Part shown: positions 1 to 64,000 of the stretch, in pieces
How positions within the stretch are numbered: position 1 is the stretch's first letter
Layout: each line of letters begins with the position of its first letter
Source: Vulcanococcus limneticus LL
GTDB lineage: Bacteria; Cyanobacteriota; Cyanobacteriia; PCC-6307; Cyanobiaceae
Assembly: GCF_002252705.1 (NCBI RefSeq)
Contig: NZ_NQLA01000001.1
Location: 62,001 to 126,000 of the forward strand
DNA length: 64,000 bases
Reading direction: 5' to 3'
Translations under genes and position numbers: made by a program
The notes under the pieces: model-generated
What the model saw: only the letters and a program-made list of their open reading frames with translations
The model's database searches: none
Told to the model about the DNA's origin: nothing

Positions 1-5
1 AGTTC

Positions 6-959
6 ATGGCCAAGGGCGAAACCGGCAAGCTGCCCAAGCTGCTGCATCACCTCTGGCATGACCGGATCAACATGGAGTTTGCCGAGGCCTGCATGCAGGC
101 CATGCTCTGGCACCAGAACATGGGCGGTCGCTTCAATGATTACCTAGCCAGCGACGCCTACCGGGCCAATGCCGACCGGGCCATCAAGGCCTATTTCCGC
201 GGCAACCCCTTGATGTTGGGGCTCTACCGCCTGTTCCCTGAGATGTTCATGGAGCAGGTGAAGCAGATGAGCTACTACGCCAACCTGGGCCTGTTCTGGG
301 AGGTGATGGCGCCCGTTTTCTTTGAGATGAGCGATATCTACGATGAGGGTGGCTTCAAGGGTGTGCCCGATGCCATGGACTTCCTGGTGAATGGCATCTT
401 CGCCGTTGCTGGACGACCGATCTATCACCACGTCTACATCAATGGTGAATGCATCGAGATCATTCCCAAGAGTGAGGGCTTCACCTGGCTCTATGAAGCG
501 GCTCTGCCCTATGTGGAAGCCGTGTTCTATCGCACAGCTCCCTTCCGCGGCACCAAGAGCTACAACGCCCAGGCCTATCAGGTGCCTGCCGAGCAGGCCG
601 ACTTCCATTACGGCATCCTCTACGCCGATGTGTTCCCTGTGGGCTCTGCCGGCATCCCGCCCACCCTGCTGATGCAGGACATGCTCCATTTCCTGCCGCC
701 CTATCTTGTGGATCTCTACAAGAATCACAAGCGCGGGGAGGCGGATCAGTTGATCCAGCTGGGTATTACCTTCCAGCGCTCGATGTACAACGTGACGTCG
801 GCAGTGATCCAGGCCCTGCGCGGTGCCCTTCTGTATCCACTCGACGACACCGATCCCGAGCACCTGCTGGCCAACCGGCGCTTCTTCGAGGCCCAGATGG
901 ATCGTTTCCTGCGGCCGGAGGCCCGTCTGCCCCAGGTCCAGACCCAGGACTACCGCTGA
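6..959 (+). CDS. cupA: CO2 hydration protein CupA/ChpY (5'-truncated by window edge)
   Basis: This is the specific subunit of the low-CO2-inducible NDH-1 complex that converts CO2 to bicarbonate on the thylakoid membrane. The 317 visible residues match the ChpX/ChpY family in composition and in stretches such as GFTWLYEAALPYVEAVFYRT and the C-terminal NRRFFEAQMDRFLRP. The family is usually longer (roughly 370-440 aa), and the reading frame is open to the first base of the window, so the ATG at position 6 is probably internal and the true start lies upstream. It is followed 22 bp later by a FAS1-domain gene (CupS). That pairing is the reason for choosing CupA/ChpY over the constitutive CupB/ChpX. 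The ndhF3 and ndhD3 genes would be expected just outside the window; this is inference. Confidence 0.85.
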   Translation: MAKGETGKLPKLLHHLWHDRINMEFAEACMQAMLWHQNMGGRFNDYLASDAYRANADRAIKAYFRGNPLMLGLYRLFPEMFMEQVKQMSYYANLGLFWEVMAPVFFEMSDIYDEGGFKGVPDAMDFLVNGIFAVAGRPIYHHVYINGECIEIIPKSEGFTWLYEAALPYVEAVFYRTAPFRGTKSYNAQAYQVPAEQADFHYGILYADVFPVGSAGIPPTLLMQDMLHFLPPYLVDLYKNHKRGEADQLIQLGITFQRSMYNVTSAVIQALRGALLYPLDDTDPEHLLANRRFFEAQMDRFLRPEARLPQVQTQDYR

Positions 960-981
960 TTCCGCCGTTCCCTTCTATCCC

Positions 982-1383
982 ATGGCCAACATCATCGAGA
1001 CCGCCAAAGGTGCCGGTTGTTTCGGCACGCTTCTCACTGCGGTGGAGGTGGCCGGTCTCACCGGTGCCCTGGAGGGGCCTGGCCCGTTCACGGTGTTTGC
1101 CCCCGTGGACGACGCCTTTGCTGCCCTGCCACCGGGCACCGTGCAGACCCTGGTGGACAACCCTCCCCAGCTCGGTCGGATCCTCAAATTCCATGTGCTC
1201 AGCGGGGCCTACTCGCGTGAGGTGCTGGTGACCCAGCCGGAATGGGAGAGCCTGGAAGGCGCACCGGTGGCGATCCGCCGCGCCGATCCCTTCGAGGTGA
1301 AGAACGCCACCGTGGTGAGTGCCGACATCGTCTGCGACAACGGCATCGTTCACGTGATCGATCGGGTGATCCTGCCGGGTTGA
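982..1383 (+). CDS. cupS: CupS, fasciclin (FAS1) domain protein of the NDH-1 CO2-uptake complex
   Basis: A 133-aa protein made of a single FAS1 domain. The hallmark segments are visible: TVFAPVDDAFAAL near residues 36-48, the ILKFHVLSG block near residue 70, and the C-terminal NGIVHVIDRVILP. In Synechocystis the homologous CupS is a small subunit of the CupA-containing NDH-1 complex. Here the gene follows cupA with 22 bp between stop and start, so the two are presumably one transcript. ATG at 982 gives a protein that begins directly with the domain and has no signal peptide, which fits a cytoplasmic-side complex subunit. An in-frame ATG further upstream (823) lies inside cupA and was rejected. 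Confidence 0.85.
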   Translation: MANIIETAKGAGCFGTLLTAVEVAGLTGALEGPGPFTVFAPVDDAFAALPPGTVQTLVDNPPQLGRILKFHVLSGAYSREVLVTQPEWESLEGAPVAIRRADPFEVKNATVVSADIVCDNGIVHVIDRVILPG

Positions 1384-1622
1384 TTGCCGCCTTCAAGGGC
1401 TTCGGGGCTTCAGGAGTGGCTCGCCGACGTCTTCTCGTCGATCGAATAGCGGTTTATCACAAGCGACTTGTCATCCAGGGGATATGGGATTCCACGATTC
1501 CTGTATCTGCTTTCCGGGCTATACCAGTCCCCAGTCTTTGTGTGACAGCCCAGCTTGGGATGGGGCCCATGCGGATGGCTCCTCTTCAGGCTGGCCTTGT
1601 CACCCGTTCTGGATGGCTGTGA

Positions 1623-1925
1623 TGCAAGCCTCCCGTTTTCTGGGTGCCGGCCGCCACGGCCCAGACCGCTGCAGGCCTCACCTCGGCCTAGGGGAAGACC
1701 TGCAAGCTGCGGGTGGTCGAGCAGTTTGATGTGCCCATGTCCGATGTCGCGGTGAAACTTGGTGCCACCGAGCCACAGGCCATGGATGATGGCAGCATTT
1801 CACTGGCTGACATCACAAAGAGTGGCCTCAGCTTCAATTGGAAGATCAGCGGCAAGCAGGTGGCGGGTTAGTGCAATGTCAATGGCAAAGGAACAATCAC
1901 GGAGTTCAAGCAGGGCCTGAACTGA
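1623..1925 (+). pseudogene. Decayed gene for a small secreted protein
   Basis: One frame reads like the second half of a signal peptide (VPAATAQTAAGLTSA) followed by a small Cys-containing mature domain, from KTCKLRVVEQFDVPMSDVAV through SLADITKSGLSFNWKISGKQ and CNVNGKGTITEFKQGLN up to a TGA at 1923. It is interrupted by two in-frame TAG codons (1689-1691 and 1869-1871) and no start codon is evident. Codon use and the hydrophilic/hydrophobic alternation look protein-like on both sides of the stops, which is why it is called a remnant rather than noise. The family was not recognised. The rest of the 1384-1961 gap (about 1384-1622) shows nothing identifiable. Confidence 0.5.
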
Positions 1926-1961
1926 TCGGGGTTGCCGCAGGCCCGTGACAAGCCCCCACGG

Positions 1962-2558
1962 TCAGTACTGATCGACCCGCACCGGTTTCAGCTGCCAGCT
2001 CGCCTCACCGGGCACCAGCTGGTAGCTGATCTGCCGGATGCCGCCGCTGGGCTTGGCGTTGGTGTCGCCCGGCCGGTAGATGGGGAACCGCCGCGCCAGG
2101 TTCCGTTCGATCACGGCGAAGCTGTCGTGCCCCTGGTAGCCCTGGGCGGCCTTGCCGCTCAGCTCCGGCAGGTTGATCGGCGTGATCGATGTGGAGCCTC
2201 GGTTCACCGCGTAGCCCACCAGCGAGCCGTGGCTGCCGCTGCCGGCGCTGGTCACAAACACGTAGAGCTCCGGCAGGCCGTTCGCGTCGAGGTCCGCCAC
2301 CTCCACCCCGGTGACGCTCCCGAGGATCTCCTGCCGGATCGGGGCGATCGGCTTGCGGGTGCCGCTGGTTCTGATCGTGAGCTGGCGTCCTGAGCCTTCG
2401 CCCCGGCTGCTCACCGTGAAGGTGATTCCCTGCAGCGACACCCTGGTGGGCTGGCTGGGCGATTCCGCCCGCATCGGTGCGGCCCCGATCAACAGCCCTG
2501 CCGCCGCAGTGACAGCGAATCGGGAGCACTTCAGCGCCATGGGCCGGGTCATGGCCAT
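1962..2558 (-). CDS. PliI-like secreted protein (putative periplasmic lysozyme-inhibitor fold)
   Basis: About 198 aa with an N-terminal signal peptide (hydrophobic AAAGLLIGAAP, cleavage near MRA-ES) and a single domain. Segments such as VEVADLDANGLPELYVFVTS, GSGSHGSLVGYAVN, GYQGHDSFAVIE, RRFPIYRPGDTNAKPSGG and PGEASWQLKPVRV resemble the PliI-like family (periplasmic inhibitor of I-type lysozyme). The assignment rests on remembered family motifs and inhibitor activity is not demonstrated. ATG 2558 is preferred because a GGGAG-like stretch lies just upstream; ATGs at 2552 and 2540 and a TTG at 2576 are alternatives. The gene stands alone at the 3' side of the nitrate cluster, on the same strand as it. 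Confidence 0.6.
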   Translation of the reverse strand: MAMTRPMALKCSRFAVTAAAGLLIGAAPMRAESPSQPTRVSLQGITFTVSSRGEGSGRQLTIRTSGTRKPIAPIRQEILGSVTGVEVADLDANGLPELYVFVTSAGSGSHGSLVGYAVNRGSTSITPINLPELSGKAAQGYQGHDSFAVIERNLARRFPIYRPGDTNAKPSGGIRQISYQLVPGEASWQLKPVRVDQY

Positions 2559-2695
2559 CAACGGAGGCTCCCTCAACTGGAACTCTCTCCAGTGTTGTCG
2601 CCCATTGGGATGGGCGCCATGGCCGTACCCGAGCCGCAGGCCGGGGGCGGTAGGCCGTCAATCACCCCCAGCCCACGCCTGCGGTGTGCAGGCCC

Positions 2696-5518
2696 TCAGG
2701 ATCTCTTCAAGCCCAGCTGAAGCAGCCGCTGCAGCTGGCGGCTTTCCAGCTCCATCACCCGGCGGGCCAGATCCGGATCCCGGTCCAGAACCGCGTCGAA
2801 TGCATCCACGGGCAGCGCCAGCAGACGGGTTCGCTCCGCGTCCGCGACGATGGGTGAGTCGACGGTCCCATGGCTCAGCACCTCCAGCTCGTCGAGCACC
2901 TGTCCCGGCCTGAGTTCTTCCACCCAGACCCCGTCGGGCCCTTGCCGATGGATCGTGGCGGCACCCTCGATCAGCAGCAGCAGTTCACGGCACGTGTCGC
3001 CCGCGGCGGTGATCACCTCATCGCGGTGATAGCTGCGGATCTCGGCTTGCCTGGCCAGGGCCTCGAGGCTGTCGACCCAGGTGCGGCGGAAGAAGTCGCT
3101 CGTGGCGAGAAACACCCGTTTCTCCAGGTCTGGGTTGCCGGAGAGTTCTGGCGTCTGGTCGGGGTTCGCCAGCAGCCACTGGGCTGTGTTCACCGTCAGG
3201 TCGGCTCCACCGGTTGCCGCGATTTCCGCGGCCAGTGCCAGCCCCCGCTCGCGGTCCAGCCGGGTGATCAGGAACAGGGAGGAGGCCACCACGATGGCGT
3301 TGCCGTCGCGCACCAGGCCCTCCACGTGCCCAACGCTGCGGCTCAGGGGGACCGCGATGGAGCAGACGGCGGGCAGCGCACCAGGCTCCGAGAGCTGGCG
3401 GCGCACGTCGGGTGGCAGTTTTGCCGCCCAGTCGCCCTCTGCGAGCAGTTCCTGCAGGATCAGGGGCGAGGCCTGCTGGAGCGCGGCCACGAGGGGGGGC
3501 ACCGCCGGATCCGCCTGCAGGGTCACCAGGCAATCCAGGATGGTGCGCAAGGCCAGCTCCTGGCGCTGGCGCAGGTGATCGCTCAGCAGGGCCAGCACCA
3601 CCGGCGACTCCTGCAGGTTCGGCTGGTGCAGGCAGCGATAGGCGTCGATCAGTCCCGGCAGGCGCTGCAGCAGCACCTGGGCCTTCTGGGCCGCACTGGT
3701 GCTGGGGGAGAGGCCTCCGAGCACCATCGCCTCCTCCTGGGGCGAGATCGCAAACTCCCGCTGCAGGGCACGCCTGGCGACGGCGTCGTTGGTCTGCAGG
3801 GCCATCAGCCTTTCCAGGGAGCGGCGATAGCCACTGAGGCGGATCTGGTTCTCGAGGCTGCGTCGCTCGGCCGGATCGAGCAGGGCGGGATCCCCGACCC
3901 CCAGCTCCTCCAGCAGCTGCTGATGTTCGTCATCGCTGATGCCGAGTTCCCGCCGCATCTGCTGCAGCACCTCGAGGCTGCTGGCGGCATCGACATAGCC
4001 CTCCTCCAGCGCTTCGCGCACCACTCCCTTGTAGGCCTCGTGGCGCTTCTGGCGGCTGAAGCCCGGCAGAACCTTGGCCAGTACATACACCTCGTGGGTG
4101 TTCAGATCTCCCACGGAGCGCCCCTCGAGGTAATGGCTCAGATCGAGGCCCAGCTTGTCGAGCTGTTTGCGGAAGCGGCTCGACAGGCCTTCGCGGCTGT
4201 AGAGATCGGGGCTGCGCCGCCAGGCCTTCACCAGCCACAGGGTGCTGGTGGCCACGTTGGCCAGATCGAACAGGTATTGAACCCAGCCCGGCAGCAGCAG
4301 CAGGATCGGCCGGCCGCCGAACAGGAAGAACACGTTGAACACCAGCACCGTGGCCAGCACGAAGACCCGATGCCGCACCAGGGTTCTGGCCTGCTCCAGG
4401 CCCTGCCGATGGGCGTGATGGCGCCAGCGGTGCTCCAGCCAGCGCCCGACTCGCCAGCCGCCCCAGGTGAACAGGCCGAGGGTGATGGGAACCGCCACAA
4501 GCCGGGGAATGTTGATGGCCCGTCCAAACACATAGAACCCCGGACTCAGCAGCGTGCTGAGCTGATCGCTCTGGCGCGCCCAGAGGCCGGAGAAGTAGTA
4601 GTCCCAGTTGCCCGCGTAGAGGTAGTAGTAAACGAAGTAACCCACCACGAGGCCAACGTAGGCATAGCGCTCGAAGCTGAACTGGCGGGTTTCGAGTCTT
4701 GCCCAGTACATCCGCTCGGCATCGATGTCGATGCAGGGCTGCTGGCAGGCCACACAGGCACTCTGCTCCGTGCCATCCGGCCGCGTGCTGCGGCACATCG
4801 ACTGGGTGATCGGCTGCGGGCTCAGATGGGCCTTGCTGCCCAGCAGGCCCGATGGCGTGGAGTAGATGCTCTGCACCGGTGCCATTGGGCAGAAGTACTG
4901 GCACCAGGCCTTGCCGCCATAGAGCCACCCCACCAGAACCGCCGCCGCGATCGTGAGCAGCAACCAGCTGGCCAGCAGCACGCGGTCGGCATTGAAGAAC
5001 AGGATGCGCCCGCACAGGCCGATGAACAGCCAGCCGAACTGGATCTTGCCGTAGTGCTTCGCCAGCCACGAATCGGGCGGCACCTTGGCGATCTGGGTGC
5101 GGACCTGGCCTGTCTTGGCCTGCAGGCTGCGCAGTTGCCGCTGCAGGCCTAGGGCCCTGGGGATCTGGGAGAGAAACGACAGCGGACAGATGCGGCGCCA
5201 GAGCTCATGGCCGAACACCAGCAGGATGAAGATGGCCGCAGGCACCACGGCCCCCCAGAACAGGGTGGTGCCCAGGGGATAGGGCTGCTCCACCACGCAG
5301 GTTCCCTGCACGGAGACGCAGGTCTCCGGCAGACGGAACAGGCTCCAGGGGTGATCCCGTTGGGTCAGCTGGGGCGTCCAGGGGTCGTAGAGCAGGGAGC
5401 CCACGATCAGCAGCCAGCCCGTGGTGAGAAACCAGCGGATCGCGTGCATCCGCCGTTCCGGAACCGATGAAGCAACCCCCAGGGGCTGCCTGGCTTCAGC
5501 CGGCTTCGTCGTGGTCAT
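2696..5518 (-). CDS. Nitrate-cluster-linked membrane protein with Fe-S cysteine motifs and C-terminal cyclic-nucleotide-binding-like domain
   Basis: A 940-aa multidomain protein. The N-terminal ~450 residues contain several hydrophobic helices and polyferredoxin/NosR-NapH-like cysteine motifs: RRICPLSFLSQIPR, AWCQYFCPMAPVQ and a CVACQQPC cluster. The middle ~350 residues are soluble and helical, with no family recognised. The last ~145 residues look like a cNMP/CRP-type beta-roll (YHRDEVITAAGDTCRELLLLI through GQVLDELEVL and the C-terminal helix). It overlaps the 3' end of nrtD by 23 bp, so it is translationally coupled to the nitrate ABC transporter. ATG 5518 was chosen; a TTG two codons earlier is possible. 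Inferred role: a redox-active or redox/ligand-sensing accessory of nitrate uptake or assimilation. No enzymatic function can be assigned from sequence alone. Confidence 0.75.
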   Translation of the reverse strand: MTTTKPAEARQPLGVASSVPERRMHAIRWFLTTGWLLIVGSLLYDPWTPQLTQRDHPWSLFRLPETCVSVQGTCVVEQPYPLGTTLFWGAVVPAAIFILLVFGHELWRRICPLSFLSQIPRALGLQRQLRSLQAKTGQVRTQIAKVPPDSWLAKHYGKIQFGWLFIGLCGRILFFNADRVLLASWLLLTIAAAVLVGWLYGGKAWCQYFCPMAPVQSIYSTPSGLLGSKAHLSPQPITQSMCRSTRPDGTEQSACVACQQPCIDIDAERMYWARLETRQFSFERYAYVGLVVGYFVYYYLYAGNWDYYFSGLWARQSDQLSTLLSPGFYVFGRAINIPRLVAVPITLGLFTWGGWRVGRWLEHRWRHHAHRQGLEQARTLVRHRVFVLATVLVFNVFFLFGGRPILLLLPGWVQYLFDLANVATSTLWLVKAWRRSPDLYSREGLSSRFRKQLDKLGLDLSHYLEGRSVGDLNTHEVYVLAKVLPGFSRQKRHEAYKGVVREALEEGYVDAASSLEVLQQMRRELGISDDEHQQLLEELGVGDPALLDPAERRSLENQIRLSGYRRSLERLMALQTNDAVARRALQREFAISPQEEAMVLGGLSPSTSAAQKAQVLLQRLPGLIDAYRCLHQPNLQESPVVLALLSDHLRQRQELALRTILDCLVTLQADPAVPPLVAALQQASPLILQELLAEGDWAAKLPPDVRRQLSEPGALPAVCSIAVPLSRSVGHVEGLVRDGNAIVVASSLFLITRLDRERGLALAAEIAATGGADLTVNTAQWLLANPDQTPELSGNPDLEKRVFLATSDFFRRTWVDSLEALARQAEIRSYHRDEVITAAGDTCRELLLLIEGAATIHRQGPDGVWVEELRPGQVLDELEVLSHGTVDSPIVADAERTRLLALPVDAFDAVLDRDPDLARRVMELESRQLQRLLQLGLKRS

Positions 5519-6338
5519 GGGCAAAGCGGTTGTAGAGAAAGTCCAGGGCGCTGTTGCGCAGCTCGTAGTACCGCGGGTCCTCCATGATGTCCTCCCGGTT
5601 GCGGGGGCGTGGGAAGTCGATCGTCAGCACCTCGCCGATCGCCGCCGATGGTCCGTTGGTCATCATCACCAGGCGGTCGGCGAGAAACAGGGCCTCGTCG
5701 ATGTCGTGGGTGATCATCAGCACCGTGCACTTCTGGGTGTTCCAGATCTTGAGCAGCTCCTCCTGCAGCTCTTCCTTGGTGATGGCATCCAGGGCCCCGA
5801 AGGGCTCGTCGAGGATCAGCACCTCCGGCCGGATCGCCAGGGCGCGGGCGATGGCCACCCGCTGCTTCATGCCGCCGGAGAGCTGGGTGATCAGCTTCTC
5901 AGCCGCCTGGGTGAGACCCACCAGCTCCAGATGCTCCATCACGATCTCACGCTTCTCCCGCTCCGCCAGCTGGGGCTTCACGGAGTCGATCGCCAGGTGC
6001 ACGTTGTCGTAGGCACTGAGCCAGGGCAGCAGGGCATAGCCCTGGAACACCACCATGCGGTCGGGGCCCGGTCGCTGGATCGGCTGGCCCTTGAGCAGCA
6101 CGCGACCGCTGGTGGGTTTGGCAAAGCCAGACACGGTATTGAGCAGGGTGCTCTTGCCGCAGCCGGAGTGGCCGATCAGGCAGACGAATTCGCCGGCCTG
6201 TACCTCCAGATTGACGTTCTCGAGCACCGGATAGGGCCCCTTGGGGGTGGGGTAGGCCATGCCCAGCTGCTCGAAGCGCAGCAGGGGGGCTCCCGCGGCG
6301 GCGGGGCTGGAACGGTCGGACCGGAGCGTGGAGGTCAT
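5496..6338 (-). CDS. nrtD: Nitrate/nitrite ABC transporter ATP-binding subunit NrtD
   Basis: A 280-aa ABC ATPase of the nitrate/taurine/aliphatic-sulfonate class. It shows Walker A GHSGCGKST near residues 56-64, signature LSGGM near 153-157, Walker B LILDEPF near 174-180 and the following D-loop. Length and ATPase-only architecture fit NrtD, the partner of the larger NrtC. The reading frame is open upstream to 6692, but ATG 6338 begins just before the conserved domain and 67 bp after the nrtC stop, so it is preferred. The 3' end overlaps the next gene (the Fe-S/cNMP protein) by 23 bp. It acts at the cytoplasmic membrane with NrtB. Confidence 0.93.
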   Translation of the reverse strand: MTSTLRSDRSSPAAAGAPLLRFEQLGMAYPTPKGPYPVLENVNLEVQAGEFVCLIGHSGCGKSTLLNTVSGFAKPTSGRVLLKGQPIQRPGPDRMVVFQGYALLPWLSAYDNVHLAIDSVKPQLAEREKREIVMEHLELVGLTQAAEKLITQLSGGMKQRVAIARALAIRPEVLILDEPFGALDAITKEELQEELLKIWNTQKCTVLMITHDIDEALFLADRLVMMTNGPSAAIGEVLTIDFPRPRNREDIMEDPRYYELRNSALDFLYNRFAHDHDEAG

Positions 6339-6405
6339 GGCGGTGAGCGGTGGATGGACGGGGGAGGGAAACGGGTTCGGGACGCCGGTCAGGCCGGCGA
6401 CGCGA

Positions 6406-8397
6406 TCAGGTCGCCAGGATGCGGGGCACGCCGACCGGGATTTCGGCCACGCTGAAGTCCTGGTGGATGGAGAGGGTGTTGAGGTAGCTGATCGGGTCGT
6501 CGGCGTTGAAGGGCACGCCATCGAACAGCTCGATGCCGCCCCGTTGATACGACACATCGTCGAGGCCCAGCTCGCGGGCCGCCGTGCTGTAGACCCCCAC
6601 CGAGCACACGCGCTCGAGGATCTCCACGTAGTTGCGCGGGAAAGGAATCTCGCTCCAGCGGGCCAGCTGGGTGAGGATCCAGAGGTGTTCACTACGGCTG
6701 GGACGGTTCACCCCGGGGCCGAAGAAGAGGGTGTGGGCGGTGCCGTGGGGATTGTCCCGGTCGCCATCCGGCACACCGAAACGGATCAGCTCCTGCTTCA
6801 TGCCCAGGTAGCGCCGATCGCTGAGCAGCGCACTGAGTTCGTCCCAGTGGGCGGGATCGGCGCAGTAGCGGCACGCCTCAAGCAGCGCCTTGGTCAGGGC
6901 GATGTGGGTGTTGGGGTAGGCCAGGGCCCAGTCTTCGCGCACGCCGAGCACCTTGCCGGGGTGGCCGTCCCAGATCTCGATATCGCCCACGATCGGGAAG
7001 CCGTGGCCTTCCCGTTCGGCCCGGTAGTTCCAGGGCTCGCCGATGCAGTAGCCATCGATCGAGCCGTCCTTGAGGTCGGCCAGCATCTGGGCCGGCGGAA
7101 TGGTCTGCAGATGCACGTCGCGGTCGGGGTCGATCGCGTTCGAGGCCAGCCAGTAGCGCAGCAGCAGGTTGTGCATCGAGGCCGGATGCACGATGCCGAG
7201 GGTGTGCGACTCCCGATTGGTGCGCAGCAGGTAGTCGCGGTAGTCGGCCACACTGCTCACGCCCTGCTCGGCGAGCCGGCTGGCCAGGGTGATGCCGTTG
7301 CCGTTGCGGCTCAGGGTGAGGGCCGTCACGATCGGCGTTGGATCGCCGCCGTGGCCACCGGCCGTCATCCAGGTGGGCATGCCGGAGGGCATCAGCCCCG
7401 CATCGAGGGTGCGGTCGAGCAGGCCGTCGGTGATGCCGCGCCAGCTGGTTTCCCGCACCAGGTGCACCTCATCGAGGCCGTGTTTGGCGAAGAAGCCCTT
7501 GGCTTCGGCCACCGCCAGCGGCGCGCAGGCTGCCAGGGGGATGAAGCCCAGATCGAGGTTCACCTTCTCCAGGCCATGGCGGGCCAGCACCTTGTGGGGC
7601 TTGGCCTGCCACTGCTTCACCCGCTTCTGGCGGTTGAGGAAGTAGATGATCTCCGAGCGCAGGCTGTAGTAGCTCGGGTGGTGCACCACCTCCAGGCGCT
7701 GGCGCGGCCGGGGGATGTCTACCTCCAGGATGCCGCCGATCTTCGAGCCAGGCCCGTTGGTGAGCATCACGATGCGGTCCGAGAGCAGCACGGCCTCGTC
7801 CACGTCGTGGGTCACCATCACCGCGGTGAGCTCGTGCTCGTTGCAGATCTGCATCAGCTTCTCCTGCAGATTGCCCCGGGTAAGGGCATCGAGGGCCCCG
7901 AACGGCTCGTCGAGAAGCAGCAGCTTGGGCTTGATCGCCAGGGCGCGGGCGATGGCCACCCGCTGGCGCATGCCACCCGAGAGTTGCAGGGGTGGCTTGT
8001 CGGCCGCATGGGCCAGTCCCACCATGGCGATGTGCTCCTCCACCACGGCGTTGCGCTCGGCTGCGGAGAGATCCGGCATCACCTCGTCCACGGCCAGGGC
8101 GATGTTTTCGCGCACCGTGAGCCAGGGCAGCAGGGAGTAGTTCTGGAACACCACCATCTTGTCGGGCCCCGGCCGCTTCACGGTTTCCCCATCCAGGAGA
8201 ACCGTGCCGCCGGTCGGTAGATCCAGCCCGGCGATCATGTTGAGCAGGGTGCTCTTGCCGCAGCCGGAGTGGCCGATCAGGGAGATGAACTCCCCCTTGC
8301 GAATCTCGAGATCAATGCCCTTGAGGGCCAGATAATTGCCTCCCCCCTGCAGGGGGAAGTCCTTGGCAACGTCCTGAACAGCGACCAGTGTTGTCAT
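6406..8397 (-). CDS. nrtC: Nitrate/nitrite ABC transporter ATPase fused to NrtA-like domain, NrtC
   Basis: A 663-aa protein with the two-part architecture peculiar to cyanobacterial NrtC. Residues ~1-255 are an ABC ATPase (Walker A GHSGCGKST 42-50, LSGGM near 139-143, LLLLDEPFG near 159-167). Residues ~280-660 are homologous to the substrate-binding protein NrtA (NLDLGFIPLAACAPLAVAEAKGFFAKHGL, then DVHLQTIPPAQMLADLKDGSIDGYC). In the well-studied systems the C-terminal domain is the site of ammonium-promoted inhibition of uptake; that role is known for the family and inferred here. ATG 8397 is the only start before the domain. Confidence 0.95.
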   Translation of the reverse strand: MTTLVAVQDVAKDFPLQGGGNYLALKGIDLEIRKGEFISLIGHSGCGKSTLLNMIAGLDLPTGGTVLLDGETVKRPGPDKMVVFQNYSLLPWLTVRENIALAVDEVMPDLSAAERNAVVEEHIAMVGLAHAADKPPLQLSGGMRQRVAIARALAIKPKLLLLDEPFGALDALTRGNLQEKLMQICNEHELTAVMVTHDVDEAVLLSDRIVMLTNGPGSKIGGILEVDIPRPRQRLEVVHHPSYYSLRSEIIYFLNRQKRVKQWQAKPHKVLARHGLEKVNLDLGFIPLAACAPLAVAEAKGFFAKHGLDEVHLVRETSWRGITDGLLDRTLDAGLMPSGMPTWMTAGGHGGDPTPIVTALTLSRNGNGITLASRLAEQGVSSVADYRDYLLRTNRESHTLGIVHPASMHNLLLRYWLASNAIDPDRDVHLQTIPPAQMLADLKDGSIDGYCIGEPWNYRAEREGHGFPIVGDIEIWDGHPGKVLGVREDWALAYPNTHIALTKALLEACRYCADPAHWDELSALLSDRRYLGMKQELIRFGVPDGDRDNPHGTAHTLFFGPGVNRPSRSEHLWILTQLARWSEIPFPRNYVEILERVCSVGVYSTAARELGLDDVSYQRGGIELFDGVPFNADDPISYLNTLSIHQDFSVAEIPVGVPRILAT

Positions 8398-8442
8398 GGC
8401 GTGATTGGGGGGTGTGGATGGCAGGTGGGCCAGCGGGACGGC

Positions 8443-9264
8443 TCAGCGGCCGGTGGCGATGCGGGTCTGCAGCCAAGCCATCAGGCGATCGAGAATCAGG
8501 CCGATGGCGCCGATCCAGATCACGCCCAGCACGATGTCGGACACATAGCCGTTCTGGTTGGCATCCCAGATGAAGAAACCGATGCCGGGGGTGCCGGGCA
8601 TCACGATCTCGGCGGCGATGATGGCGAGCCAGGCCAGACCGATTGAGATGCGCAGGCCGGTGAAGATGTAGGGCAGGGCCGAGGGGATCAGGATCTTGGT
8701 GAAGAAGCGCTTCTTCGACATCTGCAGCACGAGAGCCACATTGCGGTAGTCCTGCGGGATCTGACGCACGCCTTCAGCCGTATTGATCAGAATCGGCCAG
8801 ATCGACGTGATGAAGATCACGAAGATCGCCGCCGGCTGGTTCTGCTGGAACATCACCAAGGCGATGGGAACCCAGGCCAGCGGTGCCACCATCCGCAGGA
8901 ACTGGAACAGCGGATCGAAGGCGCGGTTCAGGGCCTGGTTGAGCCCCACGGCGATACCGACGCCAATGCCCACTACCGCCGCCAGGGTGTAGCCCAGGGC
9001 AACGCGGCTCAGGCTGCTCAACGTGTGCCAGAACAGACCCTTGTCCAGGCCACCGCGGTCGAAGAAGGGATAGAGCAGGAGGTCACGGGTGCGCTCCTCG
9101 GTCCAGAGGCTGAGGGGGCCGGAGAGTTTGGTGAGGCCGAGGCTGGCGCTGAGCTGCCAGAACAGCAGGAAGCCGCCGATGCCGAACAGGGGGGGGAGGA
9201 TGGTTTTGCGGCTGCGCTTCCACCACTGGGCAAGGTTGAAGCCGGAGCTGGGAGCTGTGGTCAT
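8443..9264 (-). CDS. nrtB: Nitrate/nitrite ABC transporter permease NrtB
   Basis: A 273-aa integral membrane protein of the BPD-type inner-membrane permease family. It has about six hydrophobic helices and an EAA-like loop around AEGVRQIPQDYRNVALVLQM. The start at ATG 9264 yields the MTTAPSSGF N-terminus typical of NrtB; an upstream in-frame extension to 9354 has no domain content. It lies between nrtA (96 bp gap) and nrtC (45 bp gap), all transcribed leftward. Confidence 0.93.
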   Translation of the reverse strand: MTTAPSSGFNLAQWWKRSRKTILPPLFGIGGFLLFWQLSASLGLTKLSGPLSLWTEERTRDLLLYPFFDRGGLDKGLFWHTLSSLSRVALGYTLAAVVGIGVGIAVGLNQALNRAFDPLFQFLRMVAPLAWVPIALVMFQQNQPAAIFVIFITSIWPILINTAEGVRQIPQDYRNVALVLQMSKKRFFTKILIPSALPYIFTGLRISIGLAWLAIIAAEIVMPGTPGIGFFIWDANQNGYVSDIVLGVIWIGAIGLILDRLMAWLQTRIATGR

Positions 9265-9360
9265 GGGACTGTCCTGGAGAGGGAAGGAATGGAGATCTGT
9301 TGGGGTCACAACTCGCCTGGAGTTGCATGGAAGGGGAGCCGGATGGGGCTCCACGTGGCC

Positions 9361-10701
9361 TCAGTTCTTGATCTTGAGGCTGTCCAGATAGGCCTGGGGA
9401 TTGGTGGGGTCGTAGATGGTTCCGTCGAAGAACACCTCCTTGCCACGGCTGGGCGACGTCGGGATGTCCTTGGCCGGTAGCCCCAGCTCCTTGGCGGCCT
9501 GGAGCCAGAGGTCGTCGCGGGTCACCCTGTCGTTGATCGCCTGGGCCTCCTGGATGTTGTCAACCGTGCCGGGATAGAACTTCCAGCGCAGCGACTCCAC
9601 CAGGAACCAGAGCGTGAGGCTCTTGTAGGGATAGGAGATCACACCGCGATCGCTGTTCCAGTAGAGCGGACCCATCTTGGGGTCGGTTGAGGGTGTGCCA
9701 TTGGGGCCGATCCTGTATTGACCCTTGAGGGCTTCCTGCAGCACGGGCAGGGGCACGTTGTACCACTTGCGAGAGCTGAGAATCGTGGCGGCCTCATCCT
9801 TGTTCTCCGCTTTGTCGAGCCACATCTGCGCTTCGATCAGGCCCTTGAGCAGGGCAACGGCAGCCTTGGGATGCTTGTCCACCCAGTCGGAGCGAACCGC
9901 CAGGTATTCCTCGGGGTGTGCCTTCCAGATCTGGGCGGTGGTGGCCGCCAGGTAGCCCACGTTGTCCCTGGAGATGCGGGAAGGCCAGGGATCTCCCGTG
10001 GAGAAGGCTTCCATCGTGCCGTTCTTCATGCCCTGCAGGGTTTCCGGGGCCGGCACGGTGAGGAGCTCCACGTCCTTGTTGGGATTCACGCCACCGGCAG
10101 CCAGCCAGTAGCGGATCCAGATGTCCTGGTTGGCCTTCGGGAAGGTGTAGGCCGCTCGGAACTTGCGACCCTCCTTCTGGTTGAACTTCTGGAAGAAACC
10201 CGGTGAGGATTTCTTCAGGTCGTAGCTGAGATTGCCATCCTTCACCGTATTGGCCGCTGCAATGCCATTGCCCTGGCTCATCAGCATGGCCAGCACAACC
10301 ATCGGCACCTTCTTGCCATTCGTGAGGGCCCCTTCGCTGATCATCTGGGGCATGGGCAGCTGCCACTGGCCGCCGTCAATGCCACCGCCGGCTGACCCCA
10401 GTACCACGTTGTCGCGGGCGGCTGACCAGCTGGCCTGCTTGCTCAGCTTCACATCCAGGCCATGTTTGGCAAAGAAGCCTTTTTCAACGCCCACCACCAG
10501 TGGAGCCGCTTCAAGGATGGGAACAAAGCCCAGGTTGATGCTCTTGGTGTCCAGCTGGGACGCGGCCTGGGTGTTCAGGGCGATGGGGGAGGAGCTGGCG
10601 GAGCCTGTCCTGCTGGGAGGGTTGCCGAGGCAGCCCGTCAGCAGGATGGAGCTGGAGAGGGTTCCTGCAACCAGGGCCAGAACGGAGCGACGCTTGGACA
10701 T
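9361..10701 (-). CDS. nrtA: Nitrate/nitrite-binding lipoprotein NrtA
   Basis: A 446-aa substrate-binding protein, first gene of the nrt cluster. The N-terminus is a lipoprotein signal (MSKRRS, hydrophobic ALVAGTLSSSILLTG, lipobox LTGC near residue 22). The mature part carries the NrtA/SsuA-like fold with NLGFVPILEAAPLVVGVEKG and the WQLPMPQMISEGAL binding-site block. Homology to the C-terminal half of NrtC is visible (FVPxxxAAPLxV...KGFFAKHGLD). ATG 10701 was selected because it places the signal peptide at the N-terminus; the frame is open upstream to 10893 without protein-like features. I searched the upstream region for a GTA-N8-TAC NtcA box and found no convincing match. Confidence 0.95.
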   Translation of the reverse strand: MSKRRSVLALVAGTLSSSILLTGCLGNPPSRTGSASSSPIALNTQAASQLDTKSINLGFVPILEAAPLVVGVEKGFFAKHGLDVKLSKQASWSAARDNVVLGSAGGGIDGGQWQLPMPQMISEGALTNGKKVPMVVLAMLMSQGNGIAAANTVKDGNLSYDLKKSSPGFFQKFNQKEGRKFRAAYTFPKANQDIWIRYWLAAGGVNPNKDVELLTVPAPETLQGMKNGTMEAFSTGDPWPSRISRDNVGYLAATTAQIWKAHPEEYLAVRSDWVDKHPKAAVALLKGLIEAQMWLDKAENKDEAATILSSRKWYNVPLPVLQEALKGQYRIGPNGTPSTDPKMGPLYWNSDRGVISYPYKSLTLWFLVESLRWKFYPGTVDNIQEAQAINDRVTRDDLWLQAAKELGLPAKDIPTSPSRGKEVFFDGTIYDPTNPQAYLDSLKIKN

Positions 10702-11320
10702 GGAGAATCGGAATCGGTGAAGGAAGAAGGGGCGCAGAAAAGCCAGAGCCAAGCTTCGTGACTGGCTCTTGACTTGTTGCGTTGCACTAGAGCTAACGGC
10801 AATAACTGTGGTGCAAAGACTTGGTTCGAGCTCCGTGGATTGAGTGTCCCGGAACATTAGGGTTCGCCTCTGTGGGGTTGGGGAGCCTGTCACCGTGGCG
10901 TTGCTGACTGTGTTTATAAGCTGCGGTTATGGTTGACCGGTGCCTGGTCGTTCCCCTCCGGGAACCCAGATGCACGGATTCATGATCTCGGTTCCCCCAG
11001 TCCAGCCGGGGAGGATCCCATTGCCGTCATCAGTCAGCCAGTGCAGATGGGCTGGCAACCGCCCTGATCAGCGCGGCAGAACGGACTGGATTCCAGCCCT
11101 GTCCTCGCGACAACAGGCCGGCATTCAGGATTCCCGAACCATTGCCTCCTTGTTCTTCCTAGGGTTGCCCCGTCCTGGAGATCTGGGCCCACTGACCACG
11201 CAGGTCAGTGGGCCTTTTTCTGGGCCATCAGCCACCATCCATCTCCTGCCAGGAGTGCGCATCTGGCCCAGATCGCGTGGCCAGTGTCTAACGTCCCTGC
11301 GCCACTTGTTCTCTACCGGC
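10702..11320 (+). other. Intergenic region with possible small RNA ending at the 11186-11219 terminator
   Basis: About 620 bp without a supported protein. The leftward nrtA promoter should lie here; a TATAAA-like box occurs near 10915 and can be read on either strand. To the right, a strong intrinsic terminator on the + strand has no coding sequence ending before it. A transcript of up to about 270 nt (starting near 10920-10990) could therefore end there, i.e. a candidate noncoding RNA. I see none of the conserved motifs of SRP RNA, tmRNA, Yfr1 or Yfr2. Short ORFs are present but not convincing. Confidence 0.4.
11186..11219 (+). terminator. Intrinsic terminator, 12-bp perfect stem with T-run
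   Basis: GGCCCACTGACC at 11186-11197 pairs perfectly with GGTCAGTGGGCC at 11203-11214 across a 5-nt loop and is followed by five T residues (11215-11219). It is oriented for rightward transcription, yet no gene ends immediately upstream on that strand. Confidence 0.85.
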
Positions 11321-12187
11321 GTGTCGTCCCGCCGCTATACCGGCCGGCTGATCGCCCTGGCCACGCAACACGGCAAGGAGAGGGTCCTCTCCCGCCCGCT
11401 CCGGCACGGCCTGGGCCTCACCCTCTGCCATGCCGTCGCGGTGAACACCGACCGGTTCGGCAGCTTCGCCGGTGAGCACGCCAGACCCGCGGATGCCCCC
11501 ACCACCTGCCGCCTGAAGGCCGAGGCGGCCATGCAGGCCCTGGGCCTCGACCTTGGCATCGCCAGTGAGGGTTCGTTCGGGCCCCATCCGGTGGTTCCCT
11601 TCCTGGCCATCGGCCAGGAGTGGCTGACGCTGGTGGATCGCCGTGACGGCTTCGTGATCAGCGAGCCGATGCTCTGCAGCCACACGAATTTCGGCTCCTG
11701 CACCGCCGCCGATCCGGAGAGTTGTGCCTCCTGGCTGCGCCAGGTGGGTTTCCCTTCCCATGCCTTGATGGTGCGGGCCCATGGGGTTGAGAGCGCCAAG
11801 CCACTGCCCTGGCTGGCCAAGGGGGTGCACGGGTCCGCGGAGCTGGCCCATTGGATGGCGGTGGCCGCGGACCGATCGCCCCTGGGTCTGGCCTGGCTGC
11901 AAACAGACATGCGCGCCCACTGCAATCCCACCCGCATGGCGACGATCCGGCGTCTGGCCTTCCGGCTGGTGCGGCGGGTGGCCGCCAGCTGCCCGGCCTG
12001 CGATGCTCCGGGCTGGGGCCTGGTGGCCACCCGGGCCGGACTGCCCTGCCGGGCCTGCGGGCTGGCCACCGAGATGGTGCAGCTGGAGGATTTCGGCTGT
12101 GTGGCCTGCAGCCATCGCCAGCTGCTGCCGCGGCGGGATGGGCTCACGGCCGCCGATCCCGCCCACTGTCCCTATTGCAATCCCTGA
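11321..12187 (+). CDS. DUF6671 family protein with C-terminal zinc-ribbon cysteines
   Basis: A ~288-aa protein of unknown function recognised as DUF6671 from GRLIALATQHGKERVL near the N-terminus, the LGIASEGSFGPHP block, VWLQTDMRAH-type motif (here LAWLQTDMRAHCNPTRM) and four CxxC pairs (CPAC, CRAC, CVAC, CPYC) ending in the family-typical DPAHCPYCNP. The cysteines suggest two zinc sites. GTG 11321 is chosen because the conserved domain begins within a few residues; the frame is open further upstream through the terminator, which argues against a longer protein. The stop lies 4 bp from the stop of the convergent sigma-factor remnant, exactly as in the second copy at 18479/18484. Confidence 0.8.
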   Translation: MSSRRYTGRLIALATQHGKERVLSRPLRHGLGLTLCHAVAVNTDRFGSFAGEHARPADAPTTCRLKAEAAMQALGLDLGIASEGSFGPHPVVPFLAIGQEWLTLVDRRDGFVISEPMLCSHTNFGSCTAADPESCASWLRQVGFPSHALMVRAHGVESAKPLPWLAKGVHGSAELAHWMAVAADRSPLGLAWLQTDMRAHCNPTRMATIRRLAFRLVRRVAASCPACDAPGWGLVATRAGLPCRACGLATEMVQLEDFGCVACSHRQLLPRRDGLTAADPAHCPYCNP

Positions 12188-12378
12188 GGGCTCAGGCCTC
12201 CATGTAATCGATCACCCGCTGGGAGAGATCCTTCACGGCCGCTGCCGTGCGGTACTCAGGTCATCGGTATGGGATGGTTGATCCCGTAGCGCAGGCGCAG
12301 CAGTTCCGCTTCCCGATTGGGCAGTTGCAGCGGTAGCTGCCCGAGATCGTGGTTGAGCAGCTGGCGGCTGGGGCGACC

Positions 12379-12388
12379 GTCGGGAAGG
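12379..12388 (+). repeat. Target-site duplication, left copy
   Basis: GTCGGGAAGG immediately precedes the left inverted repeat. The identical 10 bp follows the right inverted repeat at 13654-13663. Preservation of both copies shows that the insertion is intact at its edges and not ancient. Confidence 0.9.
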
Positions 12389-12469
12389 CAGGGCTGATTC
12401 AAAGTCTGGCTCAGGCATTCTTGCCGGGGCTGCGAGCATGGGTGAGGTCGGCGGGATTGCCTCCTCTCT

Positions 12470-13635
12470 GTGCTCCAAAGCGTCTCCGCTGCAACCGATC
12501 TCGATCTGATCAGCTACCTCAAGGCGATCCCCGATTCCCGCATGCGGCGCGGGGTGCGGATCCCGGCCTGGTACCTCCTGCTGGTGGCTGTGCTCGGGAT
12601 CCTGAGCAAGTGCGAGAGCCTGCGGGATCTTGCGCGTTTTGCCCGTCGCCACCATGGCGTTCTCACCACGGCGCTGGGCCTGGAGCTGCGGCGACCGCCC
12701 TCCGACTCGGCCCTTCGCTACTTCTTCCTGCAGGTGGATGTGACCGCCCTCTGCGCTGCCACCCGGGACTGGACGATCGCTCAGATCCCTGGTAGTGCAG
12801 CAGATCTCGATCAGCTGATTTGTGACGGCAAGACGCTGCGGGGCTCCATCAAGCCCACGGCTGGCGGCGGCTCAGCCTTCATTGCCCAGGTCACGCTGTA
12901 CTCCGCCGCCCTGGGCGTGGCGATTGCCCAGGCCTACTACGCCACGGGGGAGAACCATGAGCGGGCTGTGCTCAAGAAGCTGCTCGGGGAGCTGGATCTG
13001 GACGGTGTGCTGATTCAGGCGGATGCGCTCCACACCCAGCAACCGTTTTTCGACAGCTCAAGGAGCAGTGGGCCGACTTCCTGCTGACCGTCTAGCCGCA
13101 GGCTTCTCCGAAGGAGTAGGCCAATCAACGGACGCTGTATCGGCAGATAGCCGACCAGTTGTTCGGCAAGCGTAAGATCCCTGTCGTGGCAATGGATCAC
13201 GAGGTCAGCCACGGCCGTGACATTACCTGGACCCTACGGGCAAAAGAAGCCCCGGAGCACATCAAAGCGGACTTGCACGGCGCCAGCTGGATCGTTGAGG
13301 TGATGGCCACCGGCACCCGCGAGGGCAAGCCGTTCAAGGCCACGCACCGGTTCATCACCAGCCTGCGCACCACCCCAGAAGCTCTGCTGTAACTGGTGAG
13401 AGAGCGGTGGAGTCTGGAGAGCTGGCACTGGATCCGAGACACCCAGCTCCGTGAGGACGACCATCGCTACCGCGGCAATGGTGCCGGCGTGATGGCTGCA
13501 CTGCGTACCGCAGCGCTCAATCTGCTACGCCTGGCCGGCTTTCACTCGATCCGCGCAGGCCTGCAGGCGGTGATGCATGACATCACGGCGCTCATGGTGA
13601 TGGTCCGGCGCCAACCGGAGGCAAGCCCAAGCTGA
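12470..13635 (+). pseudogene. ISAs1-family transposase, inactivated
   Basis: The N-terminal part (12470 to about 13050) encodes the typical ISAs1 beginning, IPDSRMRRGVRIPAWYLLLV, then CDGKTLRGS with the first catalytic Asp and QADALHTQ with the second. A frameshift in the T-run at about 13048-13052 diverts the frame. The continuing frame (RQLKEQWADFLLTV) is then broken by a 24-bp insertion with stops at 13093. The C-terminal part (WTLRAKEAPEHIKADL, RERWSLESWHWIRD with the catalytic Glu region, LREDDHRYRGNGAGVMAALR) contains a TAA at about 13390. At least three lesions mean it cannot make an active transposase. Confidence 0.88.
13093..13116 (+). repeat. 24-bp hairpin insertion resembling a cyanobacterial small dispersed repeat
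   Basis: A 24-bp block interrupts otherwise alignable transposase coding sequence. It starts with TAG and is followed by another TAG (13117-13119). Its core TTCTCCGAAGGAG is nearly self-complementary around CTCC/GGAG. The sequence resembles the short hairpin repeats (with CTCCTTCGGAG) known to be dispersed in filamentous cyanobacterial genomes. The family assignment is from memory and tentative. Confidence 0.45.
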
Positions 13636-14295
13636 GACTTTGAATCGGCCCTGGTCGGGAAGGGGAGCCCCGCAGCGCTGTAGATCCATTTCACCAGTAG
13701 GAGTCAGTCGGTGGAGAACTCGTAGCCGAGGCTGGGATCGAAGCGCTCCACAGCCCGGATCCGCCCCAGGGTGCCCCCCTGGATCAGATCTTCCAGGTCT
13801 CCAGGGGTGTGCTGGTAGCGGCGAGCCATGCTCACCACCAAGCGAAGTTGGCGAGCACCATGCGGCTGCGGGGATGATTGGCCCCACGCAGGTAACGCTG
13901 CAGCCGACGCACCAACATGCCAGCTTCTCGGGCCCAGGCCGCCAGGCTGGGTGCCACGCCGCCGGCTCGCAACGTCATTTCCTGGGCCACGCCGGTGGCT
14001 CGGCAGCCGCTTTGAACCAGCCTGGCCAGGCTGATTTCAGCCTCAGCGCTGAGCAAGGCCAAGCGGCTGATGCTGCGTATGTGCTGGCTGAGTGCGTCGC
14101 AGCCGCCCATGGGGCGTTTCTGTGGCCAGGCATCGGAACGTCGTCTGCGGTGGGGCCGGCAAACGTGAATGACTGGTTTGTATGGTTGGCCTTTCCAGTC
14201 TCGGTTCTCAACTAGTAGCTGCAATCCCTGCGATCAGAAAAGATGGTCAATGCCTGGAACTACCGGGCAAGTTCTTGGCTATCGTTGGGCCTGGA

Positions 14296-14736
14296 TCAGG
14301 CTGATTGCTGATCACGTCTGGCCAATTTGACCAGCCAATAGGCGGCAGCCAGGCCCACCACAATCACCCCAAATCCCGCCATGAGTTGGGGTTTGCTTTC
14401 CGTGCCTGGCGGCAGCACAATCACTTTTCTGGCGACGGCCGTCATGGCCGTGAGCAGCACCAGTTCGATCTGTACGACCTGATCACGGAGATAGGCCATC
14501 ACGTTTTGGAGTACTTCCAGGGCGATAAAAATCATCAGAAGCCGATCGAGCAGTTTGATCAGGTCTCCATCAAACCAATCCGGCTGGAATCGGGCAATCT
14601 TGATGCTGGATTCGACGACCAGTTCGAGGACGGCGAAGCCAATGACAACAGCCAGCAGCAGGGCCAAGAGCTTTGCAAGTTGCCGCTCATAGTTGTGAAT
14701 TCCGCCAAGGAACCGATCGTCGTCGAGAAACTTCAT
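14296..14736 (-). CDS. PsiE-like small membrane protein
   Basis: A 146-aa protein with four hydrophobic helices: LAKLLALLLAVVIGFAVLEL, LIKLLDRLLMIFIALEVLQNVM, IELVLLTAMTAVARKVIVL and LMAGFGVIVVGLAAAYWLV. The pattern and the RDQVVQIELVLLTAMTAVARK segment fit the phosphate-starvation-inducible PsiE family, whose molecular function is unknown. ATG 14736 gives MKFLDDDRFLGG; the frame is open upstream but non-conserved. It lies 109 bp downstream of sbtB, beyond a hairpin terminator, and shares the lower G+C of sbtA and sbtB. Confidence 0.75.
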   Translation of the reverse strand: MKFLDDDRFLGGIHNYERQLAKLLALLLAVVIGFAVLELVVESSIKIARFQPDWFDGDLIKLLDRLLMIFIALEVLQNVMAYLRDQVVQIELVLLTAMTAVARKVIVLPPGTESKPQLMAGFGVIVVGLAAAYWLVKLARRDQQSA

Positions 14737-14775
14737 GGTGTGGATGGTGGAATGGCAAGGGGGCAAGCAATAGAA

Positions 14776-14809
14776 ATGCCCGCCCATGCAAGGGTGCATA
14801 AGCGGGCAT
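14776..14809 (-). terminator. Hairpin terminator behind sbtA-sbtB
   Basis: ATGCCCGC (14776-14783) pairs with GCGGGCAT (14802-14809), and an inner ATGCA/TGCAT pairing extends the structure. Read leftward, the stem is followed by the T-rich TTTCTATTG. It sits between the sbtB stop (14846) and the psiE-like start (14736), so it probably ends or attenuates the sbtAB transcript. Confidence 0.65.
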
Positions 14810-14845
14810 CAGAAAAGCGAAGGCTTTTACTTGCTGGCAGCTGCT

Positions 14846-15160
14846 TCAGAACTTGTGGTCGCGCAGGGCTTCCACTGGATAGATGTAGGTGATGATGGAG
14901 AAATCGGCGTAGTACTTGGCTTCGATTTCACGGGTGATCTTGTCGGCCAGCTCGCGGGTGCCGGTGAGCACCTCAATTTTCACATTGGATAGGGTGTGCG
15001 ACACGCTTGGCTCTCCGGTGGAGCGTACGTTGCGGCTGCCTTCCCCTCCGGCTGCGTTCACGGTATAGCCGGTGGCGCCGGCCGCCTTGATGAGCTTGGT
15101 CAGTTTTTTGGAGAGGATTTCCTCGGCAACGATTACCAGCTTCCAGACTTGTTGGCTCAT
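14846..15160 (-). CDS. sbtB: SbtB, PII-like regulator of bicarbonate transporter SbtA
   Basis: A 104-aa protein of the PII-like SbtB family: [28 protein letters not shown] at the N-terminus, the [10 protein letters not shown]-loop start, and [20 protein letters not shown]. SbtB binds adenine nucleotides and gates SbtA. In this copy the protein ends at [15 protein letters not shown], so the short C-terminal Cys-containing extension (CGPEGC-type redox loop) known from Synechocystis SbtB is absent. It lies 36 bp downstream of sbtA in the same direction. Confidence 0.92.
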
Positions 15161-15196
15161 TGTTTGTGGCTCTGAATAAATGGTTTGGGAAAAATT

Positions 15197-16195
15197 CTAT
15201 CGGCCGAGCATCATTTCTGCAATCCCAATGAACAGCGGGATGCAGATCGCAATGGCCACTGGGGTGCCGATGGCCGTGGAGGCACCGATGTAGGCCGAGG
15301 GATTGGCCGATGGAATGCCTGCGCGAAGGGTGGGTGGGCCAGAGATGTCAGAGCTCGACGCTGCAATCACCGCCAGTACCACCGAGCCACCAATGCTGAA
15401 GCCGGTGAGCTTGTGCAGGATCAGGCCAACACCGAAACCCAGGAAGCCATGAACAATGGGAGCAATGAAGGCATAGATGGCAAACCATTGGGCGACCTTG
15501 CGCAACTCGTTCATGCGCTGGGCTGCCTCCATCCCCATGATGATCATCAGAACCGCGAGGAAGCCGCGGAACAGAGGGTTGAAGAAGCTTTCATACACAG
15601 GCTCTGGCTTGGTGAGGATGCCAAGAGCTACGCCCAGGAGCATGGCTGTCACTGCCGAACTCTGTAGGCTCTCTTTGATGATCGGCCAGATTTCAACTTT
15701 TTCGGAGGTGTTGCCGGTTTTCTTGCTGATGTACAGGCTGGCCATCACGATCGCGGCTACCAGGGCCGGGATGTCCATGAACGGATAGAGGGCAGCCGTC
15801 CAGGCCTCGTAGGGGACCTTGGCGGAGTCCAGCTGGGGCAGCACCGCCGCCAGGGTGGAGCCACTCACTGCACCGAACAGCCCACCCGTGGCAACGGCGT
15901 CGGGCACGCTGATGCCTGGAAGTTTTCCCAGCGTGTAACGGCTAATCAAGACGATCACGATGCCAATTCCCACAGCTCCGAGGGCGGGGAGAATGATTTC
16001 GGAGAAGTTCGAATTGCGAATCGCGATACCGCCAGTCAAACCGATCTTCATCAGCAAGAAAAAGCTGATAAATTTGTAGATCGAATCAGGAATGGCCAGC
16101 TGGCTTCCAAGTGCAGCAACAACGATGCCGCCAATTAGGAAGCCTAAGGTTGGCGATTGAAGTTGCTCGATGAAGAGAGGGAGGAAGTCTGTCAA
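15197..16195 (-). CDS. sbtA: Sodium-dependent bicarbonate transporter SbtA
   Basis: A 332-aa polytopic membrane protein matching the SbtA family. It has inverted-repeat helices and the two Ser/Gly-rich substrate-site blocks, GGLFGAVSGSTLAAVLP near residues 103-119 and IAASSSDISGPPTLRAGIP near 275-293. SbtA imports HCO3- with Na+ at the plasma membrane. The protein is shorter than the 374-aa Synechocystis homologue, mainly in the central cytoplasmic loop. Translation appears to start at TTG 16195, preceded by GAGGA about 7 nt upstream; no in-frame ATG is available. sbtB follows directly. Base composition is visibly lower in G+C than the flanking genes, and sbtA is patchily distributed among picocyanobacteria, so acquisition by transfer is plausible. 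Confidence 0.93.
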   Translation of the reverse strand: MTDFLPLFIEQLQSPTLGFLIGGIVVAALGSQLAIPDSIYKFISFFLLMKIGLTGGIAIRNSNFSEIILPALGAVGIGIVIVLISRYTLGKLPGISVPDAVATGGLFGAVSGSTLAAVLPQLDSAKVPYEAWTAALYPFMDIPALVAAIVMASLYISKKTGNTSEKVEIWPIIKESLQSSAVTAMLLGVALGILTKPEPVYESFFNPLFRGFLAVLMIIMGMEAAQRMNELRKVAQWFAIYAFIAPIVHGFLGFGVGLILHKLTGFSIGGSVVLAVIAASSSDISGPPTLRAGIPSANPSAYIGASTAIGTPVAIAICIPLFIGIAEMMLGR

Positions 16196-16413
16196 GTCAA
16201 GTCCTCTTTTGTGCGTTGAGACTACGTCGTCTTGAGATTAGGGGCTTTGCCGCGAGATTGGGGCTGAATCCGTAATGAGGGTCACCTGATTGGGTCGACA
16301 GGGGAGTGATGCGCGCCGAACGATAGGCAGTGTTCCCAGAAAATGGGTCGCCGTGGGCCAACCCAGTTGCGGCCCGTTCTGCCCATAATCGCCGCGCCCG
16401 ATAGCAGCCCTTC
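16196..16413 (-). promoter_or_regulatory. sbtA upstream region with direct TTGAGA repeats
   Basis: The sbtA leader contains two TTGAGA-containing direct repeats (TTGAGACT near 16217 and CTTGAGAT near 16231) about 14 bp apart on the + strand. LysR-type regulators of carbon uptake genes often bind such half-sites, but I could not identify a clear T-N11-A palindrome. No gene is seen between 16196 and 16413. Confidence 0.3.
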
Positions 16414-16532
16414 ATGACCCTGCTCCTGCTTGTGGTCTTGGCTGGTTGGATCTGCGCACAGTGCTGTTGCTCGCTCAGGGGTCACGTCACAGCAGTGAGG
16501 CCCGGCCTGATCGATGCCCCCAACACCGATAG
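16414..16532 (+). pseudogene. Frameshifted copy of the small membrane ORF found at 19738
   Basis: The first 12 codons (MTLLLLVVLAGW) align with MTALFLVALGWL of the 52-aa ORF at 19738. After a one-base frameshift the match continues as LRTVLLLAQGSRHSSEARP against LRTALLLAQTMRHTPEAQL. The shifted frame stops at 16530. Like its relative, it lies shortly upstream of a CPA2 antiporter gene. Confidence 0.65.
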
Positions 16533-16613
16533 GGAGATCCCAGGCCTCATTGGCTTCGCCGCCCCAACAGCAGGGTCACAGTCCCTATAAATCTGCAACC
16601 CCGTCTGTTCGCG

Positions 16614-17969
16614 ATGCTCGCCATCCCCCCGCTTCTCCTGGAGTTCAGTTCCCACCAGCTTGAAGTGGCGGAAACCCTGATTCAGGTTGGCCGTTTTGTG
16701 GTGATCTTCTTCGCCGCCCGCGCCATCGCTGAAGTCATGGTGCGGCTGCAGCTGCCCACCATCCTGGGTGAACTGGTGGCCGGGGTGCTGATTGGTGTGT
16801 CAGGCCTGCACCTGATCGTGCCGCCTGAAACCCAGGCCCAGCTCGCTGCCAGCGTGACATCGCTGGTGGGCTCCCTGGCCCAGATCAGTCCCGAGGCGGT
16901 GCAGGAGGTCTACAACGAGACCTTCCCCAGCCTGCAGGCTGTGTCGCAGCTGGGCCTGTTCGCCCTGCTGTTCCTCACGGGTCTGGAAAGCGAGCTCGAT
17001 GAACTCGTGGCTGTGGGGGTACAGGCCAGCACGGTGGCGGTGGCTGGTGTGGTGCTGCCCTTCGCCCTGGGCACGGCTGGGCTGTATTTCCTCTTTCATG
17101 TGCCGCTGATTCCCGCCGTCTTTGCCGGAGCGGCCATGACCGCTACGTCCATCGGCATCACCGCCAGCGTGTTCGGCGAGCTCAAGTGGCTCAAGCGCAA
17201 GGAAGGCCAGATCGTGATCGGTGCCGCCGTGCTCGACGACATCATCGGCATCGTGATCCTGGCGGTGGTGGTGGCGGTTGTGGGTGGCGGTTCATTCAGC
17301 CTCGGCCCGGTGCTGAAACTGTGTCTGGCGGCGGTGGTCTTCGTGGCGGCGGCCCTGGTGCTGAGCCGCAAGGCCGCGCCAGCCTTCGACTGGGTGGTGG
17401 ACCGGCTCAAGGCGCCCGGCGATGTGGCGGTGGCCAGTTTCCTGGTGCTTACCGTGTGCTGTTTTGCGGCCCAGGCCATTGGCCTGGAAGCGGCCCTGGG
17501 GGCCTTCGCCGCAGGGCTGATCCTCAGCGCCTCGAAGCACACCCACGACATCGATGCGGCAGTGAAGCCCCTGGTGGCCCTGTTTGCCACTGTGTTTTTC
17601 GTGCTGATCGGCACGGGCCTCGATCTCTCCGTGCTCAACCCCCTGGATCCGGCCAACCGGGAGGGATTGGTTGTGGCCGCTTTCCTGCTGGCGGTGGCGA
17701 TTGCCGGCAAGGTGGCCGCCGGCTGGAGTTACCTCAGCAAGGAACCCACCAACCGCCTGGTGGTGGGCCTGGGGATGATGCCGCGCGGCGAGGTGGGTCT
17801 GATTTTCCTGGGGCTTGGCAGCCAGGCCGGCATTCTCACGCCGGCTCTCGAGGCCGCCATCCTGCTGATGGTGATTGGCACCACCTTCCTGGCCCCGATC
17901 CTGCTGCGGCTGGTGATCCCTCGGGAACCGGGTGAGGGCCCAACGGTGGCTGCCGAACAGCCCGCCTGA
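16614..17969 (+). CDS. CPA2-family Na+(K+)/H+ antiporter, NhaS3-like
   Basis: A 451-aa membrane protein with about 12-13 helices. Family marks include LPTILGELVAGVLIGVSGL, the LFLTGLESELDEL block, the paired-Asp motif VLDDIIGIVIL near residues 205-215 and MMPRGEVGLIFLGLG near the C-terminus. The DD pair is the ion-binding site in electrogenic CPA2 antiporters. The closest functional analogue by length and motifs is cyanobacterial NhaS3, a Na+/H+ antiporter; the cation is not determined here. A TATAAAT at 16586-16592 could be the -10 element. The stop codon abuts the DUF6671 remnant. Confidence 0.85.
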   Translation: MLAIPPLLLEFSSHQLEVAETLIQVGRFVVIFFAARAIAEVMVRLQLPTILGELVAGVLIGVSGLHLIVPPETQAQLAASVTSLVGSLAQISPEAVQEVYNETFPSLQAVSQLGLFALLFLTGLESELDELVAVGVQASTVAVAGVVLPFALGTAGLYFLFHVPLIPAVFAGAAMTATSIGITASVFGELKWLKRKEGQIVIGAAVLDDIIGIVILAVVVAVVGGGSFSLGPVLKLCLAAVVFVAAALVLSRKAAPAFDWVVDRLKAPGDVAVASFLVLTVCCFAAQAIGLEAALGAFAAGLILSASKHTHDIDAAVKPLVALFATVFFVLIGTGLDLSVLNPLDPANREGLVVAAFLLAVAIAGKVAAGWSYLSKEPTNRLVVGLGMMPRGEVGLIFLGLGSQAGILTPALEAAILLMVIGTTFLAPILLRLVIPREPGEGPTVAAEQPA

Positions 17970-18479
17970 TTCCGTGCCGACAGCCTGGGGACCTTCAGCG
18001 GTCAGGCGTTGATGGGCCTCGAGCGCAGCGGCTTGAGGCTCGGCCTGGCCAGCGAGGCCAGCTTTGGCCCCCACCCCACAGTGCCGCTGCTGGCCGTGGG
18101 GCAGGAACAGCTGGTGTGCGTGGATCTCGATCGCCCACTCACCCTGGTGGAGCAACGCCTGGATTGGCGCACCAACGACTCCCAGAGGCAACACGGGCCG
18201 GAGCAGGATCCGTCAGCCTGGCTGAAGCAGGGGGGCTTTCACCCCCGTGGTGTGATCGTGCGTCCGTTGGATCGGGCGGACGGGCTTGTCCTCAAAGAGC
18301 TCACTCACCCTGTCGCCCTGCAGGAGGGCCTGGCTGCCTGCCGCAGGCTCGATTCCCAGGGGCAGGTCTGGCTGGAGACGCTAGACGGGCCCATCGCAAT
18401 CCCATCCGGGTGCGCTCGAACCAGGCGGGACCGGCTTACGGATGCCGATCCCGCCCACTATCTCTATTGCAATCCCTGA
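17970..18479 (+). pseudogene. Truncated DUF6671 remnant (second copy)
   Basis: Coding similarity to the intact DUF6671 protein at 11321 runs from ADSLGTFSG, via LGLASEASFGPHP and FHPRGVIVRP, to VWLET. Internal deletions have removed the segment between FSG and the LASEASFGPHP block and almost the entire zinc-ribbon region. The terminal DPAHYLYCNP has lost its first Cys. An open frame of 156 codons survives from 18012, but without the cysteines it is unlikely to be functional. The last ~80 bp across the convergent stop codons differ at only about 4 positions from the equivalent junction at 12160-12240. Confidence 0.8.
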
Positions 18480-18483
18480 GGGC

Positions 18484-19455
18484 TCAGGCCTCCAGGTAAT
18501 CGATCACCCGCTCGGAGAGATCCTTCACCGCGGCCACGGCCCGGCGCTCGATGCCCCGCGCTGTATCGCGGGTGACGCCCATGCTGCGGGCGGCGGCACT
18601 GAGGGTCATCGGCTCGGGCCGGTTGATGCCGTAGCGCAGGCGCAGCAGTTCAGCCTCCCGGTCGGGCAACCGCGTCAGCAGCTGCTCGAGATCGTGGCTG
18701 AGCAGCTGGCTGCTTACGCGATCGTCGGGCAGGGGAGCGCCGCAGGCCTGCAGCTCCAGCAGATTGCCGTCGTCCTGGCCGGCCAGCCCGGCATCCAGAC
18801 TCACCGGCTGCTGGGCGCGGAACAGGGTCTCGCGGATGTCCAGGGGCTTGAGCCCGGTGGCGTCCGCCAGTTCATCCACGCTGGGGGCCCGACCCAGCTG
18901 CTGCCACAGGCTGTGCTGGGCTTTGCGCAGCTTGCTGAGGGTGTCGCCAACGTGCACCGGCAGCCGGATCGTGCGGCTCTTGTCGGCGAGGGCCCGCGAG
19001 ATCCCCTCGCGGATCCACCAGTAGGCGTAGGTCGACAACTTGTAGCCGCGGCTGGGATCGAAGCGCTCCACCGCCCGGATCAGGCCCAGGGTGCCCTCCT
19101 GGATCAGGTCCTCCAGTTCCAGCTGACGGAAGGTGTACTTGCGGGCCACGCTCACCACCAGCCTCAGGTTGGCGGTGACCATCCGCTTCTGGGCCCGTTC
19201 GGCCAGGCGCAGCTGGCGCTGCAGGTGCCGCACGGTCACCCCGGCCTCCACGGCCCAGGCCTCCAGGCTCGGTTCGAGGCCGCCGGCCCGCAGCTTCATC
19301 TCTTCGGCCAGTTCCAGCAGTCGCCGGCCGGTCTGCACCGATCGGGCCAGGCTGATTTCTTCGTCGGGAGTCAGCAGGGGAATGCGGCCAATGGCGCGCA
19401 GGTGCTGAGTCATTGCGTCGCAGCCGCCGCTGGGGAGCTTCTGTGGCGCAGGCAT
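18484..19455 (-). CDS. Group 2 RNA polymerase sigma-70 factor
   Basis: A 323-aa alternative sigma factor of the primary-like (group 2) type. Region 1.2 starts at GGCDAMTQHLRAIGRIPLLT, region 2 contains [40 protein letters not shown] and STYAYWWIREGISRAL, region 3 follows, and region 4 contains REAELLRLRYGI and the helix-turn-helix LSAAARSMGVTRDTARGIE. There is no long N-terminal region 1.1. ATG 19455 (MPAPQKL) is the most likely start; the frame continues to 19542. The SigB/C/D/E subtype is not assigned. It is convergent with the DUF6671 remnant (4 bp between stops). It is the intact counterpart of the remnant at 12192-14133. Confidence 0.92.
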   Translation of the reverse strand: MPAPQKLPSGGCDAMTQHLRAIGRIPLLTPDEEISLARSVQTGRRLLELAEEMKLRAGGLEPSLEAWAVEAGVTVRHLQRQLRLAERAQKRMVTANLRLVVSVARKYTFRQLELEDLIQEGTLGLIRAVERFDPSRGYKLSTYAYWWIREGISRALADKSRTIRLPVHVGDTLSKLRKAQHSLWQQLGRAPSVDELADATGLKPLDIRETLFRAQQPVSLDAGLAGQDDGNLLELQACGAPLPDDRVSSQLLSHDLEQLLTRLPDREAELLRLRYGINRPEPMTLSAAARSMGVTRDTARGIERRAVAAVKDLSERVIDYLEA

Positions 19456-19737
19456 CGGGGGATGTCTGAAAAGAATTCGGCAAACCTTACGGGCATGGCG
19501 GCGGGATTGGGGGGTGGTCGGGGCTGTGAGTAGCACCTCCAATCGGGGTAATCAGGTGAACTGATCGTTGGCCCGAATCGCCCTGTCGACTGTTGAGGCC
19601 CGCTTAGCAAATTGCGGAGGTTGTTTGGGGGCTAGTCCCCCTAATCCGCTCAGCCGGGGCCATCGGACGGTCGCTTCGGCGCTGCCCCAGGCCCTGCGCA
19701 AGCTGTCCACAATGGGGCGGATGTGCCGCCCCTGCCC

Positions 19738-19896
19738 ATGACCGCGCTGTTCCTGGTGGCCCTCGGCTGGCTGGGCCTGCGCACGGCCTTGCTGCTGGCC
19801 CAGACGATGCGCCACACGCCTGAAGCCCAGCTGGGTCGGGCCTTTCAGCAGGAGCTGCGGGACAGGGGGCTGATCGTGGAGCCGCGCGGCCGCTGA
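19738..19896 (+). CDS. Small membrane-anchored hypothetical protein (52 aa)
   Basis: ATG 19738 opens a 52-codon frame: a hydrophobic first half (MTALFLVALGWLGLRTALLL) and a charged tail (QLGRAFQQELRDRGLIVEP). A degraded homologue upstream of the other antiporter (16414) supports it as a real, conserved unit. It lies 64 bp before the CPA2 antiporter at 19961, possibly in the same transcript. Function unknown. Confidence 0.55.
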   Translation: MTALFLVALGWLGLRTALLLAQTMRHTPEAQLGRAFQQELRDRGLIVEPRGR

Positions 19897-19960
19897 CCCC
19901 TGCCAGGCTCACCGCTGCGCTGACGGGTGCTTCAGCTCCCCCTGCCCCGTTGCCTAGCCC

Positions 19961-21169
19961 GTGGCCTCCTCCTCCCTGCTCACCACCCTGCTGCTGTTGC
20001 TGGTGGGGATCCTGCTGGCCCGGCTCACGGCCAGCCGGCTGGAGCGCTGGGCCGTTCCGGCGATCGTGCTGGAGCTGGTGGTGGGTTTCGTGCTCGGCAA
20101 CACGCTGCTGCCCTACGCCGCGATCCGGCCGTTGGCGGGTCTCACCGAGCTCGGGGTACTCACCCTGTTCTTTCAGGTGGGCCTGGAGGTGCGCGGCGAC
20201 CTGCTCCAGTCGCGCCGGGGGGCCGTGCTGCGCACCGTGGCCCTCAGTGCCCTCACGCCCCTGCTGGCCTGGGGGCCGCTGCAGGCCGGCTTCCAGCTTC
20301 CGGGGGCCACCACCCTGCTCTGCCTGGCCGTGCTGAGCGCCACGGGCACCGGCGTGACCCTGCGGCTGCTGGCCCAGCGCCAGGCCCTCGGCACCCCCTC
20401 GGGCCGGCTGCTGGTGGGCGTGTCGGTGCTCGATGACCTGCCCGCCATCGGCCTGCTGTCGCTGGCCATGGCCCAGGGATCGGCCCAGGCGAGGGCCGCG
20501 GGGCAGGCGGCCTTCCAGTCCCCTGGTCTGCCTGGCCTGCTGCTGGGCCTGGGCCTGGCTGCCCTGAGTTATTGGGGCGTGGAGCGCTGGCGGAGCCGGC
20601 AGAGCCCTCGCCGGCCGGATCTGCTCACGATCCTGCTGCTGTTGATCAGCTGTGCCTGGGTGGGCGAGGCCAGCGGCCTCACCAGCCTGCTCGGCGCCCT
20701 CTGGGCGGGCGTGCTGCTGGGCCGGCTGCTGCCGCAGGGGCCGGACAGCCCCGAGGAGCAGCGGCTGCGCGGCCAGCTCACCCTGCTCTCGGAGGTGTTC
20801 CTGCCGCTCTACTTCCTGAGCGTGGGCATGCGCGTCTCAGCGGCCACCCTGCTGAACCCGGCGGCCTGGGGTCTGGCCGCGGTTCTCACCGTGCTGGCGC
20901 TGCTCTGCAAGGCCGTGTGCGGCCTGGGTGTGCGGTCGGGGGATCGGGCGGCGGGCGTTGATCCCCAGGTGGTGGTGTACGGCCTGATCCCCCGCGGCCT
21001 GCCGGGGCTGGTGTTCGCCACCAGCGCCCTTGCCGCCGGCCTGATCGATGCGGTGCAGTTCTCGGCCCTGGTGCTGATGGTCACCGTCACCACAGTGCTG
21101 GGACTGGTGTTGCTGGGCCGGCGCCTGCGGCAGCTGGAGGCCGCCACGGCTCCGACCTCCAGCCCCTGA
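19961..21169 (+). CDS. CPA2-family cation:proton antiporter
   Basis: A 402-aa polytopic membrane protein (about 12 helices) beginning at GTG 19961. It shows AIVLELVVGFVLGNTLL, FFQVGLEVRGDLL, the LDDLPAIGLL motif with paired Asp, a cytosolic loop RWRSRQSPRRP and LIPRGLPGLVFATSAL near the C-terminus. It belongs to the same superfamily as the 16614 product but is clearly divergent from it (no close alignment by eye). The ion is unknown. It ends 32 bp before the stop of the convergent hydrolase gene. Confidence 0.83.
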   Translation: MASSSLLTTLLLLLVGILLARLTASRLERWAVPAIVLELVVGFVLGNTLLPYAAIRPLAGLTELGVLTLFFQVGLEVRGDLLQSRRGAVLRTVALSALTPLLAWGPLQAGFQLPGATTLLCLAVLSATGTGVTLRLLAQRQALGTPSGRLLVGVSVLDDLPAIGLLSLAMAQGSAQARAAGQAAFQSPGLPGLLLGLGLAALSYWGVERWRSRQSPRRPDLLTILLLLISCAWVGEASGLTSLLGALWAGVLLGRLLPQGPDSPEEQRLRGQLTLLSEVFLPLYFLSVGMRVSAATLLNPAAWGLAAVLTVLALLCKAVCGLGVRSGDRAAGVDPQVVVYGLIPRGLPGLVFATSALAAGLIDAVQFSALVLMVTVTTVLGLVLLGRRLRQLEAATAPTSSP

Positions 21170-21201
21170 GGCCAGCCCCAGGACGGCCCAAGCCAGGGCT
21201 C

Positions 21202-22761
21202 TCAGCTGCCCTTCTGCAGGGTGTCTGTCACATCCACCAGCGGGATCTGGGCATCGCCCCAGCCGTCGGCGGGCAGCAGGGCGGGGGCCTTGGGTCCAGG
21301 GGCCGCGGCGGCTCCGGCCTGGAAGGCCCCGTTGACCCAGGCCAGGATCACGCCCCGCAGGGGCCCGCCCCCCTCCTCCAGGGGCGAGCGCAGGTTGAAG
21401 TGGTCGCCGCCCTTGGCCAGCACCAGGCGATGGCCGCCGCCGATGCCCCGGATCTGGGCCGCCATCGGGGTGATGGCCTCAGGCCCCGAGGGCACCACCC
21501 AGTCGCGGCTGCCGCTCACCAGCAGCGCCCGCGCATTCATCGCCTGGGCGGCGCCGGTGTCGAACAGCAGCGCCATCGGTGGGCTCACCGCCACCACGGC
21601 CTTGATCCGAGGGTCGGCGAGGGCCGACTGGTCGGCGGTGGCCTTGAAGCTGCATTGCAGCACCCAGCTGAGGTTGCGCTCGGGATCGCGCGGATCGGCG
21701 CACCGGCCCAGCATGCGGCTGGCGCTGGGCCGCGCCCCGGCCAGCTGCAGCACCGTGGTTGCCCCCCAGGACTGGCCCAGGGCCACCACCGCATCGGTGC
21801 GCACCGGCGCCGGCAGCTTCAGGGCGCCGCTGGCGGCGGCATCGATCAGCGCCGACACATCCAGGGGCCGCAGCTTGAGATCCTCCGGGCTGGGGGGCGG
21901 CATCTTGCCGGCGAGCATCGCCTGCTGCTGGCTGCTGTCGCTGCCCGGGTGACGGGGTAGCACCACCGTGGTGCCGTGGCTGGCCAGGTGCTTGGCCCAG
22001 CCCTCGAAGCTCTCGGGCGAATCCCAGAGCCCGTGGGAGATCACCGCCAGCCGGCCGTTGCCACGGCCTTTGGGCGCGATCACCACGGCTGCCAGGGGGC
22101 CGGGCCGGTGGCGCACGCTGATGCTCTGCTCCTGCCGCTGGATCTCGAGGGGGCCCGGGGCGCTCAGGGCCGTGGTCACCGCCGCAGGGGTGGCCGCCGC
22201 CAGGCGCAGGCCCTCGCTCTGCTGGCGCTGCAGCCGCTCCAGCGCCACCACGAACTTCTGCAGATCCACCGTCACCGTGCGGCCTGGCAGGGCCTGCAGC
22301 AGATCCACCACGGTGAGGGGGCCGGTGGCGGCGGTGCGGTTGAGGCTGGCGGCCAGGTCCTTGCTGTCGAACGTGTCGGGCACCCCATCCACCTGGCCCA
22401 GCGCTGAGACCAGCAGCAGGGCCTGATCGAGCAGCGGCGAGCCCACGGCCTGGTTGGCGAAGGAGCGCACATCGATCGGCAGCGGCGTGCTGAACACCCG
22501 GGCCAGCTCGCGGCCGATCGAGCCATTGGTGGCCCGATCCAGCTCCGCCAGATCGCTGCTGCCCCGGATCAGCTTGGTGGGATCGCGCAGCTCCGCGGTT
22601 TTGACGGTGAAGCTTGTCTGTAATAGAGGGAGCTGCAGCTGCACCACATCAATCGCCTGCGCCGGGGCGGCCAGGGCGGTGCTGCCGGCCAGGGCGGCGC
22701 TGGTCAAGATGGCTGCCCGCAGGCGACTCGAGCGGCGAAGGCGAAAGGGCGAGGGGACCAA
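21202..22761 (-). CDS. DUF1400-type secreted alpha/beta hydrolase
   Basis: About 519 aa. A signal peptide (SSRLRAAILTSAALAGSTALAAPAQA) precedes the N-terminal DUF1400 domain found in cyanobacterial hydrolases (VVQLQLPLLQTSFTVKTAELR). An alpha/beta hydrolase domain follows, with the nucleophile elbow GQSWGA, an ISHGLWDSPESF oxyanion region, SGSRDWVVP carrying an acidic residue and the C-terminal GGDHFN histidine. This suggests a periplasmic esterase or lipase-like enzyme with unknown substrate. No ATG is available; TTG 22761 just before the signal peptide is a best guess and the frame is open to 22926. Confidence 0.75.
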   Translation of the reverse strand: MVPSPFRLRRSSRLRAAILTSAALAGSTALAAPAQAIDVVQLQLPLLQTSFTVKTAELRDPTKLIRGSSDLAELDRATNGSIGRELARVFSTPLPIDVRSFANQAVGSPLLDQALLLVSALGQVDGVPDTFDSKDLAASLNRTAATGPLTVVDLLQALPGRTVTVDLQKFVVALERLQRQQSEGLRLAAATPAAVTTALSAPGPLEIQRQEQSISVRHRPGPLAAVVIAPKGRGNGRLAVISHGLWDSPESFEGWAKHLASHGTTVVLPRHPGSDSSQQQAMLAGKMPPPSPEDLKLRPLDVSALIDAAASGALKLPAPVRTDAVVALGQSWGATTVLQLAGARPSASRMLGRCADPRDPERNLSWVLQCSFKATADQSALADPRIKAVVAVSPPMALLFDTGAAQAMNARALLVSGSRDWVVPSGPEAITPMAAQIRGIGGGHRLVLAKGGDHFNLRSPLEEGGGPLRGVILAWVNGAFQAGAAAAPGPKAPALLPADGWGDAQIPLVDVTDTLQKGS

Positions 22762-22934
22762 GGCGAGCGGGCGGCGGGCGCAGAGCTCAGTCAACCAGCC
22801 TTTGGCCGCGTCTGCAGGGCAGGCCCGATCTGATGGCCTGGCCCCGACGGTGCAATGGCAAACCGTGACAGTGCCCCGCCGCCGCTGTGGCCCCTGGCCA
22901 TGGTGGAGGTTCAGACCGGGCACCATTCCGCTCC

Positions 22935-23432
22935 ATGCTCGAGCTGCTGCCGGCCCTCAACGACCACAACCTGCCCTGGATGGACACCCTCCATCCGATC
23001 GTGGTCCACTTCGTGATCGCCATGGCGCTGATCGCCTTCGTGTTCGACCTGGTGGGGGTGCTGGCCCGCAAGCCGGCCCTGCTGGAAGTGAGCTTCTGGA
23101 ATCTGCTGTTCGCCACCGCGGCGATCTTCGTGGCGGTGATCCTGGGCCAGGTGGAGGCGGGTCTGGCGGCGCCCTACGGCGGCGCCCGCCGCATCCTCGA
23201 TCTGCACACCACCCTCGGCTGGGCCCTGGCCGGCATCCTCTCGGTGTTCACCGGCTGGCGCTACGTGCTGCGCAACCAGGACAGCCAGACCCTGCCCTGG
23301 CCCTTCCTGGGCGCCGGTGCACTGCTGAGCCTGCTGATCGGCGTGCAGGTGCTGCTCGGCGACCAGCTGATCTGGACCTACGGCCTGCACACCGTGAAGG
23401 TGGTGGCGGCGATGCGGGAGGGGTTGATCTGA
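22935..23432 (+). CDS. DUF2231 membrane protein, first gene of the terminal-oxidase operon
   Basis: A 165-aa protein with four hydrophobic helices and the DUF2231 hallmark LHPIVVHFVIAMALIAF, plus later His residues (LDLHTTLGW, GLHTVKVV). In cyanobacteria, pairs of DUF2231 genes precede cox operons of the alternative type. The histidines in helices could bind haem, but that is inference. The stop overlaps the next start (TGATG). Confidence 0.8.
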   Translation: MLELLPALNDHNLPWMDTLHPIVVHFVIAMALIAFVFDLVGVLARKPALLEVSFWNLLFATAAIFVAVILGQVEAGLAAPYGGARRILDLHTTLGWALAGILSVFTGWRYVLRNQDSQTLPWPFLGAGALLSLLIGVQVLLGDQLIWTYGLHTVKVVAAMREGLI

Positions 23433-24010
23433 TGAACCCCTACGGCCCCAACGGCCTGCCCTACCCCCTGCCGATCCACCCCAACCTGGTGCACCTCACC
23501 GTGGGCCTGGTGGTGATCGCCATCGCCTTCGACATCGCCGGCGCCTTCTATCCGATCGAGCGGCGGCTGTTTCGCTTCCTGGCCCTGCCCGTGACCCGCT
23601 CCGCCCTGCACGACGTGGGCTGGTACAACCTGCTGGCGGGGGTTGTCACCGCCTTCTTCACCGTGGCGGCGGGGCTCTACGAGATGCTGCTGGCCGAACC
23701 CCTGCCCGGCGTCACCAGCGCCTTCGGCCTGGGGAGCCTGGACACCATGCTCTGGCACGGCGTGGGCGGGGCGGTCCTGTTGCTGCTGCTCACGGCGATG
23801 GCCGTGTGGCGCGGCTACCAGCGCTTCGCCTGGCGCCGCGACATGGGCCGCCAGGTGCAGTGGAGCTACCTGCTGGCTGGGGTGGGGCTGGTGGTGGTGC
23901 TGGCCGTGCACGGCACGCTCGGCGCCCAGCTGGCGGCCGAATTCGGGGTGCACATCGCCGCCGGCCAACTGCTCCAGGCCGGCGCCGATCTGACCACGGC
24001 CCTGCCATGA
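23432..24010 (+). CDS. DUF2231 membrane protein, second gene of the terminal-oxidase operon
   Basis: A 192-aa membrane protein with IHPNLVHLTVGLVVIAIAFD near the N-terminus, then helices containing MLWHGVGGAVLLLLL and VLAVHGTLGAQLA. It is paralogous to the preceding gene and overlaps it by 1 bp. The stop overlaps the ctaC start by 4 bp. Function unknown; the tight coupling argues for a role as oxidase accessory or assembly subunit. Confidence 0.8.
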   Translation: MNPYGPNGLPYPLPIHPNLVHLTVGLVVIAIAFDIAGAFYPIERRLFRFLALPVTRSALHDVGWYNLLAGVVTAFFTVAAGLYEMLLAEPLPGVTSAFGLGSLDTMLWHGVGGAVLLLLLTAMAVWRGYQRFAWRRDMGRQVQWSYLLAGVGLVVVLAVHGTLGAQLAAEFGVHIAAGQLLQAGADLTTALP

Positions 24011-25089
24011 CCGCCACACCACCCGCCAAACCGACCAACCGGCTCGCCATCGCGGCCGTGAGCCTGTGGACCGGCCTGATCGTGCTGGTGAGCCACTGGA
24101 TGGCGCAGCAGTCCCAGCGGTGGCTGCCGGTTCAGGCCTCCAGCGCCGCGCCCCTGGTGGATGGGCTGTTCGGTTTCGAAACGGGCCTGGGCACCTTCAT
24201 CTTCCTGGGGGTGCTGACGGTGCTGGCCTGGAGCCTGCTGTTCCACCGCGCCAGGAAATACGACGAGAGCGACGCCGAGCCGATCGAGGGCAACACCCGC
24301 CTGGAGATCATCTGGACCGTGATCCCGCTCGTGTTGGTGCTGCTGATCGCCGCCAACGCGATCCGGGTCAACCGGGTTCTGGGGGTGCTGGGGCCGATGG
24401 AGCACGCGCATGGCGGCGCCGTGCCCACCGGTGCGCTGTCTCCCGGCGCTGAGGGATCCGGACCGGTGACGTCGGCGTTGGCAACCTCCGACGCGGCGGC
24501 CACCGAGCTGCAGGTGGAGGTGATCGCGCGCCAGTGGTCATGGGAGTTTCGCTATCCGCTCAGCGATGGCGACGTCCAGCCCCATGGCGACCACGACGGC
24601 ATGGCTGGGGCTTCCGGTGGGACCGGATCCGGCGGAGCGGCCACCACCCACGGAATGCCGGCCACCGTCTCCTCCACCGAGCTGCACCTGCCCATCAACC
24701 GGCCGGTGACCTTCCGCCTGCTCTCGGAGGACGTGCTGCACGGCTTCTACGTGCCCGCCTTCCGCCTCAAGCAGGACGTGGTGCCCGGCCAGGCCATCAG
24801 CTTCCGCCTCACACCCACCCGCAGTGGGCGCTACCGGCTGCGGGATTCCCAGTTCAGCGGCACCTGGTTCGCCGCCAACCAGGCCGATGTGGTGGTGGAG
24901 AGCCCGGCCGCCTTTGCCCACTGGCTGGAGCTGGGGGTCCAGCAACCGCTGCAGCCCGGCCTCAGCCCCGCCGCCGACGACTACGCCCGGCGCCAGCAGC
25001 GTCCCAGCAATGGCTGGGCCACCGTGGTGCCAGCGCCGCCGCCGCTGGTGAACGTGCCTGGATCCGTTGCCCTCCCCCACGACGCCTGA
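24007..25089 (+). CDS. ctaC: Cytochrome oxidase subunit II-like protein lacking the CuA site (ARTO type)
   Basis: 360 aa: two N-terminal helices (GLIVLVSHWMAQQ and FIFLGVLTVLAWSLLF) with EGNTRLEIIWTVIPLVLVL, then the cupredoxin domain (ARQWSWEFRYP, LLSEDVLHGFYVPAFRLKQDVVPGQ). The region that carries C-x3-C-x3-H-x2-M in cytochrome c oxidases reads SQFSGTWFAANQ, with both Cys replaced by Ser. The CuA centre therefore cannot form, as in the alternative respiratory terminal oxidases of cyanobacteria and quinol oxidases. A Gly/His-rich insertion (around residues 185-215, QPHGDHDGM...TTHGM) sits inside the cupredoxin domain. Confidence 0.88.
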   Translation: MTATPPAKPTNRLAIAAVSLWTGLIVLVSHWMAQQSQRWLPVQASSAAPLVDGLFGFETGLGTFIFLGVLTVLAWSLLFHRARKYDESDAEPIEGNTRLEIIWTVIPLVLVLLIAANAIRVNRVLGVLGPMEHAHGGAVPTGALSPGAEGSGPVTSALATSDAAATELQVEVIARQWSWEFRYPLSDGDVQPHGDHDGMAGASGGTGSGGAATTHGMPATVSSTELHLPINRPVTFRLLSEDVLHGFYVPAFRLKQDVVPGQAISFRLTPTRSGRYRLRDSQFSGTWFAANQADVVVESPAAFAHWLELGVQQPLQPGLSPAADDYARRQQRPSNGWATVVPAPPPLVNVPGSVALPHDA

Positions 25090-25093
25090 GCCG

Positions 25094-26764
25094 ATGGTTT
25101 CCACCGCTGCCACTTCCACGCCACCAGCCCCGGGTTCCTGGCTGCGCTATCTGGGCTGGAGCACCGACGCCAAGGTGATCGGCATCCAGTACATCGCCAC
25201 GGCCTTGATCTTTCTGCTGGTGGGGGGCTTTCTGGCGATGGTGATCCGCGGCGAACTGATCACCCCCGAGGCCGATCTGGTGGACCGCACGGTGTACAAC
25301 GCCCTGTACACGATGCACGGGACGATCATGCTGTTCCTGTTCATCTTTCCGGTGCTCAACGGGCTCAACAACCTGCTGGTGCCGCTGATGATTGGAGCGC
25401 CTGATATGGCCTTCCCCAGGCTGAATGCGGTGGCCTTCTGGATGGTGCCGGTGTTCGGGCTGATCCTGATGGCCAGTTTTCTGGTGCCGGGCGGGCCGGC
25501 AGCCTCGGGCTGGTGGTCCTACCCGCCGGTGAGCCTGCAGAACCCACTTGGCATCCTGCTCAACGGCCAGGCCCTCTGGATCCTGGCCGTAGCCCTCTCG
25601 GGCGTGTCGTCGATCATCGGCGCCCTGAATGTGGTCACCACGATCCTGCGGCTGCGGGCGCCGGGCATGGGCCTGTTCCGCATGCCGATCTTCTGCTGGA
25701 CGGCCCTCTCGGCCCAGCTGATCCAGTTGGCCGGGCTGCCCGTGCTCACCGGTGGGGCCGTGATGCTGCTGCTGGATCTGGTGGCGGGTACCTCCTTCTA
25801 CCGGCCTGAGGGGGGCGGGGATCCGGTGCTCTATCAGCACTTCTTCTGGTTCTATTCGCACCCGGCGGTCTATGTGATCATCCTGCCGATCTTCGGCGTG
25901 TTCTCCGAGCTGCTACCGGTGTATGCGCGCAAGCCGCTGTTCGGTTACACCGTCGTGGCGATCGCGTCGCTGGTGATCGTGGGGCTCAGCCTGATCGTGT
26001 GGGTGCACCACATGTTCCCCAGCGGCGTGGCCCAGTGGATGCGCGATCTGTTCATGGTCACCACCATGTTGATTGCCGTGCCCACGGGCATCAAGGTGTT
26101 CGCCTGGGTGGCCACCCTCTGGCGCGGCAAGATCCGCCTCACCTCGGCGATGCTCTTCGCTCTGGGGGGCATCGTGAATTTTGTGTTCGCCGGCATCACC
26201 GGCGTGATGCTTGCAACTGTGCCGATCGACATCCATGTGAACAACACCTATTTCGTGGTGGGGCATTTCCACTACGTGATCTACGGGGCCGCCACCATGG
26301 GGGTGTATGCCGCCATCTACCACTGGTTCGGCAAGTTCACCGGTCGCATGCTCTATGAGGGCCTGGGCAAGCTGCACTTCGTGCTCACCTTCATCGGCAC
26401 CAACCTCAACTTCCTGCCGATGCATCCCCTGGGTCTGATGGGCATGCCCCGGCGCGTGTCCAGTTATGACCCGGAATTCGCCTTCTGGAATGTGCTGGCC
26501 AGCCTGGGGGCCTTCATCCTGGGGGTGTCGATCATTCCCTTCCTGCTCAACCTGGTGAGTTCCCTGGTGCGCGGTGCCAAGGCTCCAGCCAACCCCTGGA
26601 ATGCCATCGGCCTGGAATGGCTGCTGCCCTCGCCGCCGCCGGCCGAGAACTTCGAGGAGCACATCCCCACGGTGCTGCGGGGTCCCTACGGGTATGGCAG
26701 TGGCGAGCCGCTGGTGGAGCACCAGGAGCGTTACGAGCAGGCCCTGCGGGAGGTGGCGGCATGA
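25094..26764 (+). CDS. ctaD: Haem-copper oxidase subunit I (ARTO type)
   Basis: A 556-aa polytopic protein with all haem and CuB ligands visible: MHGTIMLFLF (low-spin haem His), FWFYSHPAVYVIILP (CuB His and the cross-linked Tyr), WVHHMF (two CuB His) and VVGHFHYVIYG (high-spin and low-spin haem His). It is the catalytic subunit reducing O2 to water. ATG 25094 is 4 bp after the ctaC stop; an in-frame ATG at 25067 overlaps ctaC and was rejected. Confidence 0.93.
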   Translation: MVSTAATSTPPAPGSWLRYLGWSTDAKVIGIQYIATALIFLLVGGFLAMVIRGELITPEADLVDRTVYNALYTMHGTIMLFLFIFPVLNGLNNLLVPLMIGAPDMAFPRLNAVAFWMVPVFGLILMASFLVPGGPAASGWWSYPPVSLQNPLGILLNGQALWILAVALSGVSSIIGALNVVTTILRLRAPGMGLFRMPIFCWTALSAQLIQLAGLPVLTGGAVMLLLDLVAGTSFYRPEGGGDPVLYQHFFWFYSHPAVYVIILPIFGVFSELLPVYARKPLFGYTVVAIASLVIVGLSLIVWVHHMFPSGVAQWMRDLFMVTTMLIAVPTGIKVFAWVATLWRGKIRLTSAMLFALGGIVNFVFAGITGVMLATVPIDIHVNNTYFVVGHFHYVIYGAATMGVYAAIYHWFGKFTGRMLYEGLGKLHFVLTFIGTNLNFLPMHPLGLMGMPRRVSSYDPEFAFWNVLASLGAFILGVSIIPFLLNLVSSLVRGAKAPANPWNAIGLEWLLPSPPPAENFEEHIPTVLRGPYGYGSGEPLVEHQERYEQALREVAA

Positions 26765-27396
26765 CCAGCACCAGTGCCGGTGCGGCCCCCGGCGAGGCCG
26801 GCGGCCCAGGCCAGAACCTTGGCCCAGGCGAGGCCTCCAGCACCGGCCATCACGCGCACCCTGACCACAGCCTCACCGGCTTTGTGCTGTTCCTCGCCTC
26901 CGAGAGCCTGGTGTTCCTGGCCTTCTTCGCCGGCTACGCGGTGCTGAAGAACGGCGCCCTCAGCTGGTACCCCGCCGGGGTGGAGGGGCTGGAGTGGCGC
27001 GAGCCGCTGCGCTATACGGCGGTGCTGCTCTCCAGCTCGGGCACCATCGCCCTGGCGGAGCACTTCCTGGCACGCGGCCGGCTGGGGCTGTTCCGCGGCT
27101 TCTGGCTGCTGACGATGGCGATGGGGGCCGTGTTCCTGGCCGGGCAGGTGCTCGAGTGGCGCGGCCTGGCCTTCGGCTTCACCGATGGCGTCTTTGCCAA
27201 TCTCTTCTATCTGCTCACCGGTTTCCATGGCCTGCATGTGGCGGCCGGCATCGTGCTGATGGGCGTGACGCTGGCGCGCTCCTTCACCCCCAGTGCCGGC
27301 GGCGGCCACAAGGGTCTGCAGGCTGCAGGCCTGTTCTGGCACTTCGTGGATGTGATCTGGGTGGTGCTGTTCCTGCTGCTCTACGTGTGGCGGTAG
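26761..27396 (+). CDS. ctaE: Haem-copper oxidase subunit III
   Basis: 211 aa with a Gly/Ala/His-rich N-terminus and five helices. Subunit III marks are FLASESLVFLAFFAGYAVL, LEWRGLAF and FHGLHVAAGIVLM, ending with AGLFWHFVDVIWVVLFLLLYV. It overlaps ctaD by 4 bp (ATGA), which indicates translational coupling. It completes the oxidase core. Confidence 0.92.
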   Translation: MTSTSAGAAPGEAGGPGQNLGPGEASSTGHHAHPDHSLTGFVLFLASESLVFLAFFAGYAVLKNGALSWYPAGVEGLEWREPLRYTAVLLSSSGTIALAEHFLARGRLGLFRGFWLLTMAMGAVFLAGQVLEWRGLAFGFTDGVFANLFYLLTGFHGLHVAAGIVLMGVTLARSFTPSAGGGHKGLQAAGLFWHFVDVIWVVLFLLLYVWR

Positions 27397-27398
27397 CC

Positions 27399-28919
27399 AT
27401 GATCATCGACGACCGCTCCTACGACGTTCTGATCATCGGCAGCGGCGCTGCTGGTGGCACCCTGGCCGGCGCGCTAGCCGCCAGCGGTCGCTCCGTGCTG
27501 CTGCTGGAGCGCGGCGGCGTGATGGCCCTGGCGGACCAGAACGTGGCCGATGTCGACCTGTTCCGCAAGGATCGCTACCACTACGGCGAGCAGTGGTTCG
27601 GCCCGGACGGTGACCCCTTCGCTCCCCAGACCGTGTACGCCATCGGCGGCAACACCAAGATCTGGGGAGGCGTGTTGGAGCGGATGCGCGAGCGGGAGTT
27701 CGGCCCCCTGGCCCTGCAGGAGGGGCCGGTGCCGAGCTGGGAGCTCAGCTACGCCGACTTCGCCCCGTACTACGACCGGGCCGAGGCCCTCTACCGGGTG
27801 CATGGCCAGGCCGGCAGCGACCCCACGGCGCCGCCTCGCAGCGGTCCCTTCCCGCTGCAGCCCCGACCCCTCGATCCGCTGATGGCGGAGCTGCGTGGCG
27901 CCCTGGAGCGGGCCGGCACCCATCCCCACCCGCTACCCCTGAGCTGGAGCACGTCGGCGCTGGATCCCACGGGCGATGCGGAGCTGTTCGGGGTGGATCT
28001 GGCCCGCGCCAGCACCAACCCCACGGTCACGGTGCGGGAGCGGGCCCGGGTGCGCCGCCTGCACGTGAACCCCAGCGGCCGGGAGGTGCGGGGGGTGGAG
28101 GCGGAGATCGATGGTCAGCGCTGGCTGTTCAGCGCCCAGCTGGTGGTGCTGGCGGCCGGCGCGATCAACAGCGCCGAGATCCTGCTGCGCTCCGCCAACG
28201 ACCGCCATCCCCAGGGCCTGGCCAACGGTTCGGGCCAGGTCGGCCGCAACCTGATGAAGCCCCAGCTCACGGCCATCCTGCAGCGGGCCGCCGTAGCCAA
28301 CAGCGGCCGTGAGGCCCGCTGCCTCGGTGTGCACGACTACTACTGGGGCGATCAGAACGTGTCGTTTCCGCTGGGGGCGATCCAGAGCGGCGGCGGTGTC
28401 CTGCAGGATCCGCTGTTCGCCGAGTCGCCGCCGGTGCTCTCGCTGGTGACGCGGCTGCTGCCCAACGCCGCGCTGGAACGGCTGGCGGGGCGCTCGATCT
28501 GCTGGTGGGCCAGCAGCCCCGTGCGGCCCGATCCCGCCAACCGGCTGACGCTGCGGGGCGAGAGCCTGCAGATCGACTACACCGCCAACAACCGCGAGGC
28601 CCACGACCGGCTTGTCTACCGCTGGCTCGACACCCTGGAGGCGGTGGAGGCCGATCCCCTCAACCGGGCGGTGCAGCCCTTCCCGATCCACCCCCGCGGC
28701 GAGGCGCCGCTCTCGGCGATCGGCCAGGTGTGCGGCACCTGCCGCATGGGCTCGGACCCCGCCAGCTCCGTGGTCAACCTGCAGGGGCAATGCCACGAGC
28801 TGGCCAATCTCTACATCGCCGACTCCAGTACCTTCCCCAGCCTTCCGGGGGTGGGGATCGGCCTCACCGTGATCGCCCAGGCCCTGCGCCTGGCCGATCA
28901 CGTGCAGGCCCTGATCTGA
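27399..28919 (+). CDS. GMC-family FAD oxidoreductase linked to the oxidase operon
   Basis: A 506-aa flavoprotein: Rossmann FAD motif VLIIGSGAAGGTLAGALAASG near residues 9-29, the GMC substrate-side segment YAIGGNTKIWGGVLERM, and the C-terminal GMC_oxred_C region with CGTCRMGSD and NLYIADSSTFPSLPGVGIGLT. It starts 2 bp after ctaE, so it belongs to the operon. GMC enzymes oxidise alcohols or sugars; the proximity suggests that electrons could pass to quinone and then to the oxidase, but substrate and acceptor are unknown. Confidence 0.85.
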   Translation: MIIDDRSYDVLIIGSGAAGGTLAGALAASGRSVLLLERGGVMALADQNVADVDLFRKDRYHYGEQWFGPDGDPFAPQTVYAIGGNTKIWGGVLERMREREFGPLALQEGPVPSWELSYADFAPYYDRAEALYRVHGQAGSDPTAPPRSGPFPLQPRPLDPLMAELRGALERAGTHPHPLPLSWSTSALDPTGDAELFGVDLARASTNPTVTVRERARVRRLHVNPSGREVRGVEAEIDGQRWLFSAQLVVLAAGAINSAEILLRSANDRHPQGLANGSGQVGRNLMKPQLTAILQRAAVANSGREARCLGVHDYYWGDQNVSFPLGAIQSGGGVLQDPLFAESPPVLSLVTRLLPNAALERLAGRSICWWASSPVRPDPANRLTLRGESLQIDYTANNREAHDRLVYRWLDTLEAVEADPLNRAVQPFPIHPRGEAPLSAIGQVCGTCRMGSDPASSVVNLQGQCHELANLYIADSSTFPSLPGVGIGLTVIAQALRLADHVQALI

Positions 28920-28974
28920 GCGCGGCACGCCGGGCCCGGGCTGGCCATGCTGCAGGCATTGCGCGGCCCCAGCG

Positions 28975-29715
28975 ATGTCCAGCCTCTCCCCGGAACAGGC
29001 CCTGGTGCTCACCGCCATCGAGCGCTTCCTGGCCGACCCCGACCTGGTGGCAGACCAGGACGGGGGCGATGACGGTCGGGGCGGTGGCGGTGGGGATGGC
29101 GACGTGCTCGAGGCGATTGCCCTGGCCCTCACGGCGGTGCTGCCCGTCGAGGCGATCGAGCAGGCGATCACCAGCCTGCTGGCCAGCCATGGCGCGGAGC
29201 TGGATGACGACATCCAGCAGGTGCTCGAGGCCCTGCTCGGCGCGATCGAGCGTGACGACAGCGATCTGGAGGCTGATCCCGGGTCCGACTCCGGCCCCGA
29301 TGCCGGCGAGTCGGCGCTGCAGCGCTCCCTGGCTGGTCAGGCGGCCGCGCTGGAGGCCAATGCCCTTGATGGCAACTGCCTGCTGGTGTGGGACGAGCAG
29401 CTGAGCCCGCCCCTGCAGGAGCTGGAGATCCTCGACCTTCTCGATGAGTACCCCTGCCGCGGCGATGGGGCCCGCTGGAGCCCGGAAGACTTCGTGGTGC
29501 TGCTGGAGGCCAAGAGCCGCCTCTGGCAGCAGACGATGGCGGCGCTGGAGATCTTTGCGGAGCGTCCCGAGAGTCGATCCAACGCGGCCACGATGCTGGC
29601 GGTGGTGCCCACGGACCCCGAGCGGCCGATCGAGCTGATGGAGGTGCTGGTGCCGCTCACCGGCCTGGCCTGGGCCGCGGAGGAGAGCGGATCGGCAGCG
29701 GAGCCTCAGGCCTGA
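28975..29715 (+). CDS. Acidic hypothetical protein (246 aa)
   Basis: An acidic, soluble protein with a low-complexity Gly/Asp stretch (near residues 28-43) and another Asp/Gly-rich linker near 98-112, separating helical segments (VLEAIALALTAVLPVEAIEQAITSLL, DIQQVLEALLGAIERD) from a C-terminal domain containing WDEQLSPPLQELEILDLLDE. Family not recognised. It is convergent with, and overlaps by 10 bp, the GGDEF gene. Confidence 0.65.
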   Translation: MSSLSPEQALVLTAIERFLADPDLVADQDGGDDGRGGGGGDGDVLEAIALALTAVLPVEAIEQAITSLLASHGAELDDDIQQVLEALLGAIERDDSDLEADPGSDSGPDAGESALQRSLAGQAAALEANALDGNCLLVWDEQLSPPLQELEILDLLDEYPCRGDGARWSPEDFVVLLEAKSRLWQQTMAALEIFAERPESRSNAATMLAVVPTDPERPIELMEVLVPLTGLAWAAEESGSAAEPQA

Positions 29716-31718
29716 ATCGGGATCACCCGGTCGCGGCCACGGCCCTTGCCCGTATACATGGCGCCATCGGCCCGGGCGATCAGTGCATCCACCGACTCGC
29801 CGCCCTGGGCCACCGCCACCCCGATCGTGGTGGTGATGGCCAGGGGCCCGGCAACGGTGGGGATCGGCTCGGCAACGGCCTTGCGGATCTTCTCGGCGAT
29901 CTGTACGGCGTTGTCCAGACCTTGCACGCCTTCGAGTACCACCAGCAGCTCATCGCCGCCAAGGCGGCCGGCCAGATCGCCGGCGCGCAGGCAGCCGCCG
30001 ATCCGCCTGGCCACCCCGCGCAGCAGGTCGTCGCCGGCGGCATGGCCGTGCTGGTCGTTGATGGCCTTGAAGTGATCCAGATCGCAGAACAGCACGGCCG
30101 TGCGGGAGCCGGTGCGGGGCTGTTGCCGCACGATCGTGTTGATCCGGTTGGTCACCTCCTGGCGGTTGAGCAGGCCGGTGAGGGGACCTCTGGCGGCGCG
30201 GCGGGCCAGCTGTTCTTGCTGGCGCCGGCGCTCGGTCACATCGAAGCAGTAGCCGATGTAGCCGCCGAAGACTCCATCGAGGCCCGTGAAGGGAATGCCG
30301 TTGTCGGAGATCCAGCGATACTCGCCGTCGTGGCGGCGCAGCCGGTACTCCATCACGAAGGAGCGTCGCTCTGCGAAGGCCTCCAGGTAGATCTGCAGGC
30401 AGCCCGCCAGATCGTCCGGGTGGACCCCCTCGGTCCAGCCGTTGCCCACCTCCTGCTCCAGCGTGCGGCCGGTGAAGGCCAGCCAGGTGGCGTTGAACCA
30501 GTCGCAGAGGCCATCGAGGCCGGCGCGCCAGATCAGCGCAGGGGCGTCGTTGAGCAGCTGCAGGTAGAACGTCGCGGCCCGCTCCCGCTCCCCCTCCACC
30601 CGCTTGAGCTCGCTGATGTCCGTGATCTGCAGGATGGTGGTGCTCACCCCACCGTCCGCGTCGCGGATGCAGCTCACCGAGAGATCTCCCCACACCGGCG
30701 GGCCATCAGGGCGGCGGAACCGGGCCGTCAGCCGGTAGCTGTTGCGCCGGTTGGCCTCCATGTCGCGGCGCAGCGGCTGTTCCGCCGCCAGATCCTCTGG
30801 ATCGATCAGGTCACTCCAGCTGGTTTGCATCAGCTGCTTGGGCTCGCGGCCCAGGAACTGGCAGAGGGCCGGATTCACCCGCAGGATCGCTCCGCCGGGA
30901 TCGAGCAGGGCGTTGCCCACGGCGGCGTTGTCCATCGCCATCCGGAAGAGCTGCTCGGCCTGGGCCCGGGCCAGGCGGGCCTCCACCGCTGCGTGCACGT
31001 CGCGGCAGCTGCCGACGCGGGCGATCACCCGGCCCTCGCCATCGAGCACGGGCTTGATGGCCACGGAGGCCCAGCGCCTCTCGCCGCTGGCCGTGCGCAG
31101 CCGCAGCTCGCAGCTGATCGGACGGCCCGCCAGGATCTGCTCGGTGGCCTGCTGCAGTCGCGGCAGGTCCGCCGGCTCGATGAACTCGGCGGCGGAGCGG
31201 CCCACCAGCTGCTCCGGTTCGCAGCCCAGCAGGCTGCGGGACGCGGGCGACACCCACTCGAACACCGCCTCCGGCGTGGAGCGGAAGATCATGTCCGCGG
31301 AGTTGTCCAGCAGCAGCTGGTACTGGTCCTTGGTGGCCCTGAGCTCCCGCTCGCTCTGGCGCCGCCGCGCGGCCACGACGACCGCCATCAGGCCCACACC
31401 CGTCAGACCCACCAGCCTGGAGAGAAAATCGAGCGAGGGGAAAAAGGCCCAGTGGATCCCTGAGGCCAGCGACAGGGCCAGGGCCAGGGCCCCCATCACC
31501 AGCACCCTGATCGGGGAGGCAAAGGCCGCCGCCAGCACCACCGGCAGCCAGTAATAGGGCAGAACGACGATGTCGCGGGGCAGCACCAGATCCGCCAGGA
31601 ACAGGCCGATCAGCGCCAGCGCCAGCAGCACCCAGCCGCTCTGCTGGTCCAGCGGGATTGGCCGCGGTGGGACGTGGCGATCGGGTTCCCTGTTGGTGCC
31701 GGCTCCGAGCAGTGCCAC
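29706..31718 (-). CDS. Membrane-anchored multi-PAS diguanylate cyclase (GGDEL variant)
   Basis: About 670 aa. It has N-terminal hydrophobic helices (WVLLALALIGLFLADLVLP, PYYWLPVVLAAAF, LVMGALALALSLASG), a short coiled linker, three PAS-type segments (starting near DQYQLLLDNSADMIFRS, LFRMAMDNAAVGNALLD and FYLQLLNDAPALIWRAG) and a C-terminal GGDEF domain (TGLLNRQEV, DLDHFKAINDQHGH). The active-site motif reads GGDEL instead of GGDEF/GGEEF, and an upstream RAGD is in the right place for the product-inhibition I-site. No ATG precedes the helices; GTG 31718 is a provisional start. It is divergent from the MarC-like gene. Confidence 0.82.
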   Translation of the reverse strand: MALLGAGTNREPDRHVPPRPIPLDQQSGWVLLALALIGLFLADLVLPRDIVVLPYYWLPVVLAAAFASPIRVLVMGALALALSLASGIHWAFFPSLDFLSRLVGLTGVGLMAVVVAARRRQSERELRATKDQYQLLLDNSADMIFRSTPEAVFEWVSPASRSLLGCEPEQLVGRSAAEFIEPADLPRLQQATEQILAGRPISCELRLRTASGERRWASVAIKPVLDGEGRVIARVGSCRDVHAAVEARLARAQAEQLFRMAMDNAAVGNALLDPGGAILRVNPALCQFLGREPKQLMQTSWSDLIDPEDLAAEQPLRRDMEANRRNSYRLTARFRRPDGPPVWGDLSVSCIRDADGGVSTTILQITDISELKRVEGERERAATFYLQLLNDAPALIWRAGLDGLCDWFNATWLAFTGRTLEQEVGNGWTEGVHPDDLAGCLQIYLEAFAERRSFVMEYRLRRHDGEYRWISDNGIPFTGLDGVFGGYIGYCFDVTERRRQQEQLARRAARGPLTGLLNRQEVTNRINTIVRQQPRTGSRTAVLFCDLDHFKAINDQHGHAAGDDLLRGVARRIGGCLRAGDLAGRLGGDELLVVLEGVQGLDNAVQIAEKIRKAVAEPIPTVAGPLAITTTIGVAVAQGGESVDALIARADGAMYTGKGRGRDRVIPIQA

Positions 31719-31880
31719 CGCCTCCAGCGGTTGTCCGTTCCACTCTGGTGCGGATCGGCATGGATGGGCAGCCCGCAAGCTGAGGTAGTCACCGACCGAT
31801 GGAGAGTCCGCCAGTGGCAGGCGCTCCACCTGGGCGCCCCCGGGGATACGGTGCGGGCAGCGGCGCCTGACGGCACGGCC

Positions 31881-32474
31881 ATGGCCCTGATCAACACCGC
31901 CGTGGGCCTGCTGGCGATCAGTTCGCCGATCGGCGCGCTGCCAGTGGTGGCCAAGGCTGCCGGAGGCGAACCCGGCCGGGTGCGGCGGATCAGCCGGCTG
32001 GCGGTGCTGACCTTTCTGTTCACGCTGCTGGCGGCCTGCTGGTGGGGTCAGGCTCTGCTGGATCTGTTCGCGATCAGCCTCGATTCCTTCCGCGTGGCCG
32101 GTGGCCTGATCCTGCTGCCCATTGGCCTGCGGCTGATCGAAGGCCTGGAGGTGGGCCACCCGGAGGTCGACAACGACGCCGGTACGGTCGGGGTGGTGCC
32201 GATCGGGATGCCGCTGCTGGCCGGCCCCGGCGCCATCTCCCTGGTGGTGGCCGATGCGCCGCAGGCGTGGATCGGCCGTCTGGCCCTGAGCGGGATCATC
32301 GCCCTGCTGGCCCTCGGGATCTATCTGGTGCTGCTGGTATCGATGCCGCTGCGGCGGGCCCTGGGGGAACTGCAGGAGAAGGTGATCAGCCGCCTGATGG
32401 GGCTGCTGCTCAGCGCCATTGCTGTGCAGATGCTGGTGAACGGCCTCAAGGGCTGCTTTCCGGCGCTGGCCTGA
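31881..32474 (+). CDS. MarC/UPF0056-family membrane protein
   Basis: A 197-aa protein with six hydrophobic helices and MarC-family marks: LLAISSPIGALPVV near the N-terminus, FRVAGGLILLPIGLRLI, VPIGMPLLAGPGAISLV and the C-terminal RLMGLLLSAIAVQMLVNGL. The biochemical function of MarC proteins is not established. ATG 31881 starts at the first helix. Confidence 0.82.
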   Translation: MALINTAVGLLAISSPIGALPVVAKAAGGEPGRVRRISRLAVLTFLFTLLAACWWGQALLDLFAISLDSFRVAGGLILLPIGLRLIEGLEVGHPEVDNDAGTVGVVPIGMPLLAGPGAISLVVADAPQAWIGRLALSGIIALLALGIYLVLLVSMPLRRALGELQEKVISRLMGLLLSAIAVQMLVNGLKGCFPALA

Positions 32475-32518
32475 GGCTCACGCCCAGCCGACAGGTCCGA
32501 CGGGGTGATTGCCGACAC

Positions 32519-32588
32519 GTGGCACCAAGACCGTGGCGCCAAGACCTTGCTGCCAAGACCGTGCCGCCGACAGCGTGCCGCCGGCACG
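32519..32588 (+). repeat. 14-bp tandem repeat, five imperfect units
   Basis: Units starting at 32519, 32533, 32547, 32561 and 32575 follow the pattern GTGGCNCCAAGACC, degrading towards the right. The surrounding 32475-32747 gap holds nothing else that I can identify. Confidence 0.75.
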
Positions 32589-32747
32589 GCGAGGTAGAGG
32601 CCCTGCCGGGAAACCCCAGGGCGTCGAGACCATCCACCGCGGGGGTTGGTGCTGCTGATCGGTCTGGCGGCCAGGAGGGGGCCAGGCCCCTGGGGCAGCG
32701 GCTGTTCGGCTTGGAAGTTCTGAGGTGCTGAGGCCGTTCCCCTGCCC

Positions 32748-32951
32748 TCAGCCGCCCTCGCCCGGAAACTCGGCCGGCTGGGCCAGGGCCTCGAACAGCT
32801 CGGCCAGCACCCCCTGCATCCCCGCCTGCAGGCGGCAGCCCGGAACGGCCTCGGAGGCCACCAGCAACAGGGCGCAGGCATCGGCCAGGGCCGCGGCCTC
32901 CTCGGCGTTGAAGGCCAGCAGGTGCTGGCCCCTCCACTGGCTCGCCCTCAC
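32748..32951 (-). CDS. Small conserved-looking hypothetical protein (67 aa)
   Basis: A 67-codon frame with ATG start and balanced composition: HLLAFNAEEAAALADACALL, VASEAVPGCRLQAGMQGVLA, ELFEALAQP. It is helical and soluble with one Cys pair spread over the protein. It looks like a genuine small cyanobacterial protein, but the family was not identified. It is divergent from the glycosidase gene with about 200 bp between them. Confidence 0.55.
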   Translation of the reverse strand: MRASQWRGQHLLAFNAEEAAALADACALLLVASEAVPGCRLQAGMQGVLAELFEALAQPAEFPGEGG

Positions 32952-33150
32952 TGGACCCTCGTTGCGATCTCCGTCATGTCGCTGCCTCCAGCGCCGGGGT
33001 GGAAGGAGCCTGGGCGGCAGCTGTGTCTGGCCGCTGACTGCGAGGGCCGCGGTTGCGACTGGATGTGACCGCCGATCCCCAGCCCGGGGCCATGGCCCAT
33101 GGTTTGCCGCCGGAGGCCATGCCTACGGTGCTGGTGTGTGCCGCCCTGCC

Positions 33151-35406
33151 GTGACCAGCGCCGCCGATGGTCGCCGCCTCGAGCCCCAGGCGCCCGGGGC
33201 GCCGGCCCAGGAGCAGCGGGCCCGGGCCCTGCTGGAGCAGCTCACGCTGGCCGAGAAGCTGGCGATGCTCGATGGCGATACGCCGTTCTGGTCGGGAATG
33301 GCGGACATCGCCCTCCACAACGCCTCCCACCAGCACCCCTGGCCGGCCGGGGTGGTGCCGCGGCTGGGGATTGGCGGCCTGCACTTCGTGGATGGCCCCC
33401 GCGGCGTGGTGCTGGAGGGCGGAGCCACCACCTTTCCGCCACCGATCGCCCGCGGCGCCAGCTGGGATCCGGAGCTGGAGCAACGGATTGGTGCGGCCAT
33501 GGCCCGCGAGACCCGTTCCTTCGGCGCCAATCTGCTGGGCGGAGTGTGCGTGAACCTGCTGCGCCACCCCGGCTGGGGCCGCGCCCAGGAGACCTACGGC
33601 GAGGACCCCGTGCACGTGGGCGCCATGGGCGCCGCCATGAGCCGCGGGGTGGCTCGCCATGCGATCGCCTGCGTCAAGCACTTCGCCCTCAACTCGATCG
33701 ACAGCGCCCGCTTCCGGGTGGATGTCCAGGCCACGCCGCGGGTGTTGCACGAGCTCTACCTGCCCCAGTTCCGCGACTGCATCGAGGCCGGCGCCCTGGC
33801 GGTGATGAGCGCGTACAACAGCGTCAACGGCGCCTGGTGCGGCCAGCATCCCGATCTGCTGAGCGACATCCTCAAGCGGCGCTGGGGCTTTGGTGGCTTT
33901 GTGCTCACCGACTTCATCTTCGGCGTCCGCGACGGCGTGGCTGCCGTACTGGCGGGCCAGGACCTGGAGATGCCCTTCCGGATGGTATTCGAGGCCTGCC
34001 TGCCGGAGGCGGTGGCGAGCGGTGCGGTGCCCCTCAGCCGTATCGATGACGCGGTGCTGCGGCTACTGCGGGCCCAGCTCTCGGTGCCGCCCGGGGACTA
34101 TTCGGCGTCGCTGCGGGCCTGCCCGGAGCACCGGGCCCTGGCGCGGGAGGCCGCCACCAAGGCGATCGTGCTGCTGAAGAACGAGCCGCTCGCGGACGGC
34201 GGGCCGCTGTTGCCGCTGGCTGGCGTGGCTTCGATCGCTGTGATCGGCCGGCTCGCCGCCGAGGCCAACCTGGGCGATCGCGGCTCCTCCGACACCCGCC
34301 CCGCCCCCGGCTCGGTGGTGACGCCCCTGGCGGGCCTGCGGGCCGCGGCGCCCGAGCTGGAGATTCGCCACTGCGACGGCCGCAACCTGGCCGAGGCCAC
34401 CGCCCTGGCCGCCGCGGCCGAGGTGGCGGTGCTGGTGGTGGGGCTGGACTGGCGCCATGAGGGCGAGCACATCCACGCCGGCGATATCGCCCCGATCCTG
34501 CGCCATACGCCGCCCCCCGATCCCCTGCTGCGCCGCATCGGCCGGGCGCGGCTGCTGCCGCTGTGGTCGAAGCTCACGGCGGGCTTTGCGGCGGTGGCCA
34601 GCCTCGGCTCGGCCAGGCCCGGGGGGGATTTCGCCTCCGGCGACCGCACCGAGCTCAACCTCGAGCCGCGCCAGGAGGCCCTGATCCGCGCCGTGGTGGG
34701 TGCCAACCCGCGCACCGTCGTGGTGCTGATGGGCGGCGGCGGCATCCTCAGCGAGGCCTGGCGCCAGCTGGTGCCAGCCATTCTGCTGCTCTGGTATCCA
34801 GGCCAGCAGGGGGGCGAGGGCCTGGCGGATGTGCTGCTGGGCCGCGTGTCGCCCTCGGGCCGGATGCCCTTCGCCCTGCCCACCGACCACGCCCACCTGC
34901 CCCCCTTCCACCCGCGCACCCGCCAGATCACCTACGACCTCTGGCATGGCTACCGCCGCTTCCAGCGGGACGGCCACTCGAGCGCCTTCCCCTTCGGCTT
35001 CGGCCTCTCCTACGCGAGCTTCAGGCACAGCGAGCTGGCCGCCGAGCTGGTGGAGGCTCCCGCGGGGGCGGCGGATCCCCAGGCGGCGCTGCTGCTGGAG
35101 CTCACGGTGCACAACGCCGGGGCGATGGTGGCCGATGAGGTGGTGCAGGTGTACCTGGAGCCGCCGGGGCGAGCCGTGGAGCGGCCGGTCCGCAGCCTGA
35201 TCGGCTTCCAGCGGCTCACGCTGGAGCCGGAGCAGAGCGAGCGGCTGCGGCTGCTGATTCCCCTGCGCCGCCTGGCCTATTTCGATGAAGCCCACGACGG
35301 CTTCGCCCTGGAGGCCGGCCGGCACAGGCTGGTGGCGGCCCGCCACGTGGAGGATCCAGGCCTGGCGGTGGATCTGGAGCTGGAACCGCTGCTGCTGGGA
35401 CCCTGA
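33151..35406 (+). CDS. Glycoside hydrolase family 3 beta-glucosidase-like enzyme
   Basis: A 751-aa enzyme with the GH3 two-domain layout and a C-terminal fibronectin-III-like domain. The N-terminal barrel has LTLAEKLAMLDGD, HFVDGPRGV, the Lys-His pair in ACVKHFALN, and the nucleophile Asp in GFVLTDFIFGVRDG (the usual SDW replaced by TDF). Domain 2 follows (KAIVLLKNE, IAVIGRLA, VGLDWRHEGE). The FnIII part contains FPFGFGLSYASF and VADEVVQVYLEPPG. No signal peptide is seen, so it is probably cytoplasmic. GTG 33151 was chosen as the last start before the domain. Substrate unknown. Confidence 0.85.
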   Translation: MTSAADGRRLEPQAPGAPAQEQRARALLEQLTLAEKLAMLDGDTPFWSGMADIALHNASHQHPWPAGVVPRLGIGGLHFVDGPRGVVLEGGATTFPPPIARGASWDPELEQRIGAAMARETRSFGANLLGGVCVNLLRHPGWGRAQETYGEDPVHVGAMGAAMSRGVARHAIACVKHFALNSIDSARFRVDVQATPRVLHELYLPQFRDCIEAGALAVMSAYNSVNGAWCGQHPDLLSDILKRRWGFGGFVLTDFIFGVRDGVAAVLAGQDLEMPFRMVFEACLPEAVASGAVPLSRIDDAVLRLLRAQLSVPPGDYSASLRACPEHRALAREAATKAIVLLKNEPLADGGPLLPLAGVASIAVIGRLAAEANLGDRGSSDTRPAPGSVVTPLAGLRAAAPELEIRHCDGRNLAEATALAAAAEVAVLVVGLDWRHEGEHIHAGDIAPILRHTPPPDPLLRRIGRARLLPLWSKLTAGFAAVASLGSARPGGDFASGDRTELNLEPRQEALIRAVVGANPRTVVVLMGGGGILSEAWRQLVPAILLLWYPGQQGGEGLADVLLGRVSPSGRMPFALPTDHAHLPPFHPRTRQITYDLWHGYRRFQRDGHSSAFPFGFGLSYASFRHSELAAELVEAPAGAADPQAALLLELTVHNAGAMVADEVVQVYLEPPGRAVERPVRSLIGFQRLTLEPEQSERLRLLIPLRRLAYFDEAHDGFALEAGRHRLVAARHVEDPGLAVDLELEPLLLGP

Positions 35407-35450
35407 GGGGCCGCCGCTGGAGGGCTGCACCGGCCGCGGGCCAGGGACCC

Positions 35451-35942
35451 TCAGTCCCCCGCCGGTGGCGTGAGCCCCATCCTCTGCAGCAGGGCCGTGA
35501 TCCGCAGCCGGTTGAAGCGCTGCAGCCACAGGCAAGGCAGGTTGAAGGCCGTGGCGAACAGCAGGTTGAGCAGCACCCCCATGGGCGGCAGCCACAGGGC
35601 TGTGGCGATCCAGAACGGCCACAGGGCCAGGTGCACCAGCTCGGCCCGGCGGGTTTCGGCCACCAGCCGCCGCAGCGTCTCCCGATCCCGCCCCACCAGG
35701 CTGGCCTTGCGGACGCCGCCGGCAAAGGCGGTGCCGGCATCGGGCAGCCGGTCCTTCCAGTGGCGGATCCGCAGCCAGCGCTCGTAGGCCGCGGGCCGCT
35801 CGCCCCAGGGGCGGGGCGCTGTGAGCCAGCTGTCGCTCTCCAGGGCCGCCGGTGGCAGCCGCTGGGCCAGCCAGCCGATCAGCAGCGACCAGGCCAGCCA
35901 GCCGCCTGCGCAGGCCAGGAACCTCCAGGTATCCGCCGACAT
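35451..35942 (-). CDS. CrtO-like glycosyl-4,4'-diaponeurosporenoate acyltransferase family protein
   Basis: A 163-aa membrane protein with two terminal hydrophobic regions (FLACAGGWLAWSLLIGWLA and WPFWIATALWLPPMGVLLNLLF). The family-typical central block RHWKDRLPDAGTAFAGGVRK, later ETRRAELVHLAL and NLPCLWLQRFNRLR, matches the small CrtO acyltransferase-like family (not the CrtO ketolase). The reaction in cyanobacteria is unproven. It ends 15 bp upstream of the lipase start region on the same strand, suggesting co-transcription from the lipase side. Confidence 0.7.
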   Translation of the reverse strand: MSADTWRFLACAGGWLAWSLLIGWLAQRLPPAALESDSWLTAPRPWGERPAAYERWLRIRHWKDRLPDAGTAFAGGVRKASLVGRDRETLRRLVAETRRAELVHLALWPFWIATALWLPPMGVLLNLLFATAFNLPCLWLQRFNRLRITALLQRMGLTPPAGD

Positions 35943-35957
35943 CGGGGATCTCCGGCC

Positions 35958-36578
35958 TCAGGCCCGCAGCAGTTCCTGGGCCAGGGGCGCCAGAGCCTGG
36001 GGATCGCGCACCAGTTGGGGGTGGGTGAGCACCGGCAGCTGGTGCCGCGGCCCCACCGGCAGCACGGCGCTCCAGCCCGGCAGCACCATCAGGTCAAGCC
36101 CTGAATAGAAGCTGCAGCAGTCCACCTGCCGCAGGCTGTCGAGGTCGGCATCGAGGCGCTGCAGCAGCGGGCTGCCCGGCTTGAGGTCGGCGATGCCGGC
36201 CAGCAGCTTTCGCGGCCAGGGCTGGGCCGTGAGCGTGCCCTGCTGGGGGCTGCCCAGGCTGATGAAGCGGCGGGTGCGGCGATACCCCCCCTGCAGTTGG
36301 ATCCAGGTGCGGCCGATCACCCCACCCATCGAAAAACCCAGCAGGTCCACCGGCCGGGAGGGGCCGAACGCCGCCTCGATCTGGCGGCCCAGCCACTCGG
36401 CCAGCTCCTGCACGGGCGTGGTGCCGAAGCGCACCGGCAGGTCGGGCACCAGCAGCTCTTGGCGTTGCTCGCCCAGGTGACGCCGCAGCCGATCGAACAC
36501 CCGCGGGCTGTCCATCAGGCCGTGCAGCAGCACGAGCGGTGGTGTGGCCGTCTGCGTTGAACCACTGGAGCTGCGCAT
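35958..36578 (-). CDS. Alpha/beta hydrolase, lipase-like
   Basis: A 206-aa hydrolase with LVLLHGLMDSPRVFDRL (oxyanion His-Gly), nucleophile elbow GFSMGG, candidate acid in YSGLDLMVLPG and catalytic His in VLTHPQLV. No signal peptide. ATG 36578 is used; a TTG four codons earlier is possible. The enzyme resembles the family of cytoplasmic esterases/lipases; the substrate cannot be inferred. Confidence 0.8.
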   Translation of the reverse strand: MRSSSGSTQTATPPLVLLHGLMDSPRVFDRLRRHLGEQRQELLVPDLPVRFGTTPVQELAEWLGRQIEAAFGPSRPVDLLGFSMGGVIGRTWIQLQGGYRRTRRFISLGSPQQGTLTAQPWPRKLLAGIADLKPGSPLLQRLDADLDSLRQVDCCSFYSGLDLMVLPGWSAVLPVGPRHQLPVLTHPQLVRDPQALAPLAQELLRA

Positions 36579-36718
36579 CGCTCCATTCAAGGCCAGATCG
36601 CGCGCGGCCGCAGCCAGCCCGGCAGACGGGAATACCGGCAGGGCCGATCCCCCAGGCTGCGGGCCGCAGAATGCAGCCCTGGGACCCTTGCCCGCCCTGC
36701 GGCCCCAGCGGTACCGCC

Positions 36719-38047
36719 ATGCTCACCGCGCTCCAGCTCCGCCAGTTCAAGTCGTGGCAGGACACGGGCTCTGTGGCCCTGGCGCCAGTGACGATGCTGC
36801 TGGGCACCAATTCCTCGGGCAAGTCGTCGCTGATCCAGAGCCTGCTGCTGCTCAAGCAGACGGCCCAGTCGCCCGATCGCACCGTGCACCTCGACCTCGG
36901 CGGCGAGGAGAGCACCGCCAGCTTCCACTTCGGCGACTTCGCCAGCCTGCTCAAGCAGGGGGCCAGCCCGCGTCGCGTCGGCATCGGCTTCAGCTTCGCC
37001 CGCAGCGGCAGCGCTGAGCGGGTGGCCAGCGGCCGGTTCCAGGCCAGCTACGGCCAGAGCGCCAGCGGCGCCGTGGTGGTGCAGGAGCTGACCCTGGAGG
37101 ACGGGGCCGGCCAGCGCTTCCGGACCGTGCGGCGCGAGAAGGGGAGCTACGGGCTGCTGGTGGGGGCCGAGAACCAGTCCAAGGGCAGGAGCCCCGCCTT
37201 CAGCCCCGAGCGCTCGATCGCCTTGCCGGCCAGGGCCATCGCCGAGCTGGGCGCCGCGGGTGCCCGCGTTGAAGACCTCAGCCTGGCGATCCGCCGCGAA
37301 CTGGAGGAGATCCTCTACCTCGGCCCGCTGCGCCGCAAGCCCGAGCGCGACTACCAGTGGGATCGGGCCCGCCCCGGCGAGATCGGCAGCGATGGCGGCC
37401 GCAGCATCGACATCCTGCTGGCCGACGCGCTGCTGCCGGGGCCAGAGCGCAACGGCATCGTGAACGGGGTGTCGCATTGGCTGCAGCGCATGGGAATTGC
37501 CCAGCAGCTGCTCGTGCGCCAGGTGGGCCGCTCCAGCCGCTACGAGGTGGTGATCGACCAGGAGGCGGTGGCCGCGAACCTGCACGATGTGGGCATCGGC
37601 ATCTCCCAGGTGCTGCCGGTGCTCACCGTGGCCTTCTTCGCGCCGCCCGGCAGCACCGTGATCCTGGAGGAGCCTGAGATCCACCTGCACCCGCTGGCCC
37701 AGTCGGTGCTGGCTGAACTGCTGGTGGAGGTGAGCCTGAGCCGCCAGGTGCAGTTCATCGTGGAGACCCACTCCGAGCACCTGTTTCGCCGCATGCAGAC
37801 CCTGGTGGCTCGCCAGGCCATCGCCCCGGGCGACTGCGCCCTCTACTTTGTCGACAAGCTGGCGGGCAGCTCCCAGCTGCGCCGTCTCAGCCTCGACGAC
37901 TACGGCCGGCTGCTGGATTGGCCCGAGCACTTCTTCGGCAATGCCATGGGCGATGCGGAGGAGCAGGCCCGGCTGATGTTCGAGCGGCAGATGATCGAGC
38001 GGCAGAGGGCCGGGCGCCAGGGGGCTGATCGGCAGCGCGAGGCCTAG
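36719..38047 (+). CDS. AAA (OLD/SMC-like, DUF3696-type) ATPase
   Basis: A 442-aa ATPase. The N-terminus LTALQLRQFKSWQDTG leads to Walker A LLGTNSSGKSSLIQSLLLLKQ near residues 27-47. The middle region has LYLGPLRRKPERDYQW, a NLHDVGIGISQVLPVL signature-like motif, Walker B TVILEEPEIHLHP and the His switch in VETHSEHLFRRM. This architecture is that of AAA15/OLD-like ATPases ending in a DUF3696 region, often found beside nucleases. The stop codon is 2 bp from the start of a PIN-domain gene, so the two products are likely made together. No TOPRIM nuclease domain is visible. Confidence 0.8.
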   Translation: MLTALQLRQFKSWQDTGSVALAPVTMLLGTNSSGKSSLIQSLLLLKQTAQSPDRTVHLDLGGEESTASFHFGDFASLLKQGASPRRVGIGFSFARSGSAERVASGRFQASYGQSASGAVVVQELTLEDGAGQRFRTVRREKGSYGLLVGAENQSKGRSPAFSPERSIALPARAIAELGAAGARVEDLSLAIRRELEEILYLGPLRRKPERDYQWDRARPGEIGSDGGRSIDILLADALLPGPERNGIVNGVSHWLQRMGIAQQLLVRQVGRSSRYEVVIDQEAVAANLHDVGIGISQVLPVLTVAFFAPPGSTVILEEPEIHLHPLAQSVLAELLVEVSLSRQVQFIVETHSEHLFRRMQTLVARQAIAPGDCALYFVDKLAGSSQLRRLSLDDYGRLLDWPEHFFGNAMGDAEEQARLMFERQMIERQRAGRQGADRQREA

Positions 38048-38049
38048 CC

Positions 38050-38715
38050 ATGAGATCCCGCTATGTGGTGGATACCAACGTGTTGATCGCCGCCAGCGCC
38101 GGCAACCCCCAGCAGCACCGTCCGATCGAGGCCACCCCGGAGGACCCCACCCTGCGCCTGGCGGTGTGGCAGTGGCTGAAGGCGTTCAAGGAGTCGGACA
38201 GCCGGCTGGTGCTCGATGGAGCGGGCCGCATCTTCGAGGAATACCGCCACCAGCTGGGCTTCGGCGACTACGGCCATCAGGTGGTGCTGCACAAGTGGAG
38301 CACCTGCGCCAGTGATGTGGTGGAGATCGCCTACGACACCGACGGCAACGCCGTACTGCCGGCGGATCTGCAGCCTGTGGTGCACGACCTGGCCGACCGC
38401 AAGATGGTGGCCGCCTGCGCCGAGGCGATCCGGGTGCATGGCGCCTGCTGGATCGCCTTCGCCGGCGACACCGACTGGCACGGCTGGGAGCAGGCCCTGA
38501 GCGCCCACCGGATTCCGCTGGAGCCGGTGATTGAGTCCTGGTCGCGCCAGAAGTACGCTGAAAAGGAGGGTCTCGCTGGTGGACTGCATGGGCGCCAGCA
38601 GGAGCGGCACCATGGGCGTCCGAATGAGCGCCAACACCACCAGCATGATCACGGCTCGCATGTGCACGGCCCGCATGATCACCGCCATGGCGAGGCCCAC
38701 GACCAGCACGACTGA
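38050..38715 (+). CDS. PIN-domain-like nuclease with His-rich C-terminal tail
   Basis: 221 aa. Residues 1-165 look like a PIN domain: N-terminal YVVDTNVLIAAS with the first catalytic Asp, an intermediate acidic residue in FEEYRHQL, and DLADRKMVAACAEA followed by FAGDTDWHGW with the later acidic residues. Residues ~175-221 form a low-complexity tail with about 15 His plus Asp and Arg (for example HHQHDHGSHVHGPHDHRHGE), perhaps metal-binding. It starts 2 bp after the AAA ATPase gene. Expected activity is a metal-dependent RNase. The target is unknown. Confidence 0.75.
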   Translation: MRSRYVVDTNVLIAASAGNPQQHRPIEATPEDPTLRLAVWQWLKAFKESDSRLVLDGAGRIFEEYRHQLGFGDYGHQVVLHKWSTCASDVVEIAYDTDGNAVLPADLQPVVHDLADRKMVAACAEAIRVHGACWIAFAGDTDWHGWEQALSAHRIPLEPVIESWSRQKYAEKEGLAGGLHGRQQERHHGRPNERQHHQHDHGSHVHGPHDHRHGEAHDQHD

Positions 38716-38757
38716 CAGGGTTTCTCCCAGCGCCGCGAACCCGGGGCCAACCACGCC

Positions 38758-39537
38758 ATGACCCCTGCCGCCCACCCTGCCATGACCGGCGGCGCCAGCA
38801 GCGCCGGGGATCCGGAGTTCTTCCGCTTCCCCCACACCCCCCACCTCGCCTGGCTCGGCAGTGGGGATGTGCGCGGCGACAAGGTGCTCACCACGCCCGA
38901 GGCCGAGAGCTTTCTCCAGGCCGACCTGTCGGTGGAGGAGAAGGTGGATGGGGCCAACCTGGGCCTCTCCCTCGCCTCCGATGGCCGCCTGCGGCTGCAG
39001 CAGCGCGGGGAGTACCTGCAGGCGCCGTTCCAGGGCCAGTTCACGCGCCTTGGCTCCTGGCTGGCGGTGCATGGGCCGGCGCTGACGGCCTTCCTCTCGC
39101 AGCCGGAACATCGGGGCCTGGTGCTGTTCGGCGAGTGGTGCGCCGCCCGCCACTCGCTCGACTACGGGGCCTTGCCGGACCTGTTCCTGCTATTCGACGT
39201 GGTGAATCCCCGGGACCCGCGCTTCTGGAGCGCGGCGCGGCGCAACGCCCTGGCCCTTGAGCTGGGCCTGGCGGCCGTGCCCACCCTGCACCGGGGCCGG
39301 CTGGATCTGCCGGGGGTGGTCTCCCTGCTGGACAGCGCCCCCAGCCGCTACCGCAGCGGTGCCCCTGAGGGCTTCGTGCTGCGCCATGACGACTTGGACT
39401 GGTGCGTGTCGCGCAGCAAGCTGGTGCGGCCGGAATTCACCCAGGCGATTGCTGAGCACTGGCGCTCCCAGCCCCTGGTGTGGAACCGAGTGGATTATGG
39501 CGCGGCGTCCGAACCTGGCGGATACGGGTCTCCGTAG
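38758..39537 (+). CDS. ATP-dependent RNA ligase family protein
   Basis: A 259-aa protein with the nucleotidyltransferase motifs of Rnl2/T4-like RNA ligases in order: motif I EEKVDGANLG (AMP-accepting Lys), motif Ia QQRGEYLQ, motif III LVLFGEWCAARH, IIIa LFLLFDVVNPRDPR, motif IV PEGFVLRHDD and motif V SRSKLVRPEF. Such enzymes seal RNA nicks or breaks using ATP. It lies 42 bp downstream of the PIN gene on the same strand. ATG 38758 is used, with ATG 38782 as an alternative. Confidence 0.85.
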   Translation: MTPAAHPAMTGGASSAGDPEFFRFPHTPHLAWLGSGDVRGDKVLTTPEAESFLQADLSVEEKVDGANLGLSLASDGRLRLQQRGEYLQAPFQGQFTRLGSWLAVHGPALTAFLSQPEHRGLVLFGEWCAARHSLDYGALPDLFLLFDVVNPRDPRFWSAARRNALALELGLAAVPTLHRGRLDLPGVVSLLDSAPSRYRSGAPEGFVLRHDDLDWCVSRSKLVRPEFTQAIAEHWRSQPLVWNRVDYGAASEPGGYGSP

Positions 39538-39614
39538 CCCAGCTCACCTCCGGCGAGCGAGCAAACCCGCGAGAATCGGTTTAACGAAGCAAGCCATATC
39601 CGGGCCCCAGCTCC

Positions 39615-39848
39615 ATGCGTGAAATCGTGTTCCGGGTGCTCCCCGATCGGCCAGGGCGCCTCCAGGCCACCGCCGAAAACGAGACGATTCGAATTGAGGC
39701 CGACTCCCTTGAAGAACTGCAGTACGAGGCCCGCGAGGCCCTGATCGAACGGCTGGGTCCGTCCCACGTGGCCTATCGCGTGCGGCTGAAGCGCAGTCAG
39801 GCGCCGATCGTCGCCCGGCCTTGCTCCCGGCCACTGCCGCTCGGCTGA
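39615..39848 (+). CDS. HicB-like orphan small protein
   Basis: A 77-aa protein with the partial RNase-H-like fold pattern of HicB antitoxins: MREIVFRVLPDRPGRLQATA, IRIEADSLEELQYEAREALI and HVAYRVRLKR. No HicA toxin gene is adjacent; instead it follows the AAA-PIN-RNA ligase genes by 77 bp. Such orphan HicB-like proteins are common and of unknown function. A regulatory or antitoxin-like role for the PIN protein is only speculation. Confidence 0.65.
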   Translation: MREIVFRVLPDRPGRLQATAENETIRIEADSLEELQYEAREALIERLGPSHVAYRVRLKRSQAPIVARPCSRPLPLG

Positions 39849-39943
39849 ACTCAGTCGGTTCGGTTCAACGATTTCATGCCCGGGATGGAGGCTGGCGCCA
39901 CGCCGTGCCTACAGCGGAGATGAGCCTCTGGGATCAGAACCCC

Positions 39944-40324
39944 ATGTCCATCTCCCCGCTCGCCCGGCCACCCAGGGCCCAGCCGTTCGGTTTCAGCCTC
40001 GGCGGCTTCGCTGCGCTGGTCGCCCTGATCTGGTCCCTGCTGCTTCCGTTGCCGGCCGTGGCAGCGGTCAGCCTCCACCCCGTTCACCTCACCCCCATTG
40101 CCACCATGTCCAACCACCTCGATGCCGCGGCCAAGGATGCCGAGGGCAAGCTGGAATCCGCCTATGGCGAGCTCACCGGCGACACTGGCCACCAGATCAA
40201 GGGCAAGGCCAAGCAGGTGCAGGCCTCCGGGATGCATGCCCTGGAAGATGTGAAGCAGGGCGCCAAGGAGGCGGCTGAGAATGTCAGCGATGCCGCTGGT
40301 CGGCTGGCCGACAAGGCCAAGTAG
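39944..40324 (+). CDS. CsbD-family stress protein with signal peptide/membrane anchor
   Basis: About 126 aa: an N-terminal hydrophobic export or anchor segment (LGGFAALVALIWSLLLPLPAVAA) followed by a CsbD-like repeat region (AAKDAEGKLESAYGELTGD, QIKGKAKQVQASG, GAKEAAENVSDAAGRLADKAK). CsbD proteins are general-stress proteins of unknown mechanism. ATG 39944 is preferred; ATG 39920 is in frame. It lies 175 bp upstream of another stress-type small membrane protein. Confidence 0.75.
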   Translation: MSISPLARPPRAQPFGFSLGGFAALVALIWSLLLPLPAVAAVSLHPVHLTPIATMSNHLDAAAKDAEGKLESAYGELTGDTGHQIKGKAKQVQASGMHALEDVKQGAKEAAENVSDAAGRLADKAK

Positions 40325-40373
40325 GCATCAGTTGATTCGTTCGGCTCAGGCCACGCTCATTTGATTGATTTAG

Positions 40374-40393
40374 TTCGGTCAATTCAGACCGAA
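40374..40393. repeat. 7-bp inverted repeat TTCGGTC/GACCGAA
   Basis: A perfect inverted repeat around a 6-nt loop between the CsbD gene and the small membrane protein. It is followed by a short direct repeat (AGTCAGTTCA/AATCAGTTCA, 40397-40416). It could be an operator or a weak hairpin; no T-run follows. Confidence 0.4.
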
Positions 40394-40428
40394 TCAAGTC
40401 AGTTCAAATCAGTTCACTTTAATGCAGT

Positions 40429-40456
40429 CCAGGCCCCGCTTCGGGATGGGGCCTGG
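40429..40456 (+). terminator. GC-rich hairpin (9-bp stem), possible terminator
   Basis: CCAGGCCCC (40429-40437) pairs with GGGGCCTGG (40448-40456) across a 10-nt loop. It is followed by CGCTTTCCTT, a weak T-tract. It may end the CsbD transcript or act as a leader structure for the downstream small gene. Confidence 0.5.
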
Positions 40457-40499
40457 CGCTTTCCTTGCCCGTCCTGTCCCCGTCCCTGGAGGAACCGCC

Positions 40500-40646
40500 A
40501 TGCTGGAAACGCTCGCCATTCTTCTGATCATCCTTTGGCTGCTGGGCCTGGTCACCTCCACCACCCTGGGGGGGCTGATTCATTTACTGCTGGTGATTGC
40601 GATCATTGCGATTCTGTTCCGCGTGATCAGTGGCCGGCGGATCTGA
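40500..40646 (+). CDS. Lmo0937-family small membrane protein (48 aa)
   Basis: MLETLAILLIILWLLGLVTS is followed by LGGLIHLLLVIAIIAILFRVI and GRRI: two hydrophobic helices with the pattern of the DUF5670/Lmo0937 family. GGAGG lies 4 nt before the ATG. These proteins are often found near CsbD-like stress genes, as here. Function unknown. Confidence 0.8.
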   Translation: MLETLAILLIILWLLGLVTSTTLGGLIHLLLVIAIIAILFRVISGRRI

Positions 40647-40702
40647 GTCGCAGTGCCACTATCTTTCGGGCCAAGTGGATGGCCACACTGGAGCCCTCAC
40701 GA

Positions 40703-41092
40703 TCAGTCTGAGAGCCCGGCCCTGGCCATCTTTGTGAAGGCCACGAAGTTGCGGCGTTCCGTCTCACTGCCCACGAAGGAGATGCCGATCCTGGAGTTGC
40801 TCTGACCCAGTCGGCACCAGCGCACCACCCCCTGAATCCTGCGGCCCTCGTCCATCGCCTGTTCCATCATGCGGGCGTCGTATTCGGCCACCTCGATTTC
40901 CACGACATCGCCGACGCTCACCTCCAGCCTTCCCCGGCGGATGGCACAGGCGCCACCGTCGTTGATGTCATAGAGGTTGGCGATGCCACTGCCGGCCTTG
41001 GGCAGATGAAGATTGATCGGTGTCCCGGAGGGCATCACCTCCCGCTCGGCGCGGTCACTCTGGCCCGGCTGAAGCGGCGCGGAACTCGTCAT
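40703..41092 (-). CDS. PilZ-like domain protein
   Basis: A 129-aa single-domain protein: LYDINDGGACAIRRG corresponds to the D-x-S-x-x-G region of PilZ (Ser replaced by Asn), followed by VGDVVEIEVAE, GVVRWCRLGQSNSRIGISFVG. The N-terminal RxxxR c-di-GMP motif is not clear, so ligand binding is uncertain. It is divergent from the nitroreductase gene. Confidence 0.6.
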   Translation of the reverse strand: MTSSAPLQPGQSDRAEREVMPSGTPINLHLPKAGSGIANLYDINDGGACAIRRGRLEVSVGDVVEIEVAEYDARMMEQAMDEGRRIQGVVRWCRLGQSNSRIGISFVGSETERRNFVAFTKMARAGLSD

Positions 41093-41263
41093 CGGATCAA
41101 CCGTCGTGCCCGAACTTCACCTCCATTAAAGGAACGGCGCCAGGGGGCCAGCTACGGCGCCGCAGAACTTGATCCTCGCCTGCCGCGTCGGTGCGGTGTC
41201 CGCGCGAACCGGCGCCGCCTCGGGCCCCATGGGACAGTCCTGGTCCTGCCGGATGTCGCCGCG

Positions 41264-41911
41264 ATGCCCCTCTCCCCCGCCGAGCTGCTCGAGGCCCAGC
41301 GTTGGCGCTACGCCACCAAGGCCTTCGATCCCAGCCGCACCATTCCGCCGGAAACCTGGGATTCCCTGGAGGAGTCGCTGGTGCTGACCGCCTCCTCCTT
41401 CGGGCTGCAGCCCTGGAAGTTCCTGGTGATCGCCGATCCGACCCTGCGCGCCGAGCTGCGCGGCCACTCCTGGAACCAGGGCCAGATCACCGACAGCTCC
41501 CATCTGGTGGTGCTGCTGGCCAAGCGCCGCATTGATGCCGCCGACGTGGACCGCCTGATCACCACGACGGCCCAGGCCCGGGGCCTCGATCCGGCCAGCC
41601 TCGATGGCTTCCGCCAGCTGCTGGAGAAGACCGTGGTGCAGGGGTTCAGCCCCGAGCGTGCCGATCAGTGGGCGGTCAATCAGGTGTATATCGCCCTGGG
41701 CAACCTGCTCACTGCCGCTGCCCTGCTCCAGGTGGACACCTGTCCGATCGAGGGCTTCTCGCCCCCGGACTACGACCGCATCCTCGGCCTGGAGGGCAGC
41801 CCCTACCGCACGGCGGTGGTGGTGGCCCTGGGCTACCGCAGCACGGACGACAAGTACGCCGGCCTGGCCAAGGTCCGCTACCCGCGCCAGGAGCTGATCG
41901 AGCGGCGCTGA
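41264..41911 (+). CDS. Nitroreductase-family NAD(P)H-dependent oxidoreductase
   Basis: A 215-aa FMN enzyme of the NfsB/NfnB-like group: N-terminal LLEAQRWRYATKAFDPSRTI (Arg-rich FMN phosphate site), SSFGLQPWKFLVI, VYIALGNLLTAAALLQVDTCPIEGF and the C-terminal ALGYRSTDDKYAGLAKVR. Substrate unknown. The preferred start ATG 41264 precedes the domain; upstream frame extension is rejected. Confidence 0.85.
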   Translation: MPLSPAELLEAQRWRYATKAFDPSRTIPPETWDSLEESLVLTASSFGLQPWKFLVIADPTLRAELRGHSWNQGQITDSSHLVVLLAKRRIDAADVDRLITTTAQARGLDPASLDGFRQLLEKTVVQGFSPERADQWAVNQVYIALGNLLTAAALLQVDTCPIEGFSPPDYDRILGLEGSPYRTAVVVALGYRSTDDKYAGLAKVRYPRQELIERR

Positions 41912-41915
41912 GGCC

Positions 41916-42794
41916 CTACCGATCCACCCCGCTCGGGGTGGTCTGGACCCGCAGCACCTGGTGCTCCGGGTCCCAGCTCCACTGGGGGCTGGATTCCCCA
42001 CCGGCCTGGCGCCCCCCCTGCCGTTGACGCCAGGCCGCCAGATCCCGCTGCAGCGGCTCGCCCAGGTACTGCTGCGCCGCCTTGAGCCGCCGGGCCTGGC
42101 CCGGATGGGAGCCCAGGGGATCCTCCGGGGCGTAGTCGGCATCGAGCTGGGCGCTGCTGAGCAGCTGCTGCACGCAGGCCTTCGGGTCGTGGCCGGCGAT
42201 GGCCGTCATCAACATGGCGCCGCGATCGGCCGCCAGCTCCTGCTGCTGCGACAGCTGGGCCAGGGCGCGCTGGCGGGCCTCCTCGGCCAGGTTCGCGTAG
42301 GTCTCGTTGGCCGCCCGGGAGGCCAGATAGGAATGGCGGCGCAGCACGTGGCTCAGCTCATGGGCGATCACGCAGCGCAGGGCCGGACGGTCGCTGTCGT
42401 GGATCAGGAAGAAGGAGCGATCGAAGGTGATCAGCCCATGGGAATAGCTGCGGGCCTGGGCGGAGCCGAACAGATAGGAGAGCCGGCGAATCTGGCGCTG
42501 GGCCGGGCTGGTGGCCTCCGCAGGCGACTGGTGGGCCCAGTTGGCGCAGGCATCCCCGGTGTCCTGGTCTTCCTTGCTGGCCTTGCAGAGGCCGGCCTTC
42601 TCGGCCCAGTAGGGCGCCGCATCCCCCAGCTCCAGCCCGAAGCGGAGCGGGGTGGTCTGGATGCGATTGGCGCGCAGCAGCGGATCCGCCACGGCCTGGA
42701 CCTCCGCCAGTTCGCGGGGGATGGGAGCCTTGCCGCAGCCGGCCAGCCCCAGCAGCAGCGCCAGGGCCGCCAGGGGGCCGGGCAGAGAGCGCAC
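41916..42794 (-). CDS. M48-family metalloprotease lipoprotein
   Basis: About 292 aa from GTG 42794: lipoprotein signal LPGPLAALALLLGLAGC with lipobox LAGC, then a peptidase M48 domain with HELSHVLRRH (HExxH zinc motif) and a third ligand region QQELAADRGAM. It is a periplasmic or envelope-anchored quality-control protease, by analogy with YggG/BepA/LoiP-type proteins. The 5' end overlaps a 15-bp tandem repeat, which makes the start uncertain. Confidence 0.8.
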   Translation of the reverse strand: MRSLPGPLAALALLLGLAGCGKAPIPRELAEVQAVADPLLRANRIQTTPLRFGLELGDAAPYWAEKAGLCKASKEDQDTGDACANWAHQSPAEATSPAQRQIRRLSYLFGSAQARSYSHGLITFDRSFFLIHDSDRPALRCVIAHELSHVLRRHSYLASRAANETYANLAEEARQRALAQLSQQQELAADRGAMLMTAIAGHDPKACVQQLLSSAQLDADYAPEDPLGSHPGQARRLKAAQQYLGEPLQRDLAAWRQRQGGRQAGGESSPQWSWDPEHQVLRVQTTPSGVDR

Positions 42795-42795
42795 T

Positions 42796-42855
42796 GAGAG
42801 GCTGCACACAGAGAGGCTGTACACAGAGCGGCAGCGCACAGCGCGACGGTGCACG
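42796..42855 (-). repeat. 15-bp tandem repeat, four units, at the 5' end of the M48 gene
   Basis: Units GAGAGGCTGCACACA (42796), GAGAGGCTGTACACA (42811), GAGCGGCAGCGCACA (42826) and a diverged fourth (42841). They lie just upstream of the chosen GTG and would encode a repeating SxYSL/SVCSL pentapeptide if the longer frame were translated. Confidence 0.8.
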
Positions 42856-42876
42856 GGCTGGAGGTGCACCAGGACC

Positions 42877-43113
42877 TCAGGCCCGCTGAGGCACCAGTGC
42901 GTTGCGCTGGAGGGTGGTGAGTTCAAAGCGCAGCCAGGTGTGCAGCTGCTGGCGTTCCGCATCGAAGACGAAATCGAGCACCCGTCCGGCGCTCACGACA
43001 ATGCCGCGCACCTGGGCCAGGCTGCACTGACCCACCACGCTCACCCACTCGATCGGTGCATCGAGCTGGCGGCTGAGCAGGTCCATCAGCTCGGGGGGCA
43101 CCGGCAGGGGCAT
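42877..43113 (-). CDS. Hypothetical protein (78 aa)
   Basis: ATG 43113 opens MPLPVPPELMDLLSRQLDAP, then IEWVSVVGQCSLAQVRGIVV, RVLDFVFDAERQQLHTWLRF: a compact alpha/beta composition that looks genuine. The frame continues upstream through the 43179 tandem repeat as an ICRNG pentapeptide array, which I do not include. Function unknown. Confidence 0.6.
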   Translation of the reverse strand: MPLPVPPELMDLLSRQLDAPIEWVSVVGQCSLAQVRGIVVSAGRVLDFVFDAERQQLHTWLRFELTTLQRNALVPQRA

Positions 43114-43178
43114 GGCGCAGATCGCGTTTGAGGTCGTCGTAGCCAGCCTCCGATGGGACGGGCCCCGCTCCACGGATT

Positions 43179-43268
43179 TCCTGCAGATCCCATTCCTGCA
43201 GATCCCATTCCTGCAGATCCCATTCCTGCAGATCCCATTCCTGCAGATCCCATTCCTGCAGATCCCAT
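43179..43268. repeat. 15-bp tandem repeat, six perfect units
   Basis: TCCTGCAGATCCCAT is repeated perfectly from 43179 to 43268 (starts 43179, 43194, 43209, 43224, 43239, 43254), and a mutated seventh copy runs to about 43284. Each unit contains a PstI-type CTGCAG palindrome. It lies in the 385-bp gap between two divergent small genes. Perfect identity of the units implies recent expansion or homogenisation. There are no spacers, so it is not a CRISPR. Confidence 0.95.
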
Positions 43269-43498
43269 GTCCTGCAGATGCCATGGGGCGGGCTCTCCGG
43301 TTGCAGGCCCTCAATGACCTCCACTGGGAGCTGTGGCCCCGGCCCGACCTCGGCACCCTGGAGTGCGCGGGATGGAACCTCCCGCCGCCGGGATCCCGCC
43401 CTGGCGCCACCACTGATCCCGTCGCCCAGCACAACTTCAGCCTGAGCGAGCCCTTCGCCATGGCCCAGCATGGAAGGTATCCCCGACCTGCCTGCCCC

Positions 43499-43729
43499 AT
43501 GGCCGACCCCCACAGCCCCGCCCAGGCCAACGACGCGGCGGCCGGCCACGGGCCGCTCGACCTGATTCACCGCGCCGCGATCCAGACCGCCCGCGACCTG
43601 CTCGCCGCCGAAAAGCAGGTGGAGAGCCTGCGCCATGAGCTGGCGGCCGCCGAGCACCATGCCCGCTCCCTGCGCCAGCAGCTGGAGATGACCGTGCACC
43701 GCATCGACAAGGCCTCGCCGACGGCCTGA
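43499..43729 (+). CDS. Small coiled-coil hypothetical protein (76 aa)
   Basis: MADPHSPAQANDAAAGHGPL is followed by a helical, heptad-like region (IQTARDLLAAEKQVESLRHE, LAAAEHHARSLRQQLEMTVHR). It is likely a soluble dimeric coiled-coil. Family not recognised. The frame is open upstream through the 15-bp repeat, but the ATG at 43499 gives the only sensible N-terminus. Confidence 0.55.
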   Translation: MADPHSPAQANDAAAGHGPLDLIHRAAIQTARDLLAAEKQVESLRHELAAAEHHARSLRQQLEMTVHRIDKASPTA

Positions 43730-43796
43730 ACGCTCCGGCCAACCCCGTCGCCGCGGCAAGGCTGGACCATGCCGCCCGGATCAAGGCCCGAGTTGA

Positions 43797-44498
43797 TTAC
43801 GGCTCGATCCCCACCTCGGTGCCCGCCGGCGTCCGCTGGAACAGCCAGCGTGCCGTGGCGCTGGAGACGCGGATGCAGCCATGGCTGCGCCGAACGCCGA
43901 AGGCCTGGCGGGCCGCCTCCTGCCAGGGGGCCGGATGGATGCAGATCCGATCGGGCCGGAGACCGCCGCCCCCCAGACACATCACGTTGGCGACAGCGGG
44001 GATGCGGTACCCCTCGCCCACGATCGGCGTGCTGGCGTACTTGCCGGCCACCCGGAACTGTCCCGTGGGCGTGGGCATCGAGGCCAGGCCCGTGGAGACG
44101 AGGGCGCGATAGACCCGCCGTCCCTCGCCGTCGAAGACCGTGAGGCGCTGCTCGGAGAGATCGATCAGCAGCCGGGCGACCTGGCCGCCACTCGCTGGGG
44201 CGCGCCCCCCTGGGGTCGGAGTCGCTGGAGCGGGCCGGGGCGGGGTGGCACCGGATGGTTTGCTCTGGCTGGGAGCGGCGAGGGGTGCCTGGGTGGGCTG
44301 CTCCGGCGGGAGCGGCTCGGGCATGGGCGGCAATGGCGGTGGCGATACCTGGCTCGGTTGGGCTGGCGTCACTTGGCCCGGCGCTGGGACCGGCGGCAGC
44401 TCCTCGGCGCCGATGGGCTGCGGCAGTGCTAGCGGCAGGCCCTGGCCCACCAGGAGCCAGGCCAGCACCGGAAGTCCGGTGATTCGCCTCATGTCCAT
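43797..44498 (-). CDS. L,D-transpeptidase (YkuD) with Pro-rich linker
   Basis: 233 aa: an N-terminal signal/anchor (ITGLPVLAWLLVGQGLPLAL), a long Pro/Ala-rich linker of about 80 residues, then a YkuD domain (LLIDLSEQRLTVFDGEG, STGLASMPTPTGQFRVAGKY) with the catalytic SHGCIRV motif. Such enzymes cross-link or modify peptidoglycan in the periplasm. ATG 44498 is used; ATG 44492 and 44540 are alternatives. A second YkuD gene lies at 49251. Confidence 0.85.
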   Translation of the reverse strand: MDMRRITGLPVLAWLLVGQGLPLALPQPIGAEELPPVPAPGQVTPAQPSQVSPPPLPPMPEPLPPEQPTQAPLAAPSQSKPSGATPPRPAPATPTPGGRAPASGGQVARLLIDLSEQRLTVFDGEGRRVYRALVSTGLASMPTPTGQFRVAGKYASTPIVGEGYRIPAVANVMCLGGGGLRPDRICIHPAPWQEAARQAFGVRRSHGCIRVSSATARWLFQRTPAGTEVGIEP

Positions 44499-44602
44499 GA
44501 CCTCCCGTCCATGCCCTTGCGCCCATCCCGTCACGTCCATCCCGTCACGTCCACTGCGCCGCGTTCGCGCCGCTATCTACCCCCACCCCTTAGCCACCGG
44601 AT

Positions 44603-45061
44603 ATGACCTCCGCCATCGGCCAAGCGCAACAGCCAGCTCCCTTCGTGATGCGGGAAACACAGGTCGCCGCATCAGGGGGTGCGGCGCCTGCGGCTCCGCT
44701 GGTCCATGGTGGGGGCGAAGCAGCCCTCGAGCCCATGAGCAGCGCCCCCGAGTCCACCCCGGCCGCCGAGTCGTCGAATCCCCGCATCCAGCAGGTGTTG
44801 GATGCCGTGGAGGCCGCTGCGGTCACCCCCGAGGACGCGCTGCGGATCAGCCTGGAGCTGCTGGGCTTCGTGGAGGAGTACCACCTGGAAACCCTGGAGG
44901 AGCTGCTGGGGGACGGTGAGGCCGACGCCGTCAGCGTGGCCGTCTGGGCCGCCGACAGCGCCCGCCTCAAGACTGCCCGCGAAGTGCTGGAGGAAGTGCT
45001 CGGGGATGACGAGGAGGACGACGACGACCTCGCCCTCGACGACGGGGAGGGGGACGCCTGA
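44603..45061 (+). CDS. Acidic hypothetical protein (152 aa)
   Basis: An Ala/Pro-rich N-terminal half of low complexity, then a helical region (NPRIQQVLDAVEAAAVTPED, ALRISLELLGFVEEYHLETL, EELLGDGEADAVSVAVWAAD) and an extremely acidic C-terminus (GDDEEDDDDLALDDGEGDA). No family recognised. It is divergent from the YkuD gene. The following gap (45062-45237) contains a GC-rich hairpin at 45193-45222 without a T-run. Confidence 0.55.
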   Translation: MTSAIGQAQQPAPFVMRETQVAASGGAAPAAPLVHGGGEAALEPMSSAPESTPAAESSNPRIQQVLDAVEAAAVTPEDALRISLELLGFVEEYHLETLEELLGDGEADAVSVAVWAADSARLKTAREVLEEVLGDDEEDDDDLALDDGEGDA

Positions 45062-45237
45062 TCCGTTGAGCCACTCATCTGGGCGAGCGCGGCCCTGTTC
45101 TGCGGGGAACCGGCTAGCTGGACAAGATCTGGAAGGGTCTCAGGTGAACCACCACCCTCAACCCCAGCCCGAGGGCTACGCCATCGTGAAATGCCGCTCC
45201 GAGGCCAGCATGGCGGAGCGGCCTGGGGCCGGTGAGT

Positions 45238-46635
45238 TCAGGCGGCCAGCTCCAGCAGTGGAATCAACTGCTCCAGTGCCACGCCCCGGCTGGCCTTGAG
45301 CAGCAGCTGGTCGCCGGGAGCCAGCCACTCCCTCAGCACCGGCGCCGCCTCAGCCGGGTTCGACACCCGCCGAAGCCGGGGCAGGCCCGCCGCCGCCGTC
45401 AGCATGGCTTCGCCCTCAGGGCCGCCATCGACGATCACCAGCCCGTCGAGCTCCAGCTCCCTGGCCCACTCGGCGACCTGACGGTGCAGCGCCAGGCTCT
45501 GCTCCCCCAGTTCGAGCATGGTGCCCAGCACCGCGAAGTGGCGGCCGGGCTGGCGCTGCAGCAGGGCAAGGGCCGCAAGTACCGCCTCTGGGGAGGCGTT
45601 GTAGGTCTCATCCAGCACGGTGATGCCGCCGATGCTCTGGCGACGGCTACGCCCCCCCGGCAAGGCCACCTCCAGGCAATCCAGCCGGCCGGCATCAAGC
45701 CCGAGCTCCTGAGCAACGGCGATAGCCAGCAACAGGTTGCGGGCGTTGTGCTCCCCCTCCAGGGGCAGTGGGATCCGCGCCTCTCCCAGGCGAAGAACCG
45801 AGCCTTCAGCCTCTAGCTGGCCGATCGCGTCGGGGGCAGGCAACGCTTGCCCAGCAGTGGTGGTGCTCGCCGCCTCGGAGTTGGCGCCCCCACTGCCCGC
45901 CAAGGCCACCCGCACCACCCGACCCGACCACACCCGTGCCAGGGCCTGCTCCAGCAGGGGGTCGCCGGCGGGGATCACCACGAGCCCATCGGGGCGTAGG
46001 CCCGCCGTGATCTCGCACTTGGCGGTGGCGATGGCGGCGCGGCTGCCCAATCGGCCGATGTGGGCCGTGCCGATGTTGGTGATCACGGCGATGTCGGGCT
46101 CGGCGCAGCGGGAGAGCCGATCGATCTCCCCGAGGCCCCGCATGCCCATCTCCACCACCACGGCCCGGTTCATGGCCCCGGCCCTGAGCAAGGTGAGCGG
46201 CACGCCAACGTCGTTGTTCTCGTTGCCGCTGCTGGCGAGCACCGGCCCCAGGGGGGCCAGTACGGCGCGGATCAGCTCGCGGGTGGTGGTCTTGCCGGCA
46301 GAGCCGGTGACCGCCACCACCGGCGCCCGCAGGTCCTGGCGCCACAGCCGGCCCAACTCCTGGTAGGCCACCAGGGTGTCGTCCACCAGCCAGGCCGCCA
46401 GGCCGGGTGGAAGAGCACCCTCCCGCCCCCGCTGCACCAGGGCGGCCTGGGCCCCCAGGCGTGCCGCTTCTGACAGGAAGGCGTGGCCGTCGAACCGCTC
46501 CCCCACCAGCGGCACGAACAGAGCTCCTGCAGCGAGCTGGCGGCTGTCGGTGCAGACGGGGCCCAGGGGCTGATCGGGGTCAACGGTGGCGCCGATCGGG
46601 GCTCCCCAGCGTTCGATCAACCGGCTCAGCAGCAT
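45238..46635 (-). CDS. murF: UDP-N-acetylmuramoyl-tripeptide--D-alanyl-D-alanine ligase MurF
   Basis: A 465-aa Mur ligase catalysing the last cytoplasmic step of peptidoglycan precursor synthesis. Motifs in order: N-terminal TDSRQLAAGALFVPLVGERFDGH, ATP loop VAVTGSAGKTTTRELI, NENNDVGVPLTLL, VVVEMGMRGLGEI, TNIGTAHIGRLGS, GEHNARNLLLAIAVA and the C-terminal DETYNASPEAVLAAL. Full length for the family. It lies 4 bp downstream of the membrane protein gene at 46640 and is probably co-transcribed with it. Confidence 0.95.
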   Translation of the reverse strand: MLLSRLIERWGAPIGATVDPDQPLGPVCTDSRQLAAGALFVPLVGERFDGHAFLSEAARLGAQAALVQRGREGALPPGLAAWLVDDTLVAYQELGRLWRQDLRAPVVAVTGSAGKTTTRELIRAVLAPLGPVLASSGNENNDVGVPLTLLRAGAMNRAVVVEMGMRGLGEIDRLSRCAEPDIAVITNIGTAHIGRLGSRAAIATAKCEITAGLRPDGLVVIPAGDPLLEQALARVWSGRVVRVALAGSGGANSEAASTTTAGQALPAPDAIGQLEAEGSVLRLGEARIPLPLEGEHNARNLLLAIAVAQELGLDAGRLDCLEVALPGGRSRRQSIGGITVLDETYNASPEAVLAALALLQRQPGRHFAVLGTMLELGEQSLALHRQVAEWARELELDGLVIVDGGPEGEAMLTAAAGLPRLRRVSNPAEAAPVLREWLAPGDQLLLKASRGVALEQLIPLLELAA

Positions 46636-46639
46636 GGCC

Positions 46640-47413
46640 TCAATTCCGCTCGGCGGGACTGAGCAGAATCATGCCGCCGCCCACCACCGCCTCCCGGCCC
46701 ATCAGCGCTCCATGGGCATCGCGCAGCTGCAGGTGCTCGTAGCCCAGACCCAGGGCCAGCTGCAGCCAGGCGTCGGCGCGGCGCTGCTGCTCCGCGCCGG
46801 GTAGGTCAAGGAAGTCTTCGGCCAGCACCAGCTGCAGGCCGGCGCTGGCAGGCTCGGCGCTGGCGGTTCGCAGCAGACCTGCCGCTGCGGGGCTGGCGAG
46901 GAGTTCGGCCAGGGGATCGGGAGGGACCATGGGCCCTGGGGCGGCTGCGGCGGCTTCGGAGGACGTCTCTGCCGTGGCGGCAGCGGGGGCGTTGGGCTCT
47001 GGCTCTGGGGTCTCCGGCGCGGGGGCCTCGGAGCGGGGTTCCTGGGGAGCGTCTGCGGGGTCTGCGGTTGCCCTGGTGGCTGGGATCTCCTGCGGTATCT
47101 CCAGGGGGATCTCGGCCGGCGGCGCCAGTGATTCGGGCTTCGCCAGGCCGCTGGCACTGTCGTCCAGTCGCTGGCCCAGCCCCACCAGGAGCAGCGCAGC
47201 CAGCGCCACAACCAGCAGCAGCGGCCAGAACAGGGGCGCCAGGTCCCGGGGCCAGAGGGCGGGGCGGGGCAGATCCCCCTGGCCATTGCGGCGCCATAGC
47301 TCCTGCAGGCCCAGGCGCAGAGTTGCGGCCACGGCCCGCAGGTCCTCCCCCAGGGCCCGCCAGGGGCTGCGGTAGGGCACTGGCAGGTTGGTGCTTGGCT
47401 CCGACCGGCTCAT
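46640..47413 (-). CDS. Single-pass membrane hypothetical protein with Pro/Glu-rich linker
   Basis: 257 aa: a cytoplasmic N-terminus (PVPYRSPWRALGEDLRAVAATLRLG), one hydrophobic helix (LFWPLLLVVALAALLLVGLG), a Pro/Glu/Ala-rich linker of ~90 residues and a small C-terminal domain (LQLVLAEDFLDLPGAEQQRR, ADAWLQLALGLGYEHLQLRD, ending VVGGGMILLS). Seen only as a conserved-looking cyanobacterial protein. Function unknown; adjacency to murF hints at an envelope role. Confidence 0.7.
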   Translation of the reverse strand: MSRSEPSTNLPVPYRSPWRALGEDLRAVAATLRLGLQELWRRNGQGDLPRPALWPRDLAPLFWPLLLVVALAALLLVGLGQRLDDSASGLAKPESLAPPAEIPLEIPQEIPATRATADPADAPQEPRSEAPAPETPEPEPNAPAAATAETSSEAAAAAPGPMVPPDPLAELLASPAAAGLLRTASAEPASAGLQLVLAEDFLDLPGAEQQRRADAWLQLALGLGYEHLQLRDAHGALMGREAVVGGGMILLSPAERN

Positions 47414-47456
47414 GGGGGAGAACGCAGGGAGGCTGCCGCCCGGCTAGGGCCGGGGC

Positions 47457-49109
47457 TCAGCCGCCCGGCCGGCGCCGCAGCAGGGCCAGGGGGTTGAACC
47501 GGGCGGCCAGCGAGGCGTCGGATGGCAGATCGCTGGCGTTGGCGCCGTCAGGGGCGGTTGTGCCATCTGGGTCGGCGTTGCCAGCCGCTCCGGGTACCCC
47601 AGCCTGGCTTTGGCTCCAGCCCTGGCCAGCTTCCACGCTCAGCGACTCGGCCTGCAGATCGCCGCCCCGGAGGCTGGGATCCGCGTCCTGGCCAAGGGAG
47701 AACTGCTCCACCGCCTGGGCATCGGGCGAGGGCTCCTTGAGGCCGCGCACCTCTTTGTACATCCGGTCGTACTCCAGGGCCGAGCGCTCCCAGCTGTGAT
47801 CCGCCGTCATGGCGCGCCGCTGCAGCTCGCGCCAGCTGTCGACGTGGCGGTAGGCCTCCCAGGAGCGCACGATCGAGGTATAGAAATCCAGTGGGTCGTA
47901 CCGGTCGAAGCAGAAGCCCGTGCCGCTGTGGTGGGCCGGGTCGTGGGGCGGCACCGTGTCCACCAATCCGCCGACGCGGCGCACCACCGGGATCGAGCCA
48001 TAGCGCATGGCCAGCAGCTGGCTGATGCCGCAGGGCTCGAAGCGGCTGGGCATCAGGAAGGCGTCACTGCCGGCGTAGATCAGGCGAGATAGGGCGTCGT
48101 CGTAGGTGAGAAACACCGAGAAACGCCCGGGATGGCGCGCCGCCATCTGCCACAGCCCCGATTCCAGGCTGCGATCGCCGGTGCCCAGCACCACGATCTG
48201 ACTGTCGGAGTAAGCGAGCACCCGATCGGCCACCTGCAGCAGCAGGTCGATGCCCTTCTGATCCACCAGCCGGCTCACCACCCCCATCAGATAGCTGTCG
48301 GGGTTCACGCTCAGGCCCATGCGCTCCTGCAGGGCTGCCTTGCAGAGGGCCTTGCCGCCCAGGTCGTCGGGGCTGAAGCTGGCCGGCAGGCTGGGGTCGG
48401 TTGCGGGGTTCCAGTCGTCCTGATCGATGCCGTTGAGGATGCCGCGCAGCTTGCCGCTGACGTAATTCAGCAGACCATCGAGCTTCTCGCCATATTCAGC
48501 CGTGCGGATCTCCTGGGCATAGGTGGGCGACACAGCATTCACCCGATCGGCATAGAGCAGGGCGGCCGCCATGGTGTGGTCCCCCTGCATATACCAGGGA
48601 CACCAAGTGATGCGGTCCAGTTTCCAGCGCCAGGGCCCCTGGTATTTGAGGTTGTGGATGGTGAAGACCGTGCTGATCTCCGGGTCCTGATGCATCCACA
48701 CCGGGATCATGCCGGTGTGCCAGTCGTGGCAGTGCAGCACCTGGGGCTTCCAGTGGTTCCAGGCGAATTCGGCCGTGGCGCTGGCGAAGAAGGTGAAGCG
48801 CCAGTCCTCGTCTTCACCGCCATAGATGCGCTCGGGGTCGAACACCGGATGGCCCACCAGATAGAGCGGCAGGCCCGTGCTGGGGTGGCGGCTCTCGTAG
48901 ATCGCGAAGTCGGTGCCCATCGTGTGGCCGCGCCACACCGGTTCGCTGGAGATGGTGAGCTTGCTCCACAGCCGGCCGTAGCCGGGCATGATCACGCGCA
49001 CGTCGTGGCCGAGGGCCGCCAGGGCCGGCGGCAGCGAGCCCACCACGTCCCCCATGCCACCCACCTTCACCATCGGGGCGCATTCGGCTGCCGCAAACAG
49101 CACGCGCAT
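47457..49109 (-). CDS. glgA: Glycogen synthase GlgA
   Basis: A 550-aa GT5 enzyme elongating alpha-1,4-glucan from ADP-glucose. It starts with [35 protein letters not shown], including the KxGG ADP-glucose motif. It contains [22 protein letters not shown] and [29 protein letters not shown]. After the catalytic domain (ending near residue 465) there is an extra ~85-residue low-complexity C-terminal tail rich in Asp, Ala, Ser and Gly, unusual for GlgA. ATG 49109 is chosen over an upstream frame extension to 49217. Confidence 0.95.
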
Positions 49110-49210
49110 GGGCTCGATCACCACAGGTGGGCGCAACTCTACGGGCGGTCTCAGGGCTTCCCGTTCGTGGCGAACCGCGCTGACGTGGCCTGAAGGCAGC
49201 CCGGATGAGG

Positions 49211-49270
49211 GCAGCACGGTTCAAGGCAGCACAATTCAGGGCAGCACAGTTCAGGGCAGCACGGTCACCG
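49211..49270. repeat. 15-bp tandem repeat, four units, at the 3' end of the YkuD gene
   Basis: GCAGCACGGTTCAAG, GCAGCACAATTCAGG, GCAGCACAGTTCAGG and GCAGCACGGTCACCG start at 49211, 49226, 49241 and 49256. The last unit includes the final codons and stop of the L,D-transpeptidase, so the array probably grew outward from the coding end. Confidence 0.8.
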
Positions 49271-49892
49271 GGGTGCCGACCTGCACCAGGTCGAACAGGT
49301 CGCGCACGTGCTCGTCGTACAGGCGCACGCAGCCGTGGGAGATGGCGCGGCCCACGGTCCAGCGGTGGGGGGTGCCGTGGAAGCCCGCCACCACGCAGCC
49401 CTGGACGTCGAGGTAGCGCTCGCCGTCCCAGCCCTTGCGGCCCGTGCAGTCGCGGTGGAAGCCGATCCAGCGGCTGCCCAGGGGATTGGCGGGGCCGGAG
49501 CCCACGCGCTTGCCGCTCTCGGGGTGCTCCCAGATCGGATCGACCTGCTTCTCCATCACCTGGAAGCGGCCCGCCGGCGTCTCCCAGCCCACCATGCCCA
49601 CGGCGGCGGGGAAGCGGCGACGCAGCTCGCCATCCTCCAGCACCATCAACTGGCGCCTGCTGCGATCCAGCACCAGGTGCAGGCCGGTCTGCAGGCGCAG
49701 CTCCTCCGGCACTGCGGCCAGGGCCACCCCATCGCTGATCGGCGGGGCCGCCGGGGGGATCGGGTCGCTCTGGCGGGCGTGGCCGGCGGCTGGCGCCAGG
49801 GCTCCCAGGCCGGCTGCGGCGGCGAGAAGCAGCGGGGCAAGCCGAACGGGGGCCAGTGGCAGGACCAGAGAGACGGGAAACCGCGGCAGCAC
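49251..49892 (-). CDS. L,D-transpeptidase (YkuD), secreted
   Basis: 213 aa from GTG 49892 with a signal peptide (LAPLLLAAAAGLGALAPAAGHA). YkuD domain: LVLDRSRRQLMVLEDGEL, VGMVGWETPAGRFQVMEKQV, GFHGTPHRWTVGRAISHGCVRLYDE with catalytic His and Cys. It is a periplasmic peptidoglycan-modifying enzyme. The same catalytic domain is found at 43797, but sequence and linker differ. Confidence 0.88.
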   Translation of the reverse strand: MLPRFPVSLVLPLAPVRLAPLLLAAAAGLGALAPAAGHARQSDPIPPAAPPISDGVALAAVPEELRLQTGLHLVLDRSRRQLMVLEDGELRRRFPAAVGMVGWETPAGRFQVMEKQVDPIWEHPESGKRVGSGPANPLGSRWIGFHRDCTGRKGWDGERYLDVQGCVVAGFHGTPHRWTVGRAISHGCVRLYDEHVRDLFDLVQVGTPVTVLP

Positions 49893-49940
49893 GGCGGCGC
49901 AGAGTTCAGGTCGCTGCCTGGACCCTAGCGAGGCCAGGCC

Positions 49941-50795
49941 CTACGGCAGCCAGGGCGAGCCGGAGAAGTCCGGCGCCCGTTTCTCCAGGAAGGCATTGCG
50001 GCCTTCGCGGCCCTCCTCGGTCCGGTAGAAGAGGTGGGTGGCCTGCCCGGCCAGCTCCTGCAGTCCCGCCATGCCGTCGGTTTCGGCGTTGAAGGCGGCC
50101 TTGAGGCAGCGGATTGCGGTGGGACTGTGGCCCAGCACCTCCCGGGCCCAGGCCACCCCCTCGGCCTCCAGCTCCTGCAGGGGCACCACCTGGTTCACCA
50201 GGCCCATGGCCAGGGCCTGCTCGGCGCTGTACTGGCGGCAGAGGAACCAGATCTCGCGCGCCTTGCGCTGGCCCACCAGCCTGGCCAGGTAGCTGGCGCC
50301 GAAGCCGCCATCGAAGCTGCCCACCCGCGGACCCGTCTGCCCGAAGACGGCGTTCTCGGCCGCGATCGAGAGGTCGCAGAGAAGGTGCAGCACCTGGCCG
50401 CCGCCGATCGCGTAGCCGGCCACCAGGGCAATCACCACCTTGGGCAGGCTGCGGATCAGGCGCTGCAGATCCAGCACGTTCAGCCGCGGCAGGCCCTCGT
50501 CGTCCACGTAGCCGCCATCGCCGCGCACGCTCTGGTCGCCGCCGGCGCAGAAGGCCCAGCCGCCGTCGGCCGCTGGACCGGCCCCCGTGAACAGCACCAC
50601 GCCGATGGCCGGGTTGTCGCGCACCCGTGAGAAGGCGTCGAACAGCTCGCTCACCGTGCGCGGCCGGAAGGCGTTGCGCTTGTGGGGGCGATTGATCGTG
50701 ATGCGGGCGATCCCCTCCTCGCACAGGTCGAAGAGGATGTCGGAGTAGCTCCCCTGGGGGATCCAGCGCGCGGAAGATGGCTGCGGGGTGAGCAT
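49941..50795 (-). CDS. menB: 1,4-dihydroxy-2-naphthoyl-CoA synthase MenB
   Basis: A 284-aa crotonase-fold enzyme for naphthoquinone ring closure in phylloquinone synthesis. Visible marks: [21 protein letters not shown]-like oxyanion region [49 protein letters not shown] and the family-specific C-terminus [24 protein letters not shown] 50795 is chosen (84 bp after menD). menD is immediately upstream in the same direction. Confidence 0.95.
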
Positions 50796-50879
50796 CGGCC
50801 AGGCTGGTGGTGGGGCCATTCTGCGGCGCGGCCTGGGGTGTCCCCAGGGTCTTCCTGCCCGGAGGGATCGCAGCCTGGT

Positions 50880-52814
50880 TCAGCGCAGCTCCCTTGTCAT
50901 GGGCCGGCTGGCCAGCTGCCGGGCCACCGTCGCCCGCAGGTGCTGGCGCAGCAGGGCATCGGCACGGCGGCCGGTGCGCAGCTCGATCAGGGCCATCGGG
51001 TGCTCCGCCGCCCAGCTCAGGGCCGCTCCGAGCTCCGCCAGGCTCGCCAGAGCCCGCACCGGAACCCCATGGGCGGCCGCCAGGGCGCCGTGGTCCACCG
51101 TCTGGGGCATGGCGAACAGGCGCTCGAAATCCATCGCCTGTTCGGCCTGGGGGCGGATTGGCAGTTGCTCGAAGATGCCGCCGCCACCGTTGTCCACCAG
51201 CACCACCGTCAGCCGGCAGCCCGCAGTGTCGAGCTGCCGGCGCCAGAGCCAGCCATTGGCGTCGTGCAGCAGGGCCAGATCCCCCGTGAGCAGCACCAGC
51301 TCTCCCTCGGCCAGGGCCAGACCGGCGGCGATCGAGAGGGTGCCGTCGATGCCGGAGGCGCCGCGAAAGCCATGCACCCGTCGCTGGGGGGCGGCCGGAT
51401 CGGCGAAGCTCTCCCAGTCCCGCACCGGACTGCTGCTGGCGAGCATCAGCGGCAGTCCGGCGGGCAGCAGGCGGCTGAGGGCCCGCGCCAGGGCGGGCTC
51501 GGCGGCGGGGGGCTTGGATTCCCCTCCAGCGCCAGCGGTGCCCTCGGTGTGATCCAGGTGCAGGTTGAGGTCCCGATCCAGTGCCGCCTGGGCCAGGCCC
51601 TCGGCCCGCCGCCAGTGCCCGGCCAGGGCCTCGGCCCCTGGGGCTGGGGCAGCGGATGCCTCGTCGCCTGCAAGCCATGGCCAGATCCGCTCCAGCCAGG
51701 CGGCCAGGCCCTCGCCGCGGCGGACAGTGGCGCTGCCGGTGGCATCCAGGTTGCGCGGTTCGGCTTCACTGATCAGGAGTTGGGGGCCGCTGGCCGCGGC
51801 GATCCACTGCTGCAGGCGGCGGCTGGCGGGCATGGGGCCCAGGCGCAGCAGCTGGGGGGGTGCCAGCTGTCCGGGGGGCTCGGCCAGCAGCAGGTCGTAG
51901 GCGGCCACCAGCTCCAGGCCGGGCCAGCCCCGCAGGCCCGAAAGGCCATCGGCCAGCACCGGCCAGCCCGTGCGCCGCTGCCAGCGCAGCAGGGCGGCGG
52001 CAAAGCGCCCCAGCTCGGCGGCGGTGCCTCGCCAGGGGCCTGCCACCACCACTCCCGCTCGATCGGGATCCAGGCCGCCGAGGAGATCGGCCTGGGCCTG
52101 GCTCTGGCCGCCAGGCCCAGGGCCTTCGGCTTTGGCCAAAGGCTCGCGCGCCCGCTCCCGCACCGGTTTGGGGGCCTCCTCCGCCCGTGCGGCGCCAGCG
52201 CCGGCGACCATGGCAAGCTCGGCGGCCAGCTCCACCAGTTCCGCCGCTCCGGCGTGCAGCGGCTCTTCAAAGGGCAGGTTGAGGTGCACCGGTCCCACCG
52301 GGGTCTCCAGGGCGGCGGCCCAGGCGCGGTCGGCCAGGACTCCGATCGCCTGCTGATCCATGGCCGCCAGGCCCCGCCCGTCGCCGTGCAGGCAGGCCCG
52401 GCAGCTGGCCGCCAGGAACTGCTCCTGGTTCACGGTCTGGTTGGCACCGCAGCCCTTCAGCCGCACGGGGCGATCCGCCGTGAGCAGCAGCAGCGGCACA
52501 CTGCCGCTGTCGGCCTCCACCGCCGCCGGTAGGAGGTTGGCCACCGCGGTGCCGGATGTCGTCACCACCGCGGCCGGCATCCCGTCCACCCGCCCCAGCC
52601 CCAGGGCCAGGAAGGCGGCGGAGCGTTCATCCACGCCCGTGAGCAGCTGCAGGCCGTGGCGCTCCAGCATGCCCGCGGCCACCGCCAGGGGGGCCGAGCG
52701 ACTGCCGGGGCAGAGCACCAGGCGCCGCAGGCCCTGGCGCCGCAGTGCCAGCAGCAGGCTGAGGGCGGCCCGCAGGTTCGCCGCGGTACTGGTGGGGAAG
52801 GCAGAAGCGGGCAC
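50880..52814 (-). CDS. menD: SEPHCHC synthase MenD
   Basis: A 644-aa thiamine-diphosphate enzyme making 2-succinyl-5-enolpyruvyl-6-hydroxy-3-cyclohexene-1-carboxylate for phylloquinone (photosystem I). N-terminal LVLCPGSRSAPLAVAAG, VDERSAAFLALGLGR, VTTSGTAVANLLPAAVEAD, TADRPVRLKGCGANQTVNQ; C-terminal ThDP motif LTGDLALLHDANGWL and VLVDNGGGGIFEQLP. It starts at GTG 52814, only 32 bp from the divergent lepB start. An Ala/Pro-rich insert around residues 200-230 makes it somewhat longer than average. Confidence 0.95.
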   Translation of the reverse strand: MPASAFPTSTAANLRAALSLLLALRRQGLRRLVLCPGSRSAPLAVAAGMLERHGLQLLTGVDERSAAFLALGLGRVDGMPAAVVTTSGTAVANLLPAAVEADSGSVPLLLLTADRPVRLKGCGANQTVNQEQFLAASCRACLHGDGRGLAAMDQQAIGVLADRAWAAALETPVGPVHLNLPFEEPLHAGAAELVELAAELAMVAGAGAARAEEAPKPVRERAREPLAKAEGPGPGGQSQAQADLLGGLDPDRAGVVVAGPWRGTAAELGRFAAALLRWQRRTGWPVLADGLSGLRGWPGLELVAAYDLLLAEPPGQLAPPQLLRLGPMPASRRLQQWIAAASGPQLLISEAEPRNLDATGSATVRRGEGLAAWLERIWPWLAGDEASAAPAPGAEALAGHWRRAEGLAQAALDRDLNLHLDHTEGTAGAGGESKPPAAEPALARALSRLLPAGLPLMLASSSPVRDWESFADPAAPQRRVHGFRGASGIDGTLSIAAGLALAEGELVLLTGDLALLHDANGWLWRRQLDTAGCRLTVVLVDNGGGGIFEQLPIRPQAEQAMDFERLFAMPQTVDHGALAAAHGVPVRALASLAELGAALSWAAEHPMALIELRTGRRADALLRQHLRATVARQLASRPMTRELR

Positions 52815-52846
52815 CGGCGCCGGCGGCTGGTGAGGATGGACCGATC

Positions 52847-53506
52847 ATGCTGACCGGACCGTCCCCCATGGCCGATACCCCATCCCCTCCGGCCGGCGCC
52901 GGGCCCGACGGCGGCGGCGGCGCCGAGTCCAAGGGCCTGCGGGGGTGGCTGCGGCATTGGCTGCCCCTGCTGGCCTGGGTCGCCCTGGCCCTGCTGCTGC
53001 GCTGGGTGGTGGTGGAACCCCGTTGGATCCCCTCCGGTTCGATGCTGCCCACCCTGCAGCTGCAGGACCGGGTGCTGGTGGAGAAGCTGCGGCCGCGGCT
53101 GCACCGTCCTCTCCCCCCCGGCACGATCGTGGTGTTTCATGCCCCGCCGGCCCTGGTGGCGGCCGGTTACGACCCGCAGGCCGCCCTGATCAAGCGGGTG
53201 GTGGCCGAGCCGGGCGATGTGGTGGAGGTGCGGGACGGCCAGCTGATCCGCAACGGCACGCCGGTGGCGGAGCCCTGGCTGAGCGAGGCGATGGACTACA
53301 GCCTGCCCCCGCTCACGGTGCCCGAGGACGGGCTGATGGTGCTGGGCGACAACCGCAACGCCAGTCTGGATTCCCATCTCTGGGGACCGCTGCCTAGCCG
53401 GGAGGTGATCGGCACCGCCGTGTTCCGCTACTGGCCCCTGGACCGGCTCGGTCCGATTCGGTTCTCCCCCCAGGGCCTCAGGGATGGCCTCAACCAGTTG
53501 GGGTAG
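52847..53506 (+). CDS. lepB: Signal peptidase I
   Basis: A 219-aa type I signal peptidase: a Pro/Gly-rich cytoplasmic N-terminus, one membrane helix (LPLLAWVALALLLRWVVV), catalytic Ser in IPSGSMLPTLQ, catalytic Lys in ALIKRVVAEPGDVVEV, and GDNRNASLDSHLWGPL (box E). Cleaves signal peptides at the plasma or thylakoid membrane. ATG 52847 or 52868 (MADTP) are both possible. Confidence 0.92.
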   Translation: MLTGPSPMADTPSPPAGAGPDGGGGAESKGLRGWLRHWLPLLAWVALALLLRWVVVEPRWIPSGSMLPTLQLQDRVLVEKLRPRLHRPLPPGTIVVFHAPPALVAAGYDPQAALIKRVVAEPGDVVEVRDGQLIRNGTPVAEPWLSEAMDYSLPPLTVPEDGLMVLGDNRNASLDSHLWGPLPSREVIGTAVFRYWPLDRLGPIRFSPQGLRDGLNQLG

Positions 53507-53536
53507 GGTTGCCGCGTGACGCGGAGCACACCGGAG

Positions 53537-53884
53537 ATGTTCAACCCGGAGTTCCTGACGAGCGAGAACGAGGCGATCGGCTCCAATTCGCTGATCCAGT
53601 ACCTCCAGGAGCAGTCTCCCGACGTGCTGCAGCGGGTGGCTCGCTCGGCCAGCAGCGACATCCAGGACATCATTCGCCACAACGTCCAGGGACTGTTGGG
53701 CATGCTGCCCGGCGAACAGTTCGAGGTGAAGATCCAGGCCAGCCGCGACAACCTGGCCGGTCTGCTGGCCTCGGCGATGATGACTGGCTACTTCCTGCGC
53801 CAGATGGAACAGCGCATGGAGCTGGAAGCCTCCCTGTTTGTCGACGCGGACCAGGACGTCGATCCGGGCGAGCTGAAGCTCTGA
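53537..53884 (+). CDS. DUF760 protein
   Basis: 115 aa: MFNPEFLTSENEAIGSNSLI, QYLQEQSPDVLQRVARSASS, IIRHNVQGLLGMLPGEQFEV, ASAMMTGYFLRQMEQRMELE. This is the DUF760 family of cyanobacteria and plastids (function unknown). ATG 53537 gives the usual N-terminus; GTG 53516 is an in-frame alternative. Confidence 0.85.
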   Translation: MFNPEFLTSENEAIGSNSLIQYLQEQSPDVLQRVARSASSDIQDIIRHNVQGLLGMLPGEQFEVKIQASRDNLAGLLASAMMTGYFLRQMEQRMELEASLFVDADQDVDPGELKL

Positions 53885-53906
53885 GGCTCCCGGGCCTCAC
53901 CTGGCC

Positions 53907-55073
53907 TCAGCTCAGCGGCTGCTCGGGGACCACCCCCAGCTGCAGCAGGCGATCGTCAATGCCGGCCAGATAGGCCCAGTTCCCCTCCCGGGGGGCCCAG
54001 GGCCGGGCTTCGATCTGATCGGCGAGGGTCGCCAACTGCTCGGGGGAGCAGGGGATCGGTGCTTCGTAGTGGGCGGGCACCAGCCAGCGCACGCCCTCCA
54101 GGCTCGCCAGGCGCCGCAGCCAGGTCAGCAGGGGCTGGCGGGCCCGTGGAAACACCAGCCGCTCCAGCACCGGCGCGATCTGCAGCCGGGGCCGCCCGGC
54201 CTCCAGCAGCGCCTCGAAGGCCGCCTGCCAGCCGGGCCGCCAGCGGAACGGGTAGAGGCCGAAGTAGCTGCGCGGGCTGCGCAGCCCTGGCCGCAGGGCC
54301 TGGCCCAGCACCTCAGCCAGGGGCGGCACCGCCAGGGGCTCGGGCCGCAGATAGGAGGCGAACAGCACCAGCCGCCGCCAGCCGCGCCGCCGCTGCTCCG
54401 GGCCATCCAGCAGGGGCTCGTCGCCCCGCTCGCGGGCATGGAACAGCAGCGGTGTGGGGTCCGCCGCGAAGAGCTCAGGGGGCTCGGCGCCGATCGCCAC
54501 CAGGGCATCGGTCACCAGCAGGGCGCCGCTGGCCCGGTGAAGGCAGGCCAGTTCCTGGAAGCGCCCCACCCCCAGATCCAGGGGCCCGAGCGATTCCCAC
54601 AGCAGTTCGCCAGGGTGGGGCCAGCCGTCCTCACCCAGTACCCGCGTGCGCTCGGTGGGGAAACCCAGCCAGCTCAGGGGTAGCCGCAGCGGGAAGCTCC
54701 ACTGGCCGGGCGTCACCCACACCTGGGCCGAGGGGAAGGCCCGGGCCATGGGGGGCACCGGTAGCTTGTGCTCCAGCCCTGAGGCCGTGGGCAGCACGAT
54801 CGTGGTCACCGGGCCGAAGCGCTCCTCCAGCTCCCGCAGGGCTGAACGCACCTCCCCGGTTGGCGCCACCGGCGCGTAAAGCAGCAGACCGGCCCGCAGC
54901 CGCACCACCGTCATCCGGATCGGCACCGCCACGTAGAACACCCCCTGCAACTGCTCGAAGCCCCAGAGCTGATCGGGGATCAACTCCCGCACCAGGGTGC
55001 GGCGCCGGCCGTAGGGATAGAGGGGCAGCAGTGGCCACCAGGGCCAGGACTGCTCGCGACGTGCGGCGGTCAT
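53907..55073 (-). CDS. DUF4336 protein
   Basis: A 388-aa soluble protein: WPWWPLLPLYPYGRRRTLVR near the N-terminus, then VPIRMTVVRLRAGLLLYAPV, TIVLPTASGLEHKLPVPPMA, and at the C-terminus LEGVRWLVPAHYEAPI. The family has a degenerate metallo-beta-lactamase-like fold and is found in cyanobacteria and plants. Function unknown. ATG 55073 is chosen; 55115 is an alternative. It is downstream of the Mn transporter operon by 44 bp. Confidence 0.8.
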   Translation of the reverse strand: MTAARREQSWPWWPLLPLYPYGRRRTLVRELIPDQLWGFEQLQGVFYVAVPIRMTVVRLRAGLLLYAPVAPTGEVRSALRELEERFGPVTTIVLPTASGLEHKLPVPPMARAFPSAQVWVTPGQWSFPLRLPLSWLGFPTERTRVLGEDGWPHPGELLWESLGPLDLGVGRFQELACLHRASGALLVTDALVAIGAEPPELFAADPTPLLFHARERGDEPLLDGPEQRRRGWRRLVLFASYLRPEPLAVPPLAEVLGQALRPGLRSPRSYFGLYPFRWRPGWQAAFEALLEAGRPRLQIAPVLERLVFPRARQPLLTWLRRLASLEGVRWLVPAHYEAPIPCSPEQLATLADQIEARPWAPREGNWAYLAGIDDRLLQLGVVPEQPLS

Positions 55074-55117
55074 CGTCTTCAGCTCAACCCCCGTCTCACG
55101 CCCCGTCACGACCAACC

Positions 55118-55957
55118 TCAGCGGGACCGCTGGGCCAGCAGGCCGTGGCGGGGAGCCAGCAGGAAGGCCAGCAGAAAGAGTCCGGTCTGCACCAGCACGA
55201 TGCAGCCGGCGGTGGAGGCATCGAGCCAGTAGCTCGCGTAGATGCCCACCACGCTGGAGAGCATGGCCGAGGCGATCGCGATCCAGCTCATCCGATCGAA
55301 GCGGTCGCTCAGCAGGTAGGCGGTGGCGCCGGGGGTCACCAGCATCGCTACCACCAGGATGATGCCCACCGTCTGCAGGCCCGCCACGGCCGCCAGGGAG
55401 AGCACCGCCAGCAGCAGGTAGTGCAGCGCTCCGGTGTTGAGGCCGATCGAGCGGGCGTGGGTGGGATCGAAGCAGAACAGGATCAGGTCGCGCCGGAACA
55501 CCAGCAGCACCGCCAGCACCAGGGCGCTGATCAGCAGGGTCTGCTGGATGTCAGCGGTGCTGATGCCGAGCACGTTGCCGAACAGGATGTGGGTGAGGTC
55601 GATCGAACTGCGCAGCTTCGAGATCAGGGTGAGGCCCAGGGCGAAGAAGCCGGTGAACACCAGGCCGATCACCGTGTCCTCCTTGATCCGCGTCATCTGC
55701 TTGATGTAGCCGATCAGCGCCACCGAACCCACGCCGAACACGAAGGCCCCCACCGCGAAGGGCAGCCCCAGGGCGTAGGCGATCACCACCCCGGGCATCA
55801 CGGCGTGGGACACCGCATCCCCCATCAGGGCCCAGCCCTTGAGGGTGAGGAAGCAGGAGAGCAGGCCGCAGACCGTGGCGACCAGCAGGCTTACCAGCAG
55901 GGCCCGCACCATGAAGGCGTGGCTGAGGGGCTCCGTGAGCCAGAGCAGGGCCTCCAT
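55118..55957 (-). CDS. mntB: Manganese ABC transporter permease MntB
   Basis: A 279-aa ABC-3-type permease with about eight helices: LLSCFLTLKGWALMGDAVSHAVMPGVV, FFALGLTLISKLRSSIDLTHILFGN, RDLILFCFDPTHARSIGLN, VGIILVVAMLVTPGATAYLL. ABC-3 permeases serve Mn, Zn or Fe; the Mn assignment comes from the partner binding protein. Its ATG overlaps the mntA stop by 1 bp. Confidence 0.88.
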   Translation of the reverse strand: MEALLWLTEPLSHAFMVRALLVSLLVATVCGLLSCFLTLKGWALMGDAVSHAVMPGVVIAYALGLPFAVGAFVFGVGSVALIGYIKQMTRIKEDTVIGLVFTGFFALGLTLISKLRSSIDLTHILFGNVLGISTADIQQTLLISALVLAVLLVFRRDLILFCFDPTHARSIGLNTGALHYLLLAVLSLAAVAGLQTVGIILVVAMLVTPGATAYLLSDRFDRMSWIAIASAMLSSVVGIYASYWLDASTAGCIVLVQTGLFLLAFLLAPRHGLLAQRSR

Positions 55958-56796
55958 CAGCGGATTCCCCCGGGGCTGGCTTCCAGGCCGGCCATCACGG
56001 CACTGAAGGTGCGTGCCAGGTTCTCCTCGGTGAACACCTCGTCGATCGCCCCGTAGGCCAGCACGGTTCGGTTGATCAGCACCACCTGGTCGCAGAAGCC
56101 TCTCACGTGGGCCAGGTCGTGGGTGGAGATCAGTACGCTGCGCCCCTCGCGCCGGAACTGCTCGAACAGCTCCACCATCAGGCCCTCGGTGCGGATGTCC
56201 ACGCCGTTGAAGGGCTCATCGAGCAGCAGCACCGTGGCCCCCTGGGCCAGGGCTCGGGCCAGGAAGGCCCGCTTGCGCTGGCCGCCGGAGAGCTCGCCGA
56301 TCTGACGGTCCCGCAGGTCCCACAGGGCCACCCGCTCCAGGCTCTCGCGCACGGCCTGGCGGTCCTGGGGCCGGGGGCGGCGCAGCAGGTTCATGCGGCC
56401 GTAGCGGCCCATCATCACCACGTCGGCCACGCTCACCGGGAAGTTCCAGTCGACGCTTTCGGTCTGGGGCACGTAGGCCACGGCCTGCTCGCGGCGGGCC
56501 TGGGCCAGGGGGGCGCCGTTGATGCGGATCGTGCCGCGCGACGGCCGCACGAAGCCCATCAGCGCCTTGAACAGGGTCGACTTCCCGGCCCCGTTCATGC
56601 CCACCAGGCCGCAGATACTGCCGGCGGCCACCCGCAGCGAGGCCTCGTGCAGGGCCACCACCCCGTGGTAGTCGACGCACAGACCCTCCACGGTGATCCG
56701 CTCGGGTGGCAGGGGCGTGGGCGGCTGGGCCGCCGTGTGGGCTGCTGGGGTTGGAGAGGAGCCGTAGGGGAAGGTCCCGCGGGGTGGATCAACCAT
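55957..56796 (-). CDS. mntA: Manganese ABC transporter ATP-binding protein MntA
   Basis: A 279-aa ABC ATPase with a Pro-rich N-terminal extension (~30 aa): Walker A GMNGAGKSTLFKAL, LSGGQRKRAFLARALAQG signature, Walker B VLLLDEPFNGVD. Class matches Mn/Zn/Fe importers (ZnuC/MntA). ATG 56796 lies 4 bp after the mntC stop. It is the middle gene of mntC-mntA-mntB. Confidence 0.9.
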   Translation of the reverse strand: MVDPPRGTFPYGSSPTPAAHTAAQPPTPLPPERITVEGLCVDYHGVVALHEASLRVAAGSICGLVGMNGAGKSTLFKALMGFVRPSRGTIRINGAPLAQARREQAVAYVPQTESVDWNFPVSVADVVMMGRYGRMNLLRRPRPQDRQAVRESLERVALWDLRDRQIGELSGGQRKRAFLARALAQGATVLLLDEPFNGVDIRTEGLMVELFEQFRREGRSVLISTHDLAHVRGFCDQVVLINRTVLAYGAIDEVFTEENLARTFSAVMAGLEASPGGIR

Positions 56797-56800
56797 CGCC

Positions 56801-57784
56801 TCAGCCTCCCGCACCGCGCAGCCCCTGCACCAGCGTGCGCAGGTTGTGGCGCTGCAGCCCCAGCAGGCTCGGGGCAGGCCCATCAGGCAGCGAGAGGGAG
56901 TCGACGTAGAACACCCCGCCAAAGCGGCTGCCGGCCTCGCGGGCCACCTCGCGCTGGGCCTCGTCGCTCACGGTGCTCTCGCAGAACACCGCCGGCACGC
57001 GGCGGCGGCGCACCAGATCGATCAGGCGGGCCATCCGCTGGGGGGTCACCTGGCTCTCGCCGTTGACGGGCCAGAGGTAGGCCTCCTGCAGGCCGTAGTC
57101 GCGGGCGAGGTAGGAGAAGGCCCCCTCGCAGCTGGCCAGCACCCGCTGCTCGGCAGGCAGGGTGGCAAGGGCCTGGCGGAACTCGCGATCGAGTTGGCGC
57201 AACTGGCGGCGGTAGGCATCGGCGTTGCGCCGGTAGGTGGCGGCGCCGGCCGGATCGATGGTCGTGAAGGCGGCGCGCAGGTTCTCCACATAGATCTCGG
57301 CCAGCTGTGGCGACATCCAGGCGTGGGGATTGGGCTGGCCGCGGCCGGCGTCTTCGGCGATCGGCAGGGGGGTGATGCCGGCGCTCAGGGTCACCCGCGG
57401 CACGCCCGGCAGGCCGGCATGGAAGCGCTCGGCCCAGCGCTCAAGGTTGAGGCCGTTCTCCAGGATCAGCCGGGCGCCGCTGGCGCGCTGCAGGTCGCTG
57501 GGGGTGGGCTCGTAGCCGTGGATCTCGGCCCCCAGCTTGGTGATCGACTCCACCTGCAGCCGATCCCCCGCCACCTGGCGGGCCATGTCGGCGATCACGG
57601 TGAAGGTGGTGAGCACCCGGGGCTTGCCGCTCGCAGCCGTCCCCTGCTGCTGCCCCTCCGGTTGGCGTCCGGGTTTGCAGCCGGCGAGCGAGAGGGCCAC
57701 CAGGCCCACGGCCACCAGGGCCCAGGCCAGGCGCCGGTGCACCCGCTGGGGGCTTGAGCCGCGGCCGATCGATGAGAGGACCAT
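56801..57784 (-). CDS. mntC: Manganese-binding lipoprotein MntC
   Basis: A 327-aa cluster A-I substrate-binding lipoprotein: signal with lipobox LAGC, then RVLTTFTVIADMARQVAGD. The metal ligands can be read as His in AEIHGYEPTPSD, His in NPHAWMSPQ, Glu in SCEGAFSYLARDYG and Asp in YVDSLSLPDG. A His-His-Glu-Asp set is typical of Mn (or Fe) rather than Zn proteins. First gene of the operon; supplies Mn for photosystem II. Confidence 0.9.
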   Translation of the reverse strand: MVLSSIGRGSSPQRVHRRLAWALVAVGLVALSLAGCKPGRQPEGQQQGTAASGKPRVLTTFTVIADMARQVAGDRLQVESITKLGAEIHGYEPTPSDLQRASGARLILENGLNLERWAERFHAGLPGVPRVTLSAGITPLPIAEDAGRGQPNPHAWMSPQLAEIYVENLRAAFTTIDPAGAATYRRNADAYRRQLRQLDREFRQALATLPAEQRVLASCEGAFSYLARDYGLQEAYLWPVNGESQVTPQRMARLIDLVRRRRVPAVFCESTVSDEAQREVAREAGSRFGGVFYVDSLSLPDGPAPSLLGLQRHNLRTLVQGLRGAGG

Positions 57785-57812
57785 GGGCGATCGCCCGACG
57801 GGTGGAGCCTAC

Positions 57813-57838
57813 GAAAAAACCCCCGCCGCAGCGGGGGC
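57813..57838 (-). terminator. psbA intrinsic terminator
   Basis: Read leftward, GCCCCCGCTGCGGCGGGGG is followed by six T residues (the A-run at 57814-57819). It lies 38 bp beyond the psbA stop and 28 bp before the mntC start, so it separates psbA from the Mn operon. Confidence 0.9.
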
Positions 57839-57875
57839 TCTGGGGTTGCCGCAGGGCGGCAGGGGCCAATGGCCC

Positions 57876-58952
57876 TCAACCGATCGCGGGGGCGGTCAGG
57901 GCGACGGGTGTCACCTGGGCCGCGGCCAGATCGAGGGGGAAGTTGTGGGCATTGCGCTCGTGCATCACTTCGATGCCCAGGTTGGCGCGGTTGAGCACGT
58001 CAGCCCAGGTGTTGAGCACGCGGCCCTGGCCGTCCAGGATCGACTGGTTGAAGTTGAAGCCGTTCAGGTTGAACGCCATGGTGCTGATGCCCATGGAGGT
58101 GAACCAGATGCCCACAACAGGCCAGGCACCAAGGAAGAAGTGGAGGCTGCGGCTATTGTTGAAGCTGGCGTATTGGAAGATCAGGCGACCGAAGTAACCG
58201 TGGGCAGCCACGATGTTGTAGGTCTCTTCTTCCTGGCCGAACTTGTAGCCGTAGTTCTGGGACTCGGTCTCCGTGGTTTCACGCACCAGGGAGGAGGTCA
58301 CCAGTGAGCCATGCATGGCAGAGAACAGGCTGCCGCCGAACACACCAGCCACACCCAGCATGTGGAAGGGGTGCATCAGGATGTTGTGCTCGGCCTGGAA
58401 CACCAGCATGAAGTTGAAGGTGCCCGAGATGCCGAGGGGCATGCCGTCGGAGAAGGAGCCCTGACCGAAGGGGTAGATCAGGAACACGGCATAGGCGGCG
58501 GACAGCGGGGCGCTGTAGGCCACGCAGATCCAGGGGCGCATGCCCAGGCGGTAGGAGAGTTCCCACTGGCGGCCCATGTAGGCCGAGATGCCGATCAGGA
58601 AGTGGAACACCACCAGCTGATAGGGACCGCCGTTATAGAGCCACTCATCCAGGCTGGCTGCTTCCCAGATGGGATAGAAGTGCAGGCCGATGGCGTTGCT
58701 GCTGGGGATGACAGCGCCGGAGATGATGTTGTTGCCGTACAGGAAGGAGCCGGCCACGGGCTCGCGGATGCCATCGATATCGACGGGGGGAGCCGCGATG
58801 AAGGCAATGATGAAGCAGATGGTGGCCGACAGCAGGCAAGGGATCATCAGCACACCGAACCAACCCACATAGATGCGGTTGTCGGTGGAGGTGACCCACT
58901 TGCAGAAGCTTTCCCAGCTTCCAGCGCGGCCGCTGCGAAGGGCAGTGGTCAT
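57876..58952 (-). CDS. psbA: Photosystem II reaction centre protein D1
   Basis: A 358-aa D1 protein. Landmarks: five helices, the QA/QB-side [20 protein letters not shown], the Tyr-Z region [16 protein letters not shown]-terminal ligand region [37 protein letters not shown], with processing after Ala in LDLAAA. The residue equivalent to position 130 is Gln (MGRQWELS), the D1:1-like (low-light) form. Codon use and G+C are typical of highly expressed genes and differ from neighbours. It is monocistronic, bounded by its own terminator. Confidence 0.97.
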
Positions 58953-59100
58953 GGACCGAATGAGTACGGGAATGCCACGGGATGTGGCACAGCCACGCTA
59001 GGTAGCCCGTTCGAAGCCCTCGGCGAACGACAACGAACGTGAGAGACCTTCGTCTTTCTTCGTGAAGTACTTCGCGAAAGCTTCATGAAGAGTTGTTAAG
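58953..59100 (-). promoter_or_regulatory. psbA upstream region with three spaced palindromes
   Basis: Three near-palindromes CTTCGTGAAG (59058-59067), CTTCGCGAAAG (59070-59080) and CTTCATGAAG (59081-59090) lie 11-12 bp apart about 105-140 bp upstream of the psbA ATG, immediately after TTAACAACT on the coding strand. They could be operators for a light-responsive regulator. No canonical HLR1 box was recognised. Confidence 0.5.
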
Positions 59101-59125
59101 TCTCGACTTGTCGGGTCCCTGCGTG

Positions 59126-60562
59126 TCAGGTGGCGCCGGCGGCCAGGGCCTGCTGGCGCCACCAGCGGCGCCCCTGCTCCAGGAAGCCGGCCCAGTCATG
59201 CCGCTCCTCCTCGGCCGCCCGCGCCACCAGCAGCGGGGCCTGCCGCTGCAGCAGGACCGCCAGCTGGTCCTCGGGCACGCCGGAGGCCAGGGCCAGGTAG
59301 TCGGCCATGGCCCGGCCCACGACCCGGGTCAGGTAGGCCGCGCTCAGGGCCTGCAGGGCTCCGCCCACCAGCCAGGTGGCGCCGTGCAGCTTGATCAGCG
59401 AGACCAGGGCCTGGGAACTCCACTCCACGACCCCGAGGGTGAGGGCAGCCTTGGCCAGTTCCCGGGCCGCCGCCTGCAGCTGCTCCGCCGACCAGTCGCA
59501 GTTCCACAGCTTCGCCATCTCCTGCAGCATCAGCCCATTGGCTGCCGCCAGCACCAGCAGATCCAGGCTGGGCAGGGGCGCCACCACCACGCCCGCCGCC
59601 ACCGTCCACTGGGTGCGCGTCACCAGGGCCTGCCAGCGAGCGCGACGCAGGGCCTCCAGCTCCAGCTGCCAGCGGCCGTGCAGCTGCTCGAGGCAGCGGC
59701 AGTGGGTGCGCTCCAGTTGCAGCTGGCCGCCCCGACCCAGCTCAGCCGCCAGGGGTGCCAGGGCCTCGGCCAGGGCCGTGCCGTCGCGGCTGGCGGGATT
59801 CCAGGCCAGCCAGCGCTGCCGCAGCCGCTCCGGCAGCTGCCCCTCCAGCTCCTGCTGGCGCTGGAGCCAGCCCGCCTCCTCGCCGCGCTCCACCAGCAGC
59901 CACACCGACTGTCCCCCCGGCAGGGCTTCCAGCCAGCGCAGGTCCGAGGCCCGCAGCGGTAGCGGCAGGCAGTAGAGCAGGTGGTCGCAGCGCTCGAACA
60001 GCTCCGGCCACTGCCAGCTGGGGCTGGTGGCCGGCAGTGGCAGGCCCCAGTGCAGTCGCACAGGCAGGGGGGCGCGGCAGGCCTGGGCCAGGAGGGCCTG
60101 CAGCTGGGGATCGGGCAGGTCGCAGCCCACGAGGGCCAGATCCAGGTGGGAGCGCTCCTGGCGTGCCTGCAGGGCCGCCAGGGCCGCGCGGCGGCCCGGT
60201 AAGGCTGGCGATTCGGTGCCCTCCAGGAGCTCGAACTGCGTCAGCACGGCCTCACAGCGGCTCAGCCAGCCCTGGGAAGAGGCCGGCAGGCGTGGCGCCA
60301 CGGGTCGGCTGCGGCCGTTCAGCAGCCACAGTCCCCCGGCGGCGGCCGAGAGGGCCACGACGGACGAGAGGGAGAGGTGCAGGCTGTCACCCAGCAGCCA
60401 GCCACCGCCGAGCACCGCGGCCCCCACGGGCCACCAGCGCCGCAGTGCCGGCAGGGCGGGCCTGAGGACGGCCTCCACAGGGCCGGTGCCCAGGGGGCCG
60501 GACCCCGAGGGGACTGAGCCGGAGGCGCTCGGAGGGGAGGGGCTGGAGTTGGGTGTGGTCAA
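59126..60562 (-). CDS. DUF697-type membrane protein with degenerate GTPase-like domain
   Basis: 478 aa. N-terminal low-complexity segment, two hydrophobic helices (WWPVGAAVLGGGWLL, SLSSVVALSAAAGGLWLLN), a central alpha/beta region resembling a G domain without a P-loop (LDLALVGCDLPDPQLQALLA; HLLYCLPLPLRASDLRWL), and a C-terminal DUF697 domain (VTRTQWTVAAGVVVAPLPSL, DLLVLAAANGLMLQEMAKLW, SAAYLTRVVGRAMADYL). It starts at TTG 60562 (or GTG 60478). Function unknown; related proteins are called YcjF-like. Confidence 0.75.
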   Translation of the reverse strand: MTTPNSSPSPPSASGSVPSGSGPLGTGPVEAVLRPALPALRRWWPVGAAVLGGGWLLGDSLHLSLSSVVALSAAAGGLWLLNGRSRPVAPRLPASSQGWLSRCEAVLTQFELLEGTESPALPGRRAALAALQARQERSHLDLALVGCDLPDPQLQALLAQACRAPLPVRLHWGLPLPATSPSWQWPELFERCDHLLYCLPLPLRASDLRWLEALPGGQSVWLLVERGEEAGWLQRQQELEGQLPERLRQRWLAWNPASRDGTALAEALAPLAAELGRGGQLQLERTHCRCLEQLHGRWQLELEALRRARWQALVTRTQWTVAAGVVVAPLPSLDLLVLAAANGLMLQEMAKLWNCDWSAEQLQAAARELAKAALTLGVVEWSSQALVSLIKLHGATWLVGGALQALSAAYLTRVVGRAMADYLALASGVPEDQLAVLLQRQAPLLVARAAEEERHDWAGFLEQGRRWWRQQALAAGAT

Positions 60563-60711
60563 GGCCGGAGGAGCACGGGCCCGGCCGCCGGGGCGACGGG
60601 GGCTGGCGGTCTGGTCCGAGCCTCTCTAGCTCAGGCCCCGCGGCCTGCCCAGGCCGATGGCGTCGAGCGACACCAGCCGCAGCGGCCGGGAGCCCATACC
60701 TTGGGGCTCGG

Positions 60712-61719
60712 ATGGCCGTCGGGCGAGGAAGCTGCATGGGATCCGTCTTCAGCCAGGCCAGCGCGGGCGCCAGTGGCGAGTCCTGGGCCAGGGAGGCCGT
60801 GGTCAGGACCCCCCTGGCCCGTGACACCCGTCAGGAGGTGAAGCGGGTCCTGCTGGTGGCTCTGGCGGTGAATGTGGCCATGAGCCTGGTGAAGCTGGTG
60901 GTAGGCCTGGCCAGTGGCTCGCTGGCGGTCTTGGCCGATGCCATGCACAGCGCCACCGACGGACTCTCCAGCCTGCTGGGGCTGGTTACCAACGGTCTCT
61001 CCGATCCGGAGCCCGACCGTGACCACCCCTACGGCCACGACAAGTACGAGGCGGTGGGGGCCCTGGCGATCGCCGGTTTCATCCTGCTGACCGCCTTCGA
61101 GATTCTGCGCACCGCCGTAATGCGCCTGTCCACGGGCCTCAAGCCCCTGCGGCTTGACAGCCAGGAGCTGGTGCTGCTGCTGCTGGTTCTGGGCTGCAAT
61201 CTGCTGCTGGCGGGCTACGAGCTCCGCGCCGGCCGCCGCCTCAACAGCCAGCTGCTGCTGGCTGACGCCCGCCACACCACCAGCGACATCTGGACCACCG
61301 TGATGGTGCTGCTGGGCCTGGCGGGGGTGGTGTGGCTGGGCCAGACCTGGTTCGACGTGGCGGTGGCCATCCCCCTCTGCCTGCTGCTGCTGAGGGCCTG
61401 CTGGCAGGTGGTGCGGGCTAACCTTCCGTGGCTGGTGGACCAGATTGCGATCGCGCCGGAGGCCATCCACGCGGTAGCGATGGGGGTGCCTGGCGTTCTC
61501 AACGTGCACGACATCGCCAGCCGCGGTGTGCTGGGCCAGCGTGTGTTCATCGAGCTGCACATGGTGGTGGACGCCGACGACCTGACCAGCGCCCACGCCA
61601 TCACCGAGGCGGTGGAGGAACACCTGGCCGAGCGCTTCGGGCCGGTGCGCTGCACGATCCACCTCGAGCCGCGCGACTACGCCATGGCCGCGATCACCTT
61701 CCAGGGAGCCCACGGTTGA
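60712..61719 (+). CDS. Cation diffusion facilitator family transporter
   Basis: 335 aa: six helices with ADAMHSATDGLSSLLGL (metal-site His/Asp), the loop PDRDHPYGHDKYEAVGALA, LADARHTTSDIWTTVMVLLG (second metal site) and the cytoplasmic domain VHDIASRGVLGQRVFIELHM. CDF proteins export Zn, Fe, Co or Mn. Metal not determined. ATG 60712 (MAVGRGSCM) or 60736 (MGSVFS) are both possible. Confidence 0.9.
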   Translation: MAVGRGSCMGSVFSQASAGASGESWAREAVVRTPLARDTRQEVKRVLLVALAVNVAMSLVKLVVGLASGSLAVLADAMHSATDGLSSLLGLVTNGLSDPEPDRDHPYGHDKYEAVGALAIAGFILLTAFEILRTAVMRLSTGLKPLRLDSQELVLLLLVLGCNLLLAGYELRAGRRLNSQLLLADARHTTSDIWTTVMVLLGLAGVVWLGQTWFDVAVAIPLCLLLLRACWQVVRANLPWLVDQIAIAPEAIHAVAMGVPGVLNVHDIASRGVLGQRVFIELHMVVDADDLTSAHAITEAVEEHLAERFGPVRCTIHLEPRDYAMAAITFQGAHG

Positions 61720-61724
61720 GGTCC

Positions 61725-62249
61725 ATGGCCGACAACGCCCTGCAGAGCAGTGCCCTGCAGACGCCGCGGCTGCGCCAACGGCTGGATCGGCTGCTGGCGC
61801 AGCAGCAGCGGGAGAAGCTGTGGCATGGAGAGCTGCCTGTGCTGCTGCTGGAGCGCTGCTGGCTGAGGCTGGAGGTGGTGCCGGTGCGGCGGCTGGCCCA
61901 GGTGCTGCCGCCGGATGCCAGCCCCGAGGCCCCGGAGCTGGTGCGCTTCCGCGAGCTGCGCCGCCAGGGGCTGACGGCGGAGCTGGCCCAGGAGCGCTGC
62001 TGGGAGGAGTTCGGCCGCGAGGCCTGCAGCCGCGCCCTGCGCCGCTTCTGGCGGGCCCAGGACCAGCCGGGCCCCGGTTGGACCCTGGAGCGCTATCTGC
62101 TGCTGCTCGATCTCTACCGCCGCCACCTGCAGACGCCGGGCCCCCGGCCGCTGCCCCTGCTGGTGCTGGCCCGCGCCGGCAGCGCCGAGCCGCACCGGCT
62201 GGAGTGGTGCTGGCCTGCGGCCACCGCCATGCGTCACACTTGCCCCTGA
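61725..62249 (+). CDS. Arg/Leu-rich hypothetical protein (174 aa)
   Basis: A soluble helical protein: RLRQRLDRLLAQQQREKLWH, GELPVLLLERCWLRLEVVPV, PELVRFRELRRQGLTAELAQ, WTLERYLLLLDLYRRHLQTP. Family not recognised. It starts 5 bp after the CDF gene stop, so the two are presumably co-transcribed. Confidence 0.65.
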   Translation: MADNALQSSALQTPRLRQRLDRLLAQQQREKLWHGELPVLLLERCWLRLEVVPVRRLAQVLPPDASPEAPELVRFRELRRQGLTAELAQERCWEEFGREACSRALRRFWRAQDQPGPGWTLERYLLLLDLYRRHLQTPGPRPLPLLVLARAGSAEPHRLEWCWPAATAMRHTCP

Positions 62250-62266
62250 TTTAAAGGGTTGCGGCC

Positions 62267-62878
62267 ATGGCCGACGGGTTGAACGACGCGGGCCGGTCCC
62301 AGGAGCGCCAGGACGGCGGACGGGGTGGAGAGGGCCGTTTCCCCGGCGGCCGCGGCCCCCGCGAGGGCGGCCAGCGTGACGGTGGCAGCCGGGACCAGGG
62401 TGGCTTCCGCATCCGCCTGAGTGACAACGAGCTGCGGGCCGCCCGGGCCGTGCAGGAGGCCTTCGGGCTGCGCTCCACCGTGGCCGCCCTGGGCCTCTCG
62501 ATCCGCACCGTGGCCCAGCTGCTGGAGGAGGGCAAGCTCGACGAGGTGCTGGCCCAGCACCGTGCCCAGGCCGGCAGCCGCCCCCAGGGCGAGGGCCGGG
62601 GCCGTCGCGGCGAGGGCCGGGGTGAAGGCCGGGGGGACTTTCGAGGTGAGGGCCGCGGTGAGCGGGGCGTCCAGCGGGCCAACCCCTTCGCCAGGCCCAG
62701 CAAGCCGCAGGCTGCCGCCGTCCCTGAGAGCGAGCCTGCCGCCGCCGACACGGCCGAGGTCGCTTTGGCAAGCGAGTCCGCCGAGATCGGTGGTGACGGT
62801 ACCGCAGATGTCAGCGCCGTCGAAGGGCCGGCAGTCGGCACTGAGGCCACCCCCGAGACCAGCGCCGCCGAGGCCTGA
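62267..62878 (+). CDS. Arg/Gly-rich protein with helical core
   Basis: 203 aa: an N-terminal Gly/Arg/Asp-rich segment (GRGGEGRFPGGRGPREGGQR), a helical core (IRLSDNELRAARAVQEAFGL, STVAALGLSIRTVAQLLEEG), a second RGxG-rich block (GRGRRGEGRGEGRGDFRGEG) and an acidic Ala/Glu tail. RGG-type regions often bind RNA; the core is unassigned. It is 80 bp upstream of trpS and 17 bp downstream of the preceding gene. Confidence 0.65.
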   Translation: MADGLNDAGRSQERQDGGRGGEGRFPGGRGPREGGQRDGGSRDQGGFRIRLSDNELRAARAVQEAFGLRSTVAALGLSIRTVAQLLEEGKLDEVLAQHRAQAGSRPQGEGRGRRGEGRGEGRGDFRGEGRGERGVQRANPFARPSKPQAAAVPESEPAAADTAEVALASESAEIGGDGTADVSAVEGPAVGTEATPETSAAEA

Positions 62879-62887
62879 TCGCTCCAG

Positions 62888-62916
62888 CCCCCGCCGGCCC
62901 CTGACGCCGGCGGGGG
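62888..62916 (+). terminator. 11-bp GC-rich hairpin before trpS
   Basis: CCCCCGCCGGC (62888-62898) pairs perfectly with GCCGGCGGGGG (62906-62916). No T-run follows (TCCGCCC), so it is at best a weak terminator or an mRNA structure in the trpS leader. Confidence 0.4.
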
Positions 62917-62958
62917 TCCGCCCCCAGGGCAGAATCCGCCCAACCGTCTGGGTTAGGG

Positions 62959-63987
62959 ATGCAGCGCGCAAGGGTTCTCTCCGGGGTTCAGCCCACCGGG
63001 GCGCTGCATCTGGGCAACTGGCTCGGCGCCATCCGCAACTGGGTGCACCTGCAGGACAGCCACGACACCTTCTTCTGCGTGGTGGACCTGCACGCCATCA
63101 CCGTGCCCCACGAGCCGGGCCAGCTGGCGGCGGACACCCGCAAGACGGCGGCGCTCTATCTGGCCTGCGGCATCGACCCGGCCCGCTCCACCGTGTTCGT
63201 GCAGAGCCATGTGCCGGCCCATAGCGAACTGGCCTGGCTGCTGAACTGCGTCACGCCGCTCAACTGGCTGGAGCGGATGATCCAGTTCAAGGAGAAGGCG
63301 ATCAAGCAGGGCGACCAGGTGTCGGTGGGGCTGCTGGATTACCCGGTGCTGATGGCGGCCGACATCCTGCTCTACGACGCCGATCTGGTGCCGGTGGGCG
63401 AGGACCAGAAGCAGCACCTGGAGCTGGCCCGCGACATCGCCCAGCAGCGCATCAACGCCCGCTTCGGCCGCAAGGGCGCCGATGGCGAGCCGATTCCGGT
63501 GCTGAAGGTGCCCGAACCCCTGATCCTGAAGGAGGGCGCCCGGGTGATGAGCCTCACCGATGGCCGCAGCAAGATGAGCAAGAGCGACCCCAACGAGGGC
63601 TCGCGCATCACGCTGCTGGATCCGCCGGAGCTGATCACCAAGAAGATCAAGCGCGCCAAGACCGATCCCGTGATGGGCCTGGAGTTCGGCAATCCCGAGC
63701 GGCCCGAAACCGACAACCTGCTTGGCCTCTACGCGATTCTCAGCGGCAAGGGCCGCGAGGTCGCCGCTGCCGAGTGTGCCGCCATGGGCTGGGGCTCCTT
63801 CAAGCCATTGCTGGCGGAGGCCGCCGTGGAGGCGCTGCGGCCGGTGCAGCAGCGCTATGCCGAGCTCAGCGCCGATCCGGCGGAACTGGATCGGGTGCTG
63901 GCGGCCGGCCGTGAACGGGCCCAGGCGGTGGCCCAGGCCACCCTGGAGCGCACCCGCGAGGCCCTGGGATTCCTGGCCCGGGGCTGA
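62959..63987 (+). CDS. trpS: Tryptophanyl-tRNA synthetase
   Basis: A 342-aa class I tRNA synthetase charging tRNA-Trp. HIGH-type signature TGALHLGNWLGA near residues 14-25, GEDQKQHLELARDIA, and the KMSKS loop DGRSKMSKSDPNEGSR. Full length for the bacterial enzyme; stop 13 bp before the window edge. Confidence 0.96.
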   Translation: MQRARVLSGVQPTGALHLGNWLGAIRNWVHLQDSHDTFFCVVDLHAITVPHEPGQLAADTRKTAALYLACGIDPARSTVFVQSHVPAHSELAWLLNCVTPLNWLERMIQFKEKAIKQGDQVSVGLLDYPVLMAADILLYDADLVPVGEDQKQHLELARDIAQQRINARFGRKGADGEPIPVLKVPEPLILKEGARVMSLTDGRSKMSKSDPNEGSRITLLDPPELITKKIKRAKTDPVMGLEFGNPERPETDNLLGLYAILSGKGREVAAAECAAMGWGSFKPLLAEAAVEALRPVQQRYAELSADPAELDRVLAAGRERAQAVAQATLERTREALGFLARG

Positions 63988-64000
63988 TCTATTGGACTCC

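Follow-up and report, generated by a model that had tools for sequence, protein, structure and literature searches.

An ATPase gene, a gene for a PIN-domain protein and a gene for an ATP-dependent RNA ligase follow one another in the genome of Vulcanococcus limneticus LL, which raises the question whether they constitute one system in which RNA is cut and resealed, or whether the ligase is an unrelated neighbour. The stretch of DNA analysed here, referred to as the window, comprises 64,000 nucleotides and contains the following features at this locus:

36719..38047, + strand: AAA/ABC-type ATPase with a DUF3696 C-terminus (HEC-03B type, AAA class 'A'), the proposed sensor/regulator
38050..38715, + strand: predicted PIN-domain nuclease (HEC-03A type, clade I)
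38758..39537, + strand: ATP-dependent RNA ligase (nucleotidyltransferase core, catalytic K62)
39615-39848, + strand: HicB-like small ORF (PADLOC match with an E-value of 0.03 only)

The operon and its predicted proteins

The coordinates bear out the arrangement given by the initial annotation, with the PIN gene starting 2 nt behind the ATPase gene and the ligase gene another 42 nt downstream, and confirm that the three genes form a tight rightward operon. In relatives the gaps are typically 0-20 nt and stop/start overlaps are frequent. The HicB-like ORF, which had been counted as a fourth member, does not belong to the operon, since homologues are found at other loci in 12/12 well-assembled genomes of the genus; it has no Pfam (HicB included) or NCBIfam support, and a HicAB toxin-antitoxin system was rejected for the same reasons.

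The ATPase matches AAA_15 (7e-21), AAA_21 (1e-20) and DUF3696 (5e-9) in Pfam, in agreement with its earlier description as OLD/DUF3696-like, and its sole sequence match in the PDB is the OLD-family ATPase 6p74. It is recognised by the PADLOC models HEC-03B (4.3e-84; 7e-131 for the ATPase of a class B trio) and AriA (3e-23). The Walker A motif is kept in 75/75 ligase-linked homologues, and the window ATPase falls into a divergent clade, apart from the HEC-03 proteins that lack a ligase.

The second protein has no Pfam match, but it is matched by PADLOC HEC-03A (8.1e-7), as were 7/7 other trio PIN proteins tested. Its AF2 model (pLDDT 87.5) has a VapC-like fold, the best structural match being VapC21 (Z 10.2), and among 60 homologues the acidic residues are nearly invariant (D8 in 59/60, E64, D113 and D116 in 60/60, D140 in 57/60). 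Judged by alignment and model, the protein thus has the fold and acidic active site of a VapC-like PIN ribonuclease; cleavage of RNA is a prediction, and certain PIN proteins use DNA as a substrate or are inactive. A His-rich C-terminal tail is restricted to the window protein and, in shortened form, to that of a sister genome.

The ligase matches Pfam RNA_ligase (PF09414, 1.2e-26) and none of the PADLOC models. The full set of nucleotidyltransferase motifs noticed earlier is indeed present, motifs I, III, IIIa, IV and V being invariant in 75/75 homologues and common to Rnl2/Rnl5-like RNA ligases. The AF2 model (pLDDT 86.6) resembles a nick-sealing RNA ligase from Naegleria (Z 15.6) and T4 Rnl2(1-249) (Z 15.2). 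Since the relatives used are only about 225-260 residues long and the model matches span the catalytic core alone, the core seems to stand by itself, apparently without the C-terminal domain of Rnl2 or the N-terminal domain of Rnl5. A phage-borne origin of the ligase was considered and discarded, only 2 relatives being present in the viral contig collection and the matches in three huge phages reaching 25-28%. Distant cyanobacterial RNA ligases (~30% identity; L038-L044) were likewise set aside as relatives, as they occur in other contexts with neither AAA nor PIN, and so was an ATPase adjoining the ligase in L047, which is missing beside the ligase of two relatives from the same genus.

Distribution of the trio and exchange of the upstream genes

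Loci were searched for with ligase peptides alone, using neither the AAA nor the PIN protein as a query. This yielded 80 loci, mainly from Pseudomonadota, with some from cyanobacteria, one from Verrucomicrobia and one from a Chloroflexota bin. In 69/80 of them the genes stand in exactly the order AAA-PIN-ligase, a recurrence far from chance, which agrees with the three-part system proposed in the initial annotation; when loci cut by a contig end are excluded, a PIN gene lies immediately upstream of the ligase in 73/77. The trio is also carried by an actinobacterial plasmid. The suspicion that the ligase might be an unrelated neighbour, its linkage a coincidence of one close clade, could draw on three ligase-less AAA-PIN pairs within the family of the window (G008, G063, G149), but it is refuted by this co-occurrence count and by the conservation of the order across several phyla at a ligase identity of 50-60%, so that its probability is close to nil.

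The exceptions concern each of the parts. Four loci hold PIN and ligase without the AAA gene, three ligases have neither, and one more stands behind a PD-T4-4 pair; the ligases of L133 and L150 stand alone, and that of L169 lies among type I restriction genes. HEC-03 pairs that lack a ligase are frequent (19 loci in cyanobacteria, the three from the window's family, Acinetobacter and two proteobacterial genomes), so that the PIN protein does not depend on the ligase and the latter is an optional third part. The PIN gene itself is patchy, being present in 9/151 genomes of the window's family. No E. coli relatives of the trio from Lelliottia were found. Where close pairs allowed an estimate, dN/dS values of 0.02-0.38 showed that the trio genes are under purifying selection at the sequence level.

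The surroundings, as far as they can be judged from annotated genes, show that trio loci are often mobile and rich in defence genes. Trios are found on conjugative plasmids of Aeromonas and on plasmids of Azotobacter, Tistrella and Rhodococcus, one ligase/trio locus lies inside a P2-like prophage, and on the viral contig L249 the trio is near a portal gene. Neighbours include type IIG/type I restriction, argonaute, HNH, Zorya-type and JetA-type genes; immediate neighbours were PADLOC-positive in 12/65 and 17/75 cases, both counts being lower bounds, versus 3-4/75 random genes. Together with the HEC-03 match and the PD-T4-4 case, these findings uphold the association of such ATPase-nuclease pairs with phage defence that had been assumed at the outset. 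The window trio sits outside any defence island among the 37 window proteins scanned, and the left flank is kept in 5 sister species that lack the trio. Neither an Rfam RNA nor a tRNA was found in the window and tRNAs near the trios of relatives are rare and unsystematic, so that a nearby tRNA or structured RNA was dismissed as a target or decoy; RtcR-type upstream regulators were dismissed too, the PADLOC matches being NorR/NifA-like sigma-54 activators.

Two AAA-PIN types that differ very strongly from each other occupy the slot upstream of the retained ligase, and in a single case, L107, PD-T4-4 A/B stands there, directly upstream of the same ligase. The phylogeny of the ligases is incompatible with the AAA classes being clades (p-AU 1e-5), and in 1208/1449 cross-cassette pairs DNA homology resumes at most 40 nt from the ligase start, with homologous flanks. 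Variovorax paradoxus and V. guangxiensis, for example, have both flanks and the ligase in common, but not the AAA-PIN genes. Comparison of trees and flanks thus shows that the AAA-PIN cassette has repeatedly been exchanged while the ligase was retained.

Relation to known systems

The AAA and PIN proteins of the window are, by their model matches, the pair listed in PADLOC as Hma-embedded candidate 3 (HEC-03), with HEC-03A (PIN) and HEC-03B (ATPase) adjacent and in the same order, an antiviral role having candidate status. The initial annotation knew of no described system with this combination, which therefore does not hold for these two genes; PADLOC contains A and B models only, however, and the window operon adds the ligase. 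HEC-03 was discovered through its embedding in Hma (helicase-methylase-ATPase) operons. The window trio is not so embedded, no Hma genes being found among the scanned proteins, whereas the trio of L192 is flanked by an HmaB-type methylase and a PLD-helicase and the ligase-less L188 and L189 show methylase/helicase embedding. As the embedding was the route of discovery and is not part of the two-gene model, the gene-level features decide. Our literature search found no report on HEC-03 activity and no description of the trio, although an earlier mention in the review of RNA repair systems by Burroughs and Aravind 2016 is possible.

PARIS resembles the locus in that a small nuclease adjoins an ATPase which likewise belongs to the broad OLD/AriA class, but its effector AriB is a Toprim/DUF4435 protein where the window has a PIN protein and, in addition, a ligase gene. 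AriB cleaves tRNA leaving 5'-P/3'-OH ends (PMC12409363). PD-T4-4, an anti-T4 pair of an AAA and a second protein, includes no PIN protein and was seen in the AAA-PIN slot only once. Pnkp-Rnl-Hen1 is likewise a conserved bacterial operon with an ATP-dependent RNA ligase, whereas the locus studied here has no Pnkp or Hen1, AAA and PIN partners instead and a ligase that seems to be a minimal nucleotidyltransferase core. HARP, a PIN-type RNase P, is genomically linked to the ATP-dependent RNA ligase Rnl3 (PMC12153264); this extremophile enzyme is, however, usually divergent to the larger Rnl3 and has neither an ATPase partner nor cassette exchange.

RNA cut by the nucleases of PrrC/Pnkp systems carries a 2',3'-cyclic phosphate and a 5'-OH, ends which have to be healed, whereas PIN cleavage is expected to give 5'-phosphate and 3'-OH. 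The analogy with PrrC/Rnl or Pnkp systems drawn in the initial annotation thus holds for the theme of breaking and resealing RNA, but not for the end chemistry, and the absence of a kinase/phosphatase gene from the trio fits the ends expected of a PIN nuclease. Where T4 Pnkp/Rnl1 repairs the damage done by PrrC/RloC anticodon nucleases, it is moreover the phage that supplies the repair enzymes, and in the PrrC case end healing is required (PMC3506569), while here the ligase lies in the nuclease's own operon with no healing enzyme.

Possible roles of the ligase

We lean, by a modest degree, towards the reading that the locus is a mobile three-gene module against phages or other mobile genetic elements, in which a HEC-03 pair is joined by a ligase able to seal the ends cut by the PIN protein. 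The OLD/AriA-like ATPase would keep the PIN nuclease inactive and free it upon sensing an invader. The freed PIN protein would then cut RNA, most likely tRNA, which is the substrate of VapC toxins, giving 5'-phosphate and 3'-OH ends that a nick-sealing ligase could rejoin without end-healing enzymes. In uninfected cells the ligase might limit the toxicity of a leaky PIN protein and permit recovery; under full activation during infection, cutting would outpace repair. We have counted against this reading the ligase-less HEC-03 pairs, the PIN-less combination of PD-T4-4 and ligase, the three ligases that have neither PIN nor AAA, and the position of the window trio outside a defence island.

The ligase could also serve defence loci as an RNA-repair enzyme of general use, mending damage done by enzymes of the phage or by other nucleases of the host and not the cuts of the PIN protein; it would then accompany AAA-PIN since infected cells profit from both. 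Its place behind PD-T4-4 and within a type I restriction locus, its solitary occurrences and its persistence across changes of the AAA-PIN cassette speak for such a role, which we nevertheless consider rather unlikely: a PIN gene is the direct upstream neighbour almost throughout, the four AAA-less loci retain exactly PIN and ligase, and a ligase without an end-healing enzyme is better matched to 5'-P/3'-OH ends such as a PIN nuclease is expected to leave than to HEPN- or colicin-type breaks. These four loci come from bacteria in which the pair occupies apparently one chromosomal site, adjoining exeA/gspB-type genes, and they are, with the HARP RNase P-Rnl3 pairing outside defence (PMC12153264), what would favour an ATPase-controlled RNA-processing pair with no immune role, e.g. 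one that circularises or splices a particular RNA. This we hold to be improbable, as the patchiness of the PIN gene, carriage on plasmids and a viral contig, defence-rich neighbours and exchange with PD-T4-4 are unlike housekeeping, and the window has no Rfam RNA, nor do tRNAs stand systematically near the trios.

Returning to the module of a HEC-03 pair and its ligase, an enzyme that seals any 5'-P/3'-OH cut, indifferent to the cutter, would explain why one ligase occurs with many cassettes. Its retention despite swaps of sensor and cutter suggests an immune system able to undo its own RNA cuts. A bolder form, to which we give somewhat less than an even chance, is that the ligase may be the constant element in an immune chassis of wide distribution, in which differing cassettes of sensor and nuclease, the two AAA-PIN types and at least once PD-T4-4, are swapped by recombination at its start codon, the ligase making their RNA damage reversible instead of leading to irreversible abortive infection.

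RNA ligases in phage-host conflict are mostly known as phage counter-measures or from separate stress-repair operons; here the ligase is built into the mobile operon of the nuclease itself and represents an overlooked third gene of the candidate HEC-03. Should it reseal the cuts of its own nuclease, immunity directed at RNA can be reversible, and it would become directly testable how cells safely carry leaky RNA-cutting effectors, a question of long standing. The pairing of the same ligase with unrelated nucleases provides a natural experiment.

The AAA-PIN-RNA ligase operon

The AAA ATPase, PIN and RNA ligase genes proposed in the initial annotation are confirmed as close rightward neighbours, with gaps of 2 nt (AAA/PIN) and 42 nt (PIN/ligase).

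Genes of the operon in the window
36719-38047, rightward: AAA ATPase (AAA_15/AAA_21 and DUF3696; PADLOC HEC-03B, 4e-84)
38050-38715, rightward: PIN protein (PADLOC HEC-03A, 8e-7)
38758-39537, rightward: RNA ligase (Pfam RNA_ligase, 1e-26; no match to PADLOC models)

The same locus is present in a sister cyanobacterial genome, recorded as Synechococcus sp. GreenBA-s. A HicB-like fourth ORF had also been counted as part of the operon; this ORF is without family support and was ruled out as a member by homologues at other loci in 12/12 well-assembled genomes of the genus. The window PIN carries a His/Asp-rich C-terminal tail of ~48 residues (38567-38715), shorter in the sister genome and not found in other aligned homologues, which is possibly metal-binding or a drifted read-through. 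At 43178-43284, the window contains seven near-perfect copies (97% match) of the 15-bp unit TTCCTGCAGATCCCA, open in several frames on both strands.

The active sites are intact: across 75 ligases no variation occurs in the catalytic lysine (K62) or in motifs III, IIIa, IV and V, the acidic residues are conserved in 60 PINs, and Walker A is found in 75/75 ligase-linked ATPases examined. In close pairs allowing an estimate, dN/dS was 0.02-0.38 for all three genes, including the PIN and ligase of loci lacking the AAA. Structural matches of the ligase model (pLDDT 86.6) to nick-sealing RNA ligases (Naegleria, Z 15.6; T4 Rnl2(1-249), Z 15.2) cover only the nucleotidyltransferase core, which seems to stand without a further domain. 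The PIN model (pLDDT 87.5) resembles VapC toxins in fold (best Z 10.2).

Distribution and genomic surroundings

Of the 151 genomes of the family that were searched, 9 yielded the PIN and 6 the ligase. Four genomes contain AAA, PIN and ligase in order, one more (G059) carries a broken copy, and AAA-PIN without ligase occurs in three genomes of a single genus. In the decayed copy (locus L016, 6400-9500) a nucleotidyltransferase/HEPN-like ORF stands where the N-terminal portion of the AAA would lie, and a frameshift interrupts the ligase.

A search of GTDB contigs with a ligase-only profile yielded at least 542 relatives, of which the best 80 were analysed. The trio occurs in the same order and strand in 69 of these 80, PIN-ligase without AAA in 7 (3 cut by the contig end) and ligase without PIN in 4; the 80 loci are those most closely related to the query, and proportions may differ among more distant ligases. 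Most hosts are Pseudomonadota; cyanobacteria also occur, as do one bin labelled Verrucomicrobia and one labelled Chloroflexota. The trio is also mobile, being found on annotated plasmids of Aeromonas (conjugative), Azotobacter, Tistrella and Rhodococcus (Actinomycetota), where it is annotated as DUF3696 or AAA protein, hypothetical protein and RNA ligase family protein. The ligase is therefore not confined to AAA-PIN pairs of one close clade, and linkage and gene order bear out the earlier proposal that it is a real third part.

AAA-PIN pairs without ligase are common. In genome samples, HEC-03A was found in 21 of 390 cyanobacterial genomes, with the ligase in 2 of the 21 (the window genome and G047), and in 5 of 321 genomes of Variovorax's class, with an adjoining ligase in 3; plasmid PIN records include the ligase in 9/12, the other three all being from Acinetobacter. 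On the AAA tree, 21 AAA sequences from ligase-less pairs group together, others are scattered, and ligase presence or absence requires three changes. Thus, judged from sequences, the ligase is an optional but long-standing third gene.

Some related loci differ in composition. In L137, L153, L161 and L173 (near 6400-7700), PIN and ligase without AAA occupy apparently one chromosomal site beside exeA/gspB-type genes; both retain their active sites and possibly constitute a domesticated pair. A different cyanobacterial RNA ligase (~30% identity; L039:6381-10404) lies among nucleotidyltransferase-like, Thg1-like and kinase-like ORFs in an arrangement reminiscent of an RNA-repair cluster. One cyanobacterium combines an AAA, a small Toprim-like ORF and a distant RNA ligase (L047:5014-7612), and two relatives from the same genus have the ligase without the AAA and Toprim-like ORF.

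Immediate neighbours of ligase-linked loci were scanned with PADLOC models (threshold 1e-15). Upstream, at least 12/65 were positive (type IIG restriction-methyltransferase 7, argonaute 3, type I specificity 2) and downstream at least 17/75 (HNH 10, type I restriction enzyme 2, Fic 2, single JetA, DpdE, ZorD-type and others), compared with 3-4/75 random proteobacterial control genes, all matching mad3 and mad8 models. One trio (L192) is flanked by an HmaB-type methylase and a PLD-helicase, another, complete one lies near a phage portal gene on a viral contig (L249:2909-9291) that we take, from its portal, to be P2-like, and two have a tmRNA gene ~5 kb upstream. No defence island was found around the window trio; its immediate surroundings are ordinary chromosome, and five sister species without the trio keep the left flank (glycosidase, CrtO-like, hydrolase).

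Exchange of cassettes upstream of a retained ligase

The AAA tree divides ligase-linked ATPases into two deeply separate classes with a long branch between them: the window-like class A, paired with PIN clade I or II, and class B, paired with PIN clade III. The ligase tree departs from this split and groups more by host lineage. The cyanobacterial ligases of loci L095 and L096, whose AAA is of class B, are nested within cyanobacterial ligases linked to a class A AAA, and constraining the class A ligases together was rejected (p-AU 1e-5, lnL difference 522).

At the DNA level, Variovorax paradoxus L135 (class A/PIN II) and V. guangxiensis L122 (class B/PIN III) agree at 84% in the upstream flank and at 88.5% from the ligase start onward, whereas AAA-PIN is not alignable. 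The same holds for the cyanobacterial pair L096 and L015. In L107, PD-T4-4 A (5e-203) and B (2e-93) take the slot upstream of the ligase, between a homologous flank and a homologous ligase. Among 1449 mutually non-independent cross-cassette pairs with alignable ligase DNA, homology starts no more than 40 nt from the ligase start in 1208 (median -2 nt), as opposed to a median of -1165 nt for same-cassette-class pairs. Sequence comparison thus shows exchange of AAA-PIN cassettes upstream of a retained ligase. The opposite pattern is seen between L014 and L015, with AAA and PIN 91% identical and the ligase only 70.5%. Cassette exchange goes beyond what the initial annotation anticipated. In L107 (5017-7780), the ligase frame opens at the last codon of PD-T4-4 B, and restriction-type and DUF3800-like genes adjoin.

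Proposed mechanism

By analogy with AriA-AriB, the ATPase would regulate the PIN, which, as in VapC, would act on RNA, and the ligase would reseal the RNA cut by the PIN. PIN nucleases leave 5'-phosphate and 3'-OH ends, and the same is expected of the trio PIN. An Rnl2-type ligase joins such ends directly, and kinase/phosphatase healing enzymes are absent from the operon. Such ends are documented for AriB cutting tRNA (PMC12409363). A ligase indifferent to the cut position could serve any nuclease leaving 5'-phosphate and 3'-OH, which would explain why the ligase stays while the cutters change.

The main alternative is that the ligase repairs RNA broken by others in infection rather than the PIN's own cuts, consistent with its position directly downstream of PD-T4-4 in L107 and its sometimes standing alone.

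The initial annotation knew of no described system with this combination. AAA and PIN are in fact already listed as HEC-03 (PADLOC Hma-embedded candidate 3), an uncharacterised candidate; our literature search turned up no report of the ligase as its third gene or of the cassette exchange. The closest published association is between HARP and Rnl3 (PMC12153264). The trio makes it testable whether RNA-targeting immunity can be reversible.
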